Positions 1 through 64,000 of a DNA stretch of 64,000 bases are shown piece by piece (the stretch's first letter is position 1; every line of letters starts with the position of its first letter). The translations under genes were made by a program, and so were the position numbers. The stretch lies in the NCBI RefSeq assembly GCF_003206715.1, contig NZ_PZJU01000019.1, forward strand, positions 35,153 through 99,152. The letters are read 5' to 3'. The notes below the pieces were generated by a model, which worked only from the letters and a program-made list of their open reading frames with translations, did not search any database and had not been told where the DNA came from. This DNA is from Salinicola peritrichatus (GTDB lineage Bacteria; Pseudomonadota; Gammaproteobacteria; Pseudomonadales; Halomonadaceae).

Positions 1-32
1 CCCGGTTGGTGTGGTTCAACCCACCCGCTCGC

Positions 33-48
33 AGGGAGATCTCTCCCT
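33..48. promoter_or_regulatory. Small palindrome upstream of the first gene
   Basis: AGGGAGA and TCTCCCT are separated by only two bases, 40 bp before the first start codon. The loop is too short for a good RNA hairpin, so a protein-binding site is more likely than a terminator. No regulator can be named. Confidence 0.3.
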
Positions 49-88
49 GATGGGCGACATCTCCCTTGCAGCATCGACTGGAGATGTC

Positions 89-340
89 ATGTCCTATCTT
101 TCTCGACTGCGCGTCGCTCGCGCGATTTTCGACGCGGCCGATCGCATCAGCAGCAGCGTGACCGCTGCGTGTGTCGTTGCCGTGCTTCTGGGGCCAGCGC
201 TCAAGGCCCAGCCTGATGGCTATTTCAGTGCCTTCTGGGCAGGGGCGATATTCCTTCTGCTGACCCTGATCGCTGGCATTGCCAAAGGCATGCTAGACTC
301 ACTCATAATCAAGGCCGAAGCCGATGGAGGTGATGCCTGA
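89..340 (+). CDS. Small two-helix membrane protein, unknown function
   Basis: An 83-residue protein with two clear hydrophobic segments (about residues 25-42 and 50-68) and an acidic C-terminal tail, so a small inner-membrane hairpin protein is predicted. I chose ATG 89 because GGAG lies five bases upstream. An in-frame GTG at 11 and ATG at 50 have no ribosome site. Its stop overlaps the start of the next tiny gene by one base, so the two are probably co-translated. The family is not recognised. It could be part of a larger unit whose other genes lie left of the window. Confidence 0.5.
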   Translation: MSYLSRLRVARAIFDAADRISSSVTAACVVAVLLGPALKAQPDGYFSAFWAGAIFLLLTLIAGIAKGMLDSLIIKAEADGGDA

Positions 341-459
341 TGGATTCTGCGACTCTGCTGCTCGGCACGATTTTCGTTGTCCTTACTGTTTCGATGACGG
401 TTGCCGGCGGTTATGCCTATGCCATCCATCGCAAGATGGAAGCGCGACGAAAACGCTGA
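340..459 (+). CDS. 39-residue single-pass membrane peptide
   Basis: A 39-codon frame starting at the ATG that overlaps the preceding stop (TGATG). It has a hydrophobic core at about residues 5-28 and ends in a strongly basic tail (RKMEARRKR), which fits a single-pass membrane protein with its C-terminus in the cytoplasm. The one-base overlap with the upstream small membrane gene and the strong hairpins just downstream support a real two-gene unit. Function is unknown. A regulatory membrane micropeptide or a small subunit of an unseen transporter are both possible. Confidence 0.45.
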   Translation: MDSATLLLGTIFVVLTVSMTVAGGYAYAIHRKMEARRKR

Positions 460-485
460 TTCAGACAGATCTTTACACGCCATGA

Positions 486-553
486 CAGCCTCCTTCGGGA
501 GGCTGCAGACCGCTGACGAACCCACCAAAATCGGTGGTTTCGTCAGCGGTCTG
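486..553 (+). terminator. Two adjacent strong hairpins
   Basis: The first hairpin (486-505) has an 8-bp GC-rich stem with a TTCG tetraloop. Directly after it, 506-526 pairs with 533-553 in a 21-bp stem with one mismatch and a 6-base loop. There is only a short T-run afterwards (GCGTTTTCG). It probably ends the small membrane operon on the plus strand and may protect the transcript from either side. Confidence 0.6.
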
Positions 554-575
554 GCGTTTTCGTTGGCGGTCGGTT

Positions 576-946
576 TCAGGAGAAATCAGATAGACGCGGC
601 TCGCTGGTCAAGCTCCGCGATGGCTGATGCTGAGTGATCGTCTCCAGCAACTCTTGGCCGAAGCGCGGAAGGACGTGATCCTCACGGATCAGCACGCTGC
701 GCTCACGATAGGCCCAGGGGCGTACGCTCAGCCGCATGTGGTCACGGTAGCGCAGGACGCCGGAAGCACGCCCACGCCGACCCCCGCCTCGATCATGCGA
801 CATGCCGATTCGAACCCGAAGACCTGGATCCGGACCGGCAATGGCTTGCCGTACTCCAGTGCCTTCCTCTTCAGGTAGTGGCAGAGGGTGCTGCCCTCGT
901 GCAACGTGACGTGAGGGTAGTCGAGCGCGTCTTCAAATAGATCGCC
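576..946 (-). pseudogene. LysR-type regulator, C-terminal remnant with frameshift
   Basis: Read on the minus strand, this stretch encodes part of a LysR substrate-binding domain: LDYPHVTLHEGSTL, then RIQVFGFESACRMIEAGVG and GVLP. The frame is lost near 752. The continuation (RYRDHMRLSVRPWAYRER, then DHVLPRFGQELLETI) lies in another frame and ends at 576. The DNA-binding half is missing: upstream sequence is replaced within 20 bp by the 3' end of the allophanate hydrolase gene. This is a decayed regulator fragment, perhaps the former regulator of the adjacent catabolic genes. Confidence 0.75.
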
Positions 947-962
947 GGAATTACGAATGCCG

Positions 963-2771
963 CTATTGCTTGGCGAGCCAGGCTCGCCAACCGCCGAAGG
1001 CCGAAATCTCCTCTGCCTGGCCACCCTGATCCAGCGCATTGGCGGCGCAGATGAATCCGGTCTCGACGCTATCGTCATCTAGCGTGATTTTGCCAAGCCC
1101 CAATGGCGCGGGTATATCGCTCAGAAAGCTCCCCACGCTGTGGATGGGCAGGCGCCAGACTTCCACATCGATCTGGCGACCATCGCGTTCGTCATATACC
1201 AGCGCCGGTCTTGCAGGCGGTCCACCCGCCAATCGATAGAGCCGGTAGTGAGGGCTGGTTTTGGCCAGCCGGGCCAGCTTCCCGCCGCGGGAAGTCAGCT
1301 GATGGTTCAGCGCCAGCCCGCTGAGATGCGCCCCGCAAACGACGACGTTCATTTCGCCAAGCCGAGCGGGAGGCGCGTTTGTCGGCGTGAGCCGAGTGCG
1401 TCCGGTTGCGCTCATGGGGGCAGGCAGCATCGTTTCCAGCGAGCGGCTGACGCAGAGCAGCAGCAGGTCATCGAACGCCTGCCCCACGAGCGTCACGCCA
1501 TCTGGCAGGCCTTGGGACGTCATGCCGGTCGGCACGGCCAGCGCGCTGAAATCGAGCAGGTTGACGAAATTGGTCCAGCGCCCGAGACGCGAATTGACGC
1601 TGATGGGCGCCTCGGCAACCTCGGCTTTGCGCGGATGATGGGTCGTCGTGGGCATGACGAGGAAATCGAATTTGGCCATGAGCGCATCGGCCTGGCGCTT
1701 GTACTCGGCGAGACGGTAGCGTGCGTCGAAATAGTCCACGGCCGAAGCGGCATTGCCGTTGCCGAGGATCTCGCGGGTCACCGGGTGCAGCGCCTCCGGG
1801 TTTGTCTCGATCAACCCACGAGTGGCGTGGTAGCGCTCGGCGATCCACGGGCCGTCATAGAGTAGCTTGGCGGCTTCCAGCATCGGCGTGGCATCGATGT
1901 CGACACGCTCGGCGCCCAGCGATTCCAGCGCGCCGATAGCCTTCTCCATCGCGGCGCTGTAGGCGTCGTCCGTGCCCCACTGGGAAGGCAGCGCCACGCC
2001 AAAACGTAGCGGCGCGGTGAGTTGCCCGTAGCGCTGCCCGTGCGCTTCGAAATCATGCTGGCGTGACCAGGGGCTCTGGGCATCGTAGTGGCTGACCACA
2101 CCAAGCAGCGTCGCGGCATCGTCGCTCGTCAGCGCCATCAGGCTGATGGTATCCAGCGTCGCACACGCCGGTACCACGCCGTGCGTGCTGAGCAGCCCAA
2201 GCGTTGGCTTGACTCCCACGAGCCCGTTGAAGCAGGCCGGTATTCGCCCGGAACCCGCCGTGTCGGTACCCAGCGCAAAGGAGACCTCGCCGCGCGCGGT
2301 GACCACGGCCGAGCCGCTACTCGAGCCGCCGGCGATATACTCCGGGGCAAAGGCACAGGCTGGGGTGCCGTAGAGGTCCGGCGCCCGCTCTCCCACCAGC
2401 CCAGTGGCGAATTGATCGAGATTGGTCTTGCCCAGCGGGATTGCGCCTGCGTCGATCAGCCGCTGGACCACGAAAGCGCTCTCTGCGGGGGTATAGGCAA
2501 ACGCCGGGCAGGCAGCCGTGGTGGGCACGCCCGCGAGATCGATATTGTCCTTGATGGCGAAGGGGATGCCATAGAGCGGCAGCTCCTCTGGCGACGAAGA
2601 CTCCAGGCGCGCGAGCCAGGGTTCTATTTGTGCCATCGTCAGGCGGGTGATCCATGCCGGGTCCTGCTGGGCGTGCATGTCGTCGAGCAGGGATTGCATC
2701 AGTTGCCTGGGAGTCAGGGTAGCGCTGCGGTAGGCCCGCGAGAGTGCCGTGAGGCTAAGATCGTGTTTCAT
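963..2771 (-). CDS. atzF: Allophanate hydrolase (amidase-signature family)
   Basis: Cytoplasmic enzyme hydrolysing allophanate (urea-1-carboxylate) to ammonia and CO2, the last step of urea-carboxylase and cyanuric-acid-type pathways. The 602-residue length fits the two-domain family. The N-terminal amidase-signature domain (about 1-450) has the catalytic Lys at about 74 (GIPFAIKDNID), the GGSSSGS loop at 148-154 and the nucleophile region TDTAGSGRIP with Ser about 174. The C-terminal domain (about 465-600) is the small one typical of AtzF/DUR1. ATG 2771 has AGGACC upstream. It is divergent in function from the second amidase at 20336. No urea carboxylase is visible in the window, so the allophanate source is unknown. 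Confidence 0.88.
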   Translation of the reverse strand: MKHDLSLTALSRAYRSATLTPRQLMQSLLDDMHAQQDPAWITRLTMAQIEPWLARLESSSPEELPLYGIPFAIKDNIDLAGVPTTAACPAFAYTPAESAFVVQRLIDAGAIPLGKTNLDQFATGLVGERAPDLYGTPACAFAPEYIAGGSSSGSAVVTARGEVSFALGTDTAGSGRIPACFNGLVGVKPTLGLLSTHGVVPACATLDTISLMALTSDDAATLLGVVSHYDAQSPWSRQHDFEAHGQRYGQLTAPLRFGVALPSQWGTDDAYSAAMEKAIGALESLGAERVDIDATPMLEAAKLLYDGPWIAERYHATRGLIETNPEALHPVTREILGNGNAASAVDYFDARYRLAEYKRQADALMAKFDFLVMPTTTHHPRKAEVAEAPISVNSRLGRWTNFVNLLDFSALAVPTGMTSQGLPDGVTLVGQAFDDLLLLCVSRSLETMLPAPMSATGRTRLTPTNAPPARLGEMNVVVCGAHLSGLALNHQLTSRGGKLARLAKTSPHYRLYRLAGGPPARPALVYDERDGRQIDVEVWRLPIHSVGSFLSDIPAPLGLGKITLDDDSVETGFICAANALDQGGQAEEISAFGGWRAWLAKQ

Positions 2772-2817
2772 GAGGTCCTGGTGTCGTGATCAGGAATGGG
2801 AGAACGCCTAAGAGGGA

Positions 2818-3501
2818 TCAGCTCGGTCGGTGTCTATGGCGCTGACTTTCCACCACGGTCTGGGAAGAGTCGCGGACTTTCATCAGGTGCTTTCTCGCAG
2901 CCGTGGTGGCGGCATCGACATCACTGGCGAGGATGGCCGCGACGATCCGCTCGTGCTCCTCGTGGGAGCGGGCAGGACGGCTCTCCAGAAAGAACTGGGC
3001 GCGGCGAAACGGTCTTAGGCGTGCCCGTGTGGCAATGGCCAGTTCCTGCAGGTAGGGGTTGTGACTACCGGCGTAGAGCAGGTTGTGAAACTCGAGATTG
3101 AAGGCTTCGTAATCCTCTGTCGAACCTTCACTGGCGAGCTTTGCCGAGCGCTCGTGGGCCAAGACCAGTTGCTGCTTCTGTGCGTCGCTCATGCGCTGGG
3201 TACACAGGCCGACGCAGGCTGCCTCGAGTTCTGCCATGGCCTCGAAAAGATGATCGAGACCCTCCTCGGAAATGGTGGCAACGATAACGCCGCGGTTGGG
3301 GCGCCGCTCGGTGAGCCCCATGGCGGTGAGGTGACCGAACATCTCACGCACCGGGGTTCGCGATACCGCAAAACGCTCGGCGAGCCCCTGCGCATCGAGT
3401 TTGGTGCCGGGGGGCCAATGGCCCGCGACGATTTCATCGGAGACCACGCGCAGCATATCGTCGACGGTAGTGCCTTCGCGTACCAGTTGGGGGCGAGTCA
3501 T
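2818..3501 (-). CDS. GntR-family transcriptional regulator (FCD type)
   Basis: A 227-residue regulator. The N-terminal winged helix-turn-helix (about 10-75) has the GntR pattern LAERFAVSRTPVREMFGHL. The C-terminal all-helical FCD ligand domain (about 95-215) has the Asp/His metal-ligand spacing, including EFHNLLYAGSHN. It sits between the allophanate hydrolase and the ABC importer genes on the same strand, and its start overlaps the ATPase stop by four bases, so it belongs to this catabolic operon. It is the best candidate to bind the TGCAT(G/T)CACTTTT elements upstream, but that is inference. Ligand unknown. Confidence 0.88.
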   Translation of the reverse strand: MTRPQLVREGTTVDDMLRVVSDEIVAGHWPPGTKLDAQGLAERFAVSRTPVREMFGHLTAMGLTERRPNRGVIVATISEEGLDHLFEAMAELEAACVGLCTQRMSDAQKQQLVLAHERSAKLASEGSTEDYEAFNLEFHNLLYAGSHNPYLQELAIATRARLRPFRRAQFFLESRPARSHEEHERIVAAILASDVDAATTAARKHLMKVRDSSQTVVESQRHRHRPS

Positions 3502-5156
3502 GTCGCGGCTTCTCTGGGTTGGCGGCTTGACGCTGGCGGATGGGGAATGGCATCGAGCAGCGTGCGGGTGTAGTCATGGCTCGGGTGGGTCAGCAGGCTG
3601 GCCGTTGGCCCCTGTTCGACGATCTGACCAGCGCGCATCACCATGACACGGTCGCAAACGAGGCGCACGACGTTGAGATCATGGCTGATGAACAGATAAC
3701 TCATGCCCAGCTGTTCGCGCAACGACACCAGCAGGTTGAGCACCACCGCCTGAACGGAGACGTCGAGCGCCGCCGTGGGTTCGTCCAGGATTAGTAGCGA
3801 GGGCGAGAGAGCCACCGCGCGGGCAATACCCACGCGCGCTTTCTGGCCGCCGGATAGCTGATGCGGGAAGCGCTCGAGCAGATGGTTGGACAAGCCGACA
3901 CGCTCGGCGAGTTCGTTTACCTGGCGCTCCGCTGCCCGGCGCGATGAAGCGGCGAGGCGATAAAGTGGGTCGGCGATCGAGCGCCGTGCACTCCAGCGAG
4001 GGTTGAGGCTATCGGTGGGATCCTGGAAGACCATCTGCAGACTGCGGCGAGCGGGGTGACTTGCAAATCGCCTAGCCGTAACCGTGCCGATGTCGTCGCT
4101 GCGAAAGAGGATCTGGCCGCTGTCCGGGTCCAGCAGGCGCATGATCATCGCCGATGTCGTCGACTTGCCGCAGCCACTTTCCCCCACCAGGCCCAGGCTT
4201 TCGCCCTCGCCAATCTGAAAGGACAGCGCATCGACGGCTGGGCGCGACGATGCCCCACCGAAGCGCTTGGTGACTGCCTTGACCTCCAATAGTGGCTTTC
4301 CCGGTGCAGCGGTAGATGGCACGGCTCGGCGCGGGTCATCCACCGGCAGCAGATCACAGACGCGAGAATCGCGATGGGGCGTCGCCTGCAGCAGGCGCCG
4401 CGTGTAGGGGTGCGATGGCGCGGCGAACAACTCGCGGGTTGGCTTGGCCTCGACGACCTCGCCGTTCTCCATGACCAGTATGCGATCGCACCAGGTGGCG
4501 GCGAGCCCCAGATCGTGGGTGATGAACAGGGTCGCCATGTCGCGCTCGCGGGCCAGCTCCACGATCAGTTCCATCACCGTCTTCTGGGTGGTGACATCGA
4601 GCCCGGTTGTGGGTTCGTCGGCGATCAGTAGCTGTGGGCGGCAGGCCAGGGCGATAGCGATCACGATACGCTGGCACATGCCGCCGGAAAGCTCGAACGG
4701 ATAGGCTGAATAGCGCTTTTCCGGGTCGGCGATACGCACGGCCGCAAGCATCTTGATGGCCTTGTCACGCGCGTTGCCATGCTTGGCCATGCCGTGCTCG
4801 AGCAGCACATCCTCGATCTGCTGGCCCACGCGACGGATTGGGTTCAACGCGGCGCGCGGGTTCTGAAAGATCATCGACATCTCACGGCCACGCAGCTCGC
4901 TCAGCGTGCGTTTGTCGGCGTTGGCAACATCGACCCCGCCGAAAACCACGCTGCCCCCCGCGATACGCCCCGCCCGGTCGAGGATTCTCATCAGCGCGTA
5001 GGATGTCACCGACTTGCCGGAACCGGACTCGCCGACAATCCCCACCGTCTCGCCCTTGGCGATCTGCAGCGAGACCCGCTTGACGGCGCTCACCGTACCG
5101 CGTCGTGTGTTGAATTCGACCGAGAGATCGCGAATGTCGACCAATGGCACTGTCAT
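3498..5156 (-). CDS. Peptide/nickel-type ABC importer, double ATPase
   Basis: A 552-residue fusion of two ABC ATPases, equivalent to DppD plus DppF, or GsiA. The first half has Walker A GESGSGKS, the signature FELSGGMCQR and Walker B LLIADEP. The second half has GESGCGKS, HQLSGGQKAR and LLILDEP. Both halves carry the C-terminal extension typical of oligopeptide importers. The protein would energise uptake through the two permeases encoded immediately upstream. GTG/ATG choice: ATG 5156 follows the permease C gene by 10 bp. Operon order (binding protein, B, C, ATPase, regulator, hydrolase) ties import to allophanate production. Confidence 0.93.
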   Translation of the reverse strand: MTVPLVDIRDLSVEFNTRRGTVSAVKRVSLQIAKGETVGIVGESGSGKSVTSYALMRILDRAGRIAGGSVVFGGVDVANADKRTLSELRGREMSMIFQNPRAALNPIRRVGQQIEDVLLEHGMAKHGNARDKAIKMLAAVRIADPEKRYSAYPFELSGGMCQRIVIAIALACRPQLLIADEPTTGLDVTTQKTVMELIVELARERDMATLFITHDLGLAATWCDRILVMENGEVVEAKPTRELFAAPSHPYTRRLLQATPHRDSRVCDLLPVDDPRRAVPSTAAPGKPLLEVKAVTKRFGGASSRPAVDALSFQIGEGESLGLVGESGCGKSTTSAMIMRLLDPDSGQILFRSDDIGTVTARRFASHPARRSLQMVFQDPTDSLNPRWSARRSIADPLYRLAASSRRAAERQVNELAERVGLSNHLLERFPHQLSGGQKARVGIARAVALSPSLLILDEPTAALDVSVQAVVLNLLVSLREQLGMSYLFISHDLNVVRLVCDRVMVMRAGQIVEQGPTASLLTHPSHDYTRTLLDAIPHPPASSRQPREAAT

Positions 5157-5166
5157 GATGCGCTCC

Positions 5167-6066
5167 TCAGGTACGCCGCAGGGGATCGACGAGATCGCGC
5201 AGTCCGTCGCCCAGCAAGTTGAAGGTAAAGACTGCCAGCATCAACGCTAGCCCCGGAAACAGCGCCAGCCACCATTCACCGGAGACGATGAAGTTGGCAC
5301 CTTCGGCGACCATGATTCCCCACTCCGGCGTTGGCGGGCGCACGCCCAGGCCGATGAACGAAAGCCCAGCCGCGTTGAGAATCGCCCAGCCCAGATTCAG
5401 GGAGATCTGTACCATCATGGGGGGGAGCACGTTGGGGAAGAGCTGGAAGGCGAGGATGCGCCAGTCGCCGTTGCCGGAGAGGCGAGCCGCCTGCACGAAG
5501 CCACTGTTGCGGCGGATATTCACCTCGGCTCTGGCCATGCGCGCGTAGAAAGGTAGGTTGATGATTGCCGTGGCGTAGACGATGTTGTCGATCGTGTTGC
5601 CGGCAGCGGCCACGATGCCCATGGCCAGCACGAACAGGGGAAACGCCATGATGGTATCGACCAGCCGCCCCGTGATGCGATCCCACCACCCACCGAAATA
5701 GCCGGCGATGGCACCCAGCGCCGAGCCGACCACGAAAGCCATGGCAACGGCGGTGACCGCGATCATCAAATCCAGCCGCGTGGCGACGATCACTCGCGAA
5801 AAGACGTCGCGTCCCAACTGGTCCGTTCCGAACCAGTGATCCCAGGAGGGCGGCTGCAGTGCGCGCGCCGATAGGGTGGCGAGCGGGTCATGAGGACTTA
5901 ACCAGGGGCCGAAAATCGCCGCGATCACGAATATCAGAAAGAGGCCGAAAGCGAGCGCCGTGACCGGGTTTTCCGTCATGACGTAGCCCAGGTGTCGGAC
6001 GAAGCGGCCGAAGGCGGTGGTTTTCGCGGCGGTATTGGGCACCTGCGTTGCGGTAGTGGCACGCAT
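5167..6066 (-). CDS. ABC importer permease, DppC-like
   Basis: A 299-residue inner-membrane permease of the BPD_transp_1 type. It has an N-terminal cytoplasmic tail, a first membrane helix at about 35-55, the typical periplasmic motif FGTDQLGRDVFSR, and the EAA loop (EVNIRRNSGFVQAARLSG) that contacts the ATPase. I start at ATG 6066, preceded by GGAGAG. The longer frame begins at a TTG without a ribosome site. It lies one base after the DppB-like gene. Substrate cannot be read from sequence; homologues import di/oligopeptides, nickel and various amides. Confidence 0.92.
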   Translation of the reverse strand: MRATTATQVPNTAAKTTAFGRFVRHLGYVMTENPVTALAFGLFLIFVIAAIFGPWLSPHDPLATLSARALQPPSWDHWFGTDQLGRDVFSRVIVATRLDLMIAVTAVAMAFVVGSALGAIAGYFGGWWDRITGRLVDTIMAFPLFVLAMGIVAAAGNTIDNIVYATAIINLPFYARMARAEVNIRRNSGFVQAARLSGNGDWRILAFQLFPNVLPPMMVQISLNLGWAILNAAGLSFIGLGVRPPTPEWGIMVAEGANFIVSGEWWLALFPGLALMLAVFTFNLLGDGLRDLVDPLRRT

Positions 6067-6067
6067 G

Positions 6068-7099
6068 TCAGCTCTCCATGCCAAGACGCGGATCGATCAG
6101 CGTATAGAGGATATCGATGACCAGGTTGATGGTGACGAACAGTAGCGCCATCGCCAGCACGAAACCCTGGACGGCGGCATAGTCGGAAACGACCAGCGCC
6201 TCCACGGCCCACGAGCCGATGCCTGGCCAGGCAAATACCTTTTCGACCAGCACATTGGCGCCCAGGGTGAACGAGAACACCATGCCCAGTGTGGTGATGA
6301 CCGGCAGAATGGCGTTACGCAGCGCGTAGGTGTAGAGCATGCTGCGTCGGCTTAGCCCGGCGGCTCGAGCGGTGCGCACGAATTCGCCCTCGAGGATTTG
6401 AATCATCGCCGCCCGGGTCATGCGTGCAATTGGCGCAAGCGTAAATAGCCCTAGCGTGATCGCCGGCAGGATCAACTGCGCCAGCGCCGCGCGAGCCGTT
6501 TCCAGATCGCCGGCGAGCAGTGAGTCGATTACGTAGAAGCCGGTGATCTTCGGCGGCGAGAGATAGAGGATGTCGATGCGTCCCATCGGGGAAGGTGCCC
6601 AGCCAAGCAGGTAATAGAACAGGTAGACCAGCGCCAGCCCGGTAAAGAATACCGGCAACGAAACGCCCGCGGTGACCACGAAGCGACACAGATGATCGAC
6701 CCAGGAGTTGGGTCGGCTGGCGGCCAGGATCCCCAGTGGCAGGGCCACGGCCATCGAGAAGAGCAGCGCGAAACCGGTCAGTTCCAGCGACGCCGGCAGG
6801 CGCGCGCCCAGCTCGGTGAGGACCGGTTGGCCCGTGGAGATGGAGTGCCCCAGATCCCCGGTGACGAGATCCTTGACATAGGCCAGAAACTGCACCGGCA
6901 ACGGCTGATCCAGCCCCATGGTGCGGCGAATCTGTTCGATGGATTCGCTGCTCGCGGCGGGGCCGGCAAAGTAGGCCGCCGGATCCCCGGGCAGCGCCCG
7001 GGTGAGAATGAACGAGACGATGACGATACCGATGATTGCAGGAATAGCCTGCAACAGCCGGTAGGCGATCATGCGGGTACGTCCGGAAGTGTTCATCAT
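6068..7099 (-). CDS. ABC importer permease, DppB-like
   Basis: A 343-residue membrane protein with the DppB architecture. An N-terminal helix (IPAIIGIVIVSFILTRALPG) is followed by the conserved LPGDPAAYF region, then five further helices and an EAA loop (EFVRTARAAGLSRRS). Its start codon overlaps the stop of the binding-protein gene (ATGA). It pairs with the DppC-like subunit to form the channel. Confidence 0.92.
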   Translation of the reverse strand: MMNTSGRTRMIAYRLLQAIPAIIGIVIVSFILTRALPGDPAAYFAGPAASSESIEQIRRTMGLDQPLPVQFLAYVKDLVTGDLGHSISTGQPVLTELGARLPASLELTGFALLFSMAVALPLGILAASRPNSWVDHLCRFVVTAGVSLPVFFTGLALVYLFYYLLGWAPSPMGRIDILYLSPPKITGFYVIDSLLAGDLETARAALAQLILPAITLGLFTLAPIARMTRAAMIQILEGEFVRTARAAGLSRRSMLYTYALRNAILPVITTLGMVFSFTLGANVLVEKVFAWPGIGSWAVEALVVSDYAAVQGFVLAMALLFVTINLVIDILYTLIDPRLGMES

Positions 7100-8727
7100 T
7101 CGTTCTCAGCTCTGCCCAGCGTCAGCGGGCGCAGGTCGAGCTGACGGTGATACCAGTAGACGTAGTTGTCTATCGAGGGCTGCATGGCAACGTTGAGAGA
7201 GGGCTGATAGAGCGGGATGCGCGGGATATCCTCGATCGCCAACTCGATCATTCGCTGCACGTTGGGCACATAGGCGGGGTCGGACTGCGCTATGTACAGC
7301 GTGTCCTCCACCAGTTGGGCCATTTCCGGGTTGTCGTAGTTCGATGAGTTGAACAGGTTGCCGTGGACGTAGGCCCAGTAGAAGTAGTAATCGGGCGTGT
7401 TGAGCCAGCCACCGAAGTTCTCCAGGTGCAGCGGCAGCGATTTTTCCACCAGCGCCACGGTGCGCCAGTTGGCTCCCGGAATGCGCTCGATCTGGGTGCG
7501 GATACCGATTTGCGCCAGGCTTTCCTGGATCAACAGCGCCGTGGGCTCGGCCCAGGCCGCCTGACCGAGATCGAAGGAGAGCGAGACTTCGAAGCCATCC
7601 GGGTAGGCGGATTGCGCCATCAGCTCGCGAGCGCGCTCCAGATTTTCCTGGTAGGGGAACGGCTGAGGCCAGACCGGCTCGATCGCCTCGTCCTCCGCAC
7701 CGCCCCACATGGGAACGCCTTGTCCGTAGGCGGCGTTATCGAAGATGGCCTGGTAAGGCACCGCCCAGGCGATTGCCTGACGCACCTGGCGATCCTGAAA
7801 CGGCTCGAAGTCCAGGTTGGTACAGAGCACGTGCAGACAGTTCTCGATCGGCGTGCTGACGATTTCAACCTGATCGCCCTGGGTCAGCTCGCTGGCATCC
7901 TTGGGTGGGATATCCTGAGATAGCTGGGCATCGCCGCGCTCGACCAGGGCGCGGCGCGTGGAGGTCGAGGGCACCTCACGCAGGATGACCTGCTGAGCCT
8001 CGGGTAGCGGGCCGCAGGCCCAGTCGTCATTGCGTGCATAGACCAACTGCTGGCCGGAATCCCAGCGCTCGACGCTGAACGCGCCCGAGCCGATCGTATT
8101 GCGATGCAGATACTCGGTGGCCCACGGGTCGTCCTCGGTGGCGTGGGATTTCGCCAGTTCGGAGTTGATGACGATGGCAATCGGCGTTGTGAGATCCGGC
8201 AGCGTGAGCTTCGAGGCGTGAGGCAGATGGATGCGGAACGTGCGCGCATCGACGGCTTCGAATTGCTCGGGCTGCTCAAGTGAGCCAGCGGCCATCTGGG
8301 CGGTGGGGAATCCGCCCAGCGTTACCGCGCGATCGAAGGACCACTTGACGTCGGCGGCAGTGACCGGTGCGCCGTCCTGGAAGGTGGCGTTTTCGCGCAG
8401 CGTGAATGTCAGCGTGCGGCCATCGTCGGAGACTTCCCACTCGGTGGCCAGCTCCGGCTGAAGCTCATCGTAGTCATAGCTGAGAGAACCGTCCTCGAGC
8501 GTCTTGGTGCCAAAGGTGACCAAGCGATCGTAGCAGTTGACGGCGACCTGGTAACTGGGGCGATTGGTGCCGCTGCGATGAATGTCGAGGCTATTGATGG
8601 TGCTTCCCATAACGGTGACTAGCGTGCCACCCGGTGCGCCCATGGCTGGCAGGCTCTTCAGGAACGGCAGGGCGCTCGCGCCAATGGTCATGGCAGAAAC
8701 ACCCTTGAGAAAATCGCGACGCTTCAT
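7096..8727 (-). CDS. ABC importer substrate-binding protein, SBP_bac_5 family, Tat-exported
   Basis: A 543-residue periplasmic binding protein of the dipeptide/oligopeptide cluster. It has the family landmark of a drug/peptide-binding fold (LTFTLRENATFQDGAPVTAADVKWS split over about 85-115). I start at ATG 8727 because AGGAG lies ten bases upstream and it exposes a Tat signal (MKRRDFLKGVSAM, then a hydrophobic stretch and an AMGA cleavage region). Longer in-frame starts lack a ribosome site. First gene of a minus-strand operon that continues to the allophanate hydrolase. Tat export suggests folding before export. Confidence 0.92.
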   Translation of the reverse strand: MKRRDFLKGVSAMTIGASALPFLKSLPAMGAPGGTLVTVMGSTINSLDIHRSGTNRPSYQVAVNCYDRLVTFGTKTLEDGSLSYDYDELQPELATEWEVSDDGRTLTFTLRENATFQDGAPVTAADVKWSFDRAVTLGGFPTAQMAAGSLEQPEQFEAVDARTFRIHLPHASKLTLPDLTTPIAIVINSELAKSHATEDDPWATEYLHRNTIGSGAFSVERWDSGQQLVYARNDDWACGPLPEAQQVILREVPSTSTRRALVERGDAQLSQDIPPKDASELTQGDQVEIVSTPIENCLHVLCTNLDFEPFQDRQVRQAIAWAVPYQAIFDNAAYGQGVPMWGGAEDEAIEPVWPQPFPYQENLERARELMAQSAYPDGFEVSLSFDLGQAAWAEPTALLIQESLAQIGIRTQIERIPGANWRTVALVEKSLPLHLENFGGWLNTPDYYFYWAYVHGNLFNSSNYDNPEMAQLVEDTLYIAQSDPAYVPNVQRMIELAIEDIPRIPLYQPSLNVAMQPSIDNYVYWYHRQLDLRPLTLGRAENE

Positions 8728-8756
8728 GGCTAGTCTCCTGGCGTTTGAGGATCTGA

Positions 8757-8769
8757 AAAAGTGAATGCA
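8757..8769 (-). promoter_or_regulatory. Candidate operator copy 1, TGCATTCACTTTT
   Basis: Reads TGCATTCACTTTT toward the binding-protein gene, ending 30 bp before its start. It differs by one base from the copies at 8939 and 17482. Confidence 0.5.
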
Positions 8770-8938
8770 TTTTTGATGCCAAATCACGACAGGGTGAAAA
8801 GGTTGCGGCTATTTTCGTTTGCAAGCAGCGATAAAATATGGAAAAAATCTTGATTCAAGGGACGGGAATAGCCCAATTCAGATACGCAGACGTCGATGCC
8901 GGAGAGTCATTGGAGAGGTTTCTCATCCGTTCTGAAAT

Positions 8939-8951
8939 TGCATGCACTTTT
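8939..8951 (+). promoter_or_regulatory. Candidate operator copy 2, TGCATGCACTTTT
   Basis: Reads TGCATGCACTTTT toward the Rieske ferredoxin gene, 130 bp before its start. It contains the perfect palindrome TGCATGCA, the kind of core GntR proteins bind. Confidence 0.5.
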
Positions 8952-9080
8952 GCAGTGCGTCCAGATGGCTCGCGCACTGGATGGGCACAAGGTGGGTGTC
9001 GTGAGAATTCATGATGGGTTCGCGGCGACACGACGGGTATAAAATAAGGGGCGCGAGATATCGATACGAGGGCAGGCGCA

Positions 9081-9443
9081 GTGAGTGAATTCGTGGCGGT
9101 TATGAGTCTAGCCAAGCTGGCGGATGCGTCGGTAGTAACGGTGGAGATCGGCCCTCACAAGGTGTGCGTGGCGCTGTGGCAGGGGCAGCCATGGGCATTC
9201 CAGAGCCTCTGCCCGCATGACAAGGCGCCGTTGCAGGAAGGCTTGATTCAGCATTGCCGCATCACCTGCCCTCGACATCTGGCCAGCTTCGATTTGCAGT
9301 CCGGAGAGGTTTCTGCCGGGTGGCGCGTGGACGATCTGCGCTGTTATCCCGCGCGTATACGCAACGGGGAGATTGAAGTCGACAGTCAGTCAGTGATCGA
9401 TAACCCCCCGGAGGGTGATAAAATCGTCTGGGATTTTACCTGA
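9081..9443 (+). CDS. Rieske-type [2Fe-2S] ferredoxin
   Basis: A 120-residue soluble Rieske protein. The cluster ligands are visible as CPH at 44-46 and CPRH at 63-66, with the usual spacing of 16 between the two pairs. There is no signal peptide or membrane anchor, so it is a cytoplasmic electron carrier of the kind used by oxygenases or reductases. It starts with GTG after a weak purine-rich site. It stands alone on the plus strand between two divergent catabolic units, so it may feed electrons to or from the molybdenum hydroxylase, but no oxygenase partner is visible. Confidence 0.85.
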   Translation: MSEFVAVMSLAKLADASVVTVEIGPHKVCVALWQGQPWAFQSLCPHDKAPLQEGLIQHCRITCPRHLASFDLQSGEVSAGWRVDDLRCYPARIRNGEIEVDSQSVIDNPPEGDKIVWDFT

Positions 9444-9512
9444 CACATTTCCCAATATTCCTCGTGCGATTGTCTTTGGAATGGAAGTTCTTCGGAATAT
9501 AAGTCCTTCGAA

Positions 9513-9542
9513 ATGAAAACGATGCCGACTCTGCATCGGCAT
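9513..9542 (-). terminator. Probable terminator downstream of the amidohydrolase gene
   Basis: On the minus strand ATGCCGA pairs with TCGGCAT across a 7-base loop and is followed by CGTTTTCATTT. It lies in the convergent gap between the ferredoxin (plus) and amidohydrolase (minus) genes. Confidence 0.5.
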
Positions 9543-9584
9543 ATGAATACCGATACAGGGCGTCATTTTCACGATTGGGTGTCG

Positions 9585-10847
9585 TCAGGCGAGTACGGGG
9601 TCGGGAATGAGGGGGGAGTCTGCTTTGAAAGCGACGCCATCTTTCAGCGCCATGACCGGGCGGATCAACTTGTCAGTCACCACTTCCACGCCGGAATTGT
9701 CGAACAGTTTGAAGCGCCCATGCTGGATATCCAGCATGGAGATATCCGCGCTGCGGCCAACCGCGAGGGATCCAAGCTCGGCAGACTTTCCGAGTACCGT
9801 GGCAGGATTCTGCGTCACGGTGGCGATCACTTCGTGCAATGACATGCCAAGCGTTAGGAGTTCGCTCATGGCCACCGTCAGGTTGAAAGGGGCAATGCCG
9901 AAGAAAGGGTTGGACTCACGCACGCCTTGATCCATTCCCGCCGGCGGCGCGGTCACGTTGTAGCCATGCATATCGGCGCCCAGCGTGAAGGGCTTGATGC
10001 CGGCGTCCAGGACCTTCTTGGCGACTTCGAAGCTGAAATGGGAGCCGTGGCCCACATCGACCTTGACGCCACGGTCGATGGCTTCGAATACGATCGGATG
10101 GACTTCTCCGGTTTCCGAAACGAAGCCACCGGGATGCCGGGTGAACGGGTGGGCGAGCATGTCGCCCTCACTCATGATGGGTACTAGCTCACGAATCAGT
10201 TCATCCGGATCGGGGACTGGGCCTTCTTCCAGGCTGGGCCAGAGCTGGCCAAGATGAATGTAGAGTGGTAAGTCCAACTCGCTGGCGATGCGTTTACCGA
10301 CCTTGATGACTTCCAGACCCCAGCGGGATTGGCCACCGATTTCGGCGTGCGCCTTGATGCCGCGCACCAGATCCAGGTTATCTCTGGCCACGCGGATCGT
10401 GTGTTCGGGATTGACGCCGGTGGGGCCGTAAAGGTCGGGGTACATATGGCCCTCGAGGCCGCCCACGAGATAAGCCGAGATAAAACAGTAGAGTCGAGTG
10501 TGCGAGCGCTCGGCGAGATAGTGGCGAAAGCCACCCAGCGTCATGCAGCTTGGCCCGCCTTGGTCGATGATCGTCGTCACGCCGGAGCGCACGCCCACCA
10601 TGTCAGGGTCAAGGCCGAATTTACCCGTCACGTGCTGATAGATATGGCCGTGCGTATCGATCATGCCGGCGGTGACGATCTTGTTGTCGGCGTCGATCAC
10701 CTCAGTTGCAGACTGCTTGTCGAGACTTGGCTCGATGGCGGCTATGCGCCCGTCGAGAATGCCAATATCGGCGACGTTGTCGACGCCAGTCGCCGGATCG
10801 ATAAGGCGGCCGCCACTGATGATTGTGTTGTATTGAGTGGGTCCCAT
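9585..10847 (-). CDS. Dihydroorotase-like amidohydrolase
   Basis: A 420-residue metal-dependent hydrolase of the amidohydrolase superfamily, close to the amidohydrolase/deacetylase (EF_0837-like) group. The first strand ends with the metal motif DTHGH, a lysine follows in GIKAHAE (candidate carbamylated ligand), then histidines in YIHLG and VGHGS and an aspartate in LGADMH. The C-terminal part (AVGRSADISMLD) is the usual beta-sandwich. It probably opens a cyclic amide or ureide ring, or deacylates an amide. ATG 10847 has GGGAGAG upstream; the longer frame has none. It is divergent from the molybdenum hydroxylase operon, whose product may be its substrate. Confidence 0.85.
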   Translation of the reverse strand: MGPTQYNTIISGGRLIDPATGVDNVADIGILDGRIAAIEPSLDKQSATEVIDADNKIVTAGMIDTHGHIYQHVTGKFGLDPDMVGVRSGVTTIIDQGGPSCMTLGGFRHYLAERSHTRLYCFISAYLVGGLEGHMYPDLYGPTGVNPEHTIRVARDNLDLVRGIKAHAEIGGQSRWGLEVIKVGKRIASELDLPLYIHLGQLWPSLEEGPVPDPDELIRELVPIMSEGDMLAHPFTRHPGGFVSETGEVHPIVFEAIDRGVKVDVGHGSHFSFEVAKKVLDAGIKPFTLGADMHGYNVTAPPAGMDQGVRESNPFFGIAPFNLTVAMSELLTLGMSLHEVIATVTQNPATVLGKSAELGSLAVGRSADISMLDIQHGRFKLFDNSGVEVVTDKLIRPVMALKDGVAFKADSPLIPDPVLA

Positions 10848-11151
10848 TGGGCTCTCCCTGAGGTTGCGCCAAGTGTGGCGCCGAATTGGACCGTCGATAG
10901 AGGGGCGACAGCGCTGGCCAATGCCCGCCTCGACGCGGTATAAAGATAAATAGGAAGTACACTGATGAATATACGCCCGATCGGCATAGCCCATCAAGCT
11001 GGCTGCTCAGGTGAGGCGTACCTGGCTACCCAATCGGGGTAGTCCGAGCTGGGCTATCTGGGCCGGGCTATGGGATTGGGCCTATCCGGCTGGCGCGCGC
11101 GCCGCGCTAAGCTAAGGGTTGACGATAGCCGTGTTCGAGGAGATGACAATA
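10848..11151. promoter_or_regulatory. Divergent control region, amidohydrolase versus molybdenum hydroxylase
   Basis: A 304-bp gap with an AT-rich patch near 10938-10965 (TATAAAGATAAATAGG), a likely promoter for the minus-strand gene. Short inverted repeats lie closer to the plus-strand genes: CATAGCCC at 10985 with GGGCTATG at 11065, and CCCAATC with GATTGGG. These could be operator halves. TTGACG near 11118 may be a -35 box. No gene seen. Confidence 0.45.
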
Positions 11152-13566
11152 ATGACTTCCCCGCTATTGAGCGCCGCAGTGCCGCCGATGCACGGCGTCG
11201 GAGCGCATGCCACACGCAAGGAGGATGACCGCTATATGCGCGGTCGCGGCGAGTTCATCGCCGATATCAAAATGGCGAACATGCAGGAGGTGGCGTTCCT
11301 GCGCAGCCCGGTGGCTCACGGCCGGGTGAATTCGATCACGCCGCCGGAGGCGAGCAAGGCGAACGTTTTCGTCGCCGCGGACCTGGTTGGCGTCAAGCCG
11401 ATCCGCGCCGTTTCCGCGCTGCCGGGATTCAAGGCCTCCGATCAACCCATCCTCGCCGCCGACAAGGTGCGTATCGTGGGTGAACTGCTGGCAGCGTGCG
11501 TGGCGCCCGATCGCGCTCGGGCCGAGGACATCGCCGCCGACATCGCAACGGATATCGAACCGTTGCCCGCGGTGCACGACATGCTCCAGGCGCTGCAAGC
11601 CGATGCCCCCCTGGTTCACGATGAGTGGGGCGACAACGTGTTCCAGCAGACCTTCGTCGATGGCGATATCGAATCGATCGCGGCGGGTGCTGCCGTTTGC
11701 GTGGAGCGGGAGTATCGCACCTCGCGCCAGTGTATGTCGCCGATGGAAGGGCGCGGCGTGGTGGCCGTGTGGGACCGGCGTCTGGAGCAGTTGCAGGTTT
11801 ACACCTCAACCCAGATGCCGCATATCGTGCGCACCGGTCTTTGCGAATCGCTCGGCCTGACACATGAGCAGATTCGCGTTGTCGCGCCGGATGTCGGCGG
11901 TGGCTTCGGCTACAAGGGAATCCTGCTGCCCGAAGAGGTCTGCGTCTGCTGGCTGGCGATGCATCTCGACCGGCCGATGCGCTGGATCGAGGATCGTCGT
12001 GAGCAGCTCGCCGCCAATGCCAACTGCCGCGAGCATCACTACCGGGTCAAGGCATGGGCGGATGCCCGGGGAAAATTGCTGGCCTTCGAGGCGGATGCCA
12101 CCGTCGATGCGGGTGCCTACTCGGCTTACCCGTTCTCCGCGTGCCTGGAGGCGGCGCAGGTCGCCAGTATCCTACCGGGGCCGTACGACTTTCTGGCTTA
12201 TCGCTGCCGGGCGATCTCGGCGGCCACCAACAAGGCGCCGATTCTGCCCTATCGCGGCGTGGCGCGTACCGGTGTCTGCTTTGCCATGGAGCTGACCCTG
12301 GACGCCATCGCCCGGGCGGTGGGGCGCGAACCCAGCGACGTGCGCCTCGAAGCATTGATCCCGCCCGAGGCGATGCCGTTCGACAACATCACCCACAAGC
12401 ATTTCGACAGCGGCGACTACCCCCAGGCGATGCGCCGAGCCATGGCCGCCATCGATCTGCCGGCGGTACGTCGCCGACAGGCCGAGGGGGAAGCCGACGG
12501 TCGTCTGATCGGCCTGGGCTGCGCCATCTTCTGCGAGCAGTCGGCCCACGGGACTTCGGTCTACGCCGGTTGGGGCATTCCCATGGTGCCGGGACACGAG
12601 CAGGCCGTGGTGCGCATGACGCCGGATGGCGCCCTGGAGATTCGCGTCGGGATTCAGTCTCACGGTCAGGGCCTGGAAACCACGCTGGCCCAGGTCGGCG
12701 AGCAGGTGCTGGGCATTGATATCTCGCGCATTCGGGTCGTGCACGGCGACACGGCGCTGACGCCGTACTCCACCGGTACCTGGGGCTCGCGCTGCATGGT
12801 CATGTCTGGCGGCGCGGTTGCTCAGGCCTGCCGTGAGCTGCAGGATCGCTTGATCGATATCGGCGCGCATCTTCTTGAGGTGCCGATCGAGGCGGTAACG
12901 GCAGGGCGTGGCCAGATCGCGACCGAGGACGGGCGCAGCGTCAGCTACGACGAGATTGGCCGGGTATGGTACTTGCGCCCGCAGGCGTTGCCGGCTGGCG
13001 TCAACGCGGCCGGGCTAGAAGTGACGGCCGGCTACAAGGCCGGGCGCGACAGCGGCACGTTCAGCTACGCCGCTCACGCGGTCGTGGTGGCGGTCGACCC
13101 CGAGTTCGGTAGCACCGAAATACTCGACTACGCGGTGGTCGAGGATGGTGGCGTGCTTATCAATCCGATGATTGTCGATGGTCAGGTCTACGGCGGTGTG
13201 GCACAGGGTATCGGTACCGCGCTCTACGAGGAGATGGCGTTCGATCGCAATGCCCAGCCGCAGGCTTCGACGCTGGCGGACTATCTGCTTCCGGGGGCGA
13301 CCGAAGTGCCCGGCGTGCGTATCGACCACATGGAGACGCCCTCGCCGTACACCGCCTTTGGCCAGAAGGGCGTCGGGGAGAGCGGCGCGATCGGGCCGCC
13401 GGCGGCGATCGTCAATGCCATCAATGACGCGCTATCGCCGCTGGGCGCCGAGGTGTGTCAGGTACCCGCAACGCCCCGTCGGGTGCTGGAGGCCATCGCG
13501 GCCGCCAGAGCGGCGGATGCTCCTCAGCCGGTTGATGTCGGCATCGCAACGGGGGCCAGCGCATGA
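11152..13566 (+). CDS. Molybdenum hydroxylase large subunit (xanthine dehydrogenase/CO dehydrogenase family)
   Basis: An 804-residue molybdopterin subunit that would hydroxylate a carbon next to nitrogen, or an aldehyde, using water. It has the N-terminal a/b-hammerhead domain (about 20-130) and the MoCo-binding motifs VAPDVGGGFGYKG and PYRGVARTG. The catalytic base is in GQKGVGESGAIG, with Glu about 743. The active-site loop lacks the VAYRCSFR motif of aerobic CO dehydrogenase, so CO oxidation is unlikely. I start at ATG 11152, nine bases after GAGGAG. It overlaps the FAD-subunit gene by four bases. Substrate unknown; a purine, pyrimidine or other N-heterocycle is suggested by the neighbours. 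Confidence 0.9.
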   Translation: MTSPLLSAAVPPMHGVGAHATRKEDDRYMRGRGEFIADIKMANMQEVAFLRSPVAHGRVNSITPPEASKANVFVAADLVGVKPIRAVSALPGFKASDQPILAADKVRIVGELLAACVAPDRARAEDIAADIATDIEPLPAVHDMLQALQADAPLVHDEWGDNVFQQTFVDGDIESIAAGAAVCVEREYRTSRQCMSPMEGRGVVAVWDRRLEQLQVYTSTQMPHIVRTGLCESLGLTHEQIRVVAPDVGGGFGYKGILLPEEVCVCWLAMHLDRPMRWIEDRREQLAANANCREHHYRVKAWADARGKLLAFEADATVDAGAYSAYPFSACLEAAQVASILPGPYDFLAYRCRAISAATNKAPILPYRGVARTGVCFAMELTLDAIARAVGREPSDVRLEALIPPEAMPFDNITHKHFDSGDYPQAMRRAMAAIDLPAVRRRQAEGEADGRLIGLGCAIFCEQSAHGTSVYAGWGIPMVPGHEQAVVRMTPDGALEIRVGIQSHGQGLETTLAQVGEQVLGIDISRIRVVHGDTALTPYSTGTWGSRCMVMSGGAVAQACRELQDRLIDIGAHLLEVPIEAVTAGRGQIATEDGRSVSYDEIGRVWYLRPQALPAGVNAAGLEVTAGYKAGRDSGTFSYAAHAVVVAVDPEFGSTEILDYAVVEDGGVLINPMIVDGQVYGGVAQGIGTALYEEMAFDRNAQPQASTLADYLLPGATEVPGVRIDHMETPSPYTAFGQKGVGESGAIGPPAAIVNAINDALSPLGAEVCQVPATPRRVLEAIAAARAADAPQPVDVGIATGASA

Positions 13567-14356
13567 AAGCCTGTGCTTTCGACTACCGGCGCCCGACGCA
13601 GCTCGGCGAGGTGCGTGAATGGTCTGCCAGTGACGATGTAAGACTTATCGCGGGCGGGCAGTCGTTGGGGCCGATGCTCAATCTGCGCCTGGCGCAGCCC
13701 GAGACACTGGTGGACATCAGTGCACTGTCGCCACTGCGCGGTTTCGATGAGCAGGCCGATGGTCTGATGATCGGCAGTGCCATCACTCACGCCGAAATCG
13801 AGGATGGCCTGCTGCCGGATGTGACCCGGGGCATCTTGCCGCGCATCGCGCGCGGTATCGCTTACCGCGCCGTGCGCAGCCGCGGCACGATAGGCGGCAG
13901 TATTGCCCACGGCGACCCCGCTGCGGACTGGATCGCGAGCCTGGCCGCGTTGGGGGGAGAAGTAGTGCTCTACGATGGTCGCCGCTATCGGCGTCTGCGG
14001 ATCGCCGACTTCGTGCTCGGCGCCTTTCAGACGGCCATCACGCCCGGCGAACTGATCACCGCGGTGTGGGTGCCGAGAGTGCCTGCCGCTAGCCGTTTTG
14101 GCTACTTCAAGCTGTGCAGGAAGGCCGGTGAACTCGCCCATGCCATCGGGGTGACCTGGCGCCATGGCGAAAGCGGCGAGGCGCGCTATGTCATCGCGGC
14201 GACCCAGGGCCGCCCGATCGTGCTTGAACATGATGTGGCCGACGACCGTGACCACTGGATGGCGAGCCTAGAGCGCCAGGCACCGGGCCTGGATGCCCTC
14301 GAGCGACAGCTACACATCGACGCGCTCGAGCGCGCCCTGACCAAGAGTGAGACGTT

Positions 14357-14360
<4 letters not shown>
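13563..14360 (+). CDS. Molybdenum hydroxylase FAD subunit
   Basis: A 265-residue CoxM/XdhB-like flavoprotein passing electrons from the Fe-S subunit to NAD or another acceptor. FAD-binding motifs are AGGQSLGPMLNLRL (about 33-46) and RGTIGGSIAHGDPAADW (about 108-124). Length is at the short end for the family but both domains are present. It overlaps the large-subunit gene by four bases at its start and the Fe-S gene by four bases at its end, so the three are translationally coupled. Confidence 0.92.
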
Positions 14361-15502
<1,142 letters not shown>

Positions 15503-15579
15503 GTCGGCCAACGTTACTATGAGAGTGCCTCCGGCCCGCTCGGCGCCGGAGAGTGCCCAGTCAACCGTAGGAGCCAAGC

Positions 15580-16080
15580 ATGCCCACCGCGCCATCGCCC
15601 GACGTGAACTCAGCAGACGTCGCACGGATCTATGATCTGCTCGCGCATCGCCCGGGATTTCTCATTCGACGCTTGCATCAGATCCACATCGCGCTGTTTT
15701 ACGAGGAGTGCGCCGAGTTCGGTCTCACGCCCGTGCAGTACAGCGTGCTGACCGCGCTGCGGGAGGGCGAACTCGACCAGATCACGCTCGCCGGCAGTAT
15801 CGGTATCGATCGCACCACGACCGCCGAGGTCTTGCGGCGTCTGGAGGGTGCCGGATGGGTGGCGCGTCGGCGCAATCCCCAGGATCGCCGACGCCGCATC
15901 GCCTCGCTTACCGCCGACGGGGGCGCGCTTCTCGAACGCATGGGACCGGCGGCCCAGCGTGCCCATGACCGCACGATTGCTCCCCTGAATGAAGACGACC
16001 GACAGCATTTCCTGACCACGCTGCTGGACCTGGTCGATAGCAATAATGGCTACGGCCGAGCACCGCTCGATTTTCCATGA
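15580..16080 (+). CDS. MarR-family transcriptional regulator
   Basis: A 166-residue winged-helix repressor. The core matches MarR: helices LTPVQYSVLTALRE, the recognition region GIDRTTTAEVLRRLE and the wing RRRNPQDRRRRIASLT at about 90-105. GGAG precedes ATG 15580. It lies between the hydroxylase operon and the DUF1116 gene on the same strand and probably senses the aromatic or heterocyclic substrate of the cluster; that role is inferred from position. Confidence 0.88.
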   Translation: MPTAPSPDVNSADVARIYDLLAHRPGFLIRRLHQIHIALFYEECAEFGLTPVQYSVLTALREGELDQITLAGSIGIDRTTTAEVLRRLEGAGWVARRRNPQDRRRRIASLTADGGALLERMGPAAQRAHDRTIAPLNEDDRQHFLTTLLDLVDSNNGYGRAPLDFP

Positions 16081-16188
16081 ATGTCGCCACGGATCTTTGC
16101 CCATGACGGAGAACCGGGCTCTCGATCCTGACCCGGCGACGCGGCGCACGACAACGACAATACCTCAACAGCACAGGAGAGAATCACG

Positions 16189-17349
16189 ATGCCCAATGAA
16201 CATCGGGTTGCCACCGACACCCGGCGGGCGGCCGAGGCGATGGCCTATGCCGACCCCGTGTGGCGCGGCGTCGTCCGCGCTGGCGAGCTAACGAAGGAGA
16301 GGTGTCTGCTTCACGCCGGCCCGCCGTTACCGGGCGTCGAGGCGCATTGCCCGCCAGTGCTCAATGCCGCCTGCGCCGCGCTGATTTTCGAGGGTATGGC
16401 GGCCGATGAGAGCGAGGCCAGGCGTCTGCTGGCCTCGGGCGAAGTGACGCTCTCCCCGGCGCAGGATCATGGCATCGTGACGCCACTGGCTGCGGTGGTA
16501 TCACCCTCTATGTATCTGCATCGGGTGGTGGATCGTCACGATGCCGACAGCGTGGCCTACGCGCCTCTGAGTGAGGGCGTTGGCCCGGCGCAACGTTTCG
16601 GGCAGTTGACACCGGCTGTTGTGGCGCGTCTGGCTTGGATGCATCGCCACTTCGGTCCCGCACTGGCGGCCGCGGGCGCGCTCGACGTGGACGTGCTGGC
16701 GCTTGCCGAGGCGGGATTGGCAGCGGGGGATGAGCTGCATGGACGCGTGGGCGTTGGTTCGTCAGCGCTTGCCAAAGCATTGGCGTCGGCAGGGCTGGAC
16801 GCTGACAGCCGAGCGTTTCTCGACGGCAATCCGCAGAGCTTTCTCAATTTATGGATGGCCGCCTGCAAGATGATGATGGTGGCGGCAGCCCGAGTTGGCC
16901 AGGGCAATCTCCTGGTCGCCGCCGGTGGTAACGGTGTCGACTTTGGCGTGCAGTTTTCTCACGCCCCGGGCGTGTGGCATCACCATCCGACGTCAGCCCC
17001 GGAGGGCGTGGCGCTCTCCCCGGCGCTTGCCGATATCGCCGTGCTGCCGGCGATTGGCGATAGCGCGGTGATCGATGCGGTCGGCTTTGGCGCCCTGGCG
17101 CTCGACGCCGCGCCAGAGCAGGCAGCCCTGCTGGGGGATCGCTTCGTCAACAGCATGCTTTCCTCGCGCCCAGCGCTGGCAGTGACTCACCCAAGACTAG
17201 GACGCGCAGTGGGGCTGGATGCCTTGGCAATCGACGCCGAGTGCCCGCCTGGCGTGTGCCTGGCCATGCTCGACGCCGCCGGTGAAGTCGGGATTGTCGG
17301 GCGTGGCGGTGCTCGCCATCCAGGCGCGCTCTACAAGATAGACGAGTAG
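16189..17349 (+). CDS. DUF1116 protein, AllG/YlbE-like
   Basis: A 386-residue protein of the DUF1116 family. Recognisable stretches are NAACAALIFEGMA, LAAGDELHGRVGVGSS and the GNGVDFGVQ region. In enterobacterial allantoin use, the DUF1116 protein YlbE (AllG) is one of three proteins (with FdrA/AllF and YlbF/AllH) needed for oxamate carbamoyltransferase activity, splitting oxalurate. Neither partner gene is visible here, so the exact activity is open. It fits a carbamoyl-transfer or ureide-handling step in the cluster. AGGAGAG precedes ATG 16189. Confidence 0.75.
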   Translation: MPNEHRVATDTRRAAEAMAYADPVWRGVVRAGELTKERCLLHAGPPLPGVEAHCPPVLNAACAALIFEGMAADESEARRLLASGEVTLSPAQDHGIVTPLAAVVSPSMYLHRVVDRHDADSVAYAPLSEGVGPAQRFGQLTPAVVARLAWMHRHFGPALAAAGALDVDVLALAEAGLAAGDELHGRVGVGSSALAKALASAGLDADSRAFLDGNPQSFLNLWMAACKMMMVAAARVGQGNLLVAAGGNGVDFGVQFSHAPGVWHHHPTSAPEGVALSPALADIAVLPAIGDSAVIDAVGFGALALDAAPEQAALLGDRFVNSMLSSRPALAVTHPRLGRAVGLDALAIDAECPPGVCLAMLDAAGEVGIVGRGGARHPGALYKIDE

Positions 17350-17392
17350 CGTTTGTTCAGTCGGTCGATATGAGCACGTTTGGTGCATTGAT

Positions 17393-17406
17393 CAGTGTGC
17401 TGACTA
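17393..17406 (+). promoter_or_regulatory. Half-conserved copy of the 17509 operator
   Basis: CAGTGTGCTGACTA matches the centre and right arm of the palindrome 116 bp downstream (CAGTGTACTGACTA) with one mismatch. It may be a second, weaker site for the same protein. Confidence 0.4.
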
Positions 17407-17481
17407 CTTTTGGCGCGATATTTCTGCCGGTTATTGCGGCAACCCTTTGATCTGTCGTTTATTTCTGCTTGGCACGTTATC

Positions 17482-17494
17482 TGCATGCACTTTT
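17482..17494 (+). promoter_or_regulatory. Candidate operator copy 3, TGCATGCACTTTT
   Basis: Identical over 13 bases to the copy at 8939, and oriented toward the NitT/TauT importer operon, 141 bp before its start codon. Confidence 0.5.
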
Positions 17495-17508
17495 CGTGGT
17501 CGTTGCTG

Positions 17509-17532
17509 TAATAGTCAGTGTACTGACTATTA
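17509..17532. promoter_or_regulatory. Perfect 10-bp inverted repeat upstream of the NitT/TauT importer
   Basis: TAATAGTCAG and CTGACTATTA flank a TGTA centre. The symmetry and AT-rich ends suggest a dimeric repressor site. It lies 103 bp before the importer start. The MarR protein encoded upstream is one candidate ligand. Confidence 0.55.
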
Positions 17533-17634
17533 TTGAGTTCGGTTCTATCCGATCTGACGGCTGCGGAAGTGATCGTGATGTCTCCGCCGCTGGCGTGAGG
17601 CGACTCAATGGATCTCATGACAGGAATCCCAACA

Positions 17635-18600
17635 ATGAAAAAAACGTCACTATGGATCTCCAGCCTGACGCTGGGTATCGCACTGCAAGCACCGGCGGCA
17701 ATGGCCGATCCCGTGCGTATCGCGTTGAATCCCTGGATCGGTCATGGCGGATGGCACATCGCCGAGTCTCAGGGCTATTTCGAAGAGAACGGCCTGGACG
17801 ATGTCGAGCTGATCAGCTTCGACACCGGCAAGGATCGACTGGCGGCTTTGGCGAGCGGTCAGGCGGATTTTGGTAGCGTACCGGCGCAGGCGCCGCTCGT
17901 TCTCGAGGAGATTGGCACGCCGGTCAAGATCATCGGGCTTCTCGATCAGGCGTTTGACGCCGATGCCATTCTGTCGCGAGACATCAATTCGATCAGTGAT
18001 TTACAAGGGCAGCGAGTCGCCTACTCCGAGGGCTCGACCAGCGATATTCTGCTCAACTATGCGCTCGATCAGAATGGCATGAGCATCGACGATATCGAGA
18101 AGGTGCCAATGCCAGCCTCTCAGGCGGCGACCGCGCTGCTGGCAGGGCAGGTGCCCGTGGCGGTCAGCTACGAACCTTACCAGGCGTCAATCATGGCGCA
18201 GGATTCGGATATCAAGATCATCTACTCCGCTGGCGAGAATCCGGGCATTGTCAGTGACGTTTTAGTCATGACCGAAAGCGCGGGCGAGAATCTCCGCGAG
18301 GAAGCGGTGGCGCTAATGAAGTCTTGGGGTCAGGCCATGGACTATTACAACGAGCACACCGAGGACGCGCGCCGCATCATCGCCGAGGCCTCGGGCGCCA
18401 ATCCGGATGACATGGAGGCTGCCTTCGAGGGACTCGAGTTCTACACCCTCGAGGACAATTTCAGCGACATTGAGGGTGCTTTCCCTGAGGTGCTGGCGGA
18501 TGTCGAGCGAGCCTCTCGCCTGGCGGGCATCACCACCGAGGAAATCGATACCGCAAGTCTAATCGATCCCAGCATCATAGAGGCGCTGCGCGATGAGTAA
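17635..18600 (+). CDS. NitT/TauT-type ABC importer binding protein
   Basis: A 321-residue periplasmic protein of the SsuA/ThiY-like class. It has a Sec signal peptide ending AAMA (residues 1-24), then IALNPWIGHGGWHIAESQGYF, a typical opening for this fold. I start at ATG 17635 (AGGA upstream, proper signal peptide) rather than the in-frame ATG at 17608. It overlaps the permease gene by eight bases. Family members bind small anions or heterocycles (nitrate, taurine, pyrimidines, riboflavin); the ligand here is unknown but should belong to the catabolic cluster. Confidence 0.88.
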   Translation: MKKTSLWISSLTLGIALQAPAAMADPVRIALNPWIGHGGWHIAESQGYFEENGLDDVELISFDTGKDRLAALASGQADFGSVPAQAPLVLEEIGTPVKIIGLLDQAFDADAILSRDINSISDLQGQRVAYSEGSTSDILLNYALDQNGMSIDDIEKVPMPASQAATALLAGQVPVAVSYEPYQASIMAQDSDIKIIYSAGENPGIVSDVLVMTESAGENLREEAVALMKSWGQAMDYYNEHTEDARRIIAEASGANPDDMEAAFEGLEFYTLEDNFSDIEGAFPEVLADVERASRLAGITTEEIDTASLIDPSIIEALRDE

Positions 18601-19480
18601 AACCGCGACGAATGATATCGGCGAGCCCATGCCTGCCGACGTTCACGAGCGCGAATCGTCCAACCGGACAAAGGCGACGCCCAGGAGGCGTCGTCGCCCC
18701 CTGCTCAGCATCACCACACGCATCGATTCGCGACGGTATCTGGCCATCTCGACCGTCGCCTTCGTGCTGTTCGTGATGTTGTGGTGGGGTATTACTGCTG
18801 CCGAGATCGTCAAGCCGATGTTCCTACCCAGCCCCGAACGAGTTTGGCAGCGACTGAGCGCATTGGCCGCGGGCGGGCAGCTCTGGGATGACCTGGGAAT
18901 CAGTCTGTTCCGGATCAGCTTCAGCTTCTTCCTGGCCTGCGCGATGGCGATTCCACTGGGTATGCTGATCGGCTCCTTCCGCGTGCTCGATGCGGCCTTC
19001 GAACCGATGATCGACTTCATCCGCTACATGCCGGTGGTCGCGTTCGTGCCGCTCACGATTCTGTGGGTGGGGACCAACGAGCCGCAGAAGTATCTGATCA
19101 TCTGGCTGGGCACCTTCTTCCAGCTCACGCTGATGGTTCAGGACTGTGTCAAGCGTGTACCGCGGGACTTCATCGATGTCGGGCGCACGCTGGAGATGCG
19201 TGAGTGGACGATTCTGCAGCGAATCGTGCTGCCGAGTTCGGCGCCGGCGATCTGGGATGCGATGCGCATTTGCTTGGGCTGGGCCTGGTCCTGGCTGGTG
19301 CTGGCCGAACTGGTGGCCGCTTCGGCGGGTATGGGCTACCGCATCACGGTGGCACAGCGCTACTTCCAGACCGACACCATCATCGGCTATGTCCTGGTGC
19401 TGGGATTGCTTGGGCTGGCCTCGGATCAGCTTATGAAACTACTGGGTAAAACCATGTTTCGATACCAGGAGCGCACCTGA
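18593..19480 (+). CDS. NitT/TauT-type ABC importer permease
   Basis: A 295-residue inner-membrane permease. A long charged N-terminal tail (about 45 residues) is followed by six membrane helices. The EAA loop is visible at DVGRTLEMREWTILQRIVLP. Overlaps the binding-protein gene by eight bases, and its stop overlaps the ATPase start by one base. Confidence 0.92.
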   Translation: MSKTATNDIGEPMPADVHERESSNRTKATPRRRRRPLLSITTRIDSRRYLAISTVAFVLFVMLWWGITAAEIVKPMFLPSPERVWQRLSALAAGGQLWDDLGISLFRISFSFFLACAMAIPLGMLIGSFRVLDAAFEPMIDFIRYMPVVAFVPLTILWVGTNEPQKYLIIWLGTFFQLTLMVQDCVKRVPRDFIDVGRTLEMREWTILQRIVLPSSAPAIWDAMRICLGWAWSWLVLAELVAASAGMGYRITVAQRYFQTDTIIGYVLVLGLLGLASDQLMKLLGKTMFRYQERT

Positions 19481-20256
19481 TGACTTCTTCAGAACTGACG
19501 CTGCGCGGCGTGGGTAAATCCTTCGGGCGTGGCAATCGGCGCAACCGTGTCCTTGATGGAATCGATTTGACGCTGGCGGATAATGAATTCGTTTCGTTGG
19601 TAGGGGCTTCGGGGTGTGGCAAGAGTACCTTGCTGTCACTGGTATCGGGCCTCCAGGACTATGACGAGGGCACGATCGAAGTCGGAGGTTCGCTGGTCGA
19701 GGGGCCCGGGCGTGATCGCGGCGTGGTGTTTCAGCACTACACCTTGATGCCTTGGCTCAACGCCCGGCAGAACATTGAATTTGCGCTCAAGGCGGCTGGC
19801 TACTCCCGCGCCGACAGCACGCGAATCGCCAACGAACATCTGGCTTTGGTTGGGCTGTCGGAGAGTGCCGAGGCCTACCCGTCTCAACTATCCGGTGGTA
19901 TGAAACAGCGCGTGGCAATCGCCAGGGCGCTTTCCTACAAGCCACGCATGCTACTGATGGATGAGCCGTTCGGGGCGCTCGATGCGCTGACACGTCGCGA
20001 TATGCAGGAGCTCTTGATTGATGTCTGGCAACATCACCGCTTGACGGTGCTGTTCGTGACCCACGATGTCGAGGAAGCGGTTTTTCTGTCCGACCGTGTG
20101 GTGGTGATGGGTCGCTACCCAGGCTGCATTCGAGAGGAGGTAAACATCGATCTGCCTCGGCCGCGTAAGCCCGAGGTGACCGGCTCGCCGGAGTTCGCCG
20201 AGTTGCACTGGCGAGTTATGTCCAGCATCAAGCAAGAGGCGGCACTCGCAAGCTAG
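19480..20256 (+). CDS. NitT/TauT-type ABC importer ATPase
   Basis: A 258-residue ATPase with Walker A GASGCGKS (about 46-53), signature QLSGGMKQR, Walker B MLLMDEPFGALD and the switch histidine in FVTHD. The sequence resembles SsuB/TauB/NrtD proteins. It completes a full importer with the two genes before it; the amidase gene follows after 79 bp. Confidence 0.93.
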   Translation: MTSSELTLRGVGKSFGRGNRRNRVLDGIDLTLADNEFVSLVGASGCGKSTLLSLVSGLQDYDEGTIEVGGSLVEGPGRDRGVVFQHYTLMPWLNARQNIEFALKAAGYSRADSTRIANEHLALVGLSESAEAYPSQLSGGMKQRVAIARALSYKPRMLLMDEPFGALDALTRRDMQELLIDVWQHHRLTVLFVTHDVEEAVFLSDRVVVMGRYPGCIREEVNIDLPRPRKPEVTGSPEFAELHWRVMSSIKQEAALAS

Positions 20257-20335
20257 TTCAAACGATTCCTGCAAGGCTCGTCTGGAAGATGTCGAGTATG
20301 CCAATGTCAACTGACGGTCCCAGGGCGAGGATGTT

Positions 20336-21526
20336 ATGACTCAAGCGCTTTCATCCAATGGTTTTCTGAACCATGAAACTGTCCGCTGTGAGCCTCTGGC
20401 TCCCGGCCCACTCGATGGCCTGCGTTTCGCCGCCAAGGATGTGATCGACGTGGCGGGGCATGTGACCGGACTGGGCAATCCCACCTGGCGGGCCACGCAC
20501 GCGCCTGCTACCGAGCACGCCAGTTGCGTATCACGCATGCTCAACAGTGGCGCTAGGTTCGTCGGCAAGACACACACCGACGAACTCGCCTACAGCCTGG
20601 CGGGGCAGAATGCCCACTATGGTACGCCGCCCAACCCGGCTGCGGCGGGCCGCATTCCCGGCGGCTCCTCGAGTGGGTCGGCGTCGGTCGTGGCGGCCGG
20701 TCTGGTGGACTTTGCCCTAGGCACGGATACCGGCGGTTCGATACGGATTCCCGCGAGCTACTGTGGGCTTTACGGCCTGAGACCCACGCATGGGGTGATC
20801 GACATGCAGGGTGTGGCTCACCTTGCGCCCAGTTTCGACACCCTCGGTTGGTTTGCGCGGGATGCAGCCACACTGCTGGCAGTGGGGCGTAGGCTGCTAC
20901 CGCCAGCGAGTACAAAACCTCCGATGACGCTGCGAACGCTATCCGAGGCGATGGCAACTGCTGACCTCGCGCTGAGTGAGCAGGTCACTGACTGGCACTC
21001 CGCGCTGGTCGATAAAGCTCCTGCACTGCAAATGGGCGGGGCGTTCGATATCGGTGACTTGGCGCCGCTGGCCGAAGCGTTTCGTGTTTGTCAGGCCGCC
21101 GAGGCATGGGCGGTGTTCGGTGACTGGATTCTGGAGCACTCACCGGAATTTGGCCCCGGCGTGCGGGAGCGCTTCGAGGCCGCACGCGGGGTGAGCGATA
21201 GCGAACGCGAATCCGCCGCGACGCAGTTCGCGGCGTTGCGTCAGCAGCTCCGCGACGGTTTAGGGACGGACACGCTGCTGTGCCTGCCAACGGCGCCTGC
21301 CTCCGCCCCGGCGCTGGACGCTTCGCCCGCGCAGGTCGATCAGGTGCGGCGCCGAACGCTCAAGATGACCGCCGTGGCGGGTATTGGTGGCCTGCCGCAG
21401 ATCACGATACCGGCGCTTTCGTTGGACGGGCCAGTCGGTGTGTCGTTGATCGGCCCTCCGGGTGGCGATCTCTACCTGTTGGAGTTGGCGGCTTCGCTGG
21501 CCATGAGAGGAGAAGGAGCCCCATGA
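20336..21526 (+). CDS. Amidase (amidase-signature family)
   Basis: A 396-residue amidase, shorter than AtzF. The Ser-Ser-Lys triad is visible: Lys about 34 in FAAKDVID, the GGSSSGS loop at 109-115 and nucleophile Ser about 135 in [10 protein letters not shown]. It lacks the AtzF C-terminal domain. It overlaps an HpxZ/AtzH-like gene by four bases. That pairing is known for amidases of oxalurate and carboxybiuret catabolism, so a ureide or carbamoyl-type amide is a reasonable substrate. Likely co-transcribed with the NitT/TauT importer. Confidence 0.88.
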
Positions 21527-21914
21527 ACGATACGATACCGCTTGAAATCGGTCTACCGGAGATCGTCGCTGAAGTCACTCGCGCGTTCGAGCGCTACGAG
21601 CGTGCGTTGACGGGCAATGACGTTGCCGTGCTGGACGAGCTCTTTTGGGAAGATCCGCGGACGGTTCGCTACGGCGCAGGTGAAAATCTCTACGGCTACG
21701 CAGCGATTGCCGAGTTCCGGCGACGGCGCTCGCCAGCCGGGCTGGAGCGCACGCTTCACAATACCGTTATCATCACCTATGACGCGACATAGCAACCGCC
21801 TGGACGGAATTTACCCGCCCCAGTAGCGACAGTGTCGGGCGCCAGAGCCAGGTGTGGGGGCGTCGGCCCGAGGGGTGGCGCATCGTTGCCGCTCACGTTT
21901 CCCAGATGCGCTAG
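21523..21914 (+). pseudogene. HpxZ/AtzH-like (DUF3225) gene with a frameshift
   Basis: The first 90 codons match the small DUF3225/HpxZ family: [37 protein letters not shown] and [10 protein letters not shown]. The frame then stops at a TAG near 21788. Removing two bases (or adding one) at about 21786-21789 restores the usual ending ([20 protein letters not shown], then [11 protein letters not shown]) to a TAG at 21914. So the gene carries a single frameshift, either a real recent inactivation or a sequencing error. AtzH-like proteins accompany amidases in oxalurate/cyanurate-type pathways. Confidence 0.8.
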
Positions 21915-22047
21915 GCATGCCAAGATCGCCATGTTGAAGGATTAGTGATCGGCAGCAGAAAGCTCATATCTCGTAACTTGAAGCATCCTGAGTGCCGGAA
22001 GATCGTTAATCTTGGGGCGGCGATTCACGCCCAGTTTCGTTACTTAA

Positions 22048-22081
22048 AAGCCCCGTGCAATTTCTGAACGGTACGGGGCTT
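22048..22081 (+). terminator. Hairpin with 9-bp stem
   Basis: AAGCCCCGT pairs with ACGGGGCTT over a 16-base loop. It is followed by TGTCATTTC, so it is a weak terminator on its own. Confidence 0.5.
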
Positions 22082-22093
22082 GTCATTTCACTC

Positions 22094-22117
22094 AAACGCC
22101 CTTCGGGGCGTTTTTTT
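22094..22117 (+). terminator. Intrinsic terminator of the importer/amidase operon
   Basis: AAACGCCC pairs with GGGCGTTT around a TTCG tetraloop and is followed by a run of T to 22117. Classic rho-independent shape on the plus strand. Confidence 0.8.
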
Positions 22118-22320
22118 GGCCGTCAGCCAGGGTGGCGAGTGCCTTGAATCGACGGTGAGGTGGCATCCTTGCCGGTGTTCCTAGGGTCGTATCGTCCCTT
22201 GCGCGCATCATGGAGCCAATGCCACGTAATAGATAGAGCCCTTGAAAGAAATAACTCGGGGCTTCGATGATCCTCTGTAGGCGAGATCGCCGACCGCCCG
22301 CAAAAGCCCCGCTGGTGCAA

Positions 22321-22406
22321 TTAACATTTTCCGTCGCGAGTGCGAGTGGCCTTCGGCACGGTGGATCCGATCATGATCATTCCGGTTCCCGCGCGAGGCT
22401 CCATCC
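22321..22406 (+). promoter_or_regulatory. Leader of first conjugation operon, TTAACATTTTCC element
   Basis: TTAACATTTTCC at 22321-22332 with GGATCC 41 bases later (22362). Similar elements precede the genes at 31071, 42359 and 43743. Probably an element-specific promoter or activator site. Confidence 0.45.
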
Positions 22407-23033
22407 ATGACTTACCCGAAGAAAGCCCGGCTGTTCCCCTTAGCATTCCTCTTTGCGTTGATGGCTGGCTGTGCCCAGCAGCAAACGCAGCCACCCTCCG
22501 AGAGTGAACGCATCGCTGCGCAATACCCTGATGCCGACAAGGTGACGATCGATATCACCAAACCGACAGCCCGGCCAGGTTCATCCTCCCAAGTCGTCGC
22601 GACCGGGATGGATCAACCAACCCACGATGTCGAGCCGGATGTCTACCGTGACCGGCGTCGGGATCGCCAATCTCGCATCGAGGTGCTGCGTGGTGGGCGG
22701 TACTCCCTGGTTTCCGCCAAGGCCACGCTACAACAGCGCGAACTGCTGGAGCAGGTTGTCGATATCTCGATTCCCGCGTCACTCAATCCCTCCGTCGAAG
22801 ACGGTATTCGATACACGCTGCAGCACACGGGATTCGGGCTTTGCCGACCGCAGGGCGAACCTCAGCAATTGCTCTACAGCCGTCCGCTACCGGCTGCTCA
22901 TTTCGACCTGGGACCGATGCCGCTACGTGAGGCGTTACAGGTGCTGGGCGGCCCGGCATTCGAGGTGCAGGCCGATCCGATCGCGCGGATGGTGTGCTAC
23001 CAGGTTCGCGACCAGCGTTTGGTCAAGGAGTGA
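22407..23033 (+). CDS. PilL-type lipoprotein of the conjugative element
   Basis: A 208-residue secreted lipoprotein: signal peptide ends in the lipobox MAGC (Cys about 22). The C-terminal half has the PilL N-terminal-region pattern (GIRYTLQHTGFGLC, LPAAHFDLGPMPLREALQVL and MVCYQVRD). In GI-type elements this short PilL-like protein opens the conjugation operon and probably belongs to the type IV pilus-like or envelope part. ATG 22407 has GAGG upstream. Followed after three bases by the next gene. Confidence 0.82.
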   Translation: MTYPKKARLFPLAFLFALMAGCAQQQTQPPSESERIAAQYPDADKVTIDITKPTARPGSSSQVVATGMDQPTHDVEPDVYRDRRRDRQSRIEVLRGGRYSLVSAKATLQQRELLEQVVDISIPASLNPSVEDGIRYTLQHTGFGLCRPQGEPQQLLYSRPLPAAHFDLGPMPLREALQVLGGPAFEVQADPIARMVCYQVRDQRLVKE

Positions 23034-23036
23034 ACC

Positions 23037-23813
23037 ATGACGGACAAGATCATTCCTGACATGCCCGAAGACATGGAATCAACGGCCAAGGAACACGGTT
23101 TTACATCGGTCGTCGAGCGCCAGAAGCGCTTCAGTCTAATGCGCGTGGCGATCTTCATCGTCGTGTTACTGGTAGTCCTGGTGGGTGTGTTTCTGTGGGT
23201 GAAAGGGCGCGAACAGAGCGCTGGGCCGACACTCAAATCCGTGGTGCTGGAGCAACAACAGACCATCGTTCAGCTTCGGGATTCGGTTAACTCGCTGCAA
23301 CAGGCGAGGGACACCCAGGCACAGTCGCAGCAAGACCTTGCTGGGGGACTGTCTGCCGTTCGAGATGCGCTGGCCCAGCAGGCGGATCGTTTGGCGAATA
23401 CGGCGTCGAAGGATTTGTCGGGGGAGCTGGAAGCGCTCTCGCAACGCGTAGACGAGCTCTCCGCGTCGGTCGATACCCGTTTCGAGGCCGCCCTCGAAAA
23501 GCAACAGGAGCTAGAAAAGGGGATGGAAGCCGTGCGTAAGCTACGCGCAACGTCACAGCCTCGCCAATCGGCGTCAACGACGACGCGCCAGCGTCGTCCC
23601 GCACCACCATCTCCCTCGTTCTCCATTGCCGGAAGTGAGTTGCGCGGCGGACGGCACTATCTGGCGATTTCATCGGGGCCGGCCACCCGTCTCCGCGATC
23701 TGCGGTTGCTTGGCGTCGGCGAGAGCCTGGGGGCCTGGCGTCTGGCGTCGATCGATGGTCACTCGGCTGCCTTCTCCATCAATGGCCAGACGGTCGTCAT
23801 GCCCGTTCCATAA
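23037..23813 (+). CDS. Single-pass coiled-coil membrane protein of the element
   Basis: A 258-residue protein with a cytoplasmic N-terminus, one membrane helix at about 37-58 (IFIVVLLVVLVGVFLWV), a long periplasmic coiled coil (about 65-165, rich in Gln/Leu/Ala heptads) and a small C-terminal globular part. The topology recalls PilN/PilP-like or TcpQ-like accessory proteins of pilus machines, and the position after the PilL-type gene is constant in related elements. No named family can be assigned safely. Confidence 0.65.
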   Translation: MTDKIIPDMPEDMESTAKEHGFTSVVERQKRFSLMRVAIFIVVLLVVLVGVFLWVKGREQSAGPTLKSVVLEQQQTIVQLRDSVNSLQQARDTQAQSQQDLAGGLSAVRDALAQQADRLANTASKDLSGELEALSQRVDELSASVDTRFEAALEKQQELEKGMEAVRKLRATSQPRQSASTTTRQRRPAPPSPSFSIAGSELRGGRHYLAISSGPATRLRDLRLLGVGESLGAWRLASIDGHSAAFSINGQTVVMPVP

Positions 23814-23823
23814 GGAAATTTCC

Positions 23824-24552
23824 ATGACAATGTTTCCGGTGGGACGAAAAAAGGGGCTAGGCGCGATGGTCTTACTGTTCGCTATCACCGCCCCGGTTTG
23901 GGCGCAGCAAGGGCAGGACAGCCAGTCGACACGGATCGATCAGACACAGGTTGAACAAAGCGCTCAACGCCCGGCTCAAGCCTGGGGGCTCGATCAGCAG
24001 GAGTATGAGCGCTATCAGGCCATTATGCAGGGGCCTCGCGGCACCTGGTCGCCTGACCTGGATCCTCTAACGGCTCTGGGGTTGGAAGCGCAGAGTGATG
24101 CCGAGCGACAAAAGTATGCCGAGATGTTGGTCGAAGCCGAGCGTAAACGCGTCGAGGCCGAGCTTGCCTTCCAGCGTGCCTACGATGACGCCTGGCGTCG
24201 ACTCTATCCGGATGACATGCCGGTGCATTCGTTCACGACCAAGGGAGGCGCCGATGCATCGCAGTCGGTATTTGGAGCTAGCAGCAGAGACGCTTCACAG
24301 CGCTTGAATGTGGTCGTGGCGTCTCAGGGATGTGAGCAGTGCGAGTCCACGGTCAGGCGGCTGATCAGCCTAGGTGCAGCGATGGACATCTGGGTGGTCG
24401 ACTCGAATGGGAATGATAGCCGGATCCGCACCTGGGCCGCCAAGGTGGGCATTCCTCCCGAGCAGGTTCGGGCAGGCGGTATCACACTGAATCACGGTGG
24501 CTCGTTGGATATCGACCCCTCAGAGCTACCGCGCGTCGCGCCGAGGGGCTGA
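23824..24552 (+). CDS. Conjugative element protein, PFL_4693 (TIGR03759) family
   Basis: A 242-residue exported protein. A signal peptide (about 1-28, ending VWAQ) is followed by the family segment YERYQAIMQGPRGTWSPDLD and TALGLEAQSDAER. The C-terminal part contains a CEQC motif (about 170) in a thioredoxin-like segment (WVVDSNGNDSRIRTWAAKVG), which suggests a redox-active periplasmic fold. I start at ATG 23824, eleven bases after the previous stop; the longer frame overlaps coding sequence. Family members are required for mating-pair formation in ways not yet defined. Confidence 0.82.
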   Translation: MTMFPVGRKKGLGAMVLLFAITAPVWAQQGQDSQSTRIDQTQVEQSAQRPAQAWGLDQQEYERYQAIMQGPRGTWSPDLDPLTALGLEAQSDAERQKYAEMLVEAERKRVEAELAFQRAYDDAWRRLYPDDMPVHSFTTKGGADASQSVFGASSRDASQRLNVVVASQGCEQCESTVRRLISLGAAMDIWVVDSNGNDSRIRTWAAKVGIPPEQVRAGGITLNHGGSLDIDPSELPRVAPRG

Positions 24553-24555
24553 ATT

Positions 24556-25353
24556 ATGCGGCGCTGGTCGGAGGTGATTAAGGTCCTGATTATTGGCGCG
24601 TTCGTGGCGATGACTCTAATCCATTCGATACAGTCTTATGCCGCCGAGCCGGACATCCCATCGGCCTACGTCGTGGCTGCAGAGGATAATGGCATTCCCC
24701 CCGAAGTCCTTTATGCCGTGGCCAGTGCCGAATCCAAAACCCGGTTGGATGCGGGTGTGCGACCCTGGCCCTGGACGTTGAACGTCGCTGGAAAATCGAT
24801 GCGTTTCGGTGATCGCCAGTCCGCGTGCGAGGCGCTGCTTGATGCGCTTGAGACGACGCAGATCGTTGATGTCGGCATTGCTCAGCTCAACTTTCGCTGG
24901 CAGCCCCAGTTGTTCGGCCAGGGGCGTCGCTTTTCCGATCCCTGCGAGGGGTTGAACCCCTACGCGAATCTGGATGAAGCGGCGCGGCTGCTGCGTCAGT
25001 ACCACGACGAGGCCGGTGACTGGCTGGTTGCAGCCGGTCGCTATCACCGCCCGGCGGGAGGCAAACCCGCCGCTCGCTATCGCGCCATCGTCAGCCGAGA
25101 GCTCGCGGCGCTGGGGGCGGCCCCCTCCCTGCAAACACCCTCGGCGGCCGTTCTGGCTGCACGGTCGCCCTCATCCTCGGCTCGCGAGTCTGGTGGCTTT
25201 ACGCCGCCGTCCAAGGTCGTTGCAGCACGTCGCGCACTGGCCCCCGGCGCTCTCACCTGGGTGACACCGCAACCCCTGGCTGCCGATGACAGTGCCGTCA
25301 CCTGGGTGACGCCTACAAAGCGTCAGTGGATGGCCGAAGTCGCGAGTCGTTGA
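24556..25353 (+). CDS. Lytic transglycosylase of the conjugation system
   Basis: A 265-residue periplasmic peptidoglycan hydrolase of the SLT/VirB1 type that opens the cell wall for machine assembly. An N-terminal signal or anchor helix spans 9-28. The catalytic Glu lies in AVASAESKTRLD (about 58), followed by VDVGIAQLNFRWQP, PYANLDEAARLLRQYHD and the terminal AAGRYHRP motif. The C-terminal 80 residues are low-complexity and contain a tandem ALTWVTPQ/AVTWVTPT repeat. Preceded by three bases after the PFL_4693 gene. Confidence 0.85.
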   Translation: MRRWSEVIKVLIIGAFVAMTLIHSIQSYAAEPDIPSAYVVAAEDNGIPPEVLYAVASAESKTRLDAGVRPWPWTLNVAGKSMRFGDRQSACEALLDALETTQIVDVGIAQLNFRWQPQLFGQGRRFSDPCEGLNPYANLDEAARLLRQYHDEAGDWLVAAGRYHRPAGGKPAARYRAIVSRELAALGAAPSLQTPSAAVLAARSPSSSARESGGFTPPSKVVAARRALAPGALTWVTPQPLAADDSAVTWVTPTKRQWMAEVASR

Positions 25354-25372
25354 TCTTTACAGGAGTGAAACC

Positions 25373-25948
25373 ATGGCTGCCTGGAGTATGACGCATCGTA
25401 TCTGTCTCACGCTGGCCTTGATGGCCTGTTTGCCAGTGGCTTACGCCCAATCGCCAGCGCAGCGTCCTCCAGGTCTCCCGGACCTGGAAGTGGTGGCCGA
25501 TCATGGCGGTGAGTCGACACGCCGCTATTTCGCGCCGATCGCCGGTGCCGGTGTCTCGGGATCGGAGGGCTACTCGCCGCAAATTGGCGTGACCCAACGC
25601 CGTACACAGCCATTCAGCGAAGCGGACATGTTGCCCGTGGTCAGTGAACGGCTTTCGACCGGAACCGTCGCCAGGCGTGAGCTGCAACTGCCCGGTGGCT
25701 TTACTCCGATCTTCCTGATCGGTGACGACGATCTGTCTCGGCAGTGGCTCGCCCAGCGTGGCGACATCCTGCGCGAGATGAATGCGGTAGGGCTGGTCGT
25801 GCAGGTATCCGATGAGTCATCCCTGCAGGCGCTTCGCGCCGAGGCTGCGGGCCTGGAGCTGCGTCCTGTGTCTGGCGATGGTCTCGCCGAGAGGTTGGGA
25901 CTACAGCATTACCCGGTGCTGATCAGTGCCAACGGCATCGAGCAATAA
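25373..25948 (+). CDS. Conjugative element protein, PFL_4695 (TIGR03765) family
   Basis: A 191-residue exported protein with a signal peptide ending AYAQ (about 1-26). The family pattern is LEVVADHGGEST near the mature N-terminus, VVSERLSTGTVARREL, TPIFLIGDDDLSRQWL and YPVLISANGIEQ at the very end. The second half looks like a thioredoxin-type fold without a CXXC pair. AGGAG precedes the start. Role in the transfer machine unknown. Confidence 0.85.
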   Translation: MAAWSMTHRICLTLALMACLPVAYAQSPAQRPPGLPDLEVVADHGGESTRRYFAPIAGAGVSGSEGYSPQIGVTQRRTQPFSEADMLPVVSERLSTGTVARRELQLPGGFTPIFLIGDDDLSRQWLAQRGDILREMNAVGLVVQVSDESSLQALRAEAAGLELRPVSGDGLAERLGLQHYPVLISANGIEQ

Positions 25949-25961
25949 GCGGAGGGACATG

Positions 25962-27977
25962 ATGACATCACCATTGCCCGACAAGGATTCGATGATGGCG
26001 TCAGTGGCTCGGTGCTTTCGACGCTACAAGCGCAGTGCCACGCGGCGAGAGAAAGCGGTCGAGCTGATGTGGTTGCACGTAACGAAGCTGATGGCGACCT
26101 GGCTGGCCGAGGCCAACGTGACTCGACTGATCCGGCGAGAAACTACCGGCCGAGGAGAGGTCGATCACATTCTCCTGGGGCTATGGAAGATCCGGCACAC
26201 GACGTCGGGGGAGACACGCACCTATCGGCTCGATCTGGCGAGTGGGCGCTGGCGACGTGACCGATGTCTGGATCGCTGGCCAGAGCTGAAACTGTTGCCT
26301 GTTACAGCAGAAGGGGTGCTGGCTTTCACTTGGGAAAGTCTGATTGGAGACGCTTTCGATGAAGTCTTCCGTCAAGCGTCGAAGGCACTCAGGTTGCCGA
26401 CATTCGAGTACGGCTACCTCAATGGGGAGCTGGTCCGACGTTGGGAGCGACGCGATCTGTCGAAGGTCTGTTTGATACTCGCCAACGATCAGTCGTTGGA
26501 GCAGCAAATACGGACGGATGTCCGTTACCCCATGGAAGTCGATGCCTGCGAAAGCTGTGATCGGTGGTGGGATGAGCAGGGCGCTTTCGATGTAGAAGGT
26601 CTCGAGGTTGAGCCAAGAGGGCCCGAGCACTGCCATGAGTGCGCGGAGAACGAGAGCACGGTGATGAAACGGCTGGCCACGGTAAATGCGCAGTTTGGTG
26701 ACATTCGGGCCTTGAACCTGGGGGAGGGGCGCTCCTATGCCCAGCTCAAGACCCTGGGCGGCTATCGCGTCAAGGCGTTGACGACCGGCCTGTGGCGAGA
26801 AGCCCTCGATCGGCGATCGATCTCTCTGACGTCACGCATCGTGGGCACGCGCGCGTGTCTCTACCTGACGTCAGTATTGCGGGTTCAGGCCAATCTCGAT
26901 GCGGTGGAGCGCATTGCCACCGAAAGACCGCAGTGGTTGCCGGCACTGTCCAGGATCCATCCCCGTCAATGGGATCGACCCGACTTGTTCTCGCGCAAGC
27001 TCTGGGTCCGTCGAGGAGAATCTGAGGTCCCCATCGATCGGCGAGCGTTTGGGTCCGATCGGATGCTTTGCAGTCTGGGAAGTCCCAGTAGCTTTCGTTT
27101 CCTCAACGATTCCTCCCAGGTTGGCGTAGCCATGATTCTACTGGGTTGGGCGAAGCTGTCGGAGCATTTCGGCAGCGCCCGTGGCCACATCGATGAATGG
27201 ATCACCTTCCTGCAGGCGCTTGCGCCGTCTGCCGACCGTCGCCCCGCGGCCCGAATGCTGGCCATCAGGGCGGGATTGATATTGATGCAGTACTGCCTTG
27301 CACGATGTGACGCGTCGCTCGCACTCGACAAGCTGAAACAGCCAGCGGTCATGCGCCTGGGGCGCGCCTGGGTCGCCGAGCGAATGACTGTCTGGCAGGA
27401 CCAGGGGTATCGCGAGTTGATGCGCTCCAAGTCGAGGGGCGAGGCCAGCCTCCAGCAGGCCAGCGATTGGTGCCTGTCCCAGAACTGGCGCTACCCGGAC
27501 CACAACATGCACTGGACTGCCATTGAGCGGCATTCCCATACCTGGCATGAGCAGGTGCAGGCGGAAGCTCGCAGACGGCGGGAGGAGCAGCAGCGACTGG
27601 ATCAGGGAAGGGAGGCGCTGCCAAAAGACCTCGCCTGGGCGTCACCCGTCGACACCATTCAGACGGATCGTTTCGTGGCGACGCCACTGACCGATAGCGA
27701 AGCCCTGCGTGTCGAGGGGGATGTGATGCACCACTGTGTCAGCGTCTATGACGAGTCCTGCCACTATGGTCGATATCTGGTCTTCTCGATCGTACCCACT
27801 GCCGCCGGCGCGGAAAAAGGAGATCGCGCCACGCTGGGGGTTCATCTCGGGGCGGGAGGTTTCCAGCTCAATCAGCTCTACAGCTATTGCAACCAACCCG
27901 TCTCCAGGGATGTGCGAGCGTTCGCCGATCATGTCCTGGCGGCACTCAATCAGTCTCTGAGGGAGAAGGCCGCATGA
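25962..27977 (+). CDS. PcfJ-like protein
   Basis: A 671-residue cytoplasmic protein with a C-terminal PcfJ domain (about 570-665). Its hallmark is the conserved MHHCVSVYDESCHYGRYLVFS stretch with paired His/Cys, followed by NQPVSRDVRAF. PcfJ is named from a gene of the enterococcal conjugative plasmid pCF10 and its function is unknown. Two zinc-like pairs occur in the middle (CESC and CHEC, about 195-240). I start at ATG 25962 because GGAGGG lies six bases upstream; ATG 25959 is too close to it. It overlaps the TraD gene by four bases. Confidence 0.75.
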   Translation: MTSPLPDKDSMMASVARCFRRYKRSATRREKAVELMWLHVTKLMATWLAEANVTRLIRRETTGRGEVDHILLGLWKIRHTTSGETRTYRLDLASGRWRRDRCLDRWPELKLLPVTAEGVLAFTWESLIGDAFDEVFRQASKALRLPTFEYGYLNGELVRRWERRDLSKVCLILANDQSLEQQIRTDVRYPMEVDACESCDRWWDEQGAFDVEGLEVEPRGPEHCHECAENESTVMKRLATVNAQFGDIRALNLGEGRSYAQLKTLGGYRVKALTTGLWREALDRRSISLTSRIVGTRACLYLTSVLRVQANLDAVERIATERPQWLPALSRIHPRQWDRPDLFSRKLWVRRGESEVPIDRRAFGSDRMLCSLGSPSSFRFLNDSSQVGVAMILLGWAKLSEHFGSARGHIDEWITFLQALAPSADRRPAARMLAIRAGLILMQYCLARCDASLALDKLKQPAVMRLGRAWVAERMTVWQDQGYRELMRSKSRGEASLQQASDWCLSQNWRYPDHNMHWTAIERHSHTWHEQVQAEARRRREEQQRLDQGREALPKDLAWASPVDTIQTDRFVATPLTDSEALRVEGDVMHHCVSVYDESCHYGRYLVFSIVPTAAGAEKGDRATLGVHLGAGGFQLNQLYSYCNQPVSRDVRAFADHVLAALNQSLREKAA

Positions 27978-30088
27978 GCCGTAATCACCCCCTGGAATCC
28001 CTGCTGCGACCTGCCGTCGAGCTCTATACCTTTTGGGTCTGTCTTGGTTGTGCAGCACTGTCTCTGTGGGCGCCCTGGTCGCTGGCGTTGGCTCCCAGTG
28101 TAGGCATCATCACCGCCGCCGGATTTCTGACCTTCGGGCTCTGGCGTTTTCGCCAGGCGTGGATCGTGCTGCGCTATCGCCGCAACATGCGCCGGCTGCC
28201 ACGCTTCGCGCTCTCCAGCCGGCAGGTGCCGGTCAGCAAGCGTCATCTCTGGCTGGGGAAGGGGTTTCAGTGGCAGGCGCGGCATACGCAGCGTGTTCAT
28301 GAAGCGCGCCAGCCTGCCGCCGAGTCCTACGTCACACCCAGCCCAATCTATGACACGGTGCGGCGCTGGGAGCATCGGCTTCAACGCCACCGCCTCGGTG
28401 AGGCGATCGCGAAAGTGACCGCCCTGGATACGCCGCTCAATCCGGTGCGGCCGCTGCCCCCGGTGGGCGGAAGCCCGATTCTGCACGCGGTGGAGTGGAA
28501 GGAGCGTGATGCCTGGTTGCCGTTGGGGGAGCGGGTCGGCCACACGCTGGTCGAGGGCACCACGCGCGTGGGCAAAACCCGCCTGGCCGAGATCCTGATT
28601 ACCCAGGACATTCGCCGGGGCGACGTTACCATCTGCTTCGATCCCAAGGGCGATGCCGACCTGATGATGCGCATGTATACCGAAGCGCAGAAAGCAGGCC
28701 GGGGAGACGAATTCTATATCTTCCATCTGGGCTGGCCGGACATCTCTTGCCGCTACAACGCGGTGGGGCGCTTCTCCCGGTTGTCCGAAGTTTCGACTCG
28801 CGTGACCGGTCAGCTCTCCGGCGAGGGTAATAGTGCGGCGTTCCGGCAGTTCGCCTGGCGCTTCGTCAATATCGTGGCGCGAGCACGCCACGCTCTCGGC
28901 GAGCGCCCGACCTACAACCAGATTCTGTCCGATGTGGTGAACATCGATGCGCTGTTGATGCAGTACGTCCAGGTGACACTGGAGCCACAGATGCCTGGGG
29001 CGAATCAGCAAATCACCGAGATCGAGGGCAAGCTCAATGACCGCAACATGCCTCGCAACATGGTGGGGCGTCACAAGCGGGTGGTGGCGATCGTGCAGTA
29101 TCTGCAACTCCCCGAGGTGATCGAGAACCTGACCGACCCGGTGCTGGACGGATTGCTGTCGGCCGTGCGCTATGACAAGACCTACTTCGACAAGATCGTC
29201 GCCTCGCTGTTGCCACTGCTCGAGAAGCTGACCAGCGGCAAGATCGCCGAGCTGCTGAGCCCCGATTACACCGATATCGAGGACGAGCGACCGATCATCG
29301 ATTGGCAGCAGATCATTCGCAAGAAGGGCATCGTCTACGTCGGGCTCGATGCGCTGTCGGATTTCGAGGTGGCCCAGGCAGTGGGTAACTCGATGTTCGC
29401 CGACATCGTGTCGGTGGCGGGCCATATCTACAAGTTCGGGACCGAAGATGGGTTGCCGGGGAGCGGTGGTCAAAAAGCGCCGATCAATCTGCATTGCGAT
29501 GAGTTCAACGAGCTCATGGGCGATGAGTTCATTCCCCTCATCAACAAGGGCGGCGGTGCCGGTATTCAGGTCACGGCCTACACCCAGACGCTCTCCGATA
29601 TCGAGGCGCGGATCGGCAACGCCGCCAAGGCGGGTCAGGTAGTAGGTAACTTCAACAACGTCATCATGCTCAGAGTTCGAGAGGAGAAAACGGCGCGCTT
29701 GCTGACCGATCAACTGTCCAAGGTCAACGTCAGCACGCGGCTGATGGTCTCCATGGCCAGCGACAATGCCGATGTAAACAGTGACCAGGATTTCTCCAGC
29801 TCGGCGGGCGATCGTATCGGTACCGAGTCCGTCGAGATGATTGTGCCCAACGATGTGATCAACCTGCCCAAGGGTCAGGCATTTGCGCTCCTCGAGGGCG
29901 GGCAGTTGTGGAAGCTGCGCATGCCTCTACCGAAGCATGACAAGGCCGAGGATCTACCCAAGGATGTCGCGGACATCGCCGCTCGTATGCGCAACCAGTA
30001 CAGCACCGGCGAGCAGTGGTGGGAGCCGTTGCGGCCCGCGCCGATCGACTTCGAGTTCGTCCCCCCCGAGCCGGTTCGAGCCGCATAG
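27974..30088 (+). CDS. traD: Type IV coupling protein TraD
   Basis: A 704-residue inner-membrane ATPase linking the relaxosome to the secretion channel (TIGR03743, SXT TraD group). Two N-terminal membrane helices (about 18-60) precede the motor domain with Walker A EGTTRVGKTRLAE (about 193-205), a first Walker-B-like strand VTICFDPKGD and the second LHCDEFNELMGDEF. The C-terminal part contains the family stretch INLPKGQAFALLEGGQLWKL split over two lines of sequence. Start overlaps the PcfJ-like stop (ATGA). Confidence 0.93.
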   Translation: MSRNHPLESLLRPAVELYTFWVCLGCAALSLWAPWSLALAPSVGIITAAGFLTFGLWRFRQAWIVLRYRRNMRRLPRFALSSRQVPVSKRHLWLGKGFQWQARHTQRVHEARQPAAESYVTPSPIYDTVRRWEHRLQRHRLGEAIAKVTALDTPLNPVRPLPPVGGSPILHAVEWKERDAWLPLGERVGHTLVEGTTRVGKTRLAEILITQDIRRGDVTICFDPKGDADLMMRMYTEAQKAGRGDEFYIFHLGWPDISCRYNAVGRFSRLSEVSTRVTGQLSGEGNSAAFRQFAWRFVNIVARARHALGERPTYNQILSDVVNIDALLMQYVQVTLEPQMPGANQQITEIEGKLNDRNMPRNMVGRHKRVVAIVQYLQLPEVIENLTDPVLDGLLSAVRYDKTYFDKIVASLLPLLEKLTSGKIAELLSPDYTDIEDERPIIDWQQIIRKKGIVYVGLDALSDFEVAQAVGNSMFADIVSVAGHIYKFGTEDGLPGSGGQKAPINLHCDEFNELMGDEFIPLINKGGGAGIQVTAYTQTLSDIEARIGNAAKAGQVVGNFNNVIMLRVREEKTARLLTDQLSKVNVSTRLMVSMASDNADVNSDQDFSSSAGDRIGTESVEMIVPNDVINLPKGQAFALLEGGQLWKLRMPLPKHDKAEDLPKDVADIAARMRNQYSTGEQWWEPLRPAPIDFEFVPPEPVRAA

Positions 30089-30100
30089 GAGCGTTGATCG

Positions 30101-30805
30101 ATGGCAAAGGCCGAAGCACCTGCGCAACGCGCCGAGCAAAAGCGAACCGGATTGGTCGGCACCCTGATCAAGTTGCCGTTCACCCTGCTGTGGATTCTGC
30201 TCCTCTCGATTCTGACCTCGATCGCGATCGAGTGGATGGGGATCTACTTCGACTGGTTCAGTCAAGCGGGTTCCGAGCATGCCCGCTTGACCATGCTTTC
30301 CGAGCTGGGCTATCTCGATAGTCAGTTCACGCAATCGCTCCTGGTGTCGTCACCGGTCCAGTTCGCGCAAACCTTCGTCGACACCAGCTATCAATGGATG
30401 TTCGTCAAGACCGGCATCGCCGGCTGGGTCGAATACGGAGCAGGTGAAGTGGGGTGGACTGGGACGCTCAAGACCTACCTGCAGGCGGCAATGTTCGTCA
30501 CGTTGATGACCATGACGCGCTGTGTGATTCTTATCCTGACATCGCCACTATTCATCCTGGCGGCCGTGGTGGGGTTTACGGACGGTCTGGTGACACGCGA
30601 TCTCCGCCGTTTTGGAGCAGGACGAGAATCCGCGTTCATCTACCACCATGCCAAACGAATGGTGACACCGATTTTTCTGACCGGCTGGCTCATCTATCTG
30701 TCCCTGCCGTTCTCGATTCACCCCAATCTGTTCCTGCTGCCCTGTGCCTTGCTGTTTGGTCTGATGATTGCGATCGCTACATCGAGCTTCAAGAAGTATC
30801 TGTAG
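30101..30805 (+). CDS. Integral membrane protein, PFL_4697 (TIGR03747, DUF4400) family
   Basis: A 234-residue inner-membrane protein with about four helices (28-50, 130-150, 155-175 and 195-225). It carries the family stretch VGFTDGLVTRDLRRFGAGRE followed by IYHHAKR. It always follows traD in related elements and is thought to act with the coupling protein. A strong terminator 33 bp downstream ends this operon. Confidence 0.85.
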   Translation: MAKAEAPAQRAEQKRTGLVGTLIKLPFTLLWILLLSILTSIAIEWMGIYFDWFSQAGSEHARLTMLSELGYLDSQFTQSLLVSSPVQFAQTFVDTSYQWMFVKTGIAGWVEYGAGEVGWTGTLKTYLQAAMFVTLMTMTRCVILILTSPLFILAAVVGFTDGLVTRDLRRFGAGRESAFIYHHAKRMVTPIFLTGWLIYLSLPFSIHPNLFLLPCALLFGLMIAIATSSFKKYL

Positions 30806-30838
30806 CCAGTGGCATGGCGCGATATCGACTTCCCCGCT

Positions 30839-30866
30839 AGACCCCGCATTTGCGGGGTCTTTTTGG
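30839..30866 (+). terminator. Intrinsic terminator after PFL_4697 gene
   Basis: AGACCCCGCA pairs with TGCGGGGTCT, followed by TTTTT. A textbook rho-independent terminator; the stem is symmetrical enough to act on both strands. Confidence 0.88.
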
Positions 30867-30930
30867 GTCTGGTTTAGTGAGAGGTGGGTGCTGCATTCGC
30901 GGCACCTCTCAAACCGTCACCTGATACGTT

Positions 30931-30957
30931 CCCGCTGGCTTTGCCGGCGGGTTTTTT
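30931..30957 (+). terminator. Second intrinsic terminator
   Basis: CCCGCTGGC pairs with GCCGGCGGG around TTT (one G-T pair), then TTTTTT. It insulates the next conjugation operon, whose TTAACGTTTCC element starts 35 bases later. Confidence 0.85.
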
Positions 30958-30991
30958 CATTCGGCTCTCTGAGAATACCCACCCGATCGGC

Positions 30992-31070
30992 TTAACGTTT
31001 CCTGCTGATCCCTTCGGCTTTCCTCTCGACACTGGATCCATGTCGTCAACATCTTCGACGGGATCCCAAC
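30992..31070 (+). promoter_or_regulatory. Leader of second conjugation operon, TTAACGTTTCC element
   Basis: TTAACGTTTCC at 30992, GGATCCAT 42 bases later (31034). Same layout as the leader at 22321. Confidence 0.45.
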
Positions 31071-31430
31071 ATGACGCTGCATTCGCAACTTCGACGTTCC
31101 TCCCGAGGCCTGGCTGTCGCCACCGGGCTCCTGGTCGGGCTGGGCGGGCTGTCTCTGGTCTACGCCAATGACATTGATGAGATTCAGCGTCGAGACCTGG
31201 CACTGATCCAGACCCAGATCGAGCAGATCAAGGTTGTCGTCGACCGGATCGATGCTCGTCAGGTAAAAGCGGATCCCGCCTCCACTCGCCTTTATTTCAA
31301 CATCCCTCGGCTTCGTTCGGACCTGGATGCCATCTCCCATGGCATCGATGGCTACCTCGCGCCGGATCGTTTGCTACCGCGCGAGGTTCAGCCACTCGAT
31401 GGCGACTACCTCGATGACCGGGGCCACTGA
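31071..31430 (+). CDS. RAQPRD-like conjugative element protein
   Basis: A 119-residue exported protein with a signal peptide ending VYAN (about 1-35). The mature part is helical (IQRRDLALIQTQIEQIKVVV), then LYFNIPRLRSDLDAISHGID and the C-terminal PREVQPLDGDY. That ending corresponds to the RAQPRD-then-LxGDY signature of the TIGR01690 family, though the RAQPRD letters themselves are changed here. It is first in the core mating-pair operon, the usual place for this family. Its stop overlaps the next start by one base. Confidence 0.7.
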   Translation: MTLHSQLRRSSRGLAVATGLLVGLGGLSLVYANDIDEIQRRDLALIQTQIEQIKVVVDRIDARQVKADPASTRLYFNIPRLRSDLDAISHGIDGYLAPDRLLPREVQPLDGDYLDDRGH

Positions 31431-31645
31431 TGGAAGCCTTCGAGGCCGGGTCGGGGATGGAAGCCGCCCCTCTCAATTGGATGTTGGCGGGGTTGGGCTG
31501 TGTCGCAGTGCTGCTCTGCGTGTCCTGGATCCTGATATCGGCCTATCGCGGTTACGCGCGGGGCCGCGTCGATGGCGACATCTTCGGCGTCGTTTGGTGG
31601 CGAGCACTGCTGCTGCTCGTGCTGTTTCTGTGGCTGTTCCTCTGA
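31430..31645 (+). CDS. PFL_4701 (TIGR03758, DUF3262) small membrane protein
   Basis: A 71-residue protein with two hydrophobic helices (about 17-40 and 53-70) separated by a short basic loop (YRGYARGRVDGD). Size, topology and position between the RAQPRD-like and pilin-like genes match the family, which resembles small pilin or TraA/TraQ-like membrane proteins. Confidence 0.83.
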   Translation: MEAFEAGSGMEAAPLNWMLAGLGCVAVLLCVSWILISAYRGYARGRVDGDIFGVVWWRALLLLVLFLWLFL

Positions 31646-31735
31646 CGAGGGCGGTCTGGAAAGCCCCAGTCGGGGCGCCCCTCGGGGCATCGCAAGTCGT
31701 AACGGGCAAACACACTCTCAGTGAGGACATTCAAG

Positions 31736-32119
31736 ATGCAACGTCGATCGACACTCATGAAACCGATTCAGTGGATCCGCCATGGCGCTCGCCGGCTGGC
31801 CGTGGCAGCCAGCGTGGCCACCACCCTGCCGAGCCTGGCCTGGGCACAGGGGCTACCGGAGCTGGAAGAACCGACCCAGGGCGGCGGGGGGATTCGCTCC
31901 ACCGCCCAGGGCTATCTCTATGACTTCGCCATCCTGGGCGGATTGATCGTGGCCACGGTCGCGTTCCTGTTCGTGGCGATTTCCGCCATTGCGGCGTTCC
32001 GCGAAGCCCAGGCGCGTGGCGAGTGGAGCAAGTTCGGTATCACCTTCTGCGCCGGTGTCATCCTCATCCTCGCCGTGATCTGGCTGGGGACCGAGGCTGG
32101 CCCGATTCTGTCGCAGTAA
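31736..32119 (+). CDS. PFL_4702 (TIGR03745, DUF2976) pilin-like protein
   Basis: A 127-residue protein with a long signal peptide ending AWAQ (about 1-36), a Gly-rich segment (EPTQGGGGIRSTAQGY), then two membrane helices joined by FREAQARGEWSKFG. The layout is that of VirB2/TraA-type conjugative pilins. I start at ATG 31736 (AGGA upstream); an in-frame GTG at 31721 is possible. It is probably the pilus subunit or a pilus-base protein. Confidence 0.85.
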   Translation: MQRRSTLMKPIQWIRHGARRLAVAASVATTLPSLAWAQGLPELEEPTQGGGGIRSTAQGYLYDFAILGGLIVATVAFLFVAISAIAAFREAQARGEWSKFGITFCAGVILILAVIWLGTEAGPILSQ

Positions 32120-32134
32120 CGGGGTGGAGGGGTC

Positions 32135-32512
32135 ATGGCGAGCATCGATTTTCTCCCGAAGCGGATCAACGATCCCCCTGTAGTCTTCCGAGGCATGACG
32201 ATGCGTGAAGTCATGCTGATGGCGGGGACGGGTTTCCTGGTCTTTCTGATATTGGGAGTTCCGGTCGCGATTCTCTTTGGGATGCCCGCCCTGGCTCCCT
32301 CCATTGCGGTATTGGGGATGGCCTGTGCGCTGGGGGCCGGCGGCACGATCATGCGCCGTCTGCGGCGCGGCAGGCCCGCTTCCCTGTTGTATCGACAGAT
32401 TTCCTGGAAGTTGGCCTCTAGGGGTATCTCGCTGGGGAGTGAACGCTTGATCACCCAGTCCAGCGTTTATCGCATCGGTCGTGAACGGCGGCCACAAGGA
32501 GGGCTTCGATGA
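32135..32512 (+). CDS. TIGR03750 (DUF3487) membrane protein, TraL/VirB3-like
   Basis: A 125-residue protein beginning with the family motif IDFLPKRINDPPVVFRGMT. Two adjacent membrane helices (about 30-70) and a basic C-terminal half follow. The size and topology resemble TraL/VirB3, an inner-membrane partner of the VirB4 ATPase. Overlaps the next gene by four bases. Confidence 0.85.
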   Translation: MASIDFLPKRINDPPVVFRGMTMREVMLMAGTGFLVFLILGVPVAILFGMPALAPSIAVLGMACALGAGGTIMRRLRRGRPASLLYRQISWKLASRGISLGSERLITQSSVYRIGRERRPQGGLR

Positions 32513-33162
32513 GTCGTCATCGTAACGCGCAATCGGCGCGAGATGCGCATATCGCGACGCTGCGCGCAGTGATTGCGGTCCTGGTCATCGCCTGCGGTGG
32601 CATGTGGTACGGCTGGCAGGCCGCGCCCAAGGATCTCACGATCAACATCCCACCGGACCTGCGAACGGGGTCGACGCAGAAGTGGTGGGAAAAACCGCCG
32701 TCGTCCGTTTATGCCTTCACCACGTATGTCTGGCAGCAGATCAACCGCTGGCCGTCCGATGGCCAGAAGGACTACAAGCGCAACCTCTATGCGTACCAGC
32801 CCTTCCTGACCTCCTCTTGCCAGGCTGAGCTGGCCGAAGACTACACCTTCCGTAATCAGCGCCATGAACTCGAAGGGCGCGAACGCAGTGTATTCGAGAT
32901 TCCGGGGCGAGGGTTCAGCAACGAACCCACGGGGCCGGGATCCGTTGAGATCGTGTCCCGCGACGAGTGGATCGTCAACCTCGATCTTGCCGTCAAGGAG
33001 ACCTATTCGGGTACCTCGATTCGGGATGTCTACATGCGCTTCCCGCTGCGTGTGGTGCGTGCCGACGATGACCCGCAGCACAACAAGTGGGGGCTCAAGA
33101 TCGACTGTCTGGCCAGGCCAACCGAGCGCCTGGAAATCCCGGACCAGGAGGGGAATACATGA
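32509..33162 (+). CDS. PFL_4703 (TIGR03746, DUF2895), VirB8/TraE-like
   Basis: A 217-residue inner-membrane protein with a short cytoplasmic N-terminus, one helix at about 20-40 and a periplasmic domain of VirB8/TraE type. Family landmarks are YTFRNQRHELEGRERSVFE and the conserved VYMRFPLRVVR strand. VirB8-like proteins nucleate assembly of the channel. Overlaps its neighbours by four bases on both sides. Confidence 0.85.
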   Translation: MSRHRNAQSARDAHIATLRAVIAVLVIACGGMWYGWQAAPKDLTINIPPDLRTGSTQKWWEKPPSSVYAFTTYVWQQINRWPSDGQKDYKRNLYAYQPFLTSSCQAELAEDYTFRNQRHELEGRERSVFEIPGRGFSNEPTGPGSVEIVSRDEWIVNLDLAVKETYSGTSIRDVYMRFPLRVVRADDDPQHNKWGLKIDCLARPTERLEIPDQEGNT

Positions 33163-34064
33163 CTCGCATGACAGCAAGGCCCTGGCAGGGCGGGCTCTGT
33201 GCCGCGCTCCTGGCTGCCGCGACACAAGTCCAGGCCGTTGAGATTTTGCACTGGGATCGGCGGCCGCTGCCGATCGATCTTCCGGTTGGGCAGGAACGAG
33301 TGATCGTCCTGGACCGCAATGTCCGTGTCGGACTGCCCACCGAGATTGCGGATCCCGAGGTGCTTCGCGTGCAGAGCGCCGGTGGGGCGATCTATCTCAA
33401 GGCCGACAAGGCATTCGATACCCAGCGCGTCCGTATTCAGGACGTCGAGACCAACGAGGTGGTGTTGTTCGATCTCACAGCCAAGACGTCAGGGGCGAGC
33501 GATGAAGAGATTCAGGTGGTTATCCCGAAACAAGGGGAGGGCGGTGCCGGCACGCAGGATCGCTCGGCTGGTGGGGCTGGAAGCGCGCAAGCGGACGAAG
33601 AGACTTCCCCGTCGTCGGGAACGCCGATCCCCGTCATTCTGACACGCTATGCCGCACAGTCGCTCTACGCCCCGTCCAGGACGATAGAAACGGTGCCGGG
33701 CGTCAACCGGGTTGCCATGAAGCTCCCGGACAGCATGCCGACGCTGCTGCCCTCGCTGCCGGTGACGGCGACGCCACTGGCTGCCTGGAAACTCGATGGC
33801 TGGACGGTGACGGCCGTGCGTCTGACCAACCGGGATCCTGCCAGAACCTTTGAACTGGATCCCCGTTGGCTCCAGGGCGATCTCTATAGTGCCGCCTTCA
33901 TGCATTCGACCCTGGGACGTCGTGGCAGTCTGAAAGATACCACCACCGTGTTCATCGTCACCGACGGCCAAACGCTAGCGAAGGCGGTGCCTCTCTCGCA
34001 GGGCGAAGGTGCCGCGCTGTCGGCATCGTTCGAGGACGGCGTGCGTCTGGGAGGTGATTCATGA
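33159..34064 (+). CDS. PFL_4704 (TIGR03749, DUF3438), TraK/VirB9-like
   Basis: A 301-residue periplasmic protein with signal peptide to about residue 26 (TQVQA). The N-terminal part (RPLPIDLPVGQERVIVLDRN and VRIQDVETNEVVLFDLTA) is a beta-rich secretin-associated fold like TraK/VirB9. A Ser/Gly/Glu-rich linker (about 140-165) separates it from the C-terminal domain. I start at ATG 33159 after GGAGGGG. Overlaps the TraB-like gene by four bases. Confidence 0.85.
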   Translation: MTRMTARPWQGGLCAALLAAATQVQAVEILHWDRRPLPIDLPVGQERVIVLDRNVRVGLPTEIADPEVLRVQSAGGAIYLKADKAFDTQRVRIQDVETNEVVLFDLTAKTSGASDEEIQVVIPKQGEGGAGTQDRSAGGAGSAQADEETSPSSGTPIPVILTRYAAQSLYAPSRTIETVPGVNRVAMKLPDSMPTLLPSLPVTATPLAAWKLDGWTVTAVRLTNRDPARTFELDPRWLQGDLYSAAFMHSTLGRRGSLKDTTTVFIVTDGQTLAKAVPLSQGEGAALSASFEDGVRLGGDS

Positions 34065-35536
34065 CGCTCAAAGGTAACAAGCTCTTGCTGGTTGGAGTTC
34101 CCGTCCTGCTGGTCATGGTGGGATTGGTATTGCTCAGAAGCTGCAGTAGCAGCACGAATGAAACCCAGTCCACGCCTCAGTCGTCATCCGATCCAACGCG
34201 GCAACTCTCTCAGGAGGAGCTCGATGCCCTAGGCATCAGCGGTGACTCCCCACGCGACACCGTGGCCACCCTGGTGGGCAAGATGAATGCCTGGGAAGCA
34301 CAGCGCGAGCGTGATGAAGCGCAGCGCCAGAAGTTGCTGGAGGAGAACTCGCGCCTGGCTGACAAGGCAACCAACGTCGACAGTGCGGTACAGGCAGCGA
34401 TCCGTGAGGAGCGTCGGCGGGCACGGGAGGAGCGCGAGCGCAGCGAGCAATCCCTGGTGTCGCGCTTCGAGCAGCGCATTAATCGGCTGCTTCCCGAGTC
34501 CGAGAATGATGCCGCAGACGATGATCTGCCGATTGGGCTGGGCCTGGAAGGCGGTGGGGGGCCAACGGGCTCCTACCGTGGCGGCGGCAATCTTGCCTGG
34601 GTCGAGCCGATGGACAAGCGTCAGGAAGAAGGCCGCTATGGCCAACGCCAGGACGGCCCGGCCTTTCCGACCTCCTTCCAGGCTGCGTCGGATGCCGTGG
34701 GCGGCGCTGCCACGCGCACGGCCAACGCCGTCGAGTCGCGCGTGACCGGCGAACCCGATGCGTCGACCGTGGATCCGGTCTACACCATCCCGGAAAACTC
34801 GACCCTGATGGGCTCGCTCTCCATGACGGCGTTGCTGGGACGTGTGCCGGTCGATGGCACGGTCAACGATCCCTATCCCTTCAAGGTGGTTATCGGCAAG
34901 GACAACCTGACGGCCAACGGAATCGAACTGCCGGAAGTCCAGGCTGCCGTGGTCAGTGGCACCGCCACGGGCGACTGGACCCTATCCTGCGTGCGCGGAA
35001 ACATTCGCTCGATGACGTTCGTGTTCGAGGACGGCACGATCCGCACCGTCCCGACCCCGGATGATGTCAATCAGAACACCAGCGATAGCAATCGCAACAG
35101 CAATCAGACCATTGGGGGCGGTGACTCCATTGGCTGGATCAGCGATCAGTACGGCATCCCCTGCATCAGCGGCATGCGCCGTTCCAACGCCCAGCAATAC
35201 CTGGGCACGCAGAGTCTTTTGACGGCGGCCGGTGCCGGCGCAGCCTCACTGCTATCCGATGACGATTCTGGCTCCGTCACCTCGATCGGCGCCGATGGCA
35301 CGATTTCCCAAGCGGTATCGGGATCCCAGGCCGTCGATCAAATCCTGACGCAGGGCGTCAACGACATGAGCGATTGGGTCAACAAGCTCTACGGCGAAGC
35401 CTTTGCCGCCGTCTATGTGCCGCCGGGTCAGGACGTGGCCATTCACATCAACAAGCAGTTGCCAATCGATTACGAAACCGAGGGGAGGAAGGTGCGCTAT
35501 GACACGTCAATCGCGACCCAGCATGCGCTCGATTAA
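34061..35536 (+). CDS. PFL_4705 (TIGR03752), TraB/VirB10-like
   Basis: A 491-residue envelope-spanning scaffold. It has an N-terminal membrane helix (about 5-25), a long charged coiled coil (about 70-145, Glu/Arg/Gln rich), a Gly/Pro linker and a C-terminal beta-barrel domain. The latter starts near VYTIPENSTLMGSLSMTALL and includes SCVRGNIRSMTFVFEDGT and the antenna-type ending AAVYVPPGQDVAIHINKQLP. TraB/VirB10 proteins connect the inner-membrane ATPases to the outer-membrane pore. The next gene starts 38 bp before its end. Confidence 0.88.
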   Translation: MTLKGNKLLLVGVPVLLVMVGLVLLRSCSSSTNETQSTPQSSSDPTRQLSQEELDALGISGDSPRDTVATLVGKMNAWEAQRERDEAQRQKLLEENSRLADKATNVDSAVQAAIREERRRAREERERSEQSLVSRFEQRINRLLPESENDAADDDLPIGLGLEGGGGPTGSYRGGGNLAWVEPMDKRQEEGRYGQRQDGPAFPTSFQAASDAVGGAATRTANAVESRVTGEPDASTVDPVYTIPENSTLMGSLSMTALLGRVPVDGTVNDPYPFKVVIGKDNLTANGIELPEVQAAVVSGTATGDWTLSCVRGNIRSMTFVFEDGTIRTVPTPDDVNQNTSDSNRNSNQTIGGGDSIGWISDQYGIPCISGMRRSNAQQYLGTQSLLTAAGAGAASLLSDDDSGSVTSIGADGTISQAVSGSQAVDQILTQGVNDMSDWVNKLYGEAFAAVYVPPGQDVAIHINKQLPIDYETEGRKVRYDTSIATQHALD

Positions 35537-35963
35537 GATCGGGGCATCCCTGGCCCTTGGCCTGGTACTGCTCTCGGGCTGTGCGACCTCCAAGGACGAG
35601 CTGCTGCCGCATGGCAATGTCTCCATGCAGCAGTTGTGGGAACAGGGTTCCTCGAGCGGCGGTAGCGCGATCGGAAGCGCCGGCAAGCAGTCCGTGGCCG
35701 AAGCGCGTGGACAACTCCGTCGCCCGATCGGCGATCGCCAGATGATCGACGAGCGTACCCACTACACCCGTGACGCGGCCAACGAGATCCACAGTCAGTT
35801 CTCGCGCCTGCCCAATCCCGACCTGGTGATGTTCATCTATCCGCACCTGGCCGGGGACGAGCAAGTGCCCATTCCGGGCTACTCCACGCTCTTTCCGCTT
35901 TACAGCCAGCCGCAGTATGCGATGCCGGGTGAAGGCGCACGTCCGCCGGGGAGGACGCGCTGA
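35499..35963 (+). CDS. TIGR03751 lipoprotein, TraV/VirB7-like
   Basis: A 154-residue outer-membrane lipoprotein. Signal peptide with lipobox LLSGC (Cys about 28). The family segment RDAANEIHSQFSRLPNPDLV and the ending IPGYSTLFPLYSQPQYAMPG follow. TraV-like proteins anchor the TraK/TraB core complex in the outer membrane. I start at ATG 35499 (AGGGGAGGAAGG upstream), overlapping the TraB-like gene in another frame; ATG 35523 is possible but lacks a site. Its last base overlaps the traC start. Confidence 0.83.
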   Translation: MTRQSRPSMRSIKIGASLALGLVLLSGCATSKDELLPHGNVSMQQLWEQGSSSGGSAIGSAGKQSVAEARGQLRRPIGDRQMIDERTHYTRDAANEIHSQFSRLPNPDLVMFIYPHLAGDEQVPIPGYSTLFPLYSQPQYAMPGEGARPPGRTR

Positions 35964-38893
35964 TGTCGGCATTCGATGCATTCATGAACAACCTGTTTCC
36001 GCCCAAGGCCAAGGGCAAGACGGGGGCAACCGGCCAGGCAACGGCCAACGACGATGGCCAGCGGCATGAGGCCGTCAACGAGCGCACGTTGTTGACGGAC
36101 GAGACGGGACGCCCGCTGTCGCTGCCTCGCGGCAAAGCCCCCACCATGGCGGATATCCGGGAGTCCTATCGGCGCGCGCCGTCGTTCGCCAGCCGCTTGC
36201 CCTGGGTGGAGTACCTGCCTGAGAGCGGCTGTTTCCTGCTCGAAGACGGACAATCCCTGGGCATCGTGGCGGAGGTGACGCCCGCGCCCTCGGAGGGGCG
36301 CTCCGCCGCCGCGCTGGAAGCGATTCGCGACCAGATCGAGTCCGCCCTCCAGGACAGTCTGCCGGAGGTGGATGAGAATCAGTGGGTCGTCCAGCTCTAC
36401 GTCAAGGACGACACCGATCCGCGCGAGGATCTCGAGCGAATTCGTGAATCCATCCCCGCTGCACTCAGGGAGACCGAGTACACCCAAGCCTGGCTGGCCA
36501 GTATGGAGGCGCACTTCAAGGCCATCTCCAAACCGGGGGGGATGTTCGTGGATGACGTGATCACCCAGACGCCCTGGCGAGGACAGACCCGGCGAACGCG
36601 CCTGGTGATCTATCGCTGGGCGGGCAGTGGCAAATCCAAGCTGGGAGAGCGTCGCAGTCGTCTCTCGCCCGAAGCCTTGATCAATCATGTCTACGGCAAG
36701 CTCGAAGCCAAACTCGCCAGCACCGGGCTACCGGTGCGCCGCTACGATGGCCGCGACTTCCATCGCTGGATGATGCCGCGCTTCAATCCGTGCCCCAAAT
36801 TTTCCCCGCAGGATCCGCAGCGCTTCTACGACATCTTCGACTATCCAGGCGATGACGAGAAGCTGTGGTCCTACGACCTGTCCGAGGGCATGCTGGCGAG
36901 CTCCCCACGGGCCGATGCCGAGTCGGGGCTCTGGTTCTTCGATGATCAACCGCAGTGCGTGATTCCGGTCGAAGAGATCCGCAAGGTGCCGAAAGTGGGG
37001 CACCTGACGGCGGAAATCGCACGCGGTCGCAATGCCATTCGCAACGCCACCTTCGATGTGCTCCCGCTGGGTGTCGAAGCCTGTCTGACGATCGTCGCCA
37101 TTCCCCAGGAACCGCTGGAGAGCCATATCGACCTGCTCTACAAGAAGGCGGTCGGGGACAGCGTGCTGGCCGAGAACGTGCGGGAAGATTGCCAGCAGGC
37201 GCGTAAGTTTCTGGGCAAGGACCACAAGATGTATCAGTCCGCCCTGGCGTTCTTTGTCAGTGGCCGCGATGAAGCGGAGCTAGACCAGCGGGTCATGGAT
37301 CTGACGACGCAGTTGAGTACCGCAGACCTCAAACCGGTCGAGCCGGAAAATGAAGTCGCTGGCCTCAATACGTATCTGCGCTGGCTGCCGATGAACTTCG
37401 ATCCCGAGATCGATCGCAAGAATCGCTGGTATACCCGCTTCAACTTCGTGCAGCACCTGGCCAACCTCGCTCCGCTCTATGGCCGTGACCGGGGCACGGG
37501 GCACCCTGGCATCAGCTTCTTCAACCGGGGCGGCGAGACGTTGACCTTCGACCCGCTCAACAAGCTCGACCGCGCCCAGAATGCCCACATGTTCGTGTTC
37601 GGGCCAACCGGGGCGGGTAAGTCCGCAACGCTCAACTCGATCATCGCCCAGGTCACGGCCATGCGCCGTCCGCGCTGGTTCATCGTCGAGAAGGGCAACA
37701 GCTTCGGCCTGCTGGGCGATTATCTCGAGCGCATGGGCCTTTCGGTCAACAAGGTCAAACTCGCGCCGGGCTCCCAAACCCGCTTGCCGCCATTTGCCGA
37801 CGCACACCGATTGCTGGATCCCGACGTCCTGGCCAAGCGGGCCGCGCGCGATCGCCAGGACTACGGTGAGTTCGATGAGCCTGCCCAGACCCCGGCTGAC
37901 CTGCTCGAAGCGCTCGGGCCGATGGGGGGCGATGAGGACGAGGATGTGGAGCGCGATCTTCTCGGCGAGATGGAGATGATGGCGCGACTGATGATCACCG
38001 GTGGCGACCCCAAGGAGGAAGCCGACTATCGGCGGGCCGACAACCGCATGGTTCGTGATGCGGTGATGATCGCGGCAGAGAAGGCTCACGAAGCGGGGCG
38101 GCAGTGCCTGACCGAGGATGTGCGAGCCGCATTCCGGGAGATTGCGCAGGACGAGTCACTGCCCAAGGAGCGTAGTCATCGCGCCTTCATGATGGGCGAG
38201 GGCCTGGGCATGTTTTGTGACGGCTTCGATGGCCAAGTGTTCAATCAGCCGGGCGAAGCCTGGCCGGAGTGCGATGTGACGATCATCGACCTGGCGCACT
38301 ACGCCAACCCCGGCTATGAAGCGCAGTTGGCCCTCTCGGTGATGTCGATCACCAACATGATCACCACCATGGCCGAGCGCGATCAGTACAGTGGCCGCCC
38401 GATCGTTCAGGTGATCGATGAGTGCCACTTGTTGACCGCCAATCCGCTGCTCGCACCGTTTCTGGTAGGCGTGGCCAAAATGGGTCGAAAACTCAACCAC
38501 TGGCTGTGGCTGGCAACCCAGAACGTCAAGGACTTCCCGGATGTGTCGGCCAAGATGCTCAACATGCTGGAGTGGTGGCTATTGCTCAACATGCCACCGA
38601 ATGAGATCGAGGAAGTGCGCCGCTTCAAGACCCTGACCGAGGATCAGCGGCTGATGGTCGAATCGGCTACCAAAGCCTCGGGGAAGTACACCGAGGGCGT
38701 AGTGCTGGGTGGCCGACTCCAGTCGCTGTTCAGAGTCGTGCCGCCGAGCCTTTATCTGTCCCTGGCGGGCACGGAGCCGGAAGAGAAGGCCGAACGGGCC
38801 GAGATCATGCGGGAGTTCAACTGTAGCGAGTTGGATGCCGCGATCAAGGTCGCCGAGAAGCTCGATCGCCTACGCGGTCTCGATGCCGCTTGA
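35963..38893 (+). CDS. traC: Conjugative transfer ATPase TraC (PFL_4706, TIGR03744), VirB4-like
   Basis: A 976-residue cytoplasmic or membrane-associated ATPase that drives pilus assembly and transfer. The N-terminal VirB4-type domain includes LPWVEYLPESGCFLLEDG. The motor domain has Walker A FGPTGAGKSATLNS (about 546-559) and Walker B IVQVIDECHLL (about 812-822), then WLWLATQNVKDFPD. Length is typical for the GI-type TraC. It starts at the base overlapping the lipoprotein stop. Confidence 0.93.
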   Translation: MSAFDAFMNNLFPPKAKGKTGATGQATANDDGQRHEAVNERTLLTDETGRPLSLPRGKAPTMADIRESYRRAPSFASRLPWVEYLPESGCFLLEDGQSLGIVAEVTPAPSEGRSAAALEAIRDQIESALQDSLPEVDENQWVVQLYVKDDTDPREDLERIRESIPAALRETEYTQAWLASMEAHFKAISKPGGMFVDDVITQTPWRGQTRRTRLVIYRWAGSGKSKLGERRSRLSPEALINHVYGKLEAKLASTGLPVRRYDGRDFHRWMMPRFNPCPKFSPQDPQRFYDIFDYPGDDEKLWSYDLSEGMLASSPRADAESGLWFFDDQPQCVIPVEEIRKVPKVGHLTAEIARGRNAIRNATFDVLPLGVEACLTIVAIPQEPLESHIDLLYKKAVGDSVLAENVREDCQQARKFLGKDHKMYQSALAFFVSGRDEAELDQRVMDLTTQLSTADLKPVEPENEVAGLNTYLRWLPMNFDPEIDRKNRWYTRFNFVQHLANLAPLYGRDRGTGHPGISFFNRGGETLTFDPLNKLDRAQNAHMFVFGPTGAGKSATLNSIIAQVTAMRRPRWFIVEKGNSFGLLGDYLERMGLSVNKVKLAPGSQTRLPPFADAHRLLDPDVLAKRAARDRQDYGEFDEPAQTPADLLEALGPMGGDEDEDVERDLLGEMEMMARLMITGGDPKEEADYRRADNRMVRDAVMIAAEKAHEAGRQCLTEDVRAAFREIAQDESLPKERSHRAFMMGEGLGMFCDGFDGQVFNQPGEAWPECDVTIIDLAHYANPGYEAQLALSVMSITNMITTMAERDQYSGRPIVQVIDECHLLTANPLLAPFLVGVAKMGRKLNHWLWLATQNVKDFPDVSAKMLNMLEWWLLLNMPPNEIEEVRRFKTLTEDQRLMVESATKASGKYTEGVVLGGRLQSLFRVVPPSLYLSLAGTEPEEKAERAEIMREFNCSELDAAIKVAEKLDRLRGLDAA

Positions 38894-38908
38894 AGGGGAG
38901 GGATGATG

Positions 38909-39694
38909 ATGGCTGTCAGCCCCGCTTTGCCTCCTCCCTCCTGCCGGCGTGCGACCCAGGCCGCTACCAGGACGTTGCTACGCTATCCGCTGCTGGTCAC
39001 GGTGGCGTTGGGACTGACGCTGCTCTACAGCGTGATGATCGACGTCAACCGGGATGTGATGTGGTGGGCGTTTCCCCCCTTCGCGTTCTATCTCCAGATG
39101 TGGGCCACCGCCCTGACCCGGCTGGGCCGGGGGCCGTCGCGCCGAGCGGGGGATGACATTCTCGGGTTGGGGCAGATGTTGCTGCTCTGGGCTGCCTGGG
39201 GGGCGTTGCTGATCCTGATTATTGCGATCATCGTGGGCATCATTGCCCTGATCGATCCCTCTGGCCTGGCGGGCGTCGGTGAGCCCCCCATGCCGTATCA
39301 ACCCCGCATCGAATCGGACCTGGCACCGATCCTGATCGATGAACCTGCACCATGGCATGAAGCGCATTGCCTGATGCTACTGGCCATGGCGCTAGCGCTT
39401 GTGGCCTGCCGCTGGTCACTGTTGGCGGGATACCTGGTGTTGACGTCGCGGCAGTCACTGTCCGGTGTGATCAAGCGCTGCTGGCTGGGTAGTCAGGCGA
39501 CCGTGAGCGGGATCCTGCCGGCCATGGCCGTGGCGATTCCCATCGCGGTGTTGGCGATGCTGTCGCTGGCTTCACCGTCCCTCTCGATACTGTCATTGGC
39601 GGCGTCACCGTTGTTGGCCTTTTTTGCCGCCTTTGCCTTTGCCTTGGGGGATGCGCTCTACTCCGACCCGGAGATAACGGAGAGAGCGCCATGA
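38909..39694 (+). CDS. Polytopic membrane protein of the conjugative element
   Basis: A 261-residue protein with about six hydrophobic helices, including a very hydrophobic one near 95-115 (LLILIIAIIVGIIALI). Not recognised as a named family. Three consecutive ATG codons occur; I chose the third (38909), which has the best spacing from GGGGAGGG. It overlaps the DUF2726 gene by four bases, so the two are likely made together. The slot after traC is variable between related elements. Confidence 0.6.
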   Translation: MAVSPALPPPSCRRATQAATRTLLRYPLLVTVALGLTLLYSVMIDVNRDVMWWAFPPFAFYLQMWATALTRLGRGPSRRAGDDILGLGQMLLLWAAWGALLILIIAIIVGIIALIDPSGLAGVGEPPMPYQPRIESDLAPILIDEPAPWHEAHCLMLLAMALALVACRWSLLAGYLVLTSRQSLSGVIKRCWLGSQATVSGILPAMAVAIPIAVLAMLSLASPSLSILSLAASPLLAFFAAFAFALGDALYSDPEITERAP

Positions 39695-40248
39695 TTACCG
39701 AATTTGTCATCCTGAGTGTGCTGATTGTCCTGCTCATCGCCAGCGGCCTGTGGCTGCTACAGCGTCAGATTCGCGGCAAGATCAAGCTGCCCTATCGACG
39801 CCGCGACACCCTCAATACGCCCATGGAGCAGGCGTTCTATCGTGCCGTCTCGCGTGCGCTGGGTGACGATTACTATCTCGCCTGCAAGGTGCGTGTCGCG
39901 GATCTGCTGGAGGTGGCGTTTCGCCAGCGCCATGCGCGGGATCAACGCTGGTGGCGTCATTTCCGGCTGATCAGTTCGAAGCATGTCGATCTGGTGGTGT
40001 GCGAGCCGGCCGGCGGGCGCATTCTTCTGGCGATCGAGCTCGACGATCGCAGTCATCAGCGCGGCGATCGCAAGCGCCGCGACCGTTTCATAGACCGGGC
40101 TTTTTCATCGGCGAAGCTGCCCCTCCTGCGTGTTCCGGCGCAGGGCCGTTTCGATGTCGACGACATTCGGCGGCAGCTATCGCCCTATCTCACGACCCCG
40201 GAAGAAGGATCGGGCTTATGTCAGAAATCTCTCTCCCCGACGCGGTGA
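39691..40248 (+). CDS. Membrane-anchored DUF2726 protein (nuclease-like fold)
   Basis: A 185-residue protein. An N-terminal membrane helix (about 4-24) is followed by a DUF2726 domain: EQAFYRAVSRALG, then HVDLVVCEPAGGRILLAIELDD and a KLPLLRVPAQGRF end. The D...E(x)L pattern with surrounding strands matches the PD-(D/E)XK-like core proposed for this family, so DNA cleavage or DNA binding at the membrane is possible. Not experimentally defined in any homologue I can name. Overlaps both neighbours. Confidence 0.72.
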   Translation: MITEFVILSVLIVLLIASGLWLLQRQIRGKIKLPYRRRDTLNTPMEQAFYRAVSRALGDDYYLACKVRVADLLEVAFRQRHARDQRWWRHFRLISSKHVDLVVCEPAGGRILLAIELDDRSHQRGDRKRRDRFIDRAFSSAKLPLLRVPAQGRFDVDDIRRQLSPYLTTPEEGSGLCQKSLSPTR

Positions 40249-40874
40249 GCGTCGATGCGCGTGAGCGCGTACTCCATCTGCTTCCGGTCCTGCAGGTGGA
40301 TCCTTTCGACCGCATCGACGTCGAGAACATCTCGTTGAGCGTATCGGTGAGCTGGCGTGACACCCCAATCATGCCGCAGGGGGGCTGGGGCATCCGTCAA
40401 CCTTATCCGAATCGGCTGTATTTCGTGGGCGGTTCTGCCGACTGTCAGTTGGGACAATTTATCCCGTTACCGGCTGACGCCGATCGGGGCGAGGTGGTCT
40501 TTCATTGGACTGTGAGTGGTGAAGTGACACAGATAATGCCTGGGACGTTTCAGATTACCCACTCGCTCGATCTGACGTTCTGTGAGGGTGTCGGTATGAC
40601 CTACTCCATGGACGTGGCCAACTGGTGGGCGCTGAGTGAGTTTGCCGAGGGCGGTTCGTCACCGGAGATTGGCCGCAACCGCGTGTCTCGTTTGAAGGCG
40701 GCTGGTGTTTCACCGTCTCGTCAAGCCACGGTAGAGAGCAAATCTCGTGATGGCGAGTGGCACTTGGATATTCGGGAGTCGTTGTCTTTGCCAGCCATCA
40801 CTTTGGGTGAGTGTTGGACCATCGAAACCTATGGCGGTGAGGCTGCCAGGGACTACTTGGAGGCGTTGCGATGA
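40218..40874 (+). CDS. Uncharacterised protein of the conjugative element
   Basis: A 218-residue soluble protein with no signal peptide or membrane helix. Beta-rich, with many Trp/Gly pairs (MPQGGWGIRQPYPNRLYFVG). No family recognised. I start at ATG 40218, preceded by AAGGA, which overlaps the DUF2726 gene by 31 bases; the ORF runs further upstream in frame but only through coding sequence of its neighbour. It overlaps the DsbC-like gene by four bases, so it is part of the same operon. Confidence 0.6.
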   Translation: MSEISLPDAVSVDARERVLHLLPVLQVDPFDRIDVENISLSVSVSWRDTPIMPQGGWGIRQPYPNRLYFVGGSADCQLGQFIPLPADADRGEVVFHWTVSGEVTQIMPGTFQITHSLDLTFCEGVGMTYSMDVANWWALSEFAEGGSSPEIGRNRVSRLKAAGVSPSRQATVESKSRDGEWHLDIRESLSLPAITLGECWTIETYGGEAARDYLEALR

Positions 40875-41650
40875 AACCGTTAATGAGGTCGCTGTTGTCA
40901 GGATGTGCCTTGTCGCTGGTCCTCTCGGTACCCGCAAACGGTGCCGGACTCTCTCTCACTGATACGCCGGACACGGATCCTCCTGCCGCGTTGCAGAGCC
41001 TCACGATCAACGGACAGACGTTGACGCCGGAATCGGTGCAGCCGGTGCCGCTCGAAGGGCAGATCTACGAGGTTCGCTTGAAGAACGGTGACACCGTCTA
41101 TAGCGATGCAGCGGGCCGTTACATGGTGCTGGGCAGTCTCTATGACAATTCTCCGGATGGCCTGGTCAATATGACCGAGCAGAACGACCGGGAAGGAAGA
41201 TTGGCTCAGCTCGCCGGATTGAGCTCCGATCAAATTGTCGTGTTTCCTGCTATGGGGGAATCGATCGGTACGATCACGGTGTTCAGTGACACGACCTGCC
41301 CTTATTGCCAGATGTTGCATCAGGAGATCGGTCAGTTGACGGCTGCCGGCGTCGAGGTGCATTACGTGCCATTCCCACGCGATGGCAGTCAATCCCCAGC
41401 CGCACGTCAACTGGCTCAGGTGATGTGCTCTGAATCCCCCCGAGCAGCAATGACGGCTGCCTTTCGGGGGGAGGCGCTGGAAGCCACGCCGACGGATAGC
41501 TGCTCGGCTGCTGTGTCGAACGGCTTTGCGCTGGGGCAGCGGTTTGGTGTGAAGGGTACGCCCTCGATCGTTCTCCCCAATGGCGAGATGGGCGAGGGGT
41601 ATGTGCCCGCGCAGCAGCTAATTGAGGCGATCAAGAGATCCAGCTCATGA
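40871..41650 (+). CDS. DsbC-like periplasmic thiol-disulfide isomerase
   Basis: A 259-residue exported protein with signal peptide ending NGAG (about 1-25). An N-terminal DsbC dimerisation-like region (ITINGQTL type, then YEVRLKNGDTVYSD) is followed by a thioredoxin domain with active site CPYC in DTTCPYCQMLHQEI (about 142-145) and the cis-Pro segment FGVKGTPSIVLPNGE. It probably shuffles disulfides in the Cys-rich transfer proteins such as the TraU/TraH-like ones. Overlaps neighbours on both sides by four bases. Confidence 0.88.
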   Translation: MKPLMRSLLSGCALSLVLSVPANGAGLSLTDTPDTDPPAALQSLTINGQTLTPESVQPVPLEGQIYEVRLKNGDTVYSDAAGRYMVLGSLYDNSPDGLVNMTEQNDREGRLAQLAGLSSDQIVVFPAMGESIGTITVFSDTTCPYCQMLHQEIGQLTAAGVEVHYVPFPRDGSQSPAARQLAQVMCSESPRAAMTAAFRGEALEATPTDSCSAAVSNGFALGQRFGVKGTPSIVLPNGEMGEGYVPAQQLIEAIKRSSS

Positions 41651-42222
41651 ATCCGATGCGACAGCGACAGATTTTCACTGAAGCTATGCAGTTTGCGATT
41701 GGTGACGATGAACCGGCCACATTTCTGCGGTTATGGCTCGAGGGAGAGTGGGAAGCGCTCGAAAAAGAGTGGCCGGATTACTCGATACCGGGCGAGCTGA
41801 AAAAAGCAGTTAATCGGTATTGGGATCTGGTACGTGCCGACAGACAGGTTGTGATGTATGCCTACCAGTACGACTTAGACGGTCCTGGGTGCGTTGCCTT
41901 GCAGCCCGTTCGAGACGCTGCCCCTATCGTACTCGAACCATCGGAAGTAGAGACGTTCCTGGCCATCATCGCCGGTGATGAACCCCTCGAAGGCCTCCTG
42001 CTCGAAAATTGTCAGGATGACCTGGTGGAGGAGGCTGACGATGGCGAAATACTAGTCTCGGCAGAAATCCCCTTGCTCGAGTTGAGAAGCCGAACTTTCT
42101 ATTGGCAGCACACTGATGCGTCGCCGCTTGAAGCGCAGCTTCTGAAACGAATCCATCTGGCGTCAGCGCCATGGCAGGCACGGGGAGCTGATATGGTCCA
42201 AATCGTTGGATACTCTAGGTAG
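41647..42222 (+). CDS. Uncharacterised acidic protein
   Basis: A 191-residue, strongly acidic soluble protein without signal peptide or helix. Trp-rich N-terminus (LWLEGEWEALEKEWPDYS). No family recognised. It overlaps the DsbC-like gene by four bases and is the last gene of this operon; codon use appears less GC-rich than in the core transfer genes, which suggests later acquisition. Confidence 0.55.
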   Translation: MNPMRQRQIFTEAMQFAIGDDEPATFLRLWLEGEWEALEKEWPDYSIPGELKKAVNRYWDLVRADRQVVMYAYQYDLDGPGCVALQPVRDAAPIVLEPSEVETFLAIIAGDEPLEGLLLENCQDDLVEEADDGEILVSAEIPLLELRSRTFYWQHTDASPLEAQLLKRIHLASAPWQARGADMVQIVGYSR

Positions 42223-42270
42223 TAGAGTTATCAAATTCCAACTGCTTACAGCAAACCCTTACGCTCTCGT

Positions 42271-42358
42271 TTAACATTTCCCGATGACTGGCACTGCACC
42301 TTCCAGTGACAGTGACCCTGGGCTAGGCACGCACCACCAGGAGAGGAGAGCCTTGATC
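42271..42358 (+). promoter_or_regulatory. Leader with TTAACATTTCCC element
   Basis: TTAACATTTCCC at 42271-42282, 88 bases before the next gene. Lacks the GGATCC part seen in the other three leaders. Confidence 0.4.
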
Positions 42359-42628
42359 ATGACTGATGATAGAAATGATGCGCTTGACAACCCGGCAAGG
42401 CTGAATGAGTCCCCACCGCCCTGTGAAGAGGCCGATCTGAGCTGTGACGAGTACATGGTTTTTGCGATGAAAGACAGTCATCACGCCTTCAGCCTTGGGC
42501 TCGAAACTGTGTTGGAATGCATTCGTGCGGCAGAGCTGGAAGGGGCCGTTCCTAAACTCCCTGCTCAATGGTGGTGGGATCTAAAACAACGCTACTCGCT
42601 CGACTTCAAGCACGCCCCGCTGGACTAG
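42359..42628 (+). CDS. Small acidic protein, unknown
   Basis: An 89-residue acidic protein rich in Glu/Asp in its first half, ending in AQWWWDLKQRYSLDF. ATG 42359 follows GGAGAGGAG; a TTG six bases earlier is also possible. Function unknown. It has its own TTAACATTT leader, like the conjugation operons, so it is probably regulated with them. Confidence 0.55.
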   Translation: MTDDRNDALDNPARLNESPPPCEEADLSCDEYMVFAMKDSHHAFSLGLETVLECIRAAELEGAVPKLPAQWWWDLKQRYSLDFKHAPLD

Positions 42629-42666
42629 CAATCTGTTGTGGCACGCTGCCCTCTGGGCATGGCTTA

Positions 42667-43563
42667 TCAGCGAGTGCCCAGAATTTCCTCCGCCAACTCA
42701 ACCAGTTCTTCCCGCCGGGGTCGCTTTGCCCTTTCTGGCGACATATTGAGCAGGTTTTTGAAGTGATCCCGGTTAAATTCGATTGTCTGTCGGTAAATTT
42801 CCCTGGCATGAGGAGGTCGTCCGGTGGTGACTTGCATCACCATAGTTTCTTCGAGATGTTGATTGCTGTGACGTGCCCTGTGATGGATAAAGCAGACATC
42901 CAGCGATAGGTACTTCCCTTCTTGCCAACCAATCCGATGACTTTTATGGTCAATCACCACACCTCGCACCTGGTGCTCCTCTATGGCTGCAAGCAACTCT
43001 GGGTTATTAAACACAACGCGCCCCGCTAGGCTCTTTGAGACCGTCATATAGGCAAACACCCAAGGAATATTCTGGAGTGTTGCCCCCATGTAAAGATGCC
43101 CATCCCAGTCCCTATAATCCTCTAGCATTTGTTTGGCCAGGGCATATGAAATCCTGATCCCAATATCCTTCTCCAACAAATAAACCACTCGGTCGAAATT
43201 AGGTACAAGAATATCCAGTATCTTGTCGCCTAGGGGATCTGCCGCAGGTCGCCGAGAGTTTCGATCATATTCCTGAGGGTTAGAGTAAGGGCAGTTTTCG
43301 TAGGCCCAATCACGATACTCTGCAAGTCCTTCTACATTACCCTGGTAGTGGCGTGCATAAGGGGCGTCGGTGTTGGCTAATTTAAACAGAAACCCCAAAA
43401 TCAAGATTGGATTGTCACATCCAGGACACACAGCGAAGGTGGCCGGATCCCCACCTCGGTTGTTGGTGTACCAAGGCTTTTGCTTACCCGTGGAGGCTTC
43501 AAAAGTCTCCTTATCCAATGGAAGTTCATCCCAATCCGACGTTTGTAGCTTATAGACGTCCAT
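42667..43563 (-). CDS. Orphan reversed gene inside the conjugation module
   Basis: A 298-residue protein on the opposite strand to all surrounding transfer genes and visibly less GC-rich. Possible zinc site: CPGC (about 47-50), followed by YARHY and NCPYSNP (a second His and Cys about 20-40 residues on). A later segment (VVIDHKSHRIGW, then CFIHHRARH) is His-rich. No family recognised. GGGGAG precedes ATG 43563. It probably is cargo, perhaps a defence or exclusion function, inserted between two promoter leaders. The function is inference only. Confidence 0.6.
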   Translation of the reverse strand: MDVYKLQTSDWDELPLDKETFEASTGKQKPWYTNNRGGDPATFAVCPGCDNPILILGFLFKLANTDAPYARHYQGNVEGLAEYRDWAYENCPYSNPQEYDRNSRRPAADPLGDKILDILVPNFDRVVYLLEKDIGIRISYALAKQMLEDYRDWDGHLYMGATLQNIPWVFAYMTVSKSLAGRVVFNNPELLAAIEEHQVRGVVIDHKSHRIGWQEGKYLSLDVCFIHHRARHSNQHLEETMVMQVTTGRPPHAREIYRQTIEFNRDHFKNLLNMSPERAKRPRREELVELAEEILGTR

Positions 43564-43663
43564 GCTGACTCCCCAGATTGGTCAGTAGAGTGGATGCAGG
43601 CTCCGAGTGTAACGCGGTCATTTTCCCAGTCACGTCGAATGCTAAAAACGCTACCCAATCCAT

Positions 43664-43742
43664 TTAACATTCTCTACTGCCGACTCCCACTGACCCCGGT
43701 ACACCTGATGGCTGGATCCATCCGCTGCGCGTGGAGTCAGCC
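43664..43742 (+). promoter_or_regulatory. Leader of last conjugation operon, TTAACATTCTC element
   Basis: TTAACATTCTC at 43664, GGATCCAT 50 bases later (43714). Same arrangement as the leaders at 22321 and 30992. Confidence 0.45.
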
Positions 43743-44177
43743 ATGCCCCTACCACATCTACGGCGTCTGGCCGTTGTCAGAACGCTCTGCTGTTTCACCT
43801 TTATGAGCCTGGCTGGCGCTGCGAGCGCCGGCGTCGAGGTCTTCACGATTGCGGGTTTGCCTGTCACCCACGCACCAGACGATGCGGCCATCGTGGAGCT
43901 CGATGCGCCGGCCCGATTGGATGCGCAACTCTCCCAGGGGTTGCCGGCAGACCCTGAACGGGCCAGACAGGCCATGAGGGCGCGGGTATCCCGCCCGGAC
44001 TGGCCTGAGATGAAGGCTCGCTACCAATCGGCCTATACCGGGCTGACCCGCGCCTGGATGCTGGGCGTGACCAAAATCCCGGCGGTGGTCGTGGATGGCC
44101 GCTTCGTGGTCTATGGCGAGCCCGATGTGGCGCAGGCACTCTCTGAGATCGACCGAGCGCAGGAGGGGCAGCCATGA
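43743..44177 (+). CDS. PFL_4709 (TIGR03757, DUF1525), TrbC/TraW-like
   Basis: A 144-residue exported protein. Signal peptide ends in AASAG (about 1-26). The mature part begins VEVFTIAGLPVT and has the family ending TRAWMLGVTKIPAVVVDGRF then VVYGEPDV, a thioredoxin-like fold with the cis-Pro (KIPAVV) but no CXXC. I start at ATG 43743 (GGAG upstream). Overlaps the next gene by four bases. Confidence 0.85.
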   Translation: MPLPHLRRLAVVRTLCCFTFMSLAGAASAGVEVFTIAGLPVTHAPDDAAIVELDAPARLDAQLSQGLPADPERARQAMRARVSRPDWPEMKARYQSAYTGLTRAWMLGVTKIPAVVVDGRFVVYGEPDVAQALSEIDRAQEGQP

Positions 44178-45142
44178 TTCAGCGACTGCAACGTGTCCTG
44201 ACAGGGGGGATGCTGGCACTAGCGCTGGCTTTGGCGGGAGCTGTCGCCGCACCGCCGGCCAAGGCGATCACCACACCGGAAATCGCCGCATCTGCCTTGA
44301 GTTTCGATTGTCTCGAGTACGAGGTGATCGGCATTTGCGCCTGGCTTAACTGTGGCATCTGGGGCTGTACGGTCGTGACGTCGATTCGGGTCAAGAACTA
44401 CGTCCCCGAACTGGTCGTCTCTTCCTATGAGAACACTGGCGAGAACCCCTGGACCGAAATGTCCTACCTGTCCCCGCCAGTAGGGGACGCGCTCGGAGGA
44501 GGCAGGACGACCGAAGAAGCCACGACGCGCCACTCCAACACCCACTTCAAGAATGTGGACGTCGTTGGCCATCCCGGCAATCCCGGCTTTTACAGCTACT
44601 TCCAGGGCAGTCCCTACGACCTGGGTTTCATGTGCAGTGGTGAAGCCGTCTCGTTCAATCCCTATTTCATCTCGACGCTGGACGCCCTGGCGTGGCGCTC
44701 GGGTGTCCCTGAGTCGGCGTATCCCGAAGCGTTGACGCCAGGCATGAGAGAGATGGGCGCTCCAGGAGATCTGTGGAGCCCTATCTATCCGAGAAGTGGG
44801 TTCGTTTCCCAATACCACGACTACAAGGTCGCCGCCTCCACCGCACAGCGGGCCGCCGATATCCTGACGCGCGAAGGGCAGCCGCATGTTTATCAGCCAT
44901 TGACGCCCCACGACTCGCCTCAGAGTGGATTCTGGGTGCCGGATCCCGTGATGGAGGGTGATGACAACACTCACAAGTGGCAGCGGCTCGAACCCAACCT
45001 CACGATGTCCTGCTCGCTGTTCCCCGACGGTGGCCAGGACAACGACCTGCGTGAGCCTGGCGATTACGTCTGGGCGTTGTGGCGACCCTACCGGTGTTGT
45101 CAGCGCCGTGGGCAGGAACTGCTGTGGTTTACAGGAGAGTAA
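44174..45142 (+). CDS. PFL_4710 (TIGR03756), TraU-like
   Basis: A 322-residue exported, Cys-rich protein. Signal peptide about 1-32. The family opening FDCLEYEVIGICAWLNCGIWGC contains four Cys, and further Cys follow toward the C-terminus (SCSLFPDGG and YRCCQRRGQ). This is the TraU-type periplasmic protein needed for DNA transfer; its disulfides are likely partners of the DsbC-like protein encoded upstream. Three bases separate it from the TraH-like gene. Confidence 0.87.
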   Translation: MIQRLQRVLTGGMLALALALAGAVAAPPAKAITTPEIAASALSFDCLEYEVIGICAWLNCGIWGCTVVTSIRVKNYVPELVVSSYENTGENPWTEMSYLSPPVGDALGGGRTTEEATTRHSNTHFKNVDVVGHPGNPGFYSYFQGSPYDLGFMCSGEAVSFNPYFISTLDALAWRSGVPESAYPEALTPGMREMGAPGDLWSPIYPRSGFVSQYHDYKVAASTAQRAADILTREGQPHVYQPLTPHDSPQSGFWVPDPVMEGDDNTHKWQRLEPNLTMSCSLFPDGGQDNDLREPGDYVWALWRPYRCCQRRGQELLWFTGE

Positions 45143-45145
45143 TCG

Positions 45146-46591
45146 ATGAATCGACATTACCGTCTGTCCCGTGGAGGCATTCGGGCACTGACCCTCTCAC
45201 TTGCGCTGACAGCTCCGATCATGGCCAATGCGCAGTCCTCCGATAGCCTTTACTACGACATCGGAGGTGCAGCTCCGTTTGGGGCATCGGCTGGCCTTGG
45301 CCATGGTCCTCGGGCTCGTGGCATCGGGGTGGCCTGGAACGTGAACGCGTCGTGTGGAAACTTCGACATCGGTTCGACCGTCAGCAATCAGTTGAACGGC
45401 GTCACCAACGGCTTCCAGTCCATGATGGGCAATGTGGTTTCCAATGCCACCGGGGCCGTGGCGAGCCTGCCGGCGATGATTATCCAGCGGGCCAATCCTG
45501 CGCTCTACGATCTGCTGACCAATGGTGTGCTCCAGGGCCGAGTCGACTTCGACAAGTCTAAATTGTCATGCCAACGCATGGCGGAGCAGTTGGCTGACGC
45601 CACCGTTGGAGATCGTATGCAGCAGGCCGCAATGGCGGAGAACTGGCATGACGTGGCGGCATCGACTACCGACGCCGTTGCGGCACAAAACACCGTTGAG
45701 CAGGAAGCGGGGGATAATGGCCGCACGTGGGTCGGCGGTCAACGCCGAGGAGGGGCTGGCCAGGAACCCGTGCGGGTGGTCGAGGATACCGCCAAGGCGG
45801 GGTACAACCTGCTCTATGGGCGCACCGATCCCACCTCTGACGAGGAGGTTTCGGGAGGCGGTGGAGGTTGGGGGTCCGTCGCGACATCCAGTGGGGATTG
45901 GATCGGCGGCGGTGGTATCGCGGGTGGGAGTGGTGGCGGAGGTGGCGGCGACTGTCAGGGCGGCATGTGTACGATCTGGGGATCCCCGGAAGAAGCCGCC
46001 GAGTGGACCAAATCGATTGTTGGCGACACCGAGCTTCGCACCTGCAACGGCTGTGAAAAGAGCGAGAGCATTGCGGGTACGGGCCTGGTACGTGAGCTAG
46101 AGGAAGCACAGCAGGAGATCCACGAAAACCTGTTGGAGATGCTCAATGGTGGAGAGATCACGCAGGCGAAGTTGAACGAGGTGTCTGCAGGCGATGGGTT
46201 GGCTGTGTCGCGTGGCGTGATCGAAGCCATGCGTTCCGATCCGCAGGGGCCGCTGCTGGCTCAGCGGCTAGCGAGCGAGATGGCACTGGCTCGAACGCTG
46301 ACCAAGGCGATGTGGGGCCGCCGGATGCTGATGGCCGGGACAAGCGATCCAGGTATTGAGAGCAATGAGGAGGGGATGACGGCACTGGATCGCAAGATCG
46401 ATGCCTTCAATCGCGATATCGAGTTGCTCAAGAGCGAGATGGAGATTCGTCAGTCCCTGGCCAGCAACGCCGCCTTGTCGGCACTCAAGCGTGCGGCGAA
46501 TCGGGCTGCCGGTTCCAGCCCGGATGAGACGACGCTGCCGACACCGGCGCTCGATGAGCGTGGCCGCCCGACTGCGGGGGCCACGCCATGA
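45146..46591 (+). CDS. PFL_4711 (TIGR03755), TraH-like
   Basis: A 481-residue exported protein. Signal peptide ends ANAQ (about 1-30). Family features are ASCGNFDIGSTVSNQLNGV near the mature N-terminus, SCQRMAEQLAD, a Gly-rich low-complexity loop (about 230-275), the cysteine pairs CQGGMC and CNGC, and a C-terminal coiled coil (about 390-460). TraH-like proteins act in pilus extension and retraction. Overlaps the next gene by four bases. Confidence 0.87.
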   Translation: MNRHYRLSRGGIRALTLSLALTAPIMANAQSSDSLYYDIGGAAPFGASAGLGHGPRARGIGVAWNVNASCGNFDIGSTVSNQLNGVTNGFQSMMGNVVSNATGAVASLPAMIIQRANPALYDLLTNGVLQGRVDFDKSKLSCQRMAEQLADATVGDRMQQAAMAENWHDVAASTTDAVAAQNTVEQEAGDNGRTWVGGQRRGGAGQEPVRVVEDTAKAGYNLLYGRTDPTSDEEVSGGGGGWGSVATSSGDWIGGGGIAGGSGGGGGGDCQGGMCTIWGSPEEAAEWTKSIVGDTELRTCNGCEKSESIAGTGLVRELEEAQQEIHENLLEMLNGGEITQAKLNEVSAGDGLAVSRGVIEAMRSDPQGPLLAQRLASEMALARTLTKAMWGRRMLMAGTSDPGIESNEEGMTALDRKIDAFNRDIELLKSEMEIRQSLASNAALSALKRAANRAAGSSPDETTLPTPALDERGRPTAGATP

Positions 46592-46965
46592 CCCTTCCCC
46601 GGCTACTGGATCCCAGACGATGGCCATCACTGGTGGTCTTTGGCATGGCGTTGATCGGTGCCTTTGTGGTGTGTGGGGCCATCGTTGCGTTGGGCATTCG
46701 GATGATGGGCAGCCAGGTGGCTTTCGAGGCAGCCTGGGGGCAAGCAACACCCTGGTTATTCCTCTGGCGGTGGGCTTGTTACGCCGGTTTGGTGCTGTGG
46801 TGGCTAAAACTCTGGCGCCCCCGTCTCGTCCGTCAACTGGGTGAAGACGATGACGGTGGAGAAGAAGCGCGATCGCGCATGAAGCGACTGGAGCGATACG
46901 CGATCGGCGTCATGGTGGCCATTGAATTCTTCAATCTGCTCGACTGGATGGGAGGTGGCCGATGA
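46588..46965 (+). CDS. Small membrane protein between TraH- and TraG-like genes
   Basis: A 125-residue protein with three hydrophobic segments (about 15-40, 52-70 and 105-120) and an acidic/basic cytoplasmic loop (GEDDDGGEEARSRMKR). Its constant position in related elements, four-base overlap on both sides and size suggest an inner-membrane accessory protein of the channel. No name assigned. Confidence 0.65.
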   Translation: MTLPRLLDPRRWPSLVVFGMALIGAFVVCGAIVALGIRMMGSQVAFEAAWGQATPWLFLWRWACYAGLVLWWLKLWRPRLVRQLGEDDDGGEEARSRMKRLERYAIGVMVAIEFFNLLDWMGGGR

Positions 46966-48497
46966 CCGCCGATCTCAATGTCTCTGATTACCTGGAGATG
47001 GTCTTCCTGATCATGGGGTGGGTAATCAACAACGCCCTGTGGTCGGTCATGATGCAGACGGGGCTTGCCTTCGTTCCCTTCATTGCACTGATCGCTTCCG
47101 AGTGGTTCAAGGTGCGCCAGGAGGGCGAGGACGAGGGGAACAAGGGGGTGCTGCTGGTTGCCCGGCTCGAAACGAAACTGATCGCCATGGTCATCTGCTA
47201 TGCGGTGACGTGCCTGCCGGTCATGAACCTGTCGATCAACCCTGTCAATAACATCGAGCGTCAGAACGCGGATGGCTCTCAGTGCAGCGTTGCGGTGATC
47301 GGTCAGGGCGAGTGGGGCAGTAATACGCTCAACGCGATCGATGGACAGACCGCCGATATCCCGCTGTGGTGGGCCTTCGTTCATGCCATTTCCAAGGGCA
47401 TGACCAATGCGGCGGTATCCAGCATTCCGTGTAGCCCGGATCTGCTGGCCGTGACTTCCGAGGTCGATGCACAGTCGATCACGGATCCAGGACTCAAGCG
47501 CGAGGTAGGTGAGTTCCAGCGTCAATGCTATGGCGCGGCTCGCAATAAGCTCTTTCAGGAAGGCGGTACGATCGAGCCCTCTGAGGGCATGGATGTCGAC
47601 TGGCTGGGAAGTGAGTATTTCATCGAGACACCTGGCTACTACGACTCGTTCTACGCCGGCCGGCCGGTGGAGGGGTTTCCCTACAACGCCAGCCGCGACC
47701 AGGCGCGCCCAGGGACGGGGCCGGGGCAACCTGGATATCCGAGTTGCCGTGAATGGTGGACAGCCGCTGGTAGTGGTCTCTATGCGCGTCTTCATGAGCA
47801 GGTCGAGCCAGGATTCTGGGACAGCTTCGGGTCGATTTTCTCGAGCGCGGATGCGGAGGACTACGTGATCCGACGGATGATCAGCGAAAGAACGGGATCG
47901 GCCAACGGCAACCAGGCTTCTGCCATCCGGGGCTACGGCAACCTCGACGGCGGCGCATTGGATGATGTCGGTGATGTCCTTTCCACGGCCGTGGGGGGCA
48001 TTGGGGGTGCCGTGGTGGGTGCCACCGGCAAGGTGGGGATGGATATGGTGAAGCGCGCGCTGCCGATGGTGCAGTACCTGCTGATCATGGCGGTGGTGAT
48101 CTGCCTGCCATTCGTGATGACGATCTCGGGCTACTCGTTCAAGGTGGCTGGAACAGCGACGTTTGGGCTGTTCGCCCTCTGGTTCCTGACGTTCTGGTGG
48201 GAACTGGCCCGCTGGCTCAACTCGAACCTGGTGGATCTGATCTATAACTCCGAAGCGGCCAAGATGAGCTTCCTCGCGGCCGCACAGAACACCTACGACC
48301 GGCTGCCGCTGCTGTTCGTGGAGTGGGCGACGTTTTTGCTTTTACCTGGTATTTGGGTGGCCGTGCTTGGTTGGTCTGGCATGAAGCTAGGAGGAGCTAT
48401 CTCTGCTGGCCTCGAGTCTGGGACCAATGGAGCTAAGGCTGCAGGTAACAAGGGAGCAAGTATTGCAACTAGCGCAGCAACAAAAGGTGCGAAGTAA
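46962..48497 (+). CDS. TraG N-terminal-region protein, VirB6-like
   Basis: A 511-residue inner-membrane protein of the TraG-N family. Five or more helices: two near the N-terminus (10-50), one near 72-92, and a C-terminal cluster (about 365-480, LLIMAVVICLPFVMTISGYSF then a Trp-rich segment FLTFWWELARWLN). Large periplasmic domain between. TraG-N proteins form part of the inner-membrane pore and in related systems stabilise mating pairs. The C-terminus is short, so the exclusion part of F-type TraG is absent. Confidence 0.87.
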   Translation: MTADLNVSDYLEMVFLIMGWVINNALWSVMMQTGLAFVPFIALIASEWFKVRQEGEDEGNKGVLLVARLETKLIAMVICYAVTCLPVMNLSINPVNNIERQNADGSQCSVAVIGQGEWGSNTLNAIDGQTADIPLWWAFVHAISKGMTNAAVSSIPCSPDLLAVTSEVDAQSITDPGLKREVGEFQRQCYGAARNKLFQEGGTIEPSEGMDVDWLGSEYFIETPGYYDSFYAGRPVEGFPYNASRDQARPGTGPGQPGYPSCREWWTAAGSGLYARLHEQVEPGFWDSFGSIFSSADAEDYVIRRMISERTGSANGNQASAIRGYGNLDGGALDDVGDVLSTAVGGIGGAVVGATGKVGMDMVKRALPMVQYLLIMAVVICLPFVMTISGYSFKVAGTATFGLFALWFLTFWWELARWLNSNLVDLIYNSEAAKMSFLAAAQNTYDRLPLLFVEWATFLLLPGIWVAVLGWSGMKLGGAISAGLESGTNGAKAAGNKGASIATSAATKGAK

Positions 48498-48500
48498 AAG

Positions 48501-48523
48501 AATGGGAGCATCTAGCTCCCATT
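48501..48523. terminator. Bidirectional hairpin after TraG
   Basis: AATGGGAGC pairs with GCTCCCATT around a 5-base loop. It lies in the short convergent gap between the TraG-like gene and the minus-strand gene ending at 48535. T-runs are weak on both sides. Confidence 0.6.
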
Positions 48524-48531
48524 GCTTGTTA

Positions 48532-48849
48532 GTCATCTACCTTTATGCCGCCTTGGTAGTAACCAATACCTTCCGGGCCATCCCGCAACTGGGTAAACGC
48601 ACCGCTGCTCTCATCTTGGCTGTTGCGGCTCTCACTTGATGCAGAAGCCGCAGCCGCACTGGCCAGCGCGCCTAGTGCCATACCTGCCGCCTTGAAGGCT
48701 TCGCGGGTGATCTGCTTGGCTATGGGGGCGTGCTTGCGCACGGCGTCGCGTGCAGCGTCCAGGCGCTGCTCGTCGAGTAGCTTGCCACCGCCCCGGCGGT
48801 TGACCAGGTCGGAGGCGTTGTCGTTCCAGAGCCATTTCTTGATGCTCAT
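48532..48849 (-). CDS. Small Ala-rich protein of the element, unknown
   Basis: A 105-residue protein beginning MSIKKWLWNDNASDLVNRRG, with an Ala-rich hydrophobic stretch (about 58-75) and a short acidic end. ATG 48849 has a near-perfect site (AAGGAGGTG), so it should be well translated. The Ala-rich part could be a weak membrane segment. No family recognised. Its neighbour on the same strand is the antitoxin gene, 130 bp upstream. Confidence 0.6.
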
Positions 48850-48978
48850 GGGACACCTCCTTGCATTAGACATACCTGAATGTCAGGTTAGTCCGTAAGT
48901 TGGACCAGTGCAATTTTAGCTGTGTTCGCGGGCAAGTGGTTATGTCATGAGGCCTTACCTGAATCAGCTTCTATTGTG

Positions 48979-49293
48979 TCAATCCAGCTCGGCGAGATGC
49001 TCGATCGTTTGCGGGTATCGCTGTACCAGCCGAATTAGGGTCTGCGCTTGTGCATTGGGCTTCGATCGACCTTGCTCCCAGTTCTCCAGCGTCCGCTGGT
49101 TGGTACGTAGGTAATGGGCAAAGACCCCTTGAGACATATTCAGCTTTTCGCGTGTTTGAACCAGGTCTCGGGCGGTGATGTCCGGCAAGCTGGATGGTTT
49201 GACTGAGTGCGATCTCAGCGTCCGCTTTCCCTTCCGCGAATCGGCAAGGGCATCGAAGCCTTCAAGTACCTCATCGAAGATATTCCTGCTCAT
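48979..49293 (-). CDS. Helix-turn-helix antitoxin (HigA/NadS-like)
   Basis: A 104-residue XRE-type regulator. The helix-turn-helix is at about 45-85 (LNMSQGVFAHYLRTNQRTLENWEQGRSKPN), with an N-terminal extension (DEVLEGFDALADSRKGKRTL) typical of NadS-type antitoxins. Its start overlaps the stop of the truncated toxin remnant (ATGA), the usual toxin-antitoxin arrangement with toxin first. The operon promoter has been lost with the toxin's 5' end, so expression now depends on transposon sequences. Confidence 0.85.
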   Translation of the reverse strand: MSRNIFDEVLEGFDALADSRKGKRTLRSHSVKPSSLPDITARDLVQTREKLNMSQGVFAHYLRTNQRTLENWEQGRSKPNAQAQTLIRLVQRYPQTIEHLAELD

Positions 49294-49406
49294 TTTCGTT
49301 TCCTCGCGTCGATCTCGACTTCAAGCAACTGCTTCAACACTTTTCTCTGATCAGGTGTGAGATCGTCCTGGACATCCTTACCATAGATCGTGAATAGCCA
49401 AAATTG
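49290..49406 (-). pseudogene. RelE/HigB-type toxin, 3' remnant
   Basis: The last 38 codons of a toxin gene: QFWLFTIYGKDVQDDLTPDQ, then a Lys/Leu/Glu helix and RKRK end. This matches the C-terminal strand and helix of RelE/HigB-type toxins paired with NadS/HigA antitoxins. Coding stops exactly at 49406, where the transposon end GGGTATTCGG begins. The missing 5' part is not found on the other side of the transposon, so a deletion or rearrangement accompanied insertion. Confidence 0.8.
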
Positions 49407-49430
49407 GGGTATTCGGATTAAGTGGTAGAT
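49407..49430 (+). repeat. Left terminal inverted repeat
   Basis: Starts GGGTATTCGGATTAAGTGGT. Abuts the toxin remnant on the left and the transposase 3' end on the right. Confidence 0.72.
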
Positions 49431-49455
49431 GGAGCCCCCTTGCTCCTTCGAACCC

Positions 49456-50757
49456 TTAACTCTCCCAGAAGGTTGATAGATCGACGCCGTAGTTTATCTC
49501 AGGCTCGGGAAGACCCATGCTGTAGGTCATGGTGGCCTTGCCCAGGAAGGGGGATTCCTTGGTCTGCGGCACCTTCTTCTTGTGCTTGGTGGTGTAGAGC
49601 ATCCGGGCCCGCATCACCTCGAATGAGTAGCCACGGCCATCGCGGTTCTTATCCTTGGCCAGCCGGTTGATTGACTCCGTGAAGGCGTTGGTGATCGGGA
49701 TGTCGGTCTCGAAGTAGGTCAGCATCTCCTCATGCCAGCCACTGATAGCACTGACGAGATCTTTCCAGACCTCCTTTTGCCCCTGTGGGATGTCGTCAAT
49801 CCAGGCAGTCAGCGCCTTCTCGGCGTCACGCCGGGTTGTGGCGTCCCAGATGTGGAAGAACCGCTCCTTGTGCTCGTAGGCCGCCAAGAGCTGGGGGAAT
49901 GCCCCTGTCCAGGTCTCCATGATGAGCCGTTCGCGATCTGAGACATCGTGAGCGCGCTTCAGCAGGATCTTCCGGTCACCCTTGAGGGTTCGGCGCTGGT
50001 TGGACGTCAGCTTTTTCCTGAGCCCCTTGCGGACCTTTTCCAAGGCCTCGTTGGCCATTCGCACGACGTGGAACTTATCGACCACAATGCGAGCCTGCGG
50101 CAGCACCGCCTGGACAGCACGGCGGTACGGTTTCCACATATCCATGCTGACGATCTCGACCTGGTGGCGCTCGGTCATGCTCATGAGGCGCCTCGTCACC
50201 GCGTCCTGCTGGCGACCGGGCAGCAGGTCCAGTAGGGTACGCTCCTCCAGGTTGGTCAGGATGCAGCGGTAGCGGCGGTTCAGGTACAGCTCGTCGATCC
50301 CCAGGCAGCGGGGTGTCTCGAAGCGATGCCAGGCTGCCAGGAACTCAGCCTTCTTCTTGAATATCTCGCGGACAGTCTTCTCGTCGAGGCCCGTGGTATC
50401 AGCCACGTAGGCGTAGGGGTGATTGAAGGCTTCCTTCTCGACGTGGTTGTAAAGCCTCCGCGTCATGCGGTGATCGTCTACCATTTCCGGAAGAGCTGGC
50501 CGGAACGTCCTTCCACACGCCCGGCAGGTGTAGCGGCGACGGACCACCCAGAGGGTGACCCGCTTTCCGTGGATGTGTAGGTCGCGATAGGCCACATCGC
50601 GCTTACCGAACCTGACAAACTCACTCTCAACGCCGCATTCCTCGCAAGCTAGAGGCTCAGGAGCTTCAACCTGGTAGTGGAGATCATGCTCTTCCATCTT
50701 GGTGGCTAGGACGTGGTACTCGGGAAGGTGAAGGATGTTGTCAGGCAAGCTGGTCAT
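49456..50757 (-). CDS. tnpA: ISL3-family transposase
   Basis: A 433-residue DDE transposase. N-terminal zinc-binding pair CEEC (about 37-40) and CRAC (about 77-80), then a helix-turn-helix (ADTTGLDEKTVREIFKKK). The catalytic acids lie in VSMDMWKPYRRAV, VVDKFHVVRMAN and NAFTESINRLAK. Intact and full length. I start at ATG 50757, preceded by AAGGAAA; a longer in-frame ATG (50778) lacks a site. The family also occurs in elements that carry metal-resistance cargo. Confidence 0.92.
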   Translation of the reverse strand: MTSLPDNILHLPEYHVLATKMEEHDLHYQVEAPEPLACEECGVESEFVRFGKRDVAYRDLHIHGKRVTLWVVRRRYTCRACGRTFRPALPEMVDDHRMTRRLYNHVEKEAFNHPYAYVADTTGLDEKTVREIFKKKAEFLAAWHRFETPRCLGIDELYLNRRYRCILTNLEERTLLDLLPGRQQDAVTRRLMSMTERHQVEIVSMDMWKPYRRAVQAVLPQARIVVDKFHVVRMANEALEKVRKGLRKKLTSNQRRTLKGDRKILLKRAHDVSDRERLIMETWTGAFPQLLAAYEHKERFFHIWDATTRRDAEKALTAWIDDIPQGQKEVWKDLVSAISGWHEEMLTYFETDIPITNAFTESINRLAKDKNRDGRGYSFEVMRARMLYTTKHKKKVPQTKESPFLGKATMTYSMGLPEPEINYGVDLSTFWES

Positions 50758-50835
50758 GCAAACTTTCCTTGTCGACATGGTCTATAGATGATCGCGACTC
50801 TTTGACCGCGTTGTTTTCTACGAACTGAAGGTGAG

Positions 50836-51282
50836 TTACTCCCTTGGGTCTTCTGCTTCTCTGAGCCCTTCATGCAATGACGCAATTAGCGGGCAAGTGA
50901 TATTGCCTTGTTGTGCATGGCATCGGTCGACCATTTCGCTCAGCACCTTCTCAATTCTTTCAAGCCTGTCGATCTTCTCGCGAACGTCCCCTAACTTGTG
51001 CTCTGCGAGAGCACTGGCTTCTTGACAGTGGGCGCCATCTTCCAGCCGAAGTAGGTCACTGATCTCATCCAGACTAAAGCCTAGCTGCTGCGCCGTTTTC
51101 ACGAACGTCAACCTGTCGATATCGGCGGCACTATAGCGTCGAATACCTCCGGGAGGTCGTTCGGGCTCCGATAATAGCCCTCGTCGCTGGTAATAGCGGA
51201 TTGTCTCGACATTGACGCCGGCCGCCTTGGCCAGGCCGCCAATGGTCATGGTGTCCGCCACTTTATCTGCATGTCTCTTCAT
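50836..51282 (-). CDS. merR: Mercury-responsive regulator MerR
   Basis: A 148-residue MerR. The N-terminal winged helix ([13 protein letters not shown] and [11 protein letters not shown]), the long dimer helix and the three Hg(II)-binding cysteines at 86, 121 and 130 have the same spacing as Cys82/117/126 of Tn501 MerR. It represses and, with Hg(II), activates the divergent merT promoter next to its start. Full length and apparently functional. Confidence 0.95.
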
Positions 51283-51287
51283 GATGC

Positions 51288-51318
51288 TTGACTCCGTACC
51301 AAGCTACGGAAGTAACCT
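51288..51318 (+). promoter_or_regulatory. merT promoter and MerR operator
   Basis: TTGACT (-35, 51288-51293), then a 19-bp spacer, then TAACCT (-10, 51313-51318). The over-long spacer is the mark of MerR-controlled promoters. The dyad CCGTA-N6-TACGG sits centrally in the spacer, matching the Tn501 arrangement. Confidence 0.92.
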
Positions 51319-51355
51319 TATCGTAGCTCCCCCCATCCCGAAAGGAGAATCGTCA

Positions 51356-51706
51356 ATGCGGACATCTAAAACGGGGCGAGGGCCCCTGGCCGCCGGAGGA
51401 GTCGCGGCCCTCCTGGCCTCGGCGTGTTGCCTCGGCCCGCTGGTTCTGATCACGCTGGGCGTTTCCGGCGCCTGGATCAGCAATCTGGCGTCGCTGGAGC
51501 GCTATCGCCCGCTCTTTATCGGCGTCGCGCTGGTGGCGATGTTCTTCGCCTGGCGTCGCGTCTTTCGGCCAGTGGAAAAGTGCCAGCCGGGAGAGGTGTG
51601 TGCCGTGCCACGGGTCAGGACGGGCTACAAGGCGATCTTCTGGCTCGTATCGCTGCTGGTGCTAATCGCCCTGGTATTCCCCTACGTCTTGCCCTTGTTC
51701 TATTAA
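51356..51706 (+). CDS. merT: Mercuric transport protein MerT
   Basis: A 116-residue inner-membrane protein with three helices. The first helix contains the Cys pair in SACCLGPL (about 24-25), and the cytoplasmic loop holds the second pair in EKCQPGEVCAV. These pass Hg(II) from MerP to MerA. I start at ATG 51356, eight bases after AAAGGAG. First gene of the mer operon. Confidence 0.95.
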   Translation: MRTSKTGRGPLAAGGVAALLASACCLGPLVLITLGVSGAWISNLASLERYRPLFIGVALVAMFFAWRRVFRPVEKCQPGEVCAVPRVRTGYKAIFWLVSLLVLIALVFPYVLPLFY

Positions 51707-51719
51707 AAGGAGATCTACC

Positions 51720-52016
51720 ATGAAAGCTCGTTTCGCCTTCATCGCGCTACTCGCCCTGCTCAGCACGCCCGCCTTAGCGGCCTTGCAGACCGTGAAGCTG
51801 TCGGTGCCGGGCATGACCTGTGCCGCCTGCCCGATCACCGTCAAGGCCGCCCTCAACAAGGTGGACGGCGTCTCGCAAGTCGACGTGAGCTACGCGGATC
51901 TCGAGGCCGTGGTCACCTTTGACGACGCCCGAACGTCGGTGGAGGCATTGACCGAGGCCACCACCAACGCTGGGTATCCATCAACCCCGACATCCTCGCA
52001 AGCGGATCGAGAGTGA
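51720..52016 (+). CDS. merP: Periplasmic mercury-binding protein MerP
   Basis: A 98-residue exported protein. Signal peptide about 1-20 (ALA end), then an HMA domain with GMTCAACP (Cys about 34 and 37), the Hg(II)-binding site. AAGGAG precedes the start. Its stop region overlaps the next gene. Confidence 0.95.
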   Translation: MKARFAFIALLALLSTPALAALQTVKLSVPGMTCAACPITVKAALNKVDGVSQVDVSYADLEAVVTFDDARTSVEALTEATTNAGYPSTPTSSQADRE

Positions 52017-52018
52017 TC

Positions 52019-52276
52019 ATGAAGAATCCCAAGACCCTGCTGCGCGTGAGCGTGATCGGCACCGTCCTGGTGGCATTGTGCTGCTTTACGCCGATCCTGG
52101 TGATCCTGCTTGGCACGGTGGGCCTGGCGGCGCTGACGGGCTATCTCGACGTTGTGTTATTGCCGGCCCTGGCCTTCTTCATCGGCCTGACCATTTATGC
52201 GATTTGGCGTAAGAAGCAGTTCGACGCCTGTTGTGACAACTGCTCTATCAAATCAAGGAATACGCCCCCTGAGTGA
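52019..52276 (+). CDS. merF: Mercury transporter MerF
   Basis: An 85-residue two-helix inner-membrane transporter with the vicinal Cys pair in VALCCFTP (helix 1) and a second cluster in DACCDNCS near the C-terminus, as in known MerF. I use ATG 52019; a GTG six bases upstream, overlapping the merP stop, is possible. Confidence 0.9.
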   Translation: MKNPKTLLRVSVIGTVLVALCCFTPILVILLGTVGLAALTGYLDVVLLPALAFFIGLTIYAIWRKKQFDACCDNCSIKSRNTPPE

Positions 52277-52349
52277 CATCAAGCAGCTGCACATCGCGGT
52301 CATCGGGTGAGTTGTTTACGAGCTTGTCCGTCACGGTGAAGGAATAAGC

Positions 52350-54237
<1,888 letters not shown>

Positions 54238-54318
54238 ACGATATGAGCGCGACCGTGGTGCCACTGGGCGGCGGCACCACGGGTTTTGGGCATGGACACC
54301 ACAGGGAGCCCTGTCACG

Positions 54319-54453
54319 ATGAACACGACACTACCAGATTGCGGGATGATGGGGGCGATGGGCTGGATAATGCCAGTGATCGGAATTGCCCTACTATTGC
54401 TACTGGTCCTGGGCATCGCCTGTTTGGTGAAGTATCTGCTCTCTAGCAAGTGA
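54319..54453 (+). CDS. Small membrane protein at the end of the mer unit
   Basis: A 44-residue frame with one hydrophobic helix (about 13-40, GIALLLLLVLGIACLVKYLL) preceded by a Met/Gly-rich segment (CGMMGAMGWIMP). Similar SHOCT-like or short Met-rich helices accompany metal-resistance genes, but no name can be assigned. ATG 54319 follows GGGAG; an in-frame ATG at 54292 would add nine residues. It lies 82 bp after merA and inside the transposon ends. Confidence 0.55.
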   Translation: MNTTLPDCGMMGAMGWIMPVIGIALLLLLVLGIACLVKYLLSSK

Positions 54454-54863
54454 GCGTACTCAGCGAGCCATCAACCAGCTAATCCGTTGTGGGTTGAGTT
54501 TGTCGGCCACCTTTAGCTCTCGCATACCAACCAGATAATCCGGATACCCAGAATTATACAGTCGTTTCCATACATACGATCCAGCTACGTTTACCATTTA
54601 TAGATAAAATTCGATTGGAATGCTTGTCTACTACCTAGTAGTCGAAAACCTTTTCAGGTGATGCGATGAAGCGGGGAAGGTGCCATCCAGTCCATACAAA
54701 ACCAAAGTGTTGCCTAATCAACAAGATAGGAAAATTAAGCAAATAAATTTTACCAATGCTTGATCAATCTGCATGCAGTAACTACACCTTAAAAGGTGTT
54801 TTTAACGCAGCAGACATACCTTTTCAAGCAACGGACGGAAGGTAAGGTCGCTAAGGAGTAGAG
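54454..54863. other. AT-rich gap across the right transposon end
   Basis: 410 bp. The first 95 bp are the inner end of the transposon. The rest is much less GC-rich than the surroundings. It contains ACACCTTAAAAGGTGT followed by T5 at 54784-54803 (a possible weak terminator or operator) and the approach to the copper-protein gene. No gene recognised; a 45-codon minus-strand frame (54460-54597) lacks a ribosome site. Confidence 0.5.
54526..54549 (-). repeat. Right terminal inverted repeat
   Basis: Read inward on the minus strand it starts GGGTATCCGGATTATCTGGT, agreeing with the left end (GGGTATTCGGATTAAGTGGT) at 17 of the first 20 positions. Confidence 0.72.
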
Positions 54864-55190
54864 ATGAATTTCGGAAAATATAAGTCCTGTATAGAAGCTT
54901 GCAACGTATGTGCAACCTACTGTGACACCTGCGCAATCGCTTGCCTGAAGGAAGATGATGTCAAAATGATGGCAGAATGCATTCGCCTGGATATGCAATG
55001 TGCACAGATTTGCCGTCTGGCTGCTTCCTTGATGGCACAGGGTAGTGAATATGCTAGCGAAGTTTGCAGGATCTGTGCAGATATCTGCAAGAAGTGCGGC
55101 GACGAGTGTGCCAAGCATGATGCTGAGCACTGCCAGGAATGTGCCAAGGCATGTCATCGCTGTGCTGAAGAGTGCGCTGCTATGGCGTAA
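54864..55190 (+). CDS. Four-helix-bundle copper-binding protein (DUF326/Csp-like)
   Basis: A 108-residue protein with 19 cysteines spread in CXXXC and CXXC patterns along predicted helices (SCIEACNVCATYCDTCAIAC at the start). This is the copper-storage Csp3-type bundle, which holds many Cu(I) ions inside the tube. No signal peptide, so it is cytoplasmic. AAGGAG precedes ATG 54864. Base composition is lower in GC than neighbours, suggesting separate transfer. It probably protects against copper or similar soft metals and lies between the mer transposon and the complex-I-like operon. Confidence 0.9.
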   Translation: MNFGKYKSCIEACNVCATYCDTCAIACLKEDDVKMMAECIRLDMQCAQICRLAASLMAQGSEYASEVCRICADICKKCGDECAKHDAEHCQECAKACHRCAEECAAMA

Positions 55191-55486
55191 AGAAGGGCTG
55201 ATAGCAAGGTTCGCTTCATTGTATCGAAGCGTACTTAGATGCTCTGTAACTTGGACTCGATTTGCTGGGTCCAAGTCGCGTTTGGATTGGGCATTTTATG
55301 GATAGCAGCCAAGTATCATTTATCAAATAACTTCGAGTCGTTCAGCTTGAATTCAGAAAATCAGGCTAGCGTTTAGGAAGTCGCTTTCCGGTTTTCCATA
55401 TCGGGCAACTGTTGGTGTTAACCGGCTTTCCGGTGCTTCGCGTGGTCAAAGCTAGTCGTTGTTTGTACAGCAATGCGAGGACGCAC

Positions 55487-55834
55487 ATGGCATTAATGAC
55501 ACTCTTTGTCATTCTCATATTCAGCCTGGGCGCTGGGATACTGATGCAGTGTTTGCCTATGCGCCGCCAGACGAAGCCTCCGTGGTCTCAGCGGGCACCG
55601 TTTCTGGGCGGGGGTACGCCAGACAGTCATGCCTGGAGCCGCTACCACATTCGCTATTACCCCATGACGCTGCTGCTGATCGCCTTCGAGATGGAGATGA
55701 TGTTCATGTACCCGTGGGCAGTGGTCTTCGTCGAGAAGGGCATGAAGGCGATGATGGAAATGGGCATGTTCCTGGCCATCCTGTCAGTGGGTATCGTCTA
55801 TGCCTGGCGTGAAGGAGTGTTCAAGTGGCAGTGA
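55487..55834 (+). CDS. NuoA-like subunit of a complex-I-like assembly
   Basis: A 115-residue membrane protein with three helices, matching NuoA: after the first helix a loop (PFLGGGTPDSHAWSRYHIRYY) replaces the usual ECG-containing loop, then helix 2 has FEMEMMFMYPWAVVF, the conserved acidic stretch of NuoA (normally FDxExxxLxPW). The NuoA loop cysteine is missing, as elsewhere in this cluster redox-linked residues are lost. ATG 55487 follows GAGGA. First of eight tightly coupled genes. Confidence 0.82.
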   Translation: MALMTLFVILIFSLGAGILMQCLPMRRQTKPPWSQRAPFLGGGTPDSHAWSRYHIRYYPMTLLLIAFEMEMMFMYPWAVVFVEKGMKAMMEMGMFLAILSVGIVYAWREGVFKWQ

Positions 55835-57144
55835 ACTGGCTACGCAATCTTGCCTCGCGCAGGAGTGTTCCCGTGTTCCCCGTGTTAGGTGTGCAGGGGG
55901 ATAAGGCACTGCGACATCTCACATTGTCGCCAGACATCGAGCTGGTCGACTCACCGCGCCATGCCAGTGTGCTGCTGGTGGCAGGAGAAATCCCGGCTGA
56001 TCGGTTCGAACCTTTGCGCCGTGTGCATGATCAATTGCCATATCCCTTCACGACTTTGTGGTTCCGTTGCGAACCTTGGCCTCACCTGGAAAACGTGACT
56101 CGTATTGATGATCTGGATGTTTTGCCGGCGGCTCTGGTCACGGCGTATCACGAACTGATGGAAGGCCGCCGCGAAAGCTCGCCCAGAATCTTGTTGGATA
56201 AGCCGCCCAACCCCTGGGAGGGCGCGGGCGATTTCGGTCAGGGGGGCGAAGGCATGATGGGTGGCGTGCCCTACGGGCGGCCCATGGCGATGAATATGGA
56301 GGATGATATTCGCGACGGGCTGACGCTGGATTCGTTGACATTCCGGCTTGGGCCGTTCTTTTTCGCGTTTCCGCCGGGCATGGCGGCAGAAATCACGTTG
56401 CAGGGCGACCTCGTTCAGACATGGAAGACTCAGCGTGCGCCGTATCCACAGAGCCTTGATCCGGTGTTTTTCGCCGCCCGGAAACGACTGGTCCCCATCG
56501 CCGCGCTCGAGCTTGCCCGGGCCCGCCATCACTTGTATCGCTTGTTCCATGCGTTACATCTTGCCGGGCTGGAAAGTGCCAGCCTGAGCGCCTTGCGCTT
56601 GGCGAATAACCTGTCGACGACAAGCACGTTGGATGGGCTGCGTCGTTATTTATCGCGTAGCGGCTTCTTTCGCCTGGCTGCGATAAAAGGCGGTGAGCTC
56701 GGTCCCGAGCAGGCTCGCAGAATCGGTGGTCCAGCTGCTCGGGCTGCCGGATTGGACGAGGATCTGCGCTCAGACGATGCCGGCTATCGACGGCTGGGGT
56801 TCTCACCTGTGTGCCAGGCCAGTGGGGATACTCGTGCTCGCTGGCGGCAGGTTCTTGCAGAAATCGATCAGTCACTCCAGCTGGCTCGCCAGGCCGAGCG
56901 GGATGATGTGTCTACGAGTGAGGTAGATCGCATCGAGACTCCGCGTGGCCCTTGGCTCGAGAAGCGGCCAGAGGATGCGAGTGCACTCCTTGATGAGATA
57001 TTACCGGGCCAGGAGTGGGGCGATGCACTGGCTACCATCGCCAGCCTGGATGTAGCAGCCGTCGCTGAAGCACCGCTCGACACGCAAACGACCGGCGAGT
57101 CTCCGATAACGGAACTTTCGGACGATGAAGGGGGCCCTGCATGA
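55825..57144 (+). CDS. NuoB/NuoD-like fusion without cofactor ligands
   Basis: A 439-residue soluble protein. Residues about 1-100 follow the NuoB fold (VDSPRHASVLLVAGEIP, then LRRVHDQLPYPFTTLW), where NuoB has the N2-cluster cysteines, but the only Cys here is at WFRCEP. Residues about 150-420 resemble NuoD/[NiFe]-hydrogenase large subunit (TFRLGPFFFAFPPGMAAEI near the start, EILPGQEWGDALATIASLD near the end) without the quinone-site His/Tyr region or any CXXC nickel ligands. So it keeps the shape of the redox interface and lost the redox chemistry. GTG start at 55825 after AAGGAG, overlapping the NuoA-like stop. Confidence 0.78.
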   Translation: MAVNWLRNLASRRSVPVFPVLGVQGDKALRHLTLSPDIELVDSPRHASVLLVAGEIPADRFEPLRRVHDQLPYPFTTLWFRCEPWPHLENVTRIDDLDVLPAALVTAYHELMEGRRESSPRILLDKPPNPWEGAGDFGQGGEGMMGGVPYGRPMAMNMEDDIRDGLTLDSLTFRLGPFFFAFPPGMAAEITLQGDLVQTWKTQRAPYPQSLDPVFFAARKRLVPIAALELARARHHLYRLFHALHLAGLESASLSALRLANNLSTTSTLDGLRRYLSRSGFFRLAAIKGGELGPEQARRIGGPAARAAGLDEDLRSDDAGYRRLGFSPVCQASGDTRARWRQVLAEIDQSLQLARQAERDDVSTSEVDRIETPRGPWLEKRPEDASALLDEILPGQEWGDALATIASLDVAAVAEAPLDTQTTGESPITELSDDEGGPA

Positions 57145-58067
57145 TCGTCGAGGAGCTGGTCCTGCCGGTGCTTATGGTGTTTTTCATGCTGGCTGCAGGC
57201 GCTTACACGGTTGCGGTACTCGACCGTGTCATTGCCGGTGCGCTTGGCACGCCTCAGACCGGCAGTGTCTGGATTGCCCCCTTGGCGCGAGGGGCCTGGT
57301 TGATGACCCAGCACGCCAATGCCACCGAAGCCCCGGACTGGCGGGCTTGGCGACTGGCTCCGGCGCTTTATCTTTCTTTGGCCGCCATCGGGCTGGCCGT
57401 CGTGCCATGGTCGGGGTCGCTGGTCGCTACTGACCTGGTCACCAGCGTGGTGCTGTGGGGCAGCGTGGAAGCACTGGCGACCGTGGTCATCTTCCTGCAT
57501 GGCTGGTCGGCCAATGCGCTATTCGCTTTGATCGGCGGCTACCGTTATGTGGCACTAGGGCTTTCCTACATTCTGATCAGCATGTTCGTGCTGATCGGCG
57601 TGGCATTGCCGGCCGAGTCGCTGCAGTTCACCCAGGTAGTCGCCTCGCAAGAAGAACTGTGGAATGTCATCCGCCAGCCGCTGGGATTACCGCTGTTTCT
57701 TATCGTCGGCCTAGGCATGACCTTCTGGGGGCCGCTCAACCTGGCCGATTCGGCAGATCTGGCTGGCGGCACGGCCGCTGAGATATCCGGGCCACCGCGG
57801 CTGGTCTGGGATGTGGCGCGTGCCGCAATGCTGGTGGCTTTCAGCGGCGTGGCAACGAGCGCCTTTCTGGGCGGTTGGCTGGGGCCCTGGTTGCCTGGGC
57901 CACTATGGGTGGCCATAAAGATGCTGGCAGTGTTGCTCGTGCTGTTATTGCTTGGCCGATTGCTGCCGCGCCTGGCGCCGGAGCGCTGCGTCACCTTGAT
58001 GTGGGTCATTTTGCTGCCGCTGTCGTTTATCGATCTGGTATGGGCCGGTGTAGGAGCGTTGTTGTGA
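57141..58067 (+). CDS. NuoH-like membrane subunit
   Basis: A 308-residue protein with about eight helices, the heel subunit that joins the soluble arm to the antiporter-like subunits. The recognisable segment is GMTFWGPLNLADSADLAGGT followed by AEISGPPRLVWD, equivalent to the NuoH quinone-site loop, though the charged E-channel motif is altered. Overlaps the B/D fusion by four bases and the NuoJ-like gene by four. Confidence 0.8.
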   Translation: MIVEELVLPVLMVFFMLAAGAYTVAVLDRVIAGALGTPQTGSVWIAPLARGAWLMTQHANATEAPDWRAWRLAPALYLSLAAIGLAVVPWSGSLVATDLVTSVVLWGSVEALATVVIFLHGWSANALFALIGGYRYVALGLSYILISMFVLIGVALPAESLQFTQVVASQEELWNVIRQPLGLPLFLIVGLGMTFWGPLNLADSADLAGGTAAEISGPPRLVWDVARAAMLVAFSGVATSAFLGGWLGPWLPGPLWVAIKMLAVLLVLLLLGRLLPRLAPERCVTLMWVILLPLSFIDLVWAGVGALL

Positions 58068-58699
58068 TAGAGAGCATGAGTCACGGTATCGGCGTTGATA
58101 TCGCATTTCTGCTGTTGGCCACGCTGGCAGTGGTAACCGCTTGGCGAGTGTTTCGTACCGATTCGATGGTGCGAGCCTCCTTTTTCCTGCTGGTGTCGTT
58201 CATCGCCGTGGGTGTGATCATGATTCTGCTAGCGGCGGAATATCTGGGCGTGGCGATGTTCTTCATGATGGCCGTCGAGATGACGGTCATGGCGCTATTC
58301 ATGGTCATGTTCATGATGAATCCAGCCGGTCTGAATCCGATGAACATGGTCCATCAGGAGCGAATCTCGATCGGGGCAGGGGTGGTCAGCTTCCTGGTGC
58401 TGAGTGCCATGGCACTGTTGGCTGTCTTTCCCGACCGGCCGGTGTCGGCCGGCCTCGACCCGGTAAGGTCACTCGGCAACGAAATGCTAGGTGATTCGAT
58501 GCTGATCTTCGAGTCGGCGGGCCTCGTGCTGCTTACCACCATGATCGGCGTGGTGGTGTTGTCGAGTCACCGTGGACGCTACGGCGCGGCCACGGAGGGC
58601 TCGCTACCACCGGGGCTGGAGTCGGGCGGCGATCCGGCGGGCAAGCCCGAAGAGGACGAAGATGGCGAGGATGGCGGTCATCACCACCATCACCACTGA
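58064..58699 (+). CDS. NuoJ-like membrane subunit with hexahistidine tail
   Basis: A 211-residue protein with five helices of NuoJ type, including the pi-bulge helix region AEYLGVAMFFMMAVEMTVMA. The C-terminal 35 residues form an acidic, Gly-rich cytoplasmic tail ending in EDGEDGGHHHHHH, six consecutive His at the very end, which could bind Ni/Zn/Co. I start at GTG 58064, eight bases after AGGAG and overlapping the NuoH-like stop; ATG 58076 is an alternative. The overlap supports coupling. Confidence 0.8.
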   Translation: MIESMSHGIGVDIAFLLLATLAVVTAWRVFRTDSMVRASFFLLVSFIAVGVIMILLAAEYLGVAMFFMMAVEMTVMALFMVMFMMNPAGLNPMNMVHQERISIGAGVVSFLVLSAMALLAVFPDRPVSAGLDPVRSLGNEMLGDSMLIFESAGLVLLTTMIGVVVLSSHRGRYGAATEGSLPPGLESGGDPAGKPEEDEDGEDGGHHHHHH

Positions 58700-58726
58700 C
58701 CTATGCAGACAGGCAAGGAGGCTTGA

Positions 58727-59032
58727 ATGACACTGGCGACACTTTTGCTATTGGCAGCGGCACTGATCGGCATCGGCATTTATGGCGCGCTTTCCCAGCA
58801 GTCATTCGTGATGCTGATGATGGGTCTTGAGCTGATCCTCAATGGCGTCATGCTGGCTGCCGTGGCGTTCTGGGCCTTTAGCGGGGCCGGCGCGCCGGAA
58901 GGGCAACTGCTGACGATCATCGTCATGGCAGTGATGGCTATCGAGATGACCATGGGCTTTGCTTTGGTGGTAGCGGTCTTCCGCGGTAAGCAGGCCGACA
59001 CGACCGAATCACTGACCGGGTTGAAGCACTGA
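58727..59032 (+). CDS. NuoK-like membrane subunit
   Basis: A 101-residue three-helix protein with the NuoK/MrpC pattern. Conserved glutamates are in LMMGLELILNGVMLA (about 35) and AIEMTMGFALVV (about 70), the pair required for proton transfer in complex I. AAGGAGG precedes ATG 58727. Its stop overlaps the NuoL-like start by one base. Confidence 0.88.
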   Translation: MTLATLLLLAAALIGIGIYGALSQQSFVMLMMGLELILNGVMLAAVAFWAFSGAGAPEGQLLTIIVMAVMAIEMTMGFALVVAVFRGKQADTTESLTGLKH

Positions 59033-60942
59033 TGTTGTGGTCGATAGCTCTGCTGCCGCTACTGGCTGCTCCCGTCATGTATTGGCTTGGCAAGCACGGG
59101 TTCGATAAACACTGGTTTGGCAAGAATAGCGGCCGTGCCGTGTTGGGCCTGGCGGGGGTAGGCGTCGCGATCGTCACCCTGATGCTCGCTGGTCTCGCGA
59201 TTCTGGGTGACTGGAGTGGGGCTTACCGCTGGAGTTCACAGATCGTCCTGCTGATCGGGGTGACGCCAGTCAGTGCGGTGTTTGCTATCGTCGTGCCGCT
59301 GATCGCCGCGCTGATCGTTCTTTACAGCACTTACCACGAATCGGAACCTGGCGGTGATGGCGCAACGACAGGGCAGGCTCCTGCCAGGTTGATCGCCCTG
59401 CTGACGGCTTTTATCGGGGCGATGGAACTGTTGGTACTGGCTGAGGATCTGGTGACCCTGCTGATCGCGTGGGAGTTGGTAGGTGCCTGTTCATGGGCAC
59501 TGATTTCCCATGATTGGCAGAAGACCGGCAATCTTCGGGATGCCGCTTGCGCGTTTCTGGTGACGCGTTTCGGGGACCTGGGGCTCTATATTGCTGCAGC
59601 GGCAGCTTATGCCGGCACCGGCTCGTTTGCCTTTGCTGACCTGACCCAACTCGATGGATGGCTGCTGAACGTATTCGTTGCCGGCGCGGTGTTGGCGGCG
59701 GCCGCAAAGTCCGCCCAGGTTCCATTCTCTCCGTGGCTATTTGCCGCCATGTCGGGGCCAACGCCGGTATCGGCATTGCTGCATGCGGCGACCATGGTCG
59801 CGGCGGGCATCTATCTGGTCATCAGACTCCATGCAGAGATGTCCGCCGTTGCCTGGTTTGGGCCGGTCGCGATCGCGTTAGGCCTGGCCACTGCCCTGGC
59901 AGGGGGTGCCGTGGCCTATCTTCAGGGGCATGCCAAGAAGCTTCTGGCGGCTTCGACATCGGCCCAGTATGGCTTGATGTGGTTGGCGGTGGGGGCAGGC
60001 TTTCCCGGTGTTGCCCTGGTGCACTTCGTCACGCATGCGTTCATGAAAGCTGCCCTGTTCCTGGCAGCCGGCATCGCCGAACGCCATGTCGGCAGCTACT
60101 CGCTAACTGCGATGCGCCTCGGGCGTCTGCTTCCGGGTATCGCGGTAGCCACCCTTGTGGCCAGTCTGGCACTGGCAGGGGTCGTCCCGCTGAGTGCGGC
60201 CTGGAGTAAGGAGGAGATCATCACTGCCGCTGGCCATCAGGCGTCCTGGCTGGCCGTGGTCGCCGCCATCGCGGGCGGGCTCAGCGCCCTGTATGCGACA
60301 CGCTTTCAACTGTTGGCGTTCGGGCGTGGCCCGCATGGCGGTACGAGCACTGCGCCATCCCAGCCAGGTCATACCCGGATGGAAGCCATCGCGCTTTATC
60401 TGTTATCGGCAGCCACGCTGGTGCTGTCATTACTCTGGTGGCCTGGTGTCGGAACCCGTCTTGCTGATCTCTTATCAGTCGATCTTCCCCGATCCAAGCC
60501 ATGGGAACTGATCGTATCGCTACTGTTGGTGGCGTCGGGCATTGTCCTGGGTGTCTGGGCGGTACGTCGTGAGGTATCAGACTCAGGTCGACAAAGTGCC
60601 AGGCGTACCGAGTTGGCGGACTGGTTCGGCCTGCCGACGTTGGCCGAACGTGGTGTGGGCGCAATGATGGCGTTCAGCCATGGCCTCGCGCGCTTCGATG
60701 ATCGCGTGGTGGATGCGGGTATCCAAGCCAGTGCCCGTTTCGGAGCATGGCTGGCCAAAATGGGCGATCGTCGTGGCGAAGGTGTGCTCGATGGCGCGAC
60801 GAGCCAGCTGGCGAAAGGTATCGACTGGGTGGGTCAATCGGCGCGCCAGGCCCACACCGGCCAAACGCATCATTACTACACCGGCATCGCGGCAGGACTC
60901 GCCGCGATCCTGATAATCCTGGGCATAGGAGCGCTCCTTTGA
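59032..60942 (+). CDS. NuoL-like antiporter subunit
   Basis: A 636-residue membrane protein with about 16 helices and the long C-terminal lateral helix region (charged stretch about 510-600, then a final anchor helix). The proton-path residues are present: Glu in LIAWELVGACSWAL, Lys in AAAKSAQVPFSPWL, His in SALLHAATMVAAG and Lys in GHAKKLLAASTSAQYG. Distinct from DabB, which is shorter. Upstream and downstream overlaps tie it to K and M. It should conduct protons or sodium. Confidence 0.9.
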   Translation: MLWSIALLPLLAAPVMYWLGKHGFDKHWFGKNSGRAVLGLAGVGVAIVTLMLAGLAILGDWSGAYRWSSQIVLLIGVTPVSAVFAIVVPLIAALIVLYSTYHESEPGGDGATTGQAPARLIALLTAFIGAMELLVLAEDLVTLLIAWELVGACSWALISHDWQKTGNLRDAACAFLVTRFGDLGLYIAAAAAYAGTGSFAFADLTQLDGWLLNVFVAGAVLAAAAKSAQVPFSPWLFAAMSGPTPVSALLHAATMVAAGIYLVIRLHAEMSAVAWFGPVAIALGLATALAGGAVAYLQGHAKKLLAASTSAQYGLMWLAVGAGFPGVALVHFVTHAFMKAALFLAAGIAERHVGSYSLTAMRLGRLLPGIAVATLVASLALAGVVPLSAAWSKEEIITAAGHQASWLAVVAAIAGGLSALYATRFQLLAFGRGPHGGTSTAPSQPGHTRMEAIALYLLSAATLVLSLLWWPGVGTRLADLLSVDLPRSKPWELIVSLLLVASGIVLGVWAVRREVSDSGRQSARRTELADWFGLPTLAERGVGAMMAFSHGLARFDDRVVDAGIQASARFGAWLAKMGDRRGEGVLDGATSQLAKGIDWVGQSARQAHTGQTHHYYTGIAAGLAAILIILGIGALL

Positions 60943-62426
60943 TTCTCACTGCAGCCTTGGGACTCCCCATGCTGGGGGCTCTCGTACTCGCTATTTCATG
61001 CCGTTGGACCGAGGCCACGGCTCGCCTGTTTGCCATCGTGGTCTCGGTGTTACCCGTATTGTTACTGGCCTGGGTGTGGCTACAGTTCGACCTGCAAGGT
61101 GCTCTCTTCCAGTTCGTCGAGGAGGTGCCCTGGGTCCCCAGCCTGGGTATGGGGTACAGGTTGGGCGTGGATGGCATTGCGCTGGCCGTGGCGACGATGA
61201 GCGCAGTTGTCTTCGCTGCCAGTATCGCTTACCCCGTCAACACCCAGAACCAGCCTCGGCAGTACTATGCCTGGATGCTTTTTCTGCAGTCCGTGTCACT
61301 CGGGGTCTTTCTGGCGTTGGACTTGCTGCTCTTCTATGTCTTTTTCGATTTGAGTCTAGTGGGAATGTTTTTCCTGATCGGTCGATGGGGGCACGGCCAG
61401 GCTCAGCTAGCCGCATTCAAGTTCTTTCTTTACACCTTCTGCGGCTCGCTGCTGCTGCTGTTGGCGATCATCGGGCTTTATCTATCGGTCGAACCGCATA
61501 CCTTTGACATGCGTGTGCTGATCGAACAGCAGCCACTCGCGGGGGCGGGAGTCACTGGCGGTCTGGTGTTCCTCGCCCTGATGCTTGGCTTCGCCATCAA
61601 GACGCCGGTCGTGCCCGTCCATACGTGGCTGCCGCAAGCGCATGTCGATGCCCCGGGTCCGGCCTCGGCGATCCTTGCCGGAGTGCTGCTCAAGATGGGC
61701 ACTTACGGGATCATCCGCATTCCGTTTTCGATGATGGCAGAGACGTTCTCCCGTTATGCCCTGATCATCGCGCTTTTGGCTGTCGTATCCATTCTCTATG
61801 GCGCCTTCGTGGCACTCGGCCAGAAGAATTTGAAGCGACGTATTGCCTACACCTCGATCAATCACATGGGCTATACGGTGCTCGGGATTGCGGTGGCTGG
61901 CGCATTGGTTCAGGAGGCGGGATACGCTCGTGAGTTGGCTCTGGTAGGGGCCACGGTGCAAATGGTGGCGCACGGCCTGATTACCGGGGCGCTGTTCCTG
62001 ATCTGTGGCTCGTTCTGGCAGCGCACCGAGGAGTACGATCTGGACAGTTATGGGGGGCTGCTCCGGCAGGCCCCGCTGCTGACCGCGTTTGCCGTGCTCG
62101 CGTCGTTTGCCAGTCTAGGCCTTCCTGGCCTGGCCGGCTTTGTGGCGGAATTCCATATCTTTGTCGGTACCTTTGGCGTCTATCCCTGGCTCGCCGTCAT
62201 TGGCGTGCTGGGCATTCTGGTCACGGCTGCCTTGTTTTTACAGATGCTGCAGAAATTGTTCTTTGGAACGATGCCTCAACGCTGGGACCAGTTCGAGGAT
62301 CTGCATGCCACAGAGTGGGGAGTGCTCGCCGTGCTGTCGGCAGGTTTCGTGGTCATCGGCGTCGCACCGCAGTTCCTGCTGACGTTGATAGAAGCCTCCG
62401 CGACGCTGTTGGTGGGAGGCCACTGA
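60939..62426 (+). CDS. NuoM-like antiporter subunit
   Basis: A 495-residue, 14-helix protein. Key motif segments are FYVFFDLSLVGMFFLIG (Asp where NuoM normally has Glu144), FAIKTPVVPVHTWLPQAHVD (Lys present) and KRRIAYTSINHMGY. I start at TTG 60939, seven bases after AGGAG and overlapping the NuoL-like stop; the first in-frame ATG (60969) has no site. Its stop overlaps the NuoN-like start. Confidence 0.87.
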   Translation: MILTAALGLPMLGALVLAISCRWTEATARLFAIVVSVLPVLLLAWVWLQFDLQGALFQFVEEVPWVPSLGMGYRLGVDGIALAVATMSAVVFAASIAYPVNTQNQPRQYYAWMLFLQSVSLGVFLALDLLLFYVFFDLSLVGMFFLIGRWGHGQAQLAAFKFFLYTFCGSLLLLLAIIGLYLSVEPHTFDMRVLIEQQPLAGAGVTGGLVFLALMLGFAIKTPVVPVHTWLPQAHVDAPGPASAILAGVLLKMGTYGIIRIPFSMMAETFSRYALIIALLAVVSILYGAFVALGQKNLKRRIAYTSINHMGYTVLGIAVAGALVQEAGYARELALVGATVQMVAHGLITGALFLICGSFWQRTEEYDLDSYGGLLRQAPLLTAFAVLASFASLGLPGLAGFVAEFHIFVGTFGVYPWLAVIGVLGILVTAALFLQMLQKLFFGTMPQRWDQFEDLHATEWGVLAVLSAGFVVIGVAPQFLLTLIEASATLLVGGH

Positions 62427-63835
62427 TGCCTATCGGTGACGTACTGCCGGAAATCAGTCTGACGCTTGGCGCCGTGATTATTGTTCTGTTCGCTACCTTT
62501 ACTCGGCAGCAACAGCATCACTGGGCAGCCGTTCTGGCCCTGCTGACAATTGCCCTTGGTGCGGGGCTGACTCTTGCGCAGTGGGATGGACCGCCGCAGC
62601 TGACGTTCTCCGGGGTCTGGGCGCTGGATGGTATGGCGATCTCCAGCAAGCTGGTGGTGCTGATCGCCGGGGCGCTTGTCGTCGCGATGTCGCCTGAATG
62701 GATGCAGACCGATCGCCGACATGGTGAGTACTACGCATTGCTCCTGTTCGCCCTGCTGGGCGTCGTCATGATGGCGTCAGCCAGCGATACCATGGAGTTG
62801 GTGCTGGGCGTGCTGTTGTCCTCGGTGGCCAGTTACCCATTGGCTGCCTACCACCGTGGCTGGGCGCCTGCTCTGGAAGCCGGCATGAAGTATTTTCTGA
62901 TCGGCGCTCTTACCAATGCCTTGCTGACGATCGGTGTGGTGGTGGTGTTCGGCCTGACCGGCAATACCGGCTATACGGAAGTCGCCCAGGGGCTGGCTGG
63001 AGGAAGTGACAGCCTGGCACTGACCATCGCCACCGCTTGTATCGTGCTGGGCCTGACTTTCAAGCTGGCAGCTTTCCCGGCCCATGCCTGGATGCCCGAT
63101 GTCGCCCAGGGCTCACCGGCCCCGGCAGCTGCCTTTCTGACCGTGATCCCCAAAATTGGCGCCGCCGTCGCGTTGGCGCGCTTTGTGTCCCTGCTACCGC
63201 CAGACGTCGCCTGGCGAGCGATTGTCGCTGTGATCTCTGTCACGACCATGACGCTGGGCAATGTGGCTGCACTGCGGCAGACAGACGTGCGGCGCCTGCT
63301 GGGCTGGTCATCGGTCTCCCAGTCCGGATATGCCCTGATGGCGATCGTGGTAATGGGCGTTGGCGATCAGGCTTTGCCCGCATTGGTGTTGTTTCTCGCG
63401 AGCTACGCCATTGCCAATCTCGCGGCCTTCGCTGTGGTCACATACCTAAGAGGGCGCACCGCACTAGCGGATTACCAAGGTTTGGTGAAAAACGCACCGA
63501 TCGCCACCCTGGTTCTGATCATGTCGCTGCTATCTTTGGTCGGTATCCCACCTCTTGTCGGATTTTTCGGCAAGCTGATGCTATTCAAGGTCACGCTCGA
63601 AGGAGGATACGCCTGGCTGGCATTCGCGGCCGCCGCCAATACCGTCGTCTCGCTGTTTTATTATCTGCGCATCGTTGCCTCAATGATGTTCGCCAATTCC
63701 AGGCCCGTCGTTCATGTGCTGCCAGGCCAATGGACGAGGATCACGATGGTCATTGCCGGCCTATTGATCCTGGCTATTGGCTTGGGGGCGGAAGTCCTGG
63801 TCGAATATACAAGTGCCATCGGATTCGCGATGTAG
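62426..63835 (+). CDS. NuoN-like antiporter subunit
   Basis: A 469-residue, about 14-helix protein. Lys and His segments are kept (GLTFKLAAFPAHAWMPDV and TVIPKIGAAVALARF), but helix 5, normally with a Glu in LELLSL, reads LVLGVLLSSVASY with Val/Gly instead, so one proton-path carboxylate is lost. It completes the set of three antiporter-like subunits (L, M, N). Last gene of the operon; the next gene starts 63 bp later with its own site. Confidence 0.87.
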   Translation: MPIGDVLPEISLTLGAVIIVLFATFTRQQQHHWAAVLALLTIALGAGLTLAQWDGPPQLTFSGVWALDGMAISSKLVVLIAGALVVAMSPEWMQTDRRHGEYYALLLFALLGVVMMASASDTMELVLGVLLSSVASYPLAAYHRGWAPALEAGMKYFLIGALTNALLTIGVVVVFGLTGNTGYTEVAQGLAGGSDSLALTIATACIVLGLTFKLAAFPAHAWMPDVAQGSPAPAAAFLTVIPKIGAAVALARFVSLLPPDVAWRAIVAVISVTTMTLGNVAALRQTDVRRLLGWSSVSQSGYALMAIVVMGVGDQALPALVLFLASYAIANLAAFAVVTYLRGRTALADYQGLVKNAPIATLVLIMSLLSLVGIPPLVGFFGKLMLFKVTLEGGYAWLAFAAAANTVVSLFYYLRIVASMMFANSRPVVHVLPGQWTRITMVIAGLLILAIGLGAEVLVEYTSAIGFAM

Positions 63836-63898
63836 CGGCTAGCAGGCCGAGTATGCCTGTTAGCCATTCATGGAGTTGTACTCAGGAGGGAATCACTT

Positions 63899-64000
63899 AT
63901 GTCACCTGCTCAAGATTTGGCTATCGAAACGCCCGATAGCATCCACGCGAAAGAATGGCTACGCGCCTATCAGCGGGTCCGTGCCGCCACCGAAATGATC
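63899..64000 (+). CDS. Probable EgtB-like protein (start only)
   Basis: The first 34 residues of a gene cut by the window edge, with AGGAGGG before ATG 63899. The segment KEWLRAYQRVRAATEMI resembles the N-terminal helix of EgtB/DinB-type sulfoxide synthases of ergothioneine synthesis (usual pattern YxxVRxxTExL). Too little is visible for certainty. Confidence 0.4.
   Translation, partial: MSPAQDLAIETPDSIHAKEWLRAYQRVRAATEMI

Follow-up and report, generated by a model that had tools for sequence, protein, structure and literature searches.

A complex-I-like operon with no recognisable electron-carrying parts and a link to copper resistance genes

The window analysed here, a stretch of 64,000 nucleotides from Salinicola peritrichatus, carries between positions 55487 and 63835 an operon of eight complex-I-like genes, assigned from open reading frames and Pfam matches as equivalents of A, a B/D fusion, H, J, K, L, M and N (Table 1). 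The original prediction named the same gene set, and it holds: each reading frame has a complex-I-type Pfam match, the NuoB half of the fusion being detectable by profile only (54 columns aligned to Escherichia coli NuoB by hhalign, probability 74, E = 2.8e-5; a profile search also matches PSST/NuoB chains). As foreseen, all three antiporter subunits are there, L, M and N each matching Proton_antipo_M (E-values 3e-43 to 5e-65), and L, for which a lateral helix had been foreseen, has a C-terminal extension that can be aligned with E. coli NuoL. Translation is called from ATG in A, H, K, L and N, from GTG in B/D and J, and from TTG in M. Six of the seven gene junctions overlap by 1–10 nt, with 27 nt separating J and K. 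A second, paralogous operon lies on the same contig, and the host genome also encodes an ordinary complex I. In relatives these genes carry the annotation of NADH-quinone oxidoreductase subunits.

Table 1. Features of the operon and its immediate surroundings, in window positions.
Feature	Position	Strand	Basis
Cys-rich DUF326 protein, directly upstream	54864..55190	+	Pfam DUF326 8.5e-13
NuoA-like subunit	55487..55834	+	Pfam Oxidored_q4 7e-24
B/D fusion, NuoB-like N-terminal half and NuoD-like C-terminal half	55825..57144	+	Pfam Complex1_49kDa 3.5e-8, hhalign, AlphaFold, Foldseek
Met-rich segment of B/D, residues 138-158, GQGGEGMMGGVPYGRPMAMNM	56236..56298	+	Met columns in 70-sequence alignment
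NuoH-like subunit	57141..58067	+	Pfam NADHdh 4e-39
NuoJ-like subunit	58064..58699	+	Pfam Oxidored_q3 2e-18; solved NuoJ chains matched by profile
Met-rich TM3 and following loop of J, residues 61-98	58244..58357	+	Met columns; helix 61-85 in low-confidence model
C-terminal His tail of J (HHHHHH)	58679..58696	+	His counts in family J
NuoK-like subunit, E36 and E72 positions acidic	58727..59032	+	Pfam Oxidored_q2 2e-15
NuoL-like antiporter subunit with C-terminal extension	59032..60942	+	Pfam Proton_antipo_M
NuoM-like antiporter subunit, TTG start	60939..62426	+	Pfam Proton_antipo_M
NuoN-like antiporter subunit, TM5 Glu (E. coli E133) replaced	62426..63835	+	Pfam Proton_antipo_M
egtB start (ergothioneine biosynthesis), continues past window edge	63899..64000	+	Pfam FGE-sulfatase and DinB_2

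The predicted lack of E, F, G and I extends to the right flank, where egtB and egtD are followed by copB- and copA-oxidase-type genes on the opposite strand. Across 90 family loci, no homologue of B, CD, E, F, G or I was found at 50% coverage or more; weak nuoG-type matches occur at two loci, L013 and L065, the one at L013 being annotated as formate dehydrogenase. B/D had been described as having neither cluster nor nickel ligands, and in the family alignment Cys reaches at most 18 of 70 sequences in any one column, so that the four Cys that bind cluster N2 in NuoB are not conserved. Ehr, Ech, MBH, MBS and formate hydrogenlyase retain Fe-S subunits. The large subunit of the operon has their fold (the Foldseek matches include MBS 6u8y and FHL 7z0s), but Fe-S subunits were not found with it: the 70 B/D sequences show no conserved Cys, as Ni-ligand pairs of group 4 [NiFe] hydrogenase relatives would need, and the 90 loci hold no nuoI homologue. 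The quinone-site segment of NuoD, GPNHPSAHG with two His in E. coli, becomes GPxxPxxPPG-like in family B/D; it could be located in 69 of 70 proteins, and only eight of these have a His anywhere within it. At least 80 of 85 sequences have another residue in place of NuoH E157 (E. coli), and the GPNRVG-type loop is not retained. An ordinary variant of complex I is ruled out by these ligand residues. The operon is, as judged from its sequence, a complex I relative without any recognisable electron-carrying parts.

What it does share with respiratory complex I (NDH-1, NuoA–N) is homology in A, B, D, H, J, K, L, M and N, and residues of the proton path; no C was found. Near-invariant in the family are E144, K229 and K399 of L, K234, K265 and E407 of M, E36 of K, and E81 of A; the exceptions are the loss of E133 in NuoN and E157 in NuoH, and a change of E144 to Asp in NuoM. 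The membrane arm of the complex I superfamily is thus present, with A, H, J and K joined to L, M and N and a K/E path through them.

Unlike complex I, the operon also has metal-type features, which the original prediction did not bring up, the first of them in B/D. The AlphaFold model of this protein has a pLDDT of 87.5, and its Foldseek matches include NuoD/49 kDa proteins. Between the B half and the D half sits a conserved segment, GMMGGxPYGRxMxM, in which M144 and M145 are Met in 70 of 70 sequences, M154 in 69 and M156 in 67; residues 141–152 are modelled at pLDDT below 50. The Met motif itself served as the genome scan pattern, so motif counts in the scanned loci are biased. In a sister group, the same position is occupied by Pfam heavy-metal-binding domains (HMBD) and His-rich runs. 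The linker of B/D looks like a conserved metal-binding-type segment.

The second such feature is subunit J. Thirteen of its columns hold Met in 90 or more of the 93 family members; of these columns, canonical NuoJ is Met throughout only at M72 (31/31), with 8/31 at E. coli L152 and 1/31 at V138. Family J sequences resemble each other more than the canonical set do, which inflates the column counts. Two substitutions, Y59 to M and A62 to E, occur in all 93 members, and 72 of 89 family J proteins have at least four His within the last 25 residues. The J model has a pLDDT of 66.9. The seven family-only Met of TM3 have no significant helical moment (0.14 of random sets reach the value); a subset of five, chosen after the fact, has a moment reached by 0.004 of random sets. 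Enrichment extends to NuoA, whose TM2 reads FEMEMMFMY and in which seven columns are Met in at least 90% of Met-type members, compared with none in the comparison set.

The operon belongs to a widespread family. The genome scan gave 119 stretches with a B/D relative. In the best 80, which were retained, B/D is followed by the same gene set until the contig runs out, a recurrence that argues against a chance arrangement. A family profile search of 398 genomes gave 165 matches, most of them ordinary NuoD, and is therefore unusable as a family count. In a tree of J, all 93 members group together; SH-like support for the split is only 0.09, and the tree is not taken as proof of a single origin. 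Met-type and HMBD-type J share a mean identity of 0.41. In Marinobacter, the genus of Marinobacter aromaticivorans (L064), 10 of 61 genomes have, judged by score, a J of the second kind, and the five copies examined are all HMBD-type, four of them with copper genes.

The original prediction placed the operon in metal-resistance and mobile surroundings, and this holds. Directly upstream lies the DUF326 protein, which we take to be of the four-helix-bundle copper-binding type, and a DUF326 gene also precedes the second operon copy. The egtB and egtD genes recur at the same relative position in L013. In a survey of the surroundings of the B/D fusion, the commonest neighbours in relatives were copper-resistance genes, and function-blind clustering of neighbours placed CopA oxidase, CopB and EgtB in the top clusters. 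Copper markers occur near 47 of 90 family loci and 0 of 40 control regions, a count that omits L063, whose copy is broken, L014 and L017, which are either broken or truncated, and L072 and L075, disregards matches of the HMBD pattern to B/D itself, does not use the small-HMA pattern, and is drawn from a set that may hold repeats between two genome collections (e.g. L131 and L132). Within the DNA examined, the other 43 loci have no marker, which counts against a copper reading. Among HMBD-type plasmid copies, named copper genes lie near 8 of 12, or 10 of 12 if heavy-metal P-type ATPases are included, and in Rubrobacter a P-type ATPase comes first, then a metal-sensitive regulator, a copper ion binding protein and the operon. 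Patterns resembling CueR, CsoR and cop-box operators occurred upstream of the operon in 2, 1 and 0 of 89 cases, against 1, 0 and 0 in shuffled sequence. Overall, the link of the family to copper is well supported.

Among known systems, the Mrp cation/proton antiporter (MrpA–G) is similarly redox-free and has antiporter subunits in common with the operon. Mrp is not known to have homologues of NuoH, NuoD or NuoB or any metal-binding parts, whereas the operon has H and D homologues (Pfam, Foldseek) and metal-type parts. For DAB2 (DabA-DabB), a complex for vectorial CO2 hydration, the proposal is that a NuoL-like subunit makes proton motive force available to a partner that is not redox-active (PMC13144422). 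It differs in having a single antiporter-like subunit and a carbonic-anhydrase-like partner. Among the publications listed by literature search, the one seen to concern such a complex-I-like copper cassette reports a 'NuoADHJKL' cassette inside a copper operon of Marinobacter atlanticus CP1, co-expressed with copper genes (Eddie et al., 2021; PMC8233155). Its description of the cassette gives nuoMN as missing, whereas M and N are present at the Marinobacter loci L264–L268, and that description makes no mention of metal-binding features or a wider family.

Because redox parts have been lost, metal-type features gained, and copper genes are often adjacent, the operon may encode a proton-powered copper-handling machine. 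The reading we favour, at somewhat under an even chance, is a complex that uses proton motive force to handle Cu(I), most likely to export it, with metal binding in place of redox input. Copper binding, transport, direction and coupling are inferred. Capture of cytoplasmic Cu(I) would fall to the B/D linker, which is Met-rich here and HMBD/His-rich in the sister group, together with the J subunit's His tail and TM3–4 loop; the ion would then be handed along Met of J and A close to the conserved E-channel acids. Its passage would be coupled to proton flow through the channels of L, M and the altered N, most likely with proton influx powering export to the periplasm, where the neighbouring CopA oxidase, CopB and Cus proteins would meet it. 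Copper P-type ATPases are Cu(I) exporters, and their presence in several islands counts against this reading. With slightly less confidence, this could be the first complex-I-type metal transporter, a giant antiporter in which Cu(I) moving through a Met-lined E-channel region stands in for electron transfer to quinone and is coupled to the long-range L/M/N proton path used in respiration. It has long been asked how complex I links a distant event to the movement of protons, and a system in which metal binding may replace quinone chemistry with the coupling path kept would allow direct, redox-free tests of coupling. If true, a mobile and little-recognised component would be added to bacterial copper resistance.

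A plain Mrp-like Na+/H+ antiporter, or a module docking on an unknown partner, fits less well than a copper-coupled device because of the B/D linker, the Met-rich J, the sister group and the copper neighbours. The leading rival, though we consider it unlikely, is a copper-gated variant: copper bound to B/D and J, itself not transported, would only switch an Mrp-like cation/proton exchanger or proton valve, which would restore pH, Na+/K+ or membrane potential in cells under copper stress. The conserved antiporter channels suit it, as do the marine or halophile genus names of many hosts, from which we assume the corresponding habitats. Mrp is a complex I relative that works without redox chemistry, and DAB2, as described, is another (PMC13144422). 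Against it, J, A and K have Met columns in their membrane part for which a mere sensor has no obvious use.

Less probable still is a pump driven by copper redox chemistry, in which oxidation of Cu(I) would send electrons to quinone or some other acceptor and supply the energy for ion pumping. The preference of Met-rich sites for Cu(I) would suit it. Such a pump has been put forward for Marinobacter (Eddie et al., 2021; PMC8233155). Against it stand the unseen Fe-S relay, the scarcity of His in the quinone-site segment, and the replaced E157 and lost GPNRVG loop of NuoH. We think it equally hard to credit, or slightly more so, that the operon encodes a membrane module serving a still unknown redox partner such as formate dehydrogenase, its copper association being hitch-hiking on mobile islands. 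That enzyme is annotated near the operon in L013, similar genes were seen by eye in L082, one is suspected in L065 from its weak nuoG-type match, and the marker-free loci agree with this account; but formate dehydrogenase is not among the recurrent neighbour clusters listed and, present at few loci, was rejected as the partner, and HMBD domains form part of the B/D protein. The idea of a decaying complex I relic, with Met enrichment as antioxidant or hydrophobic substitution, draws on the lost E133 of N and E157 of H and is very improbable, given that distant members, Met-type and HMBD-type alike, have residues in common and that the gene set and K/E network are retained.

The eight complex-I-like genes form a real operon, as the original prediction had claimed: ORFs and Pfam give the order A, B/D fusion, H, J, K, L, M and N, with overlaps at six of the seven junctions and a gap of 27 nt between J and K. 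That prediction also hinged on the lack of E, F, G and I genes beyond the window's right edge; looked for there, they are not present, and the region holds egtB and egtD, followed on the opposite strand by genes of the copB and copA-oxidase types. The 4.6 Mb host genome also encodes an ordinary NuoD (E 1.4e-107), surrounded, as judged by eye, by other nuo genes. A second, full copy of the operon starts ∼39 kb beyond the first, at ∼130 kb of the same contig, likewise with a DUF326 gene on its upstream side and egtB downstream, and the two B/D proteins are 75% identical. By eye, the intervening DNA includes a CopA-type oxidase, response regulator/sensor pairs and a P-type ATPase. The conjugative block and transposase to its left suggest that an integrated element may carry the window operon as cargo.

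Positions of the operons and of associated features
Feature	Sequence	Position	Strand	Remark
Window	Contig C22	35153-99152	+	
Conjugative-element block, type IV secretion kind, then ISL3-like transposase	Window	22407-50778		By eye
Mercury-resistance type genes merR, merT, merP, small transporters, merA, left of DUF326 gene and operon	Window	50836-54237		By eye
DUF326 gene	Window	54864-55190	+	Upstream of operon
Complex-I-like operon	Window	55487-63835	+	
Second operon	L005, same genome	7507-17717		
P-II family protein gene	L130, an HMBD-type locus	202-525		Directly upstream of operon; Pfam 4.5e-14
Family operon broken off after first part of B/D, then annotated ISL3 transposase	L017, Martelella plasmid pMM259	11681-14248		

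The B/D fusion matches NuoB across 54 aligned columns in its N-terminal half and NuoD across 73 in its C-terminal half, and the D half is strongly shortened in some Alphaproteobacteria. In a Foldseek search, its AlphaFold model (pLDDT 87.5) matched 49 kDa/NuoD chains with a best E of 6.9e-7 and, normalised to query length, TM values of 0.39-0.45; MBS and formate hydrogenlyase were further matches. No conserved Cys was found in the 70 B/D sequences, the fullest column holding 18/70. The linker ranks among the most conserved stretches (M144 and M145 in 70/70, M154 in 69/70, M156 in 67/70), and the strict pattern GMMGGxPYGRxMxM occurs in 66 of the 70. Residues 141-152 have a pLDDT below 50.

A contig scan yielded 119 relatives, of which the best 80 were kept; it is biased for the Met motif, which served as its search pattern. 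A motif-independent search with the full-length protein in 369 genomes of the class gave seven matches in five genomes; all were inspected and all carry the motif. In 398 genomes, a profile search recovered a sister group in four, with an identical gene set; the matches (profile 162-372 and 10-115) lie away from the motif. Here the B and D halves are separated by CPMHP-type repeats, from one to three of them, together with long stretches rich in His, and Pfam assigns the repeats to HMBD, the heavy metal binding domain (2.6e-28 for L130). With the Met motif in one type and HMBD repeats in the other, a single B/D position carries two versions of a metal-type linker.

Methionine is also frequent in the membrane subunits. 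In J, thirteen columns have Met in no fewer than 90 of the 93 family members (85 Met-type and 8 HMBD-type), although closer family likeness (mean J identity 0.68, versus 0.46 among canonical sequences) inflates such counts. The canonical set comprised 31 NuoJ sequences, that of E. coli plus the 30 top-scoring loci from a search of 100 genomes, 92 of which gave a match; among the thirteen columns, E. coli M72 is the sole one in which all 31 have Met, with 8/31 at L152 and 1/31 at V138. The J Met columns are common to both types although mean identity between them is only 0.41. Position Y59 is Met in 93/93 family and Tyr in 31/31 canonical sequences, and A62 is Glu and Ala in the same proportions. 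NuoA has seven Met columns in 86 Met-type sequences, four in the HMBD type and none in 31 canonical sequences; NuoK has five versus one, and one of the five is Met in 28/31 canonical sequences. At least four His lie within the final 25 residues of J in 72/89 sequences. On our reading of the positive-inside rule and a low-confidence J model, this tail and the Met-rich TM3-4 loop would face the cytoplasm.

One report describes a NuoADHJKL cassette that lies in a copper operon of Marinobacter atlanticus and is co-expressed with it, and proposes copper redox as its possible energy source (Eddie et al., 2021; PMC8233155); the copper association of such a cassette is thus already in print for one strain. 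A search of a library of open-access papers found no report of the metal-binding features, nor of the family and its distribution.

A copper marker (multicopper oxidase, CopB, CueR-like, P1B ATPase, CopD, azurin, cupredoxin, DUF411 or DUF326) lies near the operon at 47/90 loci, which differ in length and are not independent, versus 0/40 control regions of 20 kb taken at round coordinates in six family-holding genomes (Fisher p 2.5e-10). The first four markers alone account for 36/90, and 18 of 34 genera have markers (genus label available for 71/90 loci). Function-blind clustering of neighbour ORFs at the 90 loci (94 less L017, L063, L071 and L072), with clusters named by eye or from their resemblance to annotated genes, placed CopA oxidase (19), CopB (18) and EgtB (18) first, followed, two EgtB shadow-ORF clusters aside, by CueR-type (13), CopR (12) and EgtD (12). 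EgtB or EgtD lies near 20/90 loci versus 0/40 controls.

All twelve plasmid records that matched the HMBD type were inspected with 10-14 kb either side. Named copper genes accompany eight (L235, L236, L237, L239, L240, L241, L242, L243) and a heavy-metal P-type ATPase two more (L244, L246); within these flanks L238 and L245 have neither. In the copy of the actinomycete Rubrobacter tropicus, a P-type ATPase, a metal-sensitive regulator and a copper ion binding protein come, in this sequence, ahead of the operon. In the genus of L064 (Marinobacter aromaticivorans), 12/61 genomes have a family J, by score two Met-type and ten of a second kind; five of the ten were inspected, all HMBD-type and four with copper genes. 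The four HMBD-type loci of the 398-genome search have, by eye, no clear copper setting. The truncated L017 operon sits within a copper/arsenic gene region. Another plasmid copy (L014/L063, Vreelandella pBAA-803-A) has many frameshifts across the region and could represent pseudogenes or sequencing error. Formate dehydrogenase is annotated near the operon in L013, seen by eye in L082 and suspected in L065.

Residues that we take to be the proton path (E. coli numbering) are retained in all or nearly all sequences: E144, K229, K305, K342 and K399 in L, K234, K265 and E407 in M, K217, K247 and K395 in N, E36 in K and E81 in A. K E72 is Asp in 7/84, M E144 is Asp in 80/80 Met-type sequences, and at least 80/85 have another residue in place of H E157. 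The TM5 Glu of N (E133) is Leu in 78/78 Met-type and Val/Leu in 4/4 HMBD-type sequences; the corresponding residue is still Glu in L and either Asp or Glu in M. Judged from sequence, the machine retains proton paths and E-channel acids and has lost every redox ligand tested and the quinone His, with metal-type residues gained at the former redox-input sites (B/D junction, J TM3, A TM2).

On the simplest reading, metal would take the place of quinone, as driver or cargo. Because the setting is often copper detoxification, we tentatively favour Cu(I) expulsion powered by proton influx, a possibility for which we infer binding, transport, direction and coupling alike. Second comes an antiporter gated by copper, which we consider unlikely, and a pump driven by copper redox, ranked third, seems improbable. 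Identity with complex I, Mrp or Ehr was rejected because, for each of them, a defining feature that was tested is lacking here; its membrane arm places the machine in the complex I superfamily.
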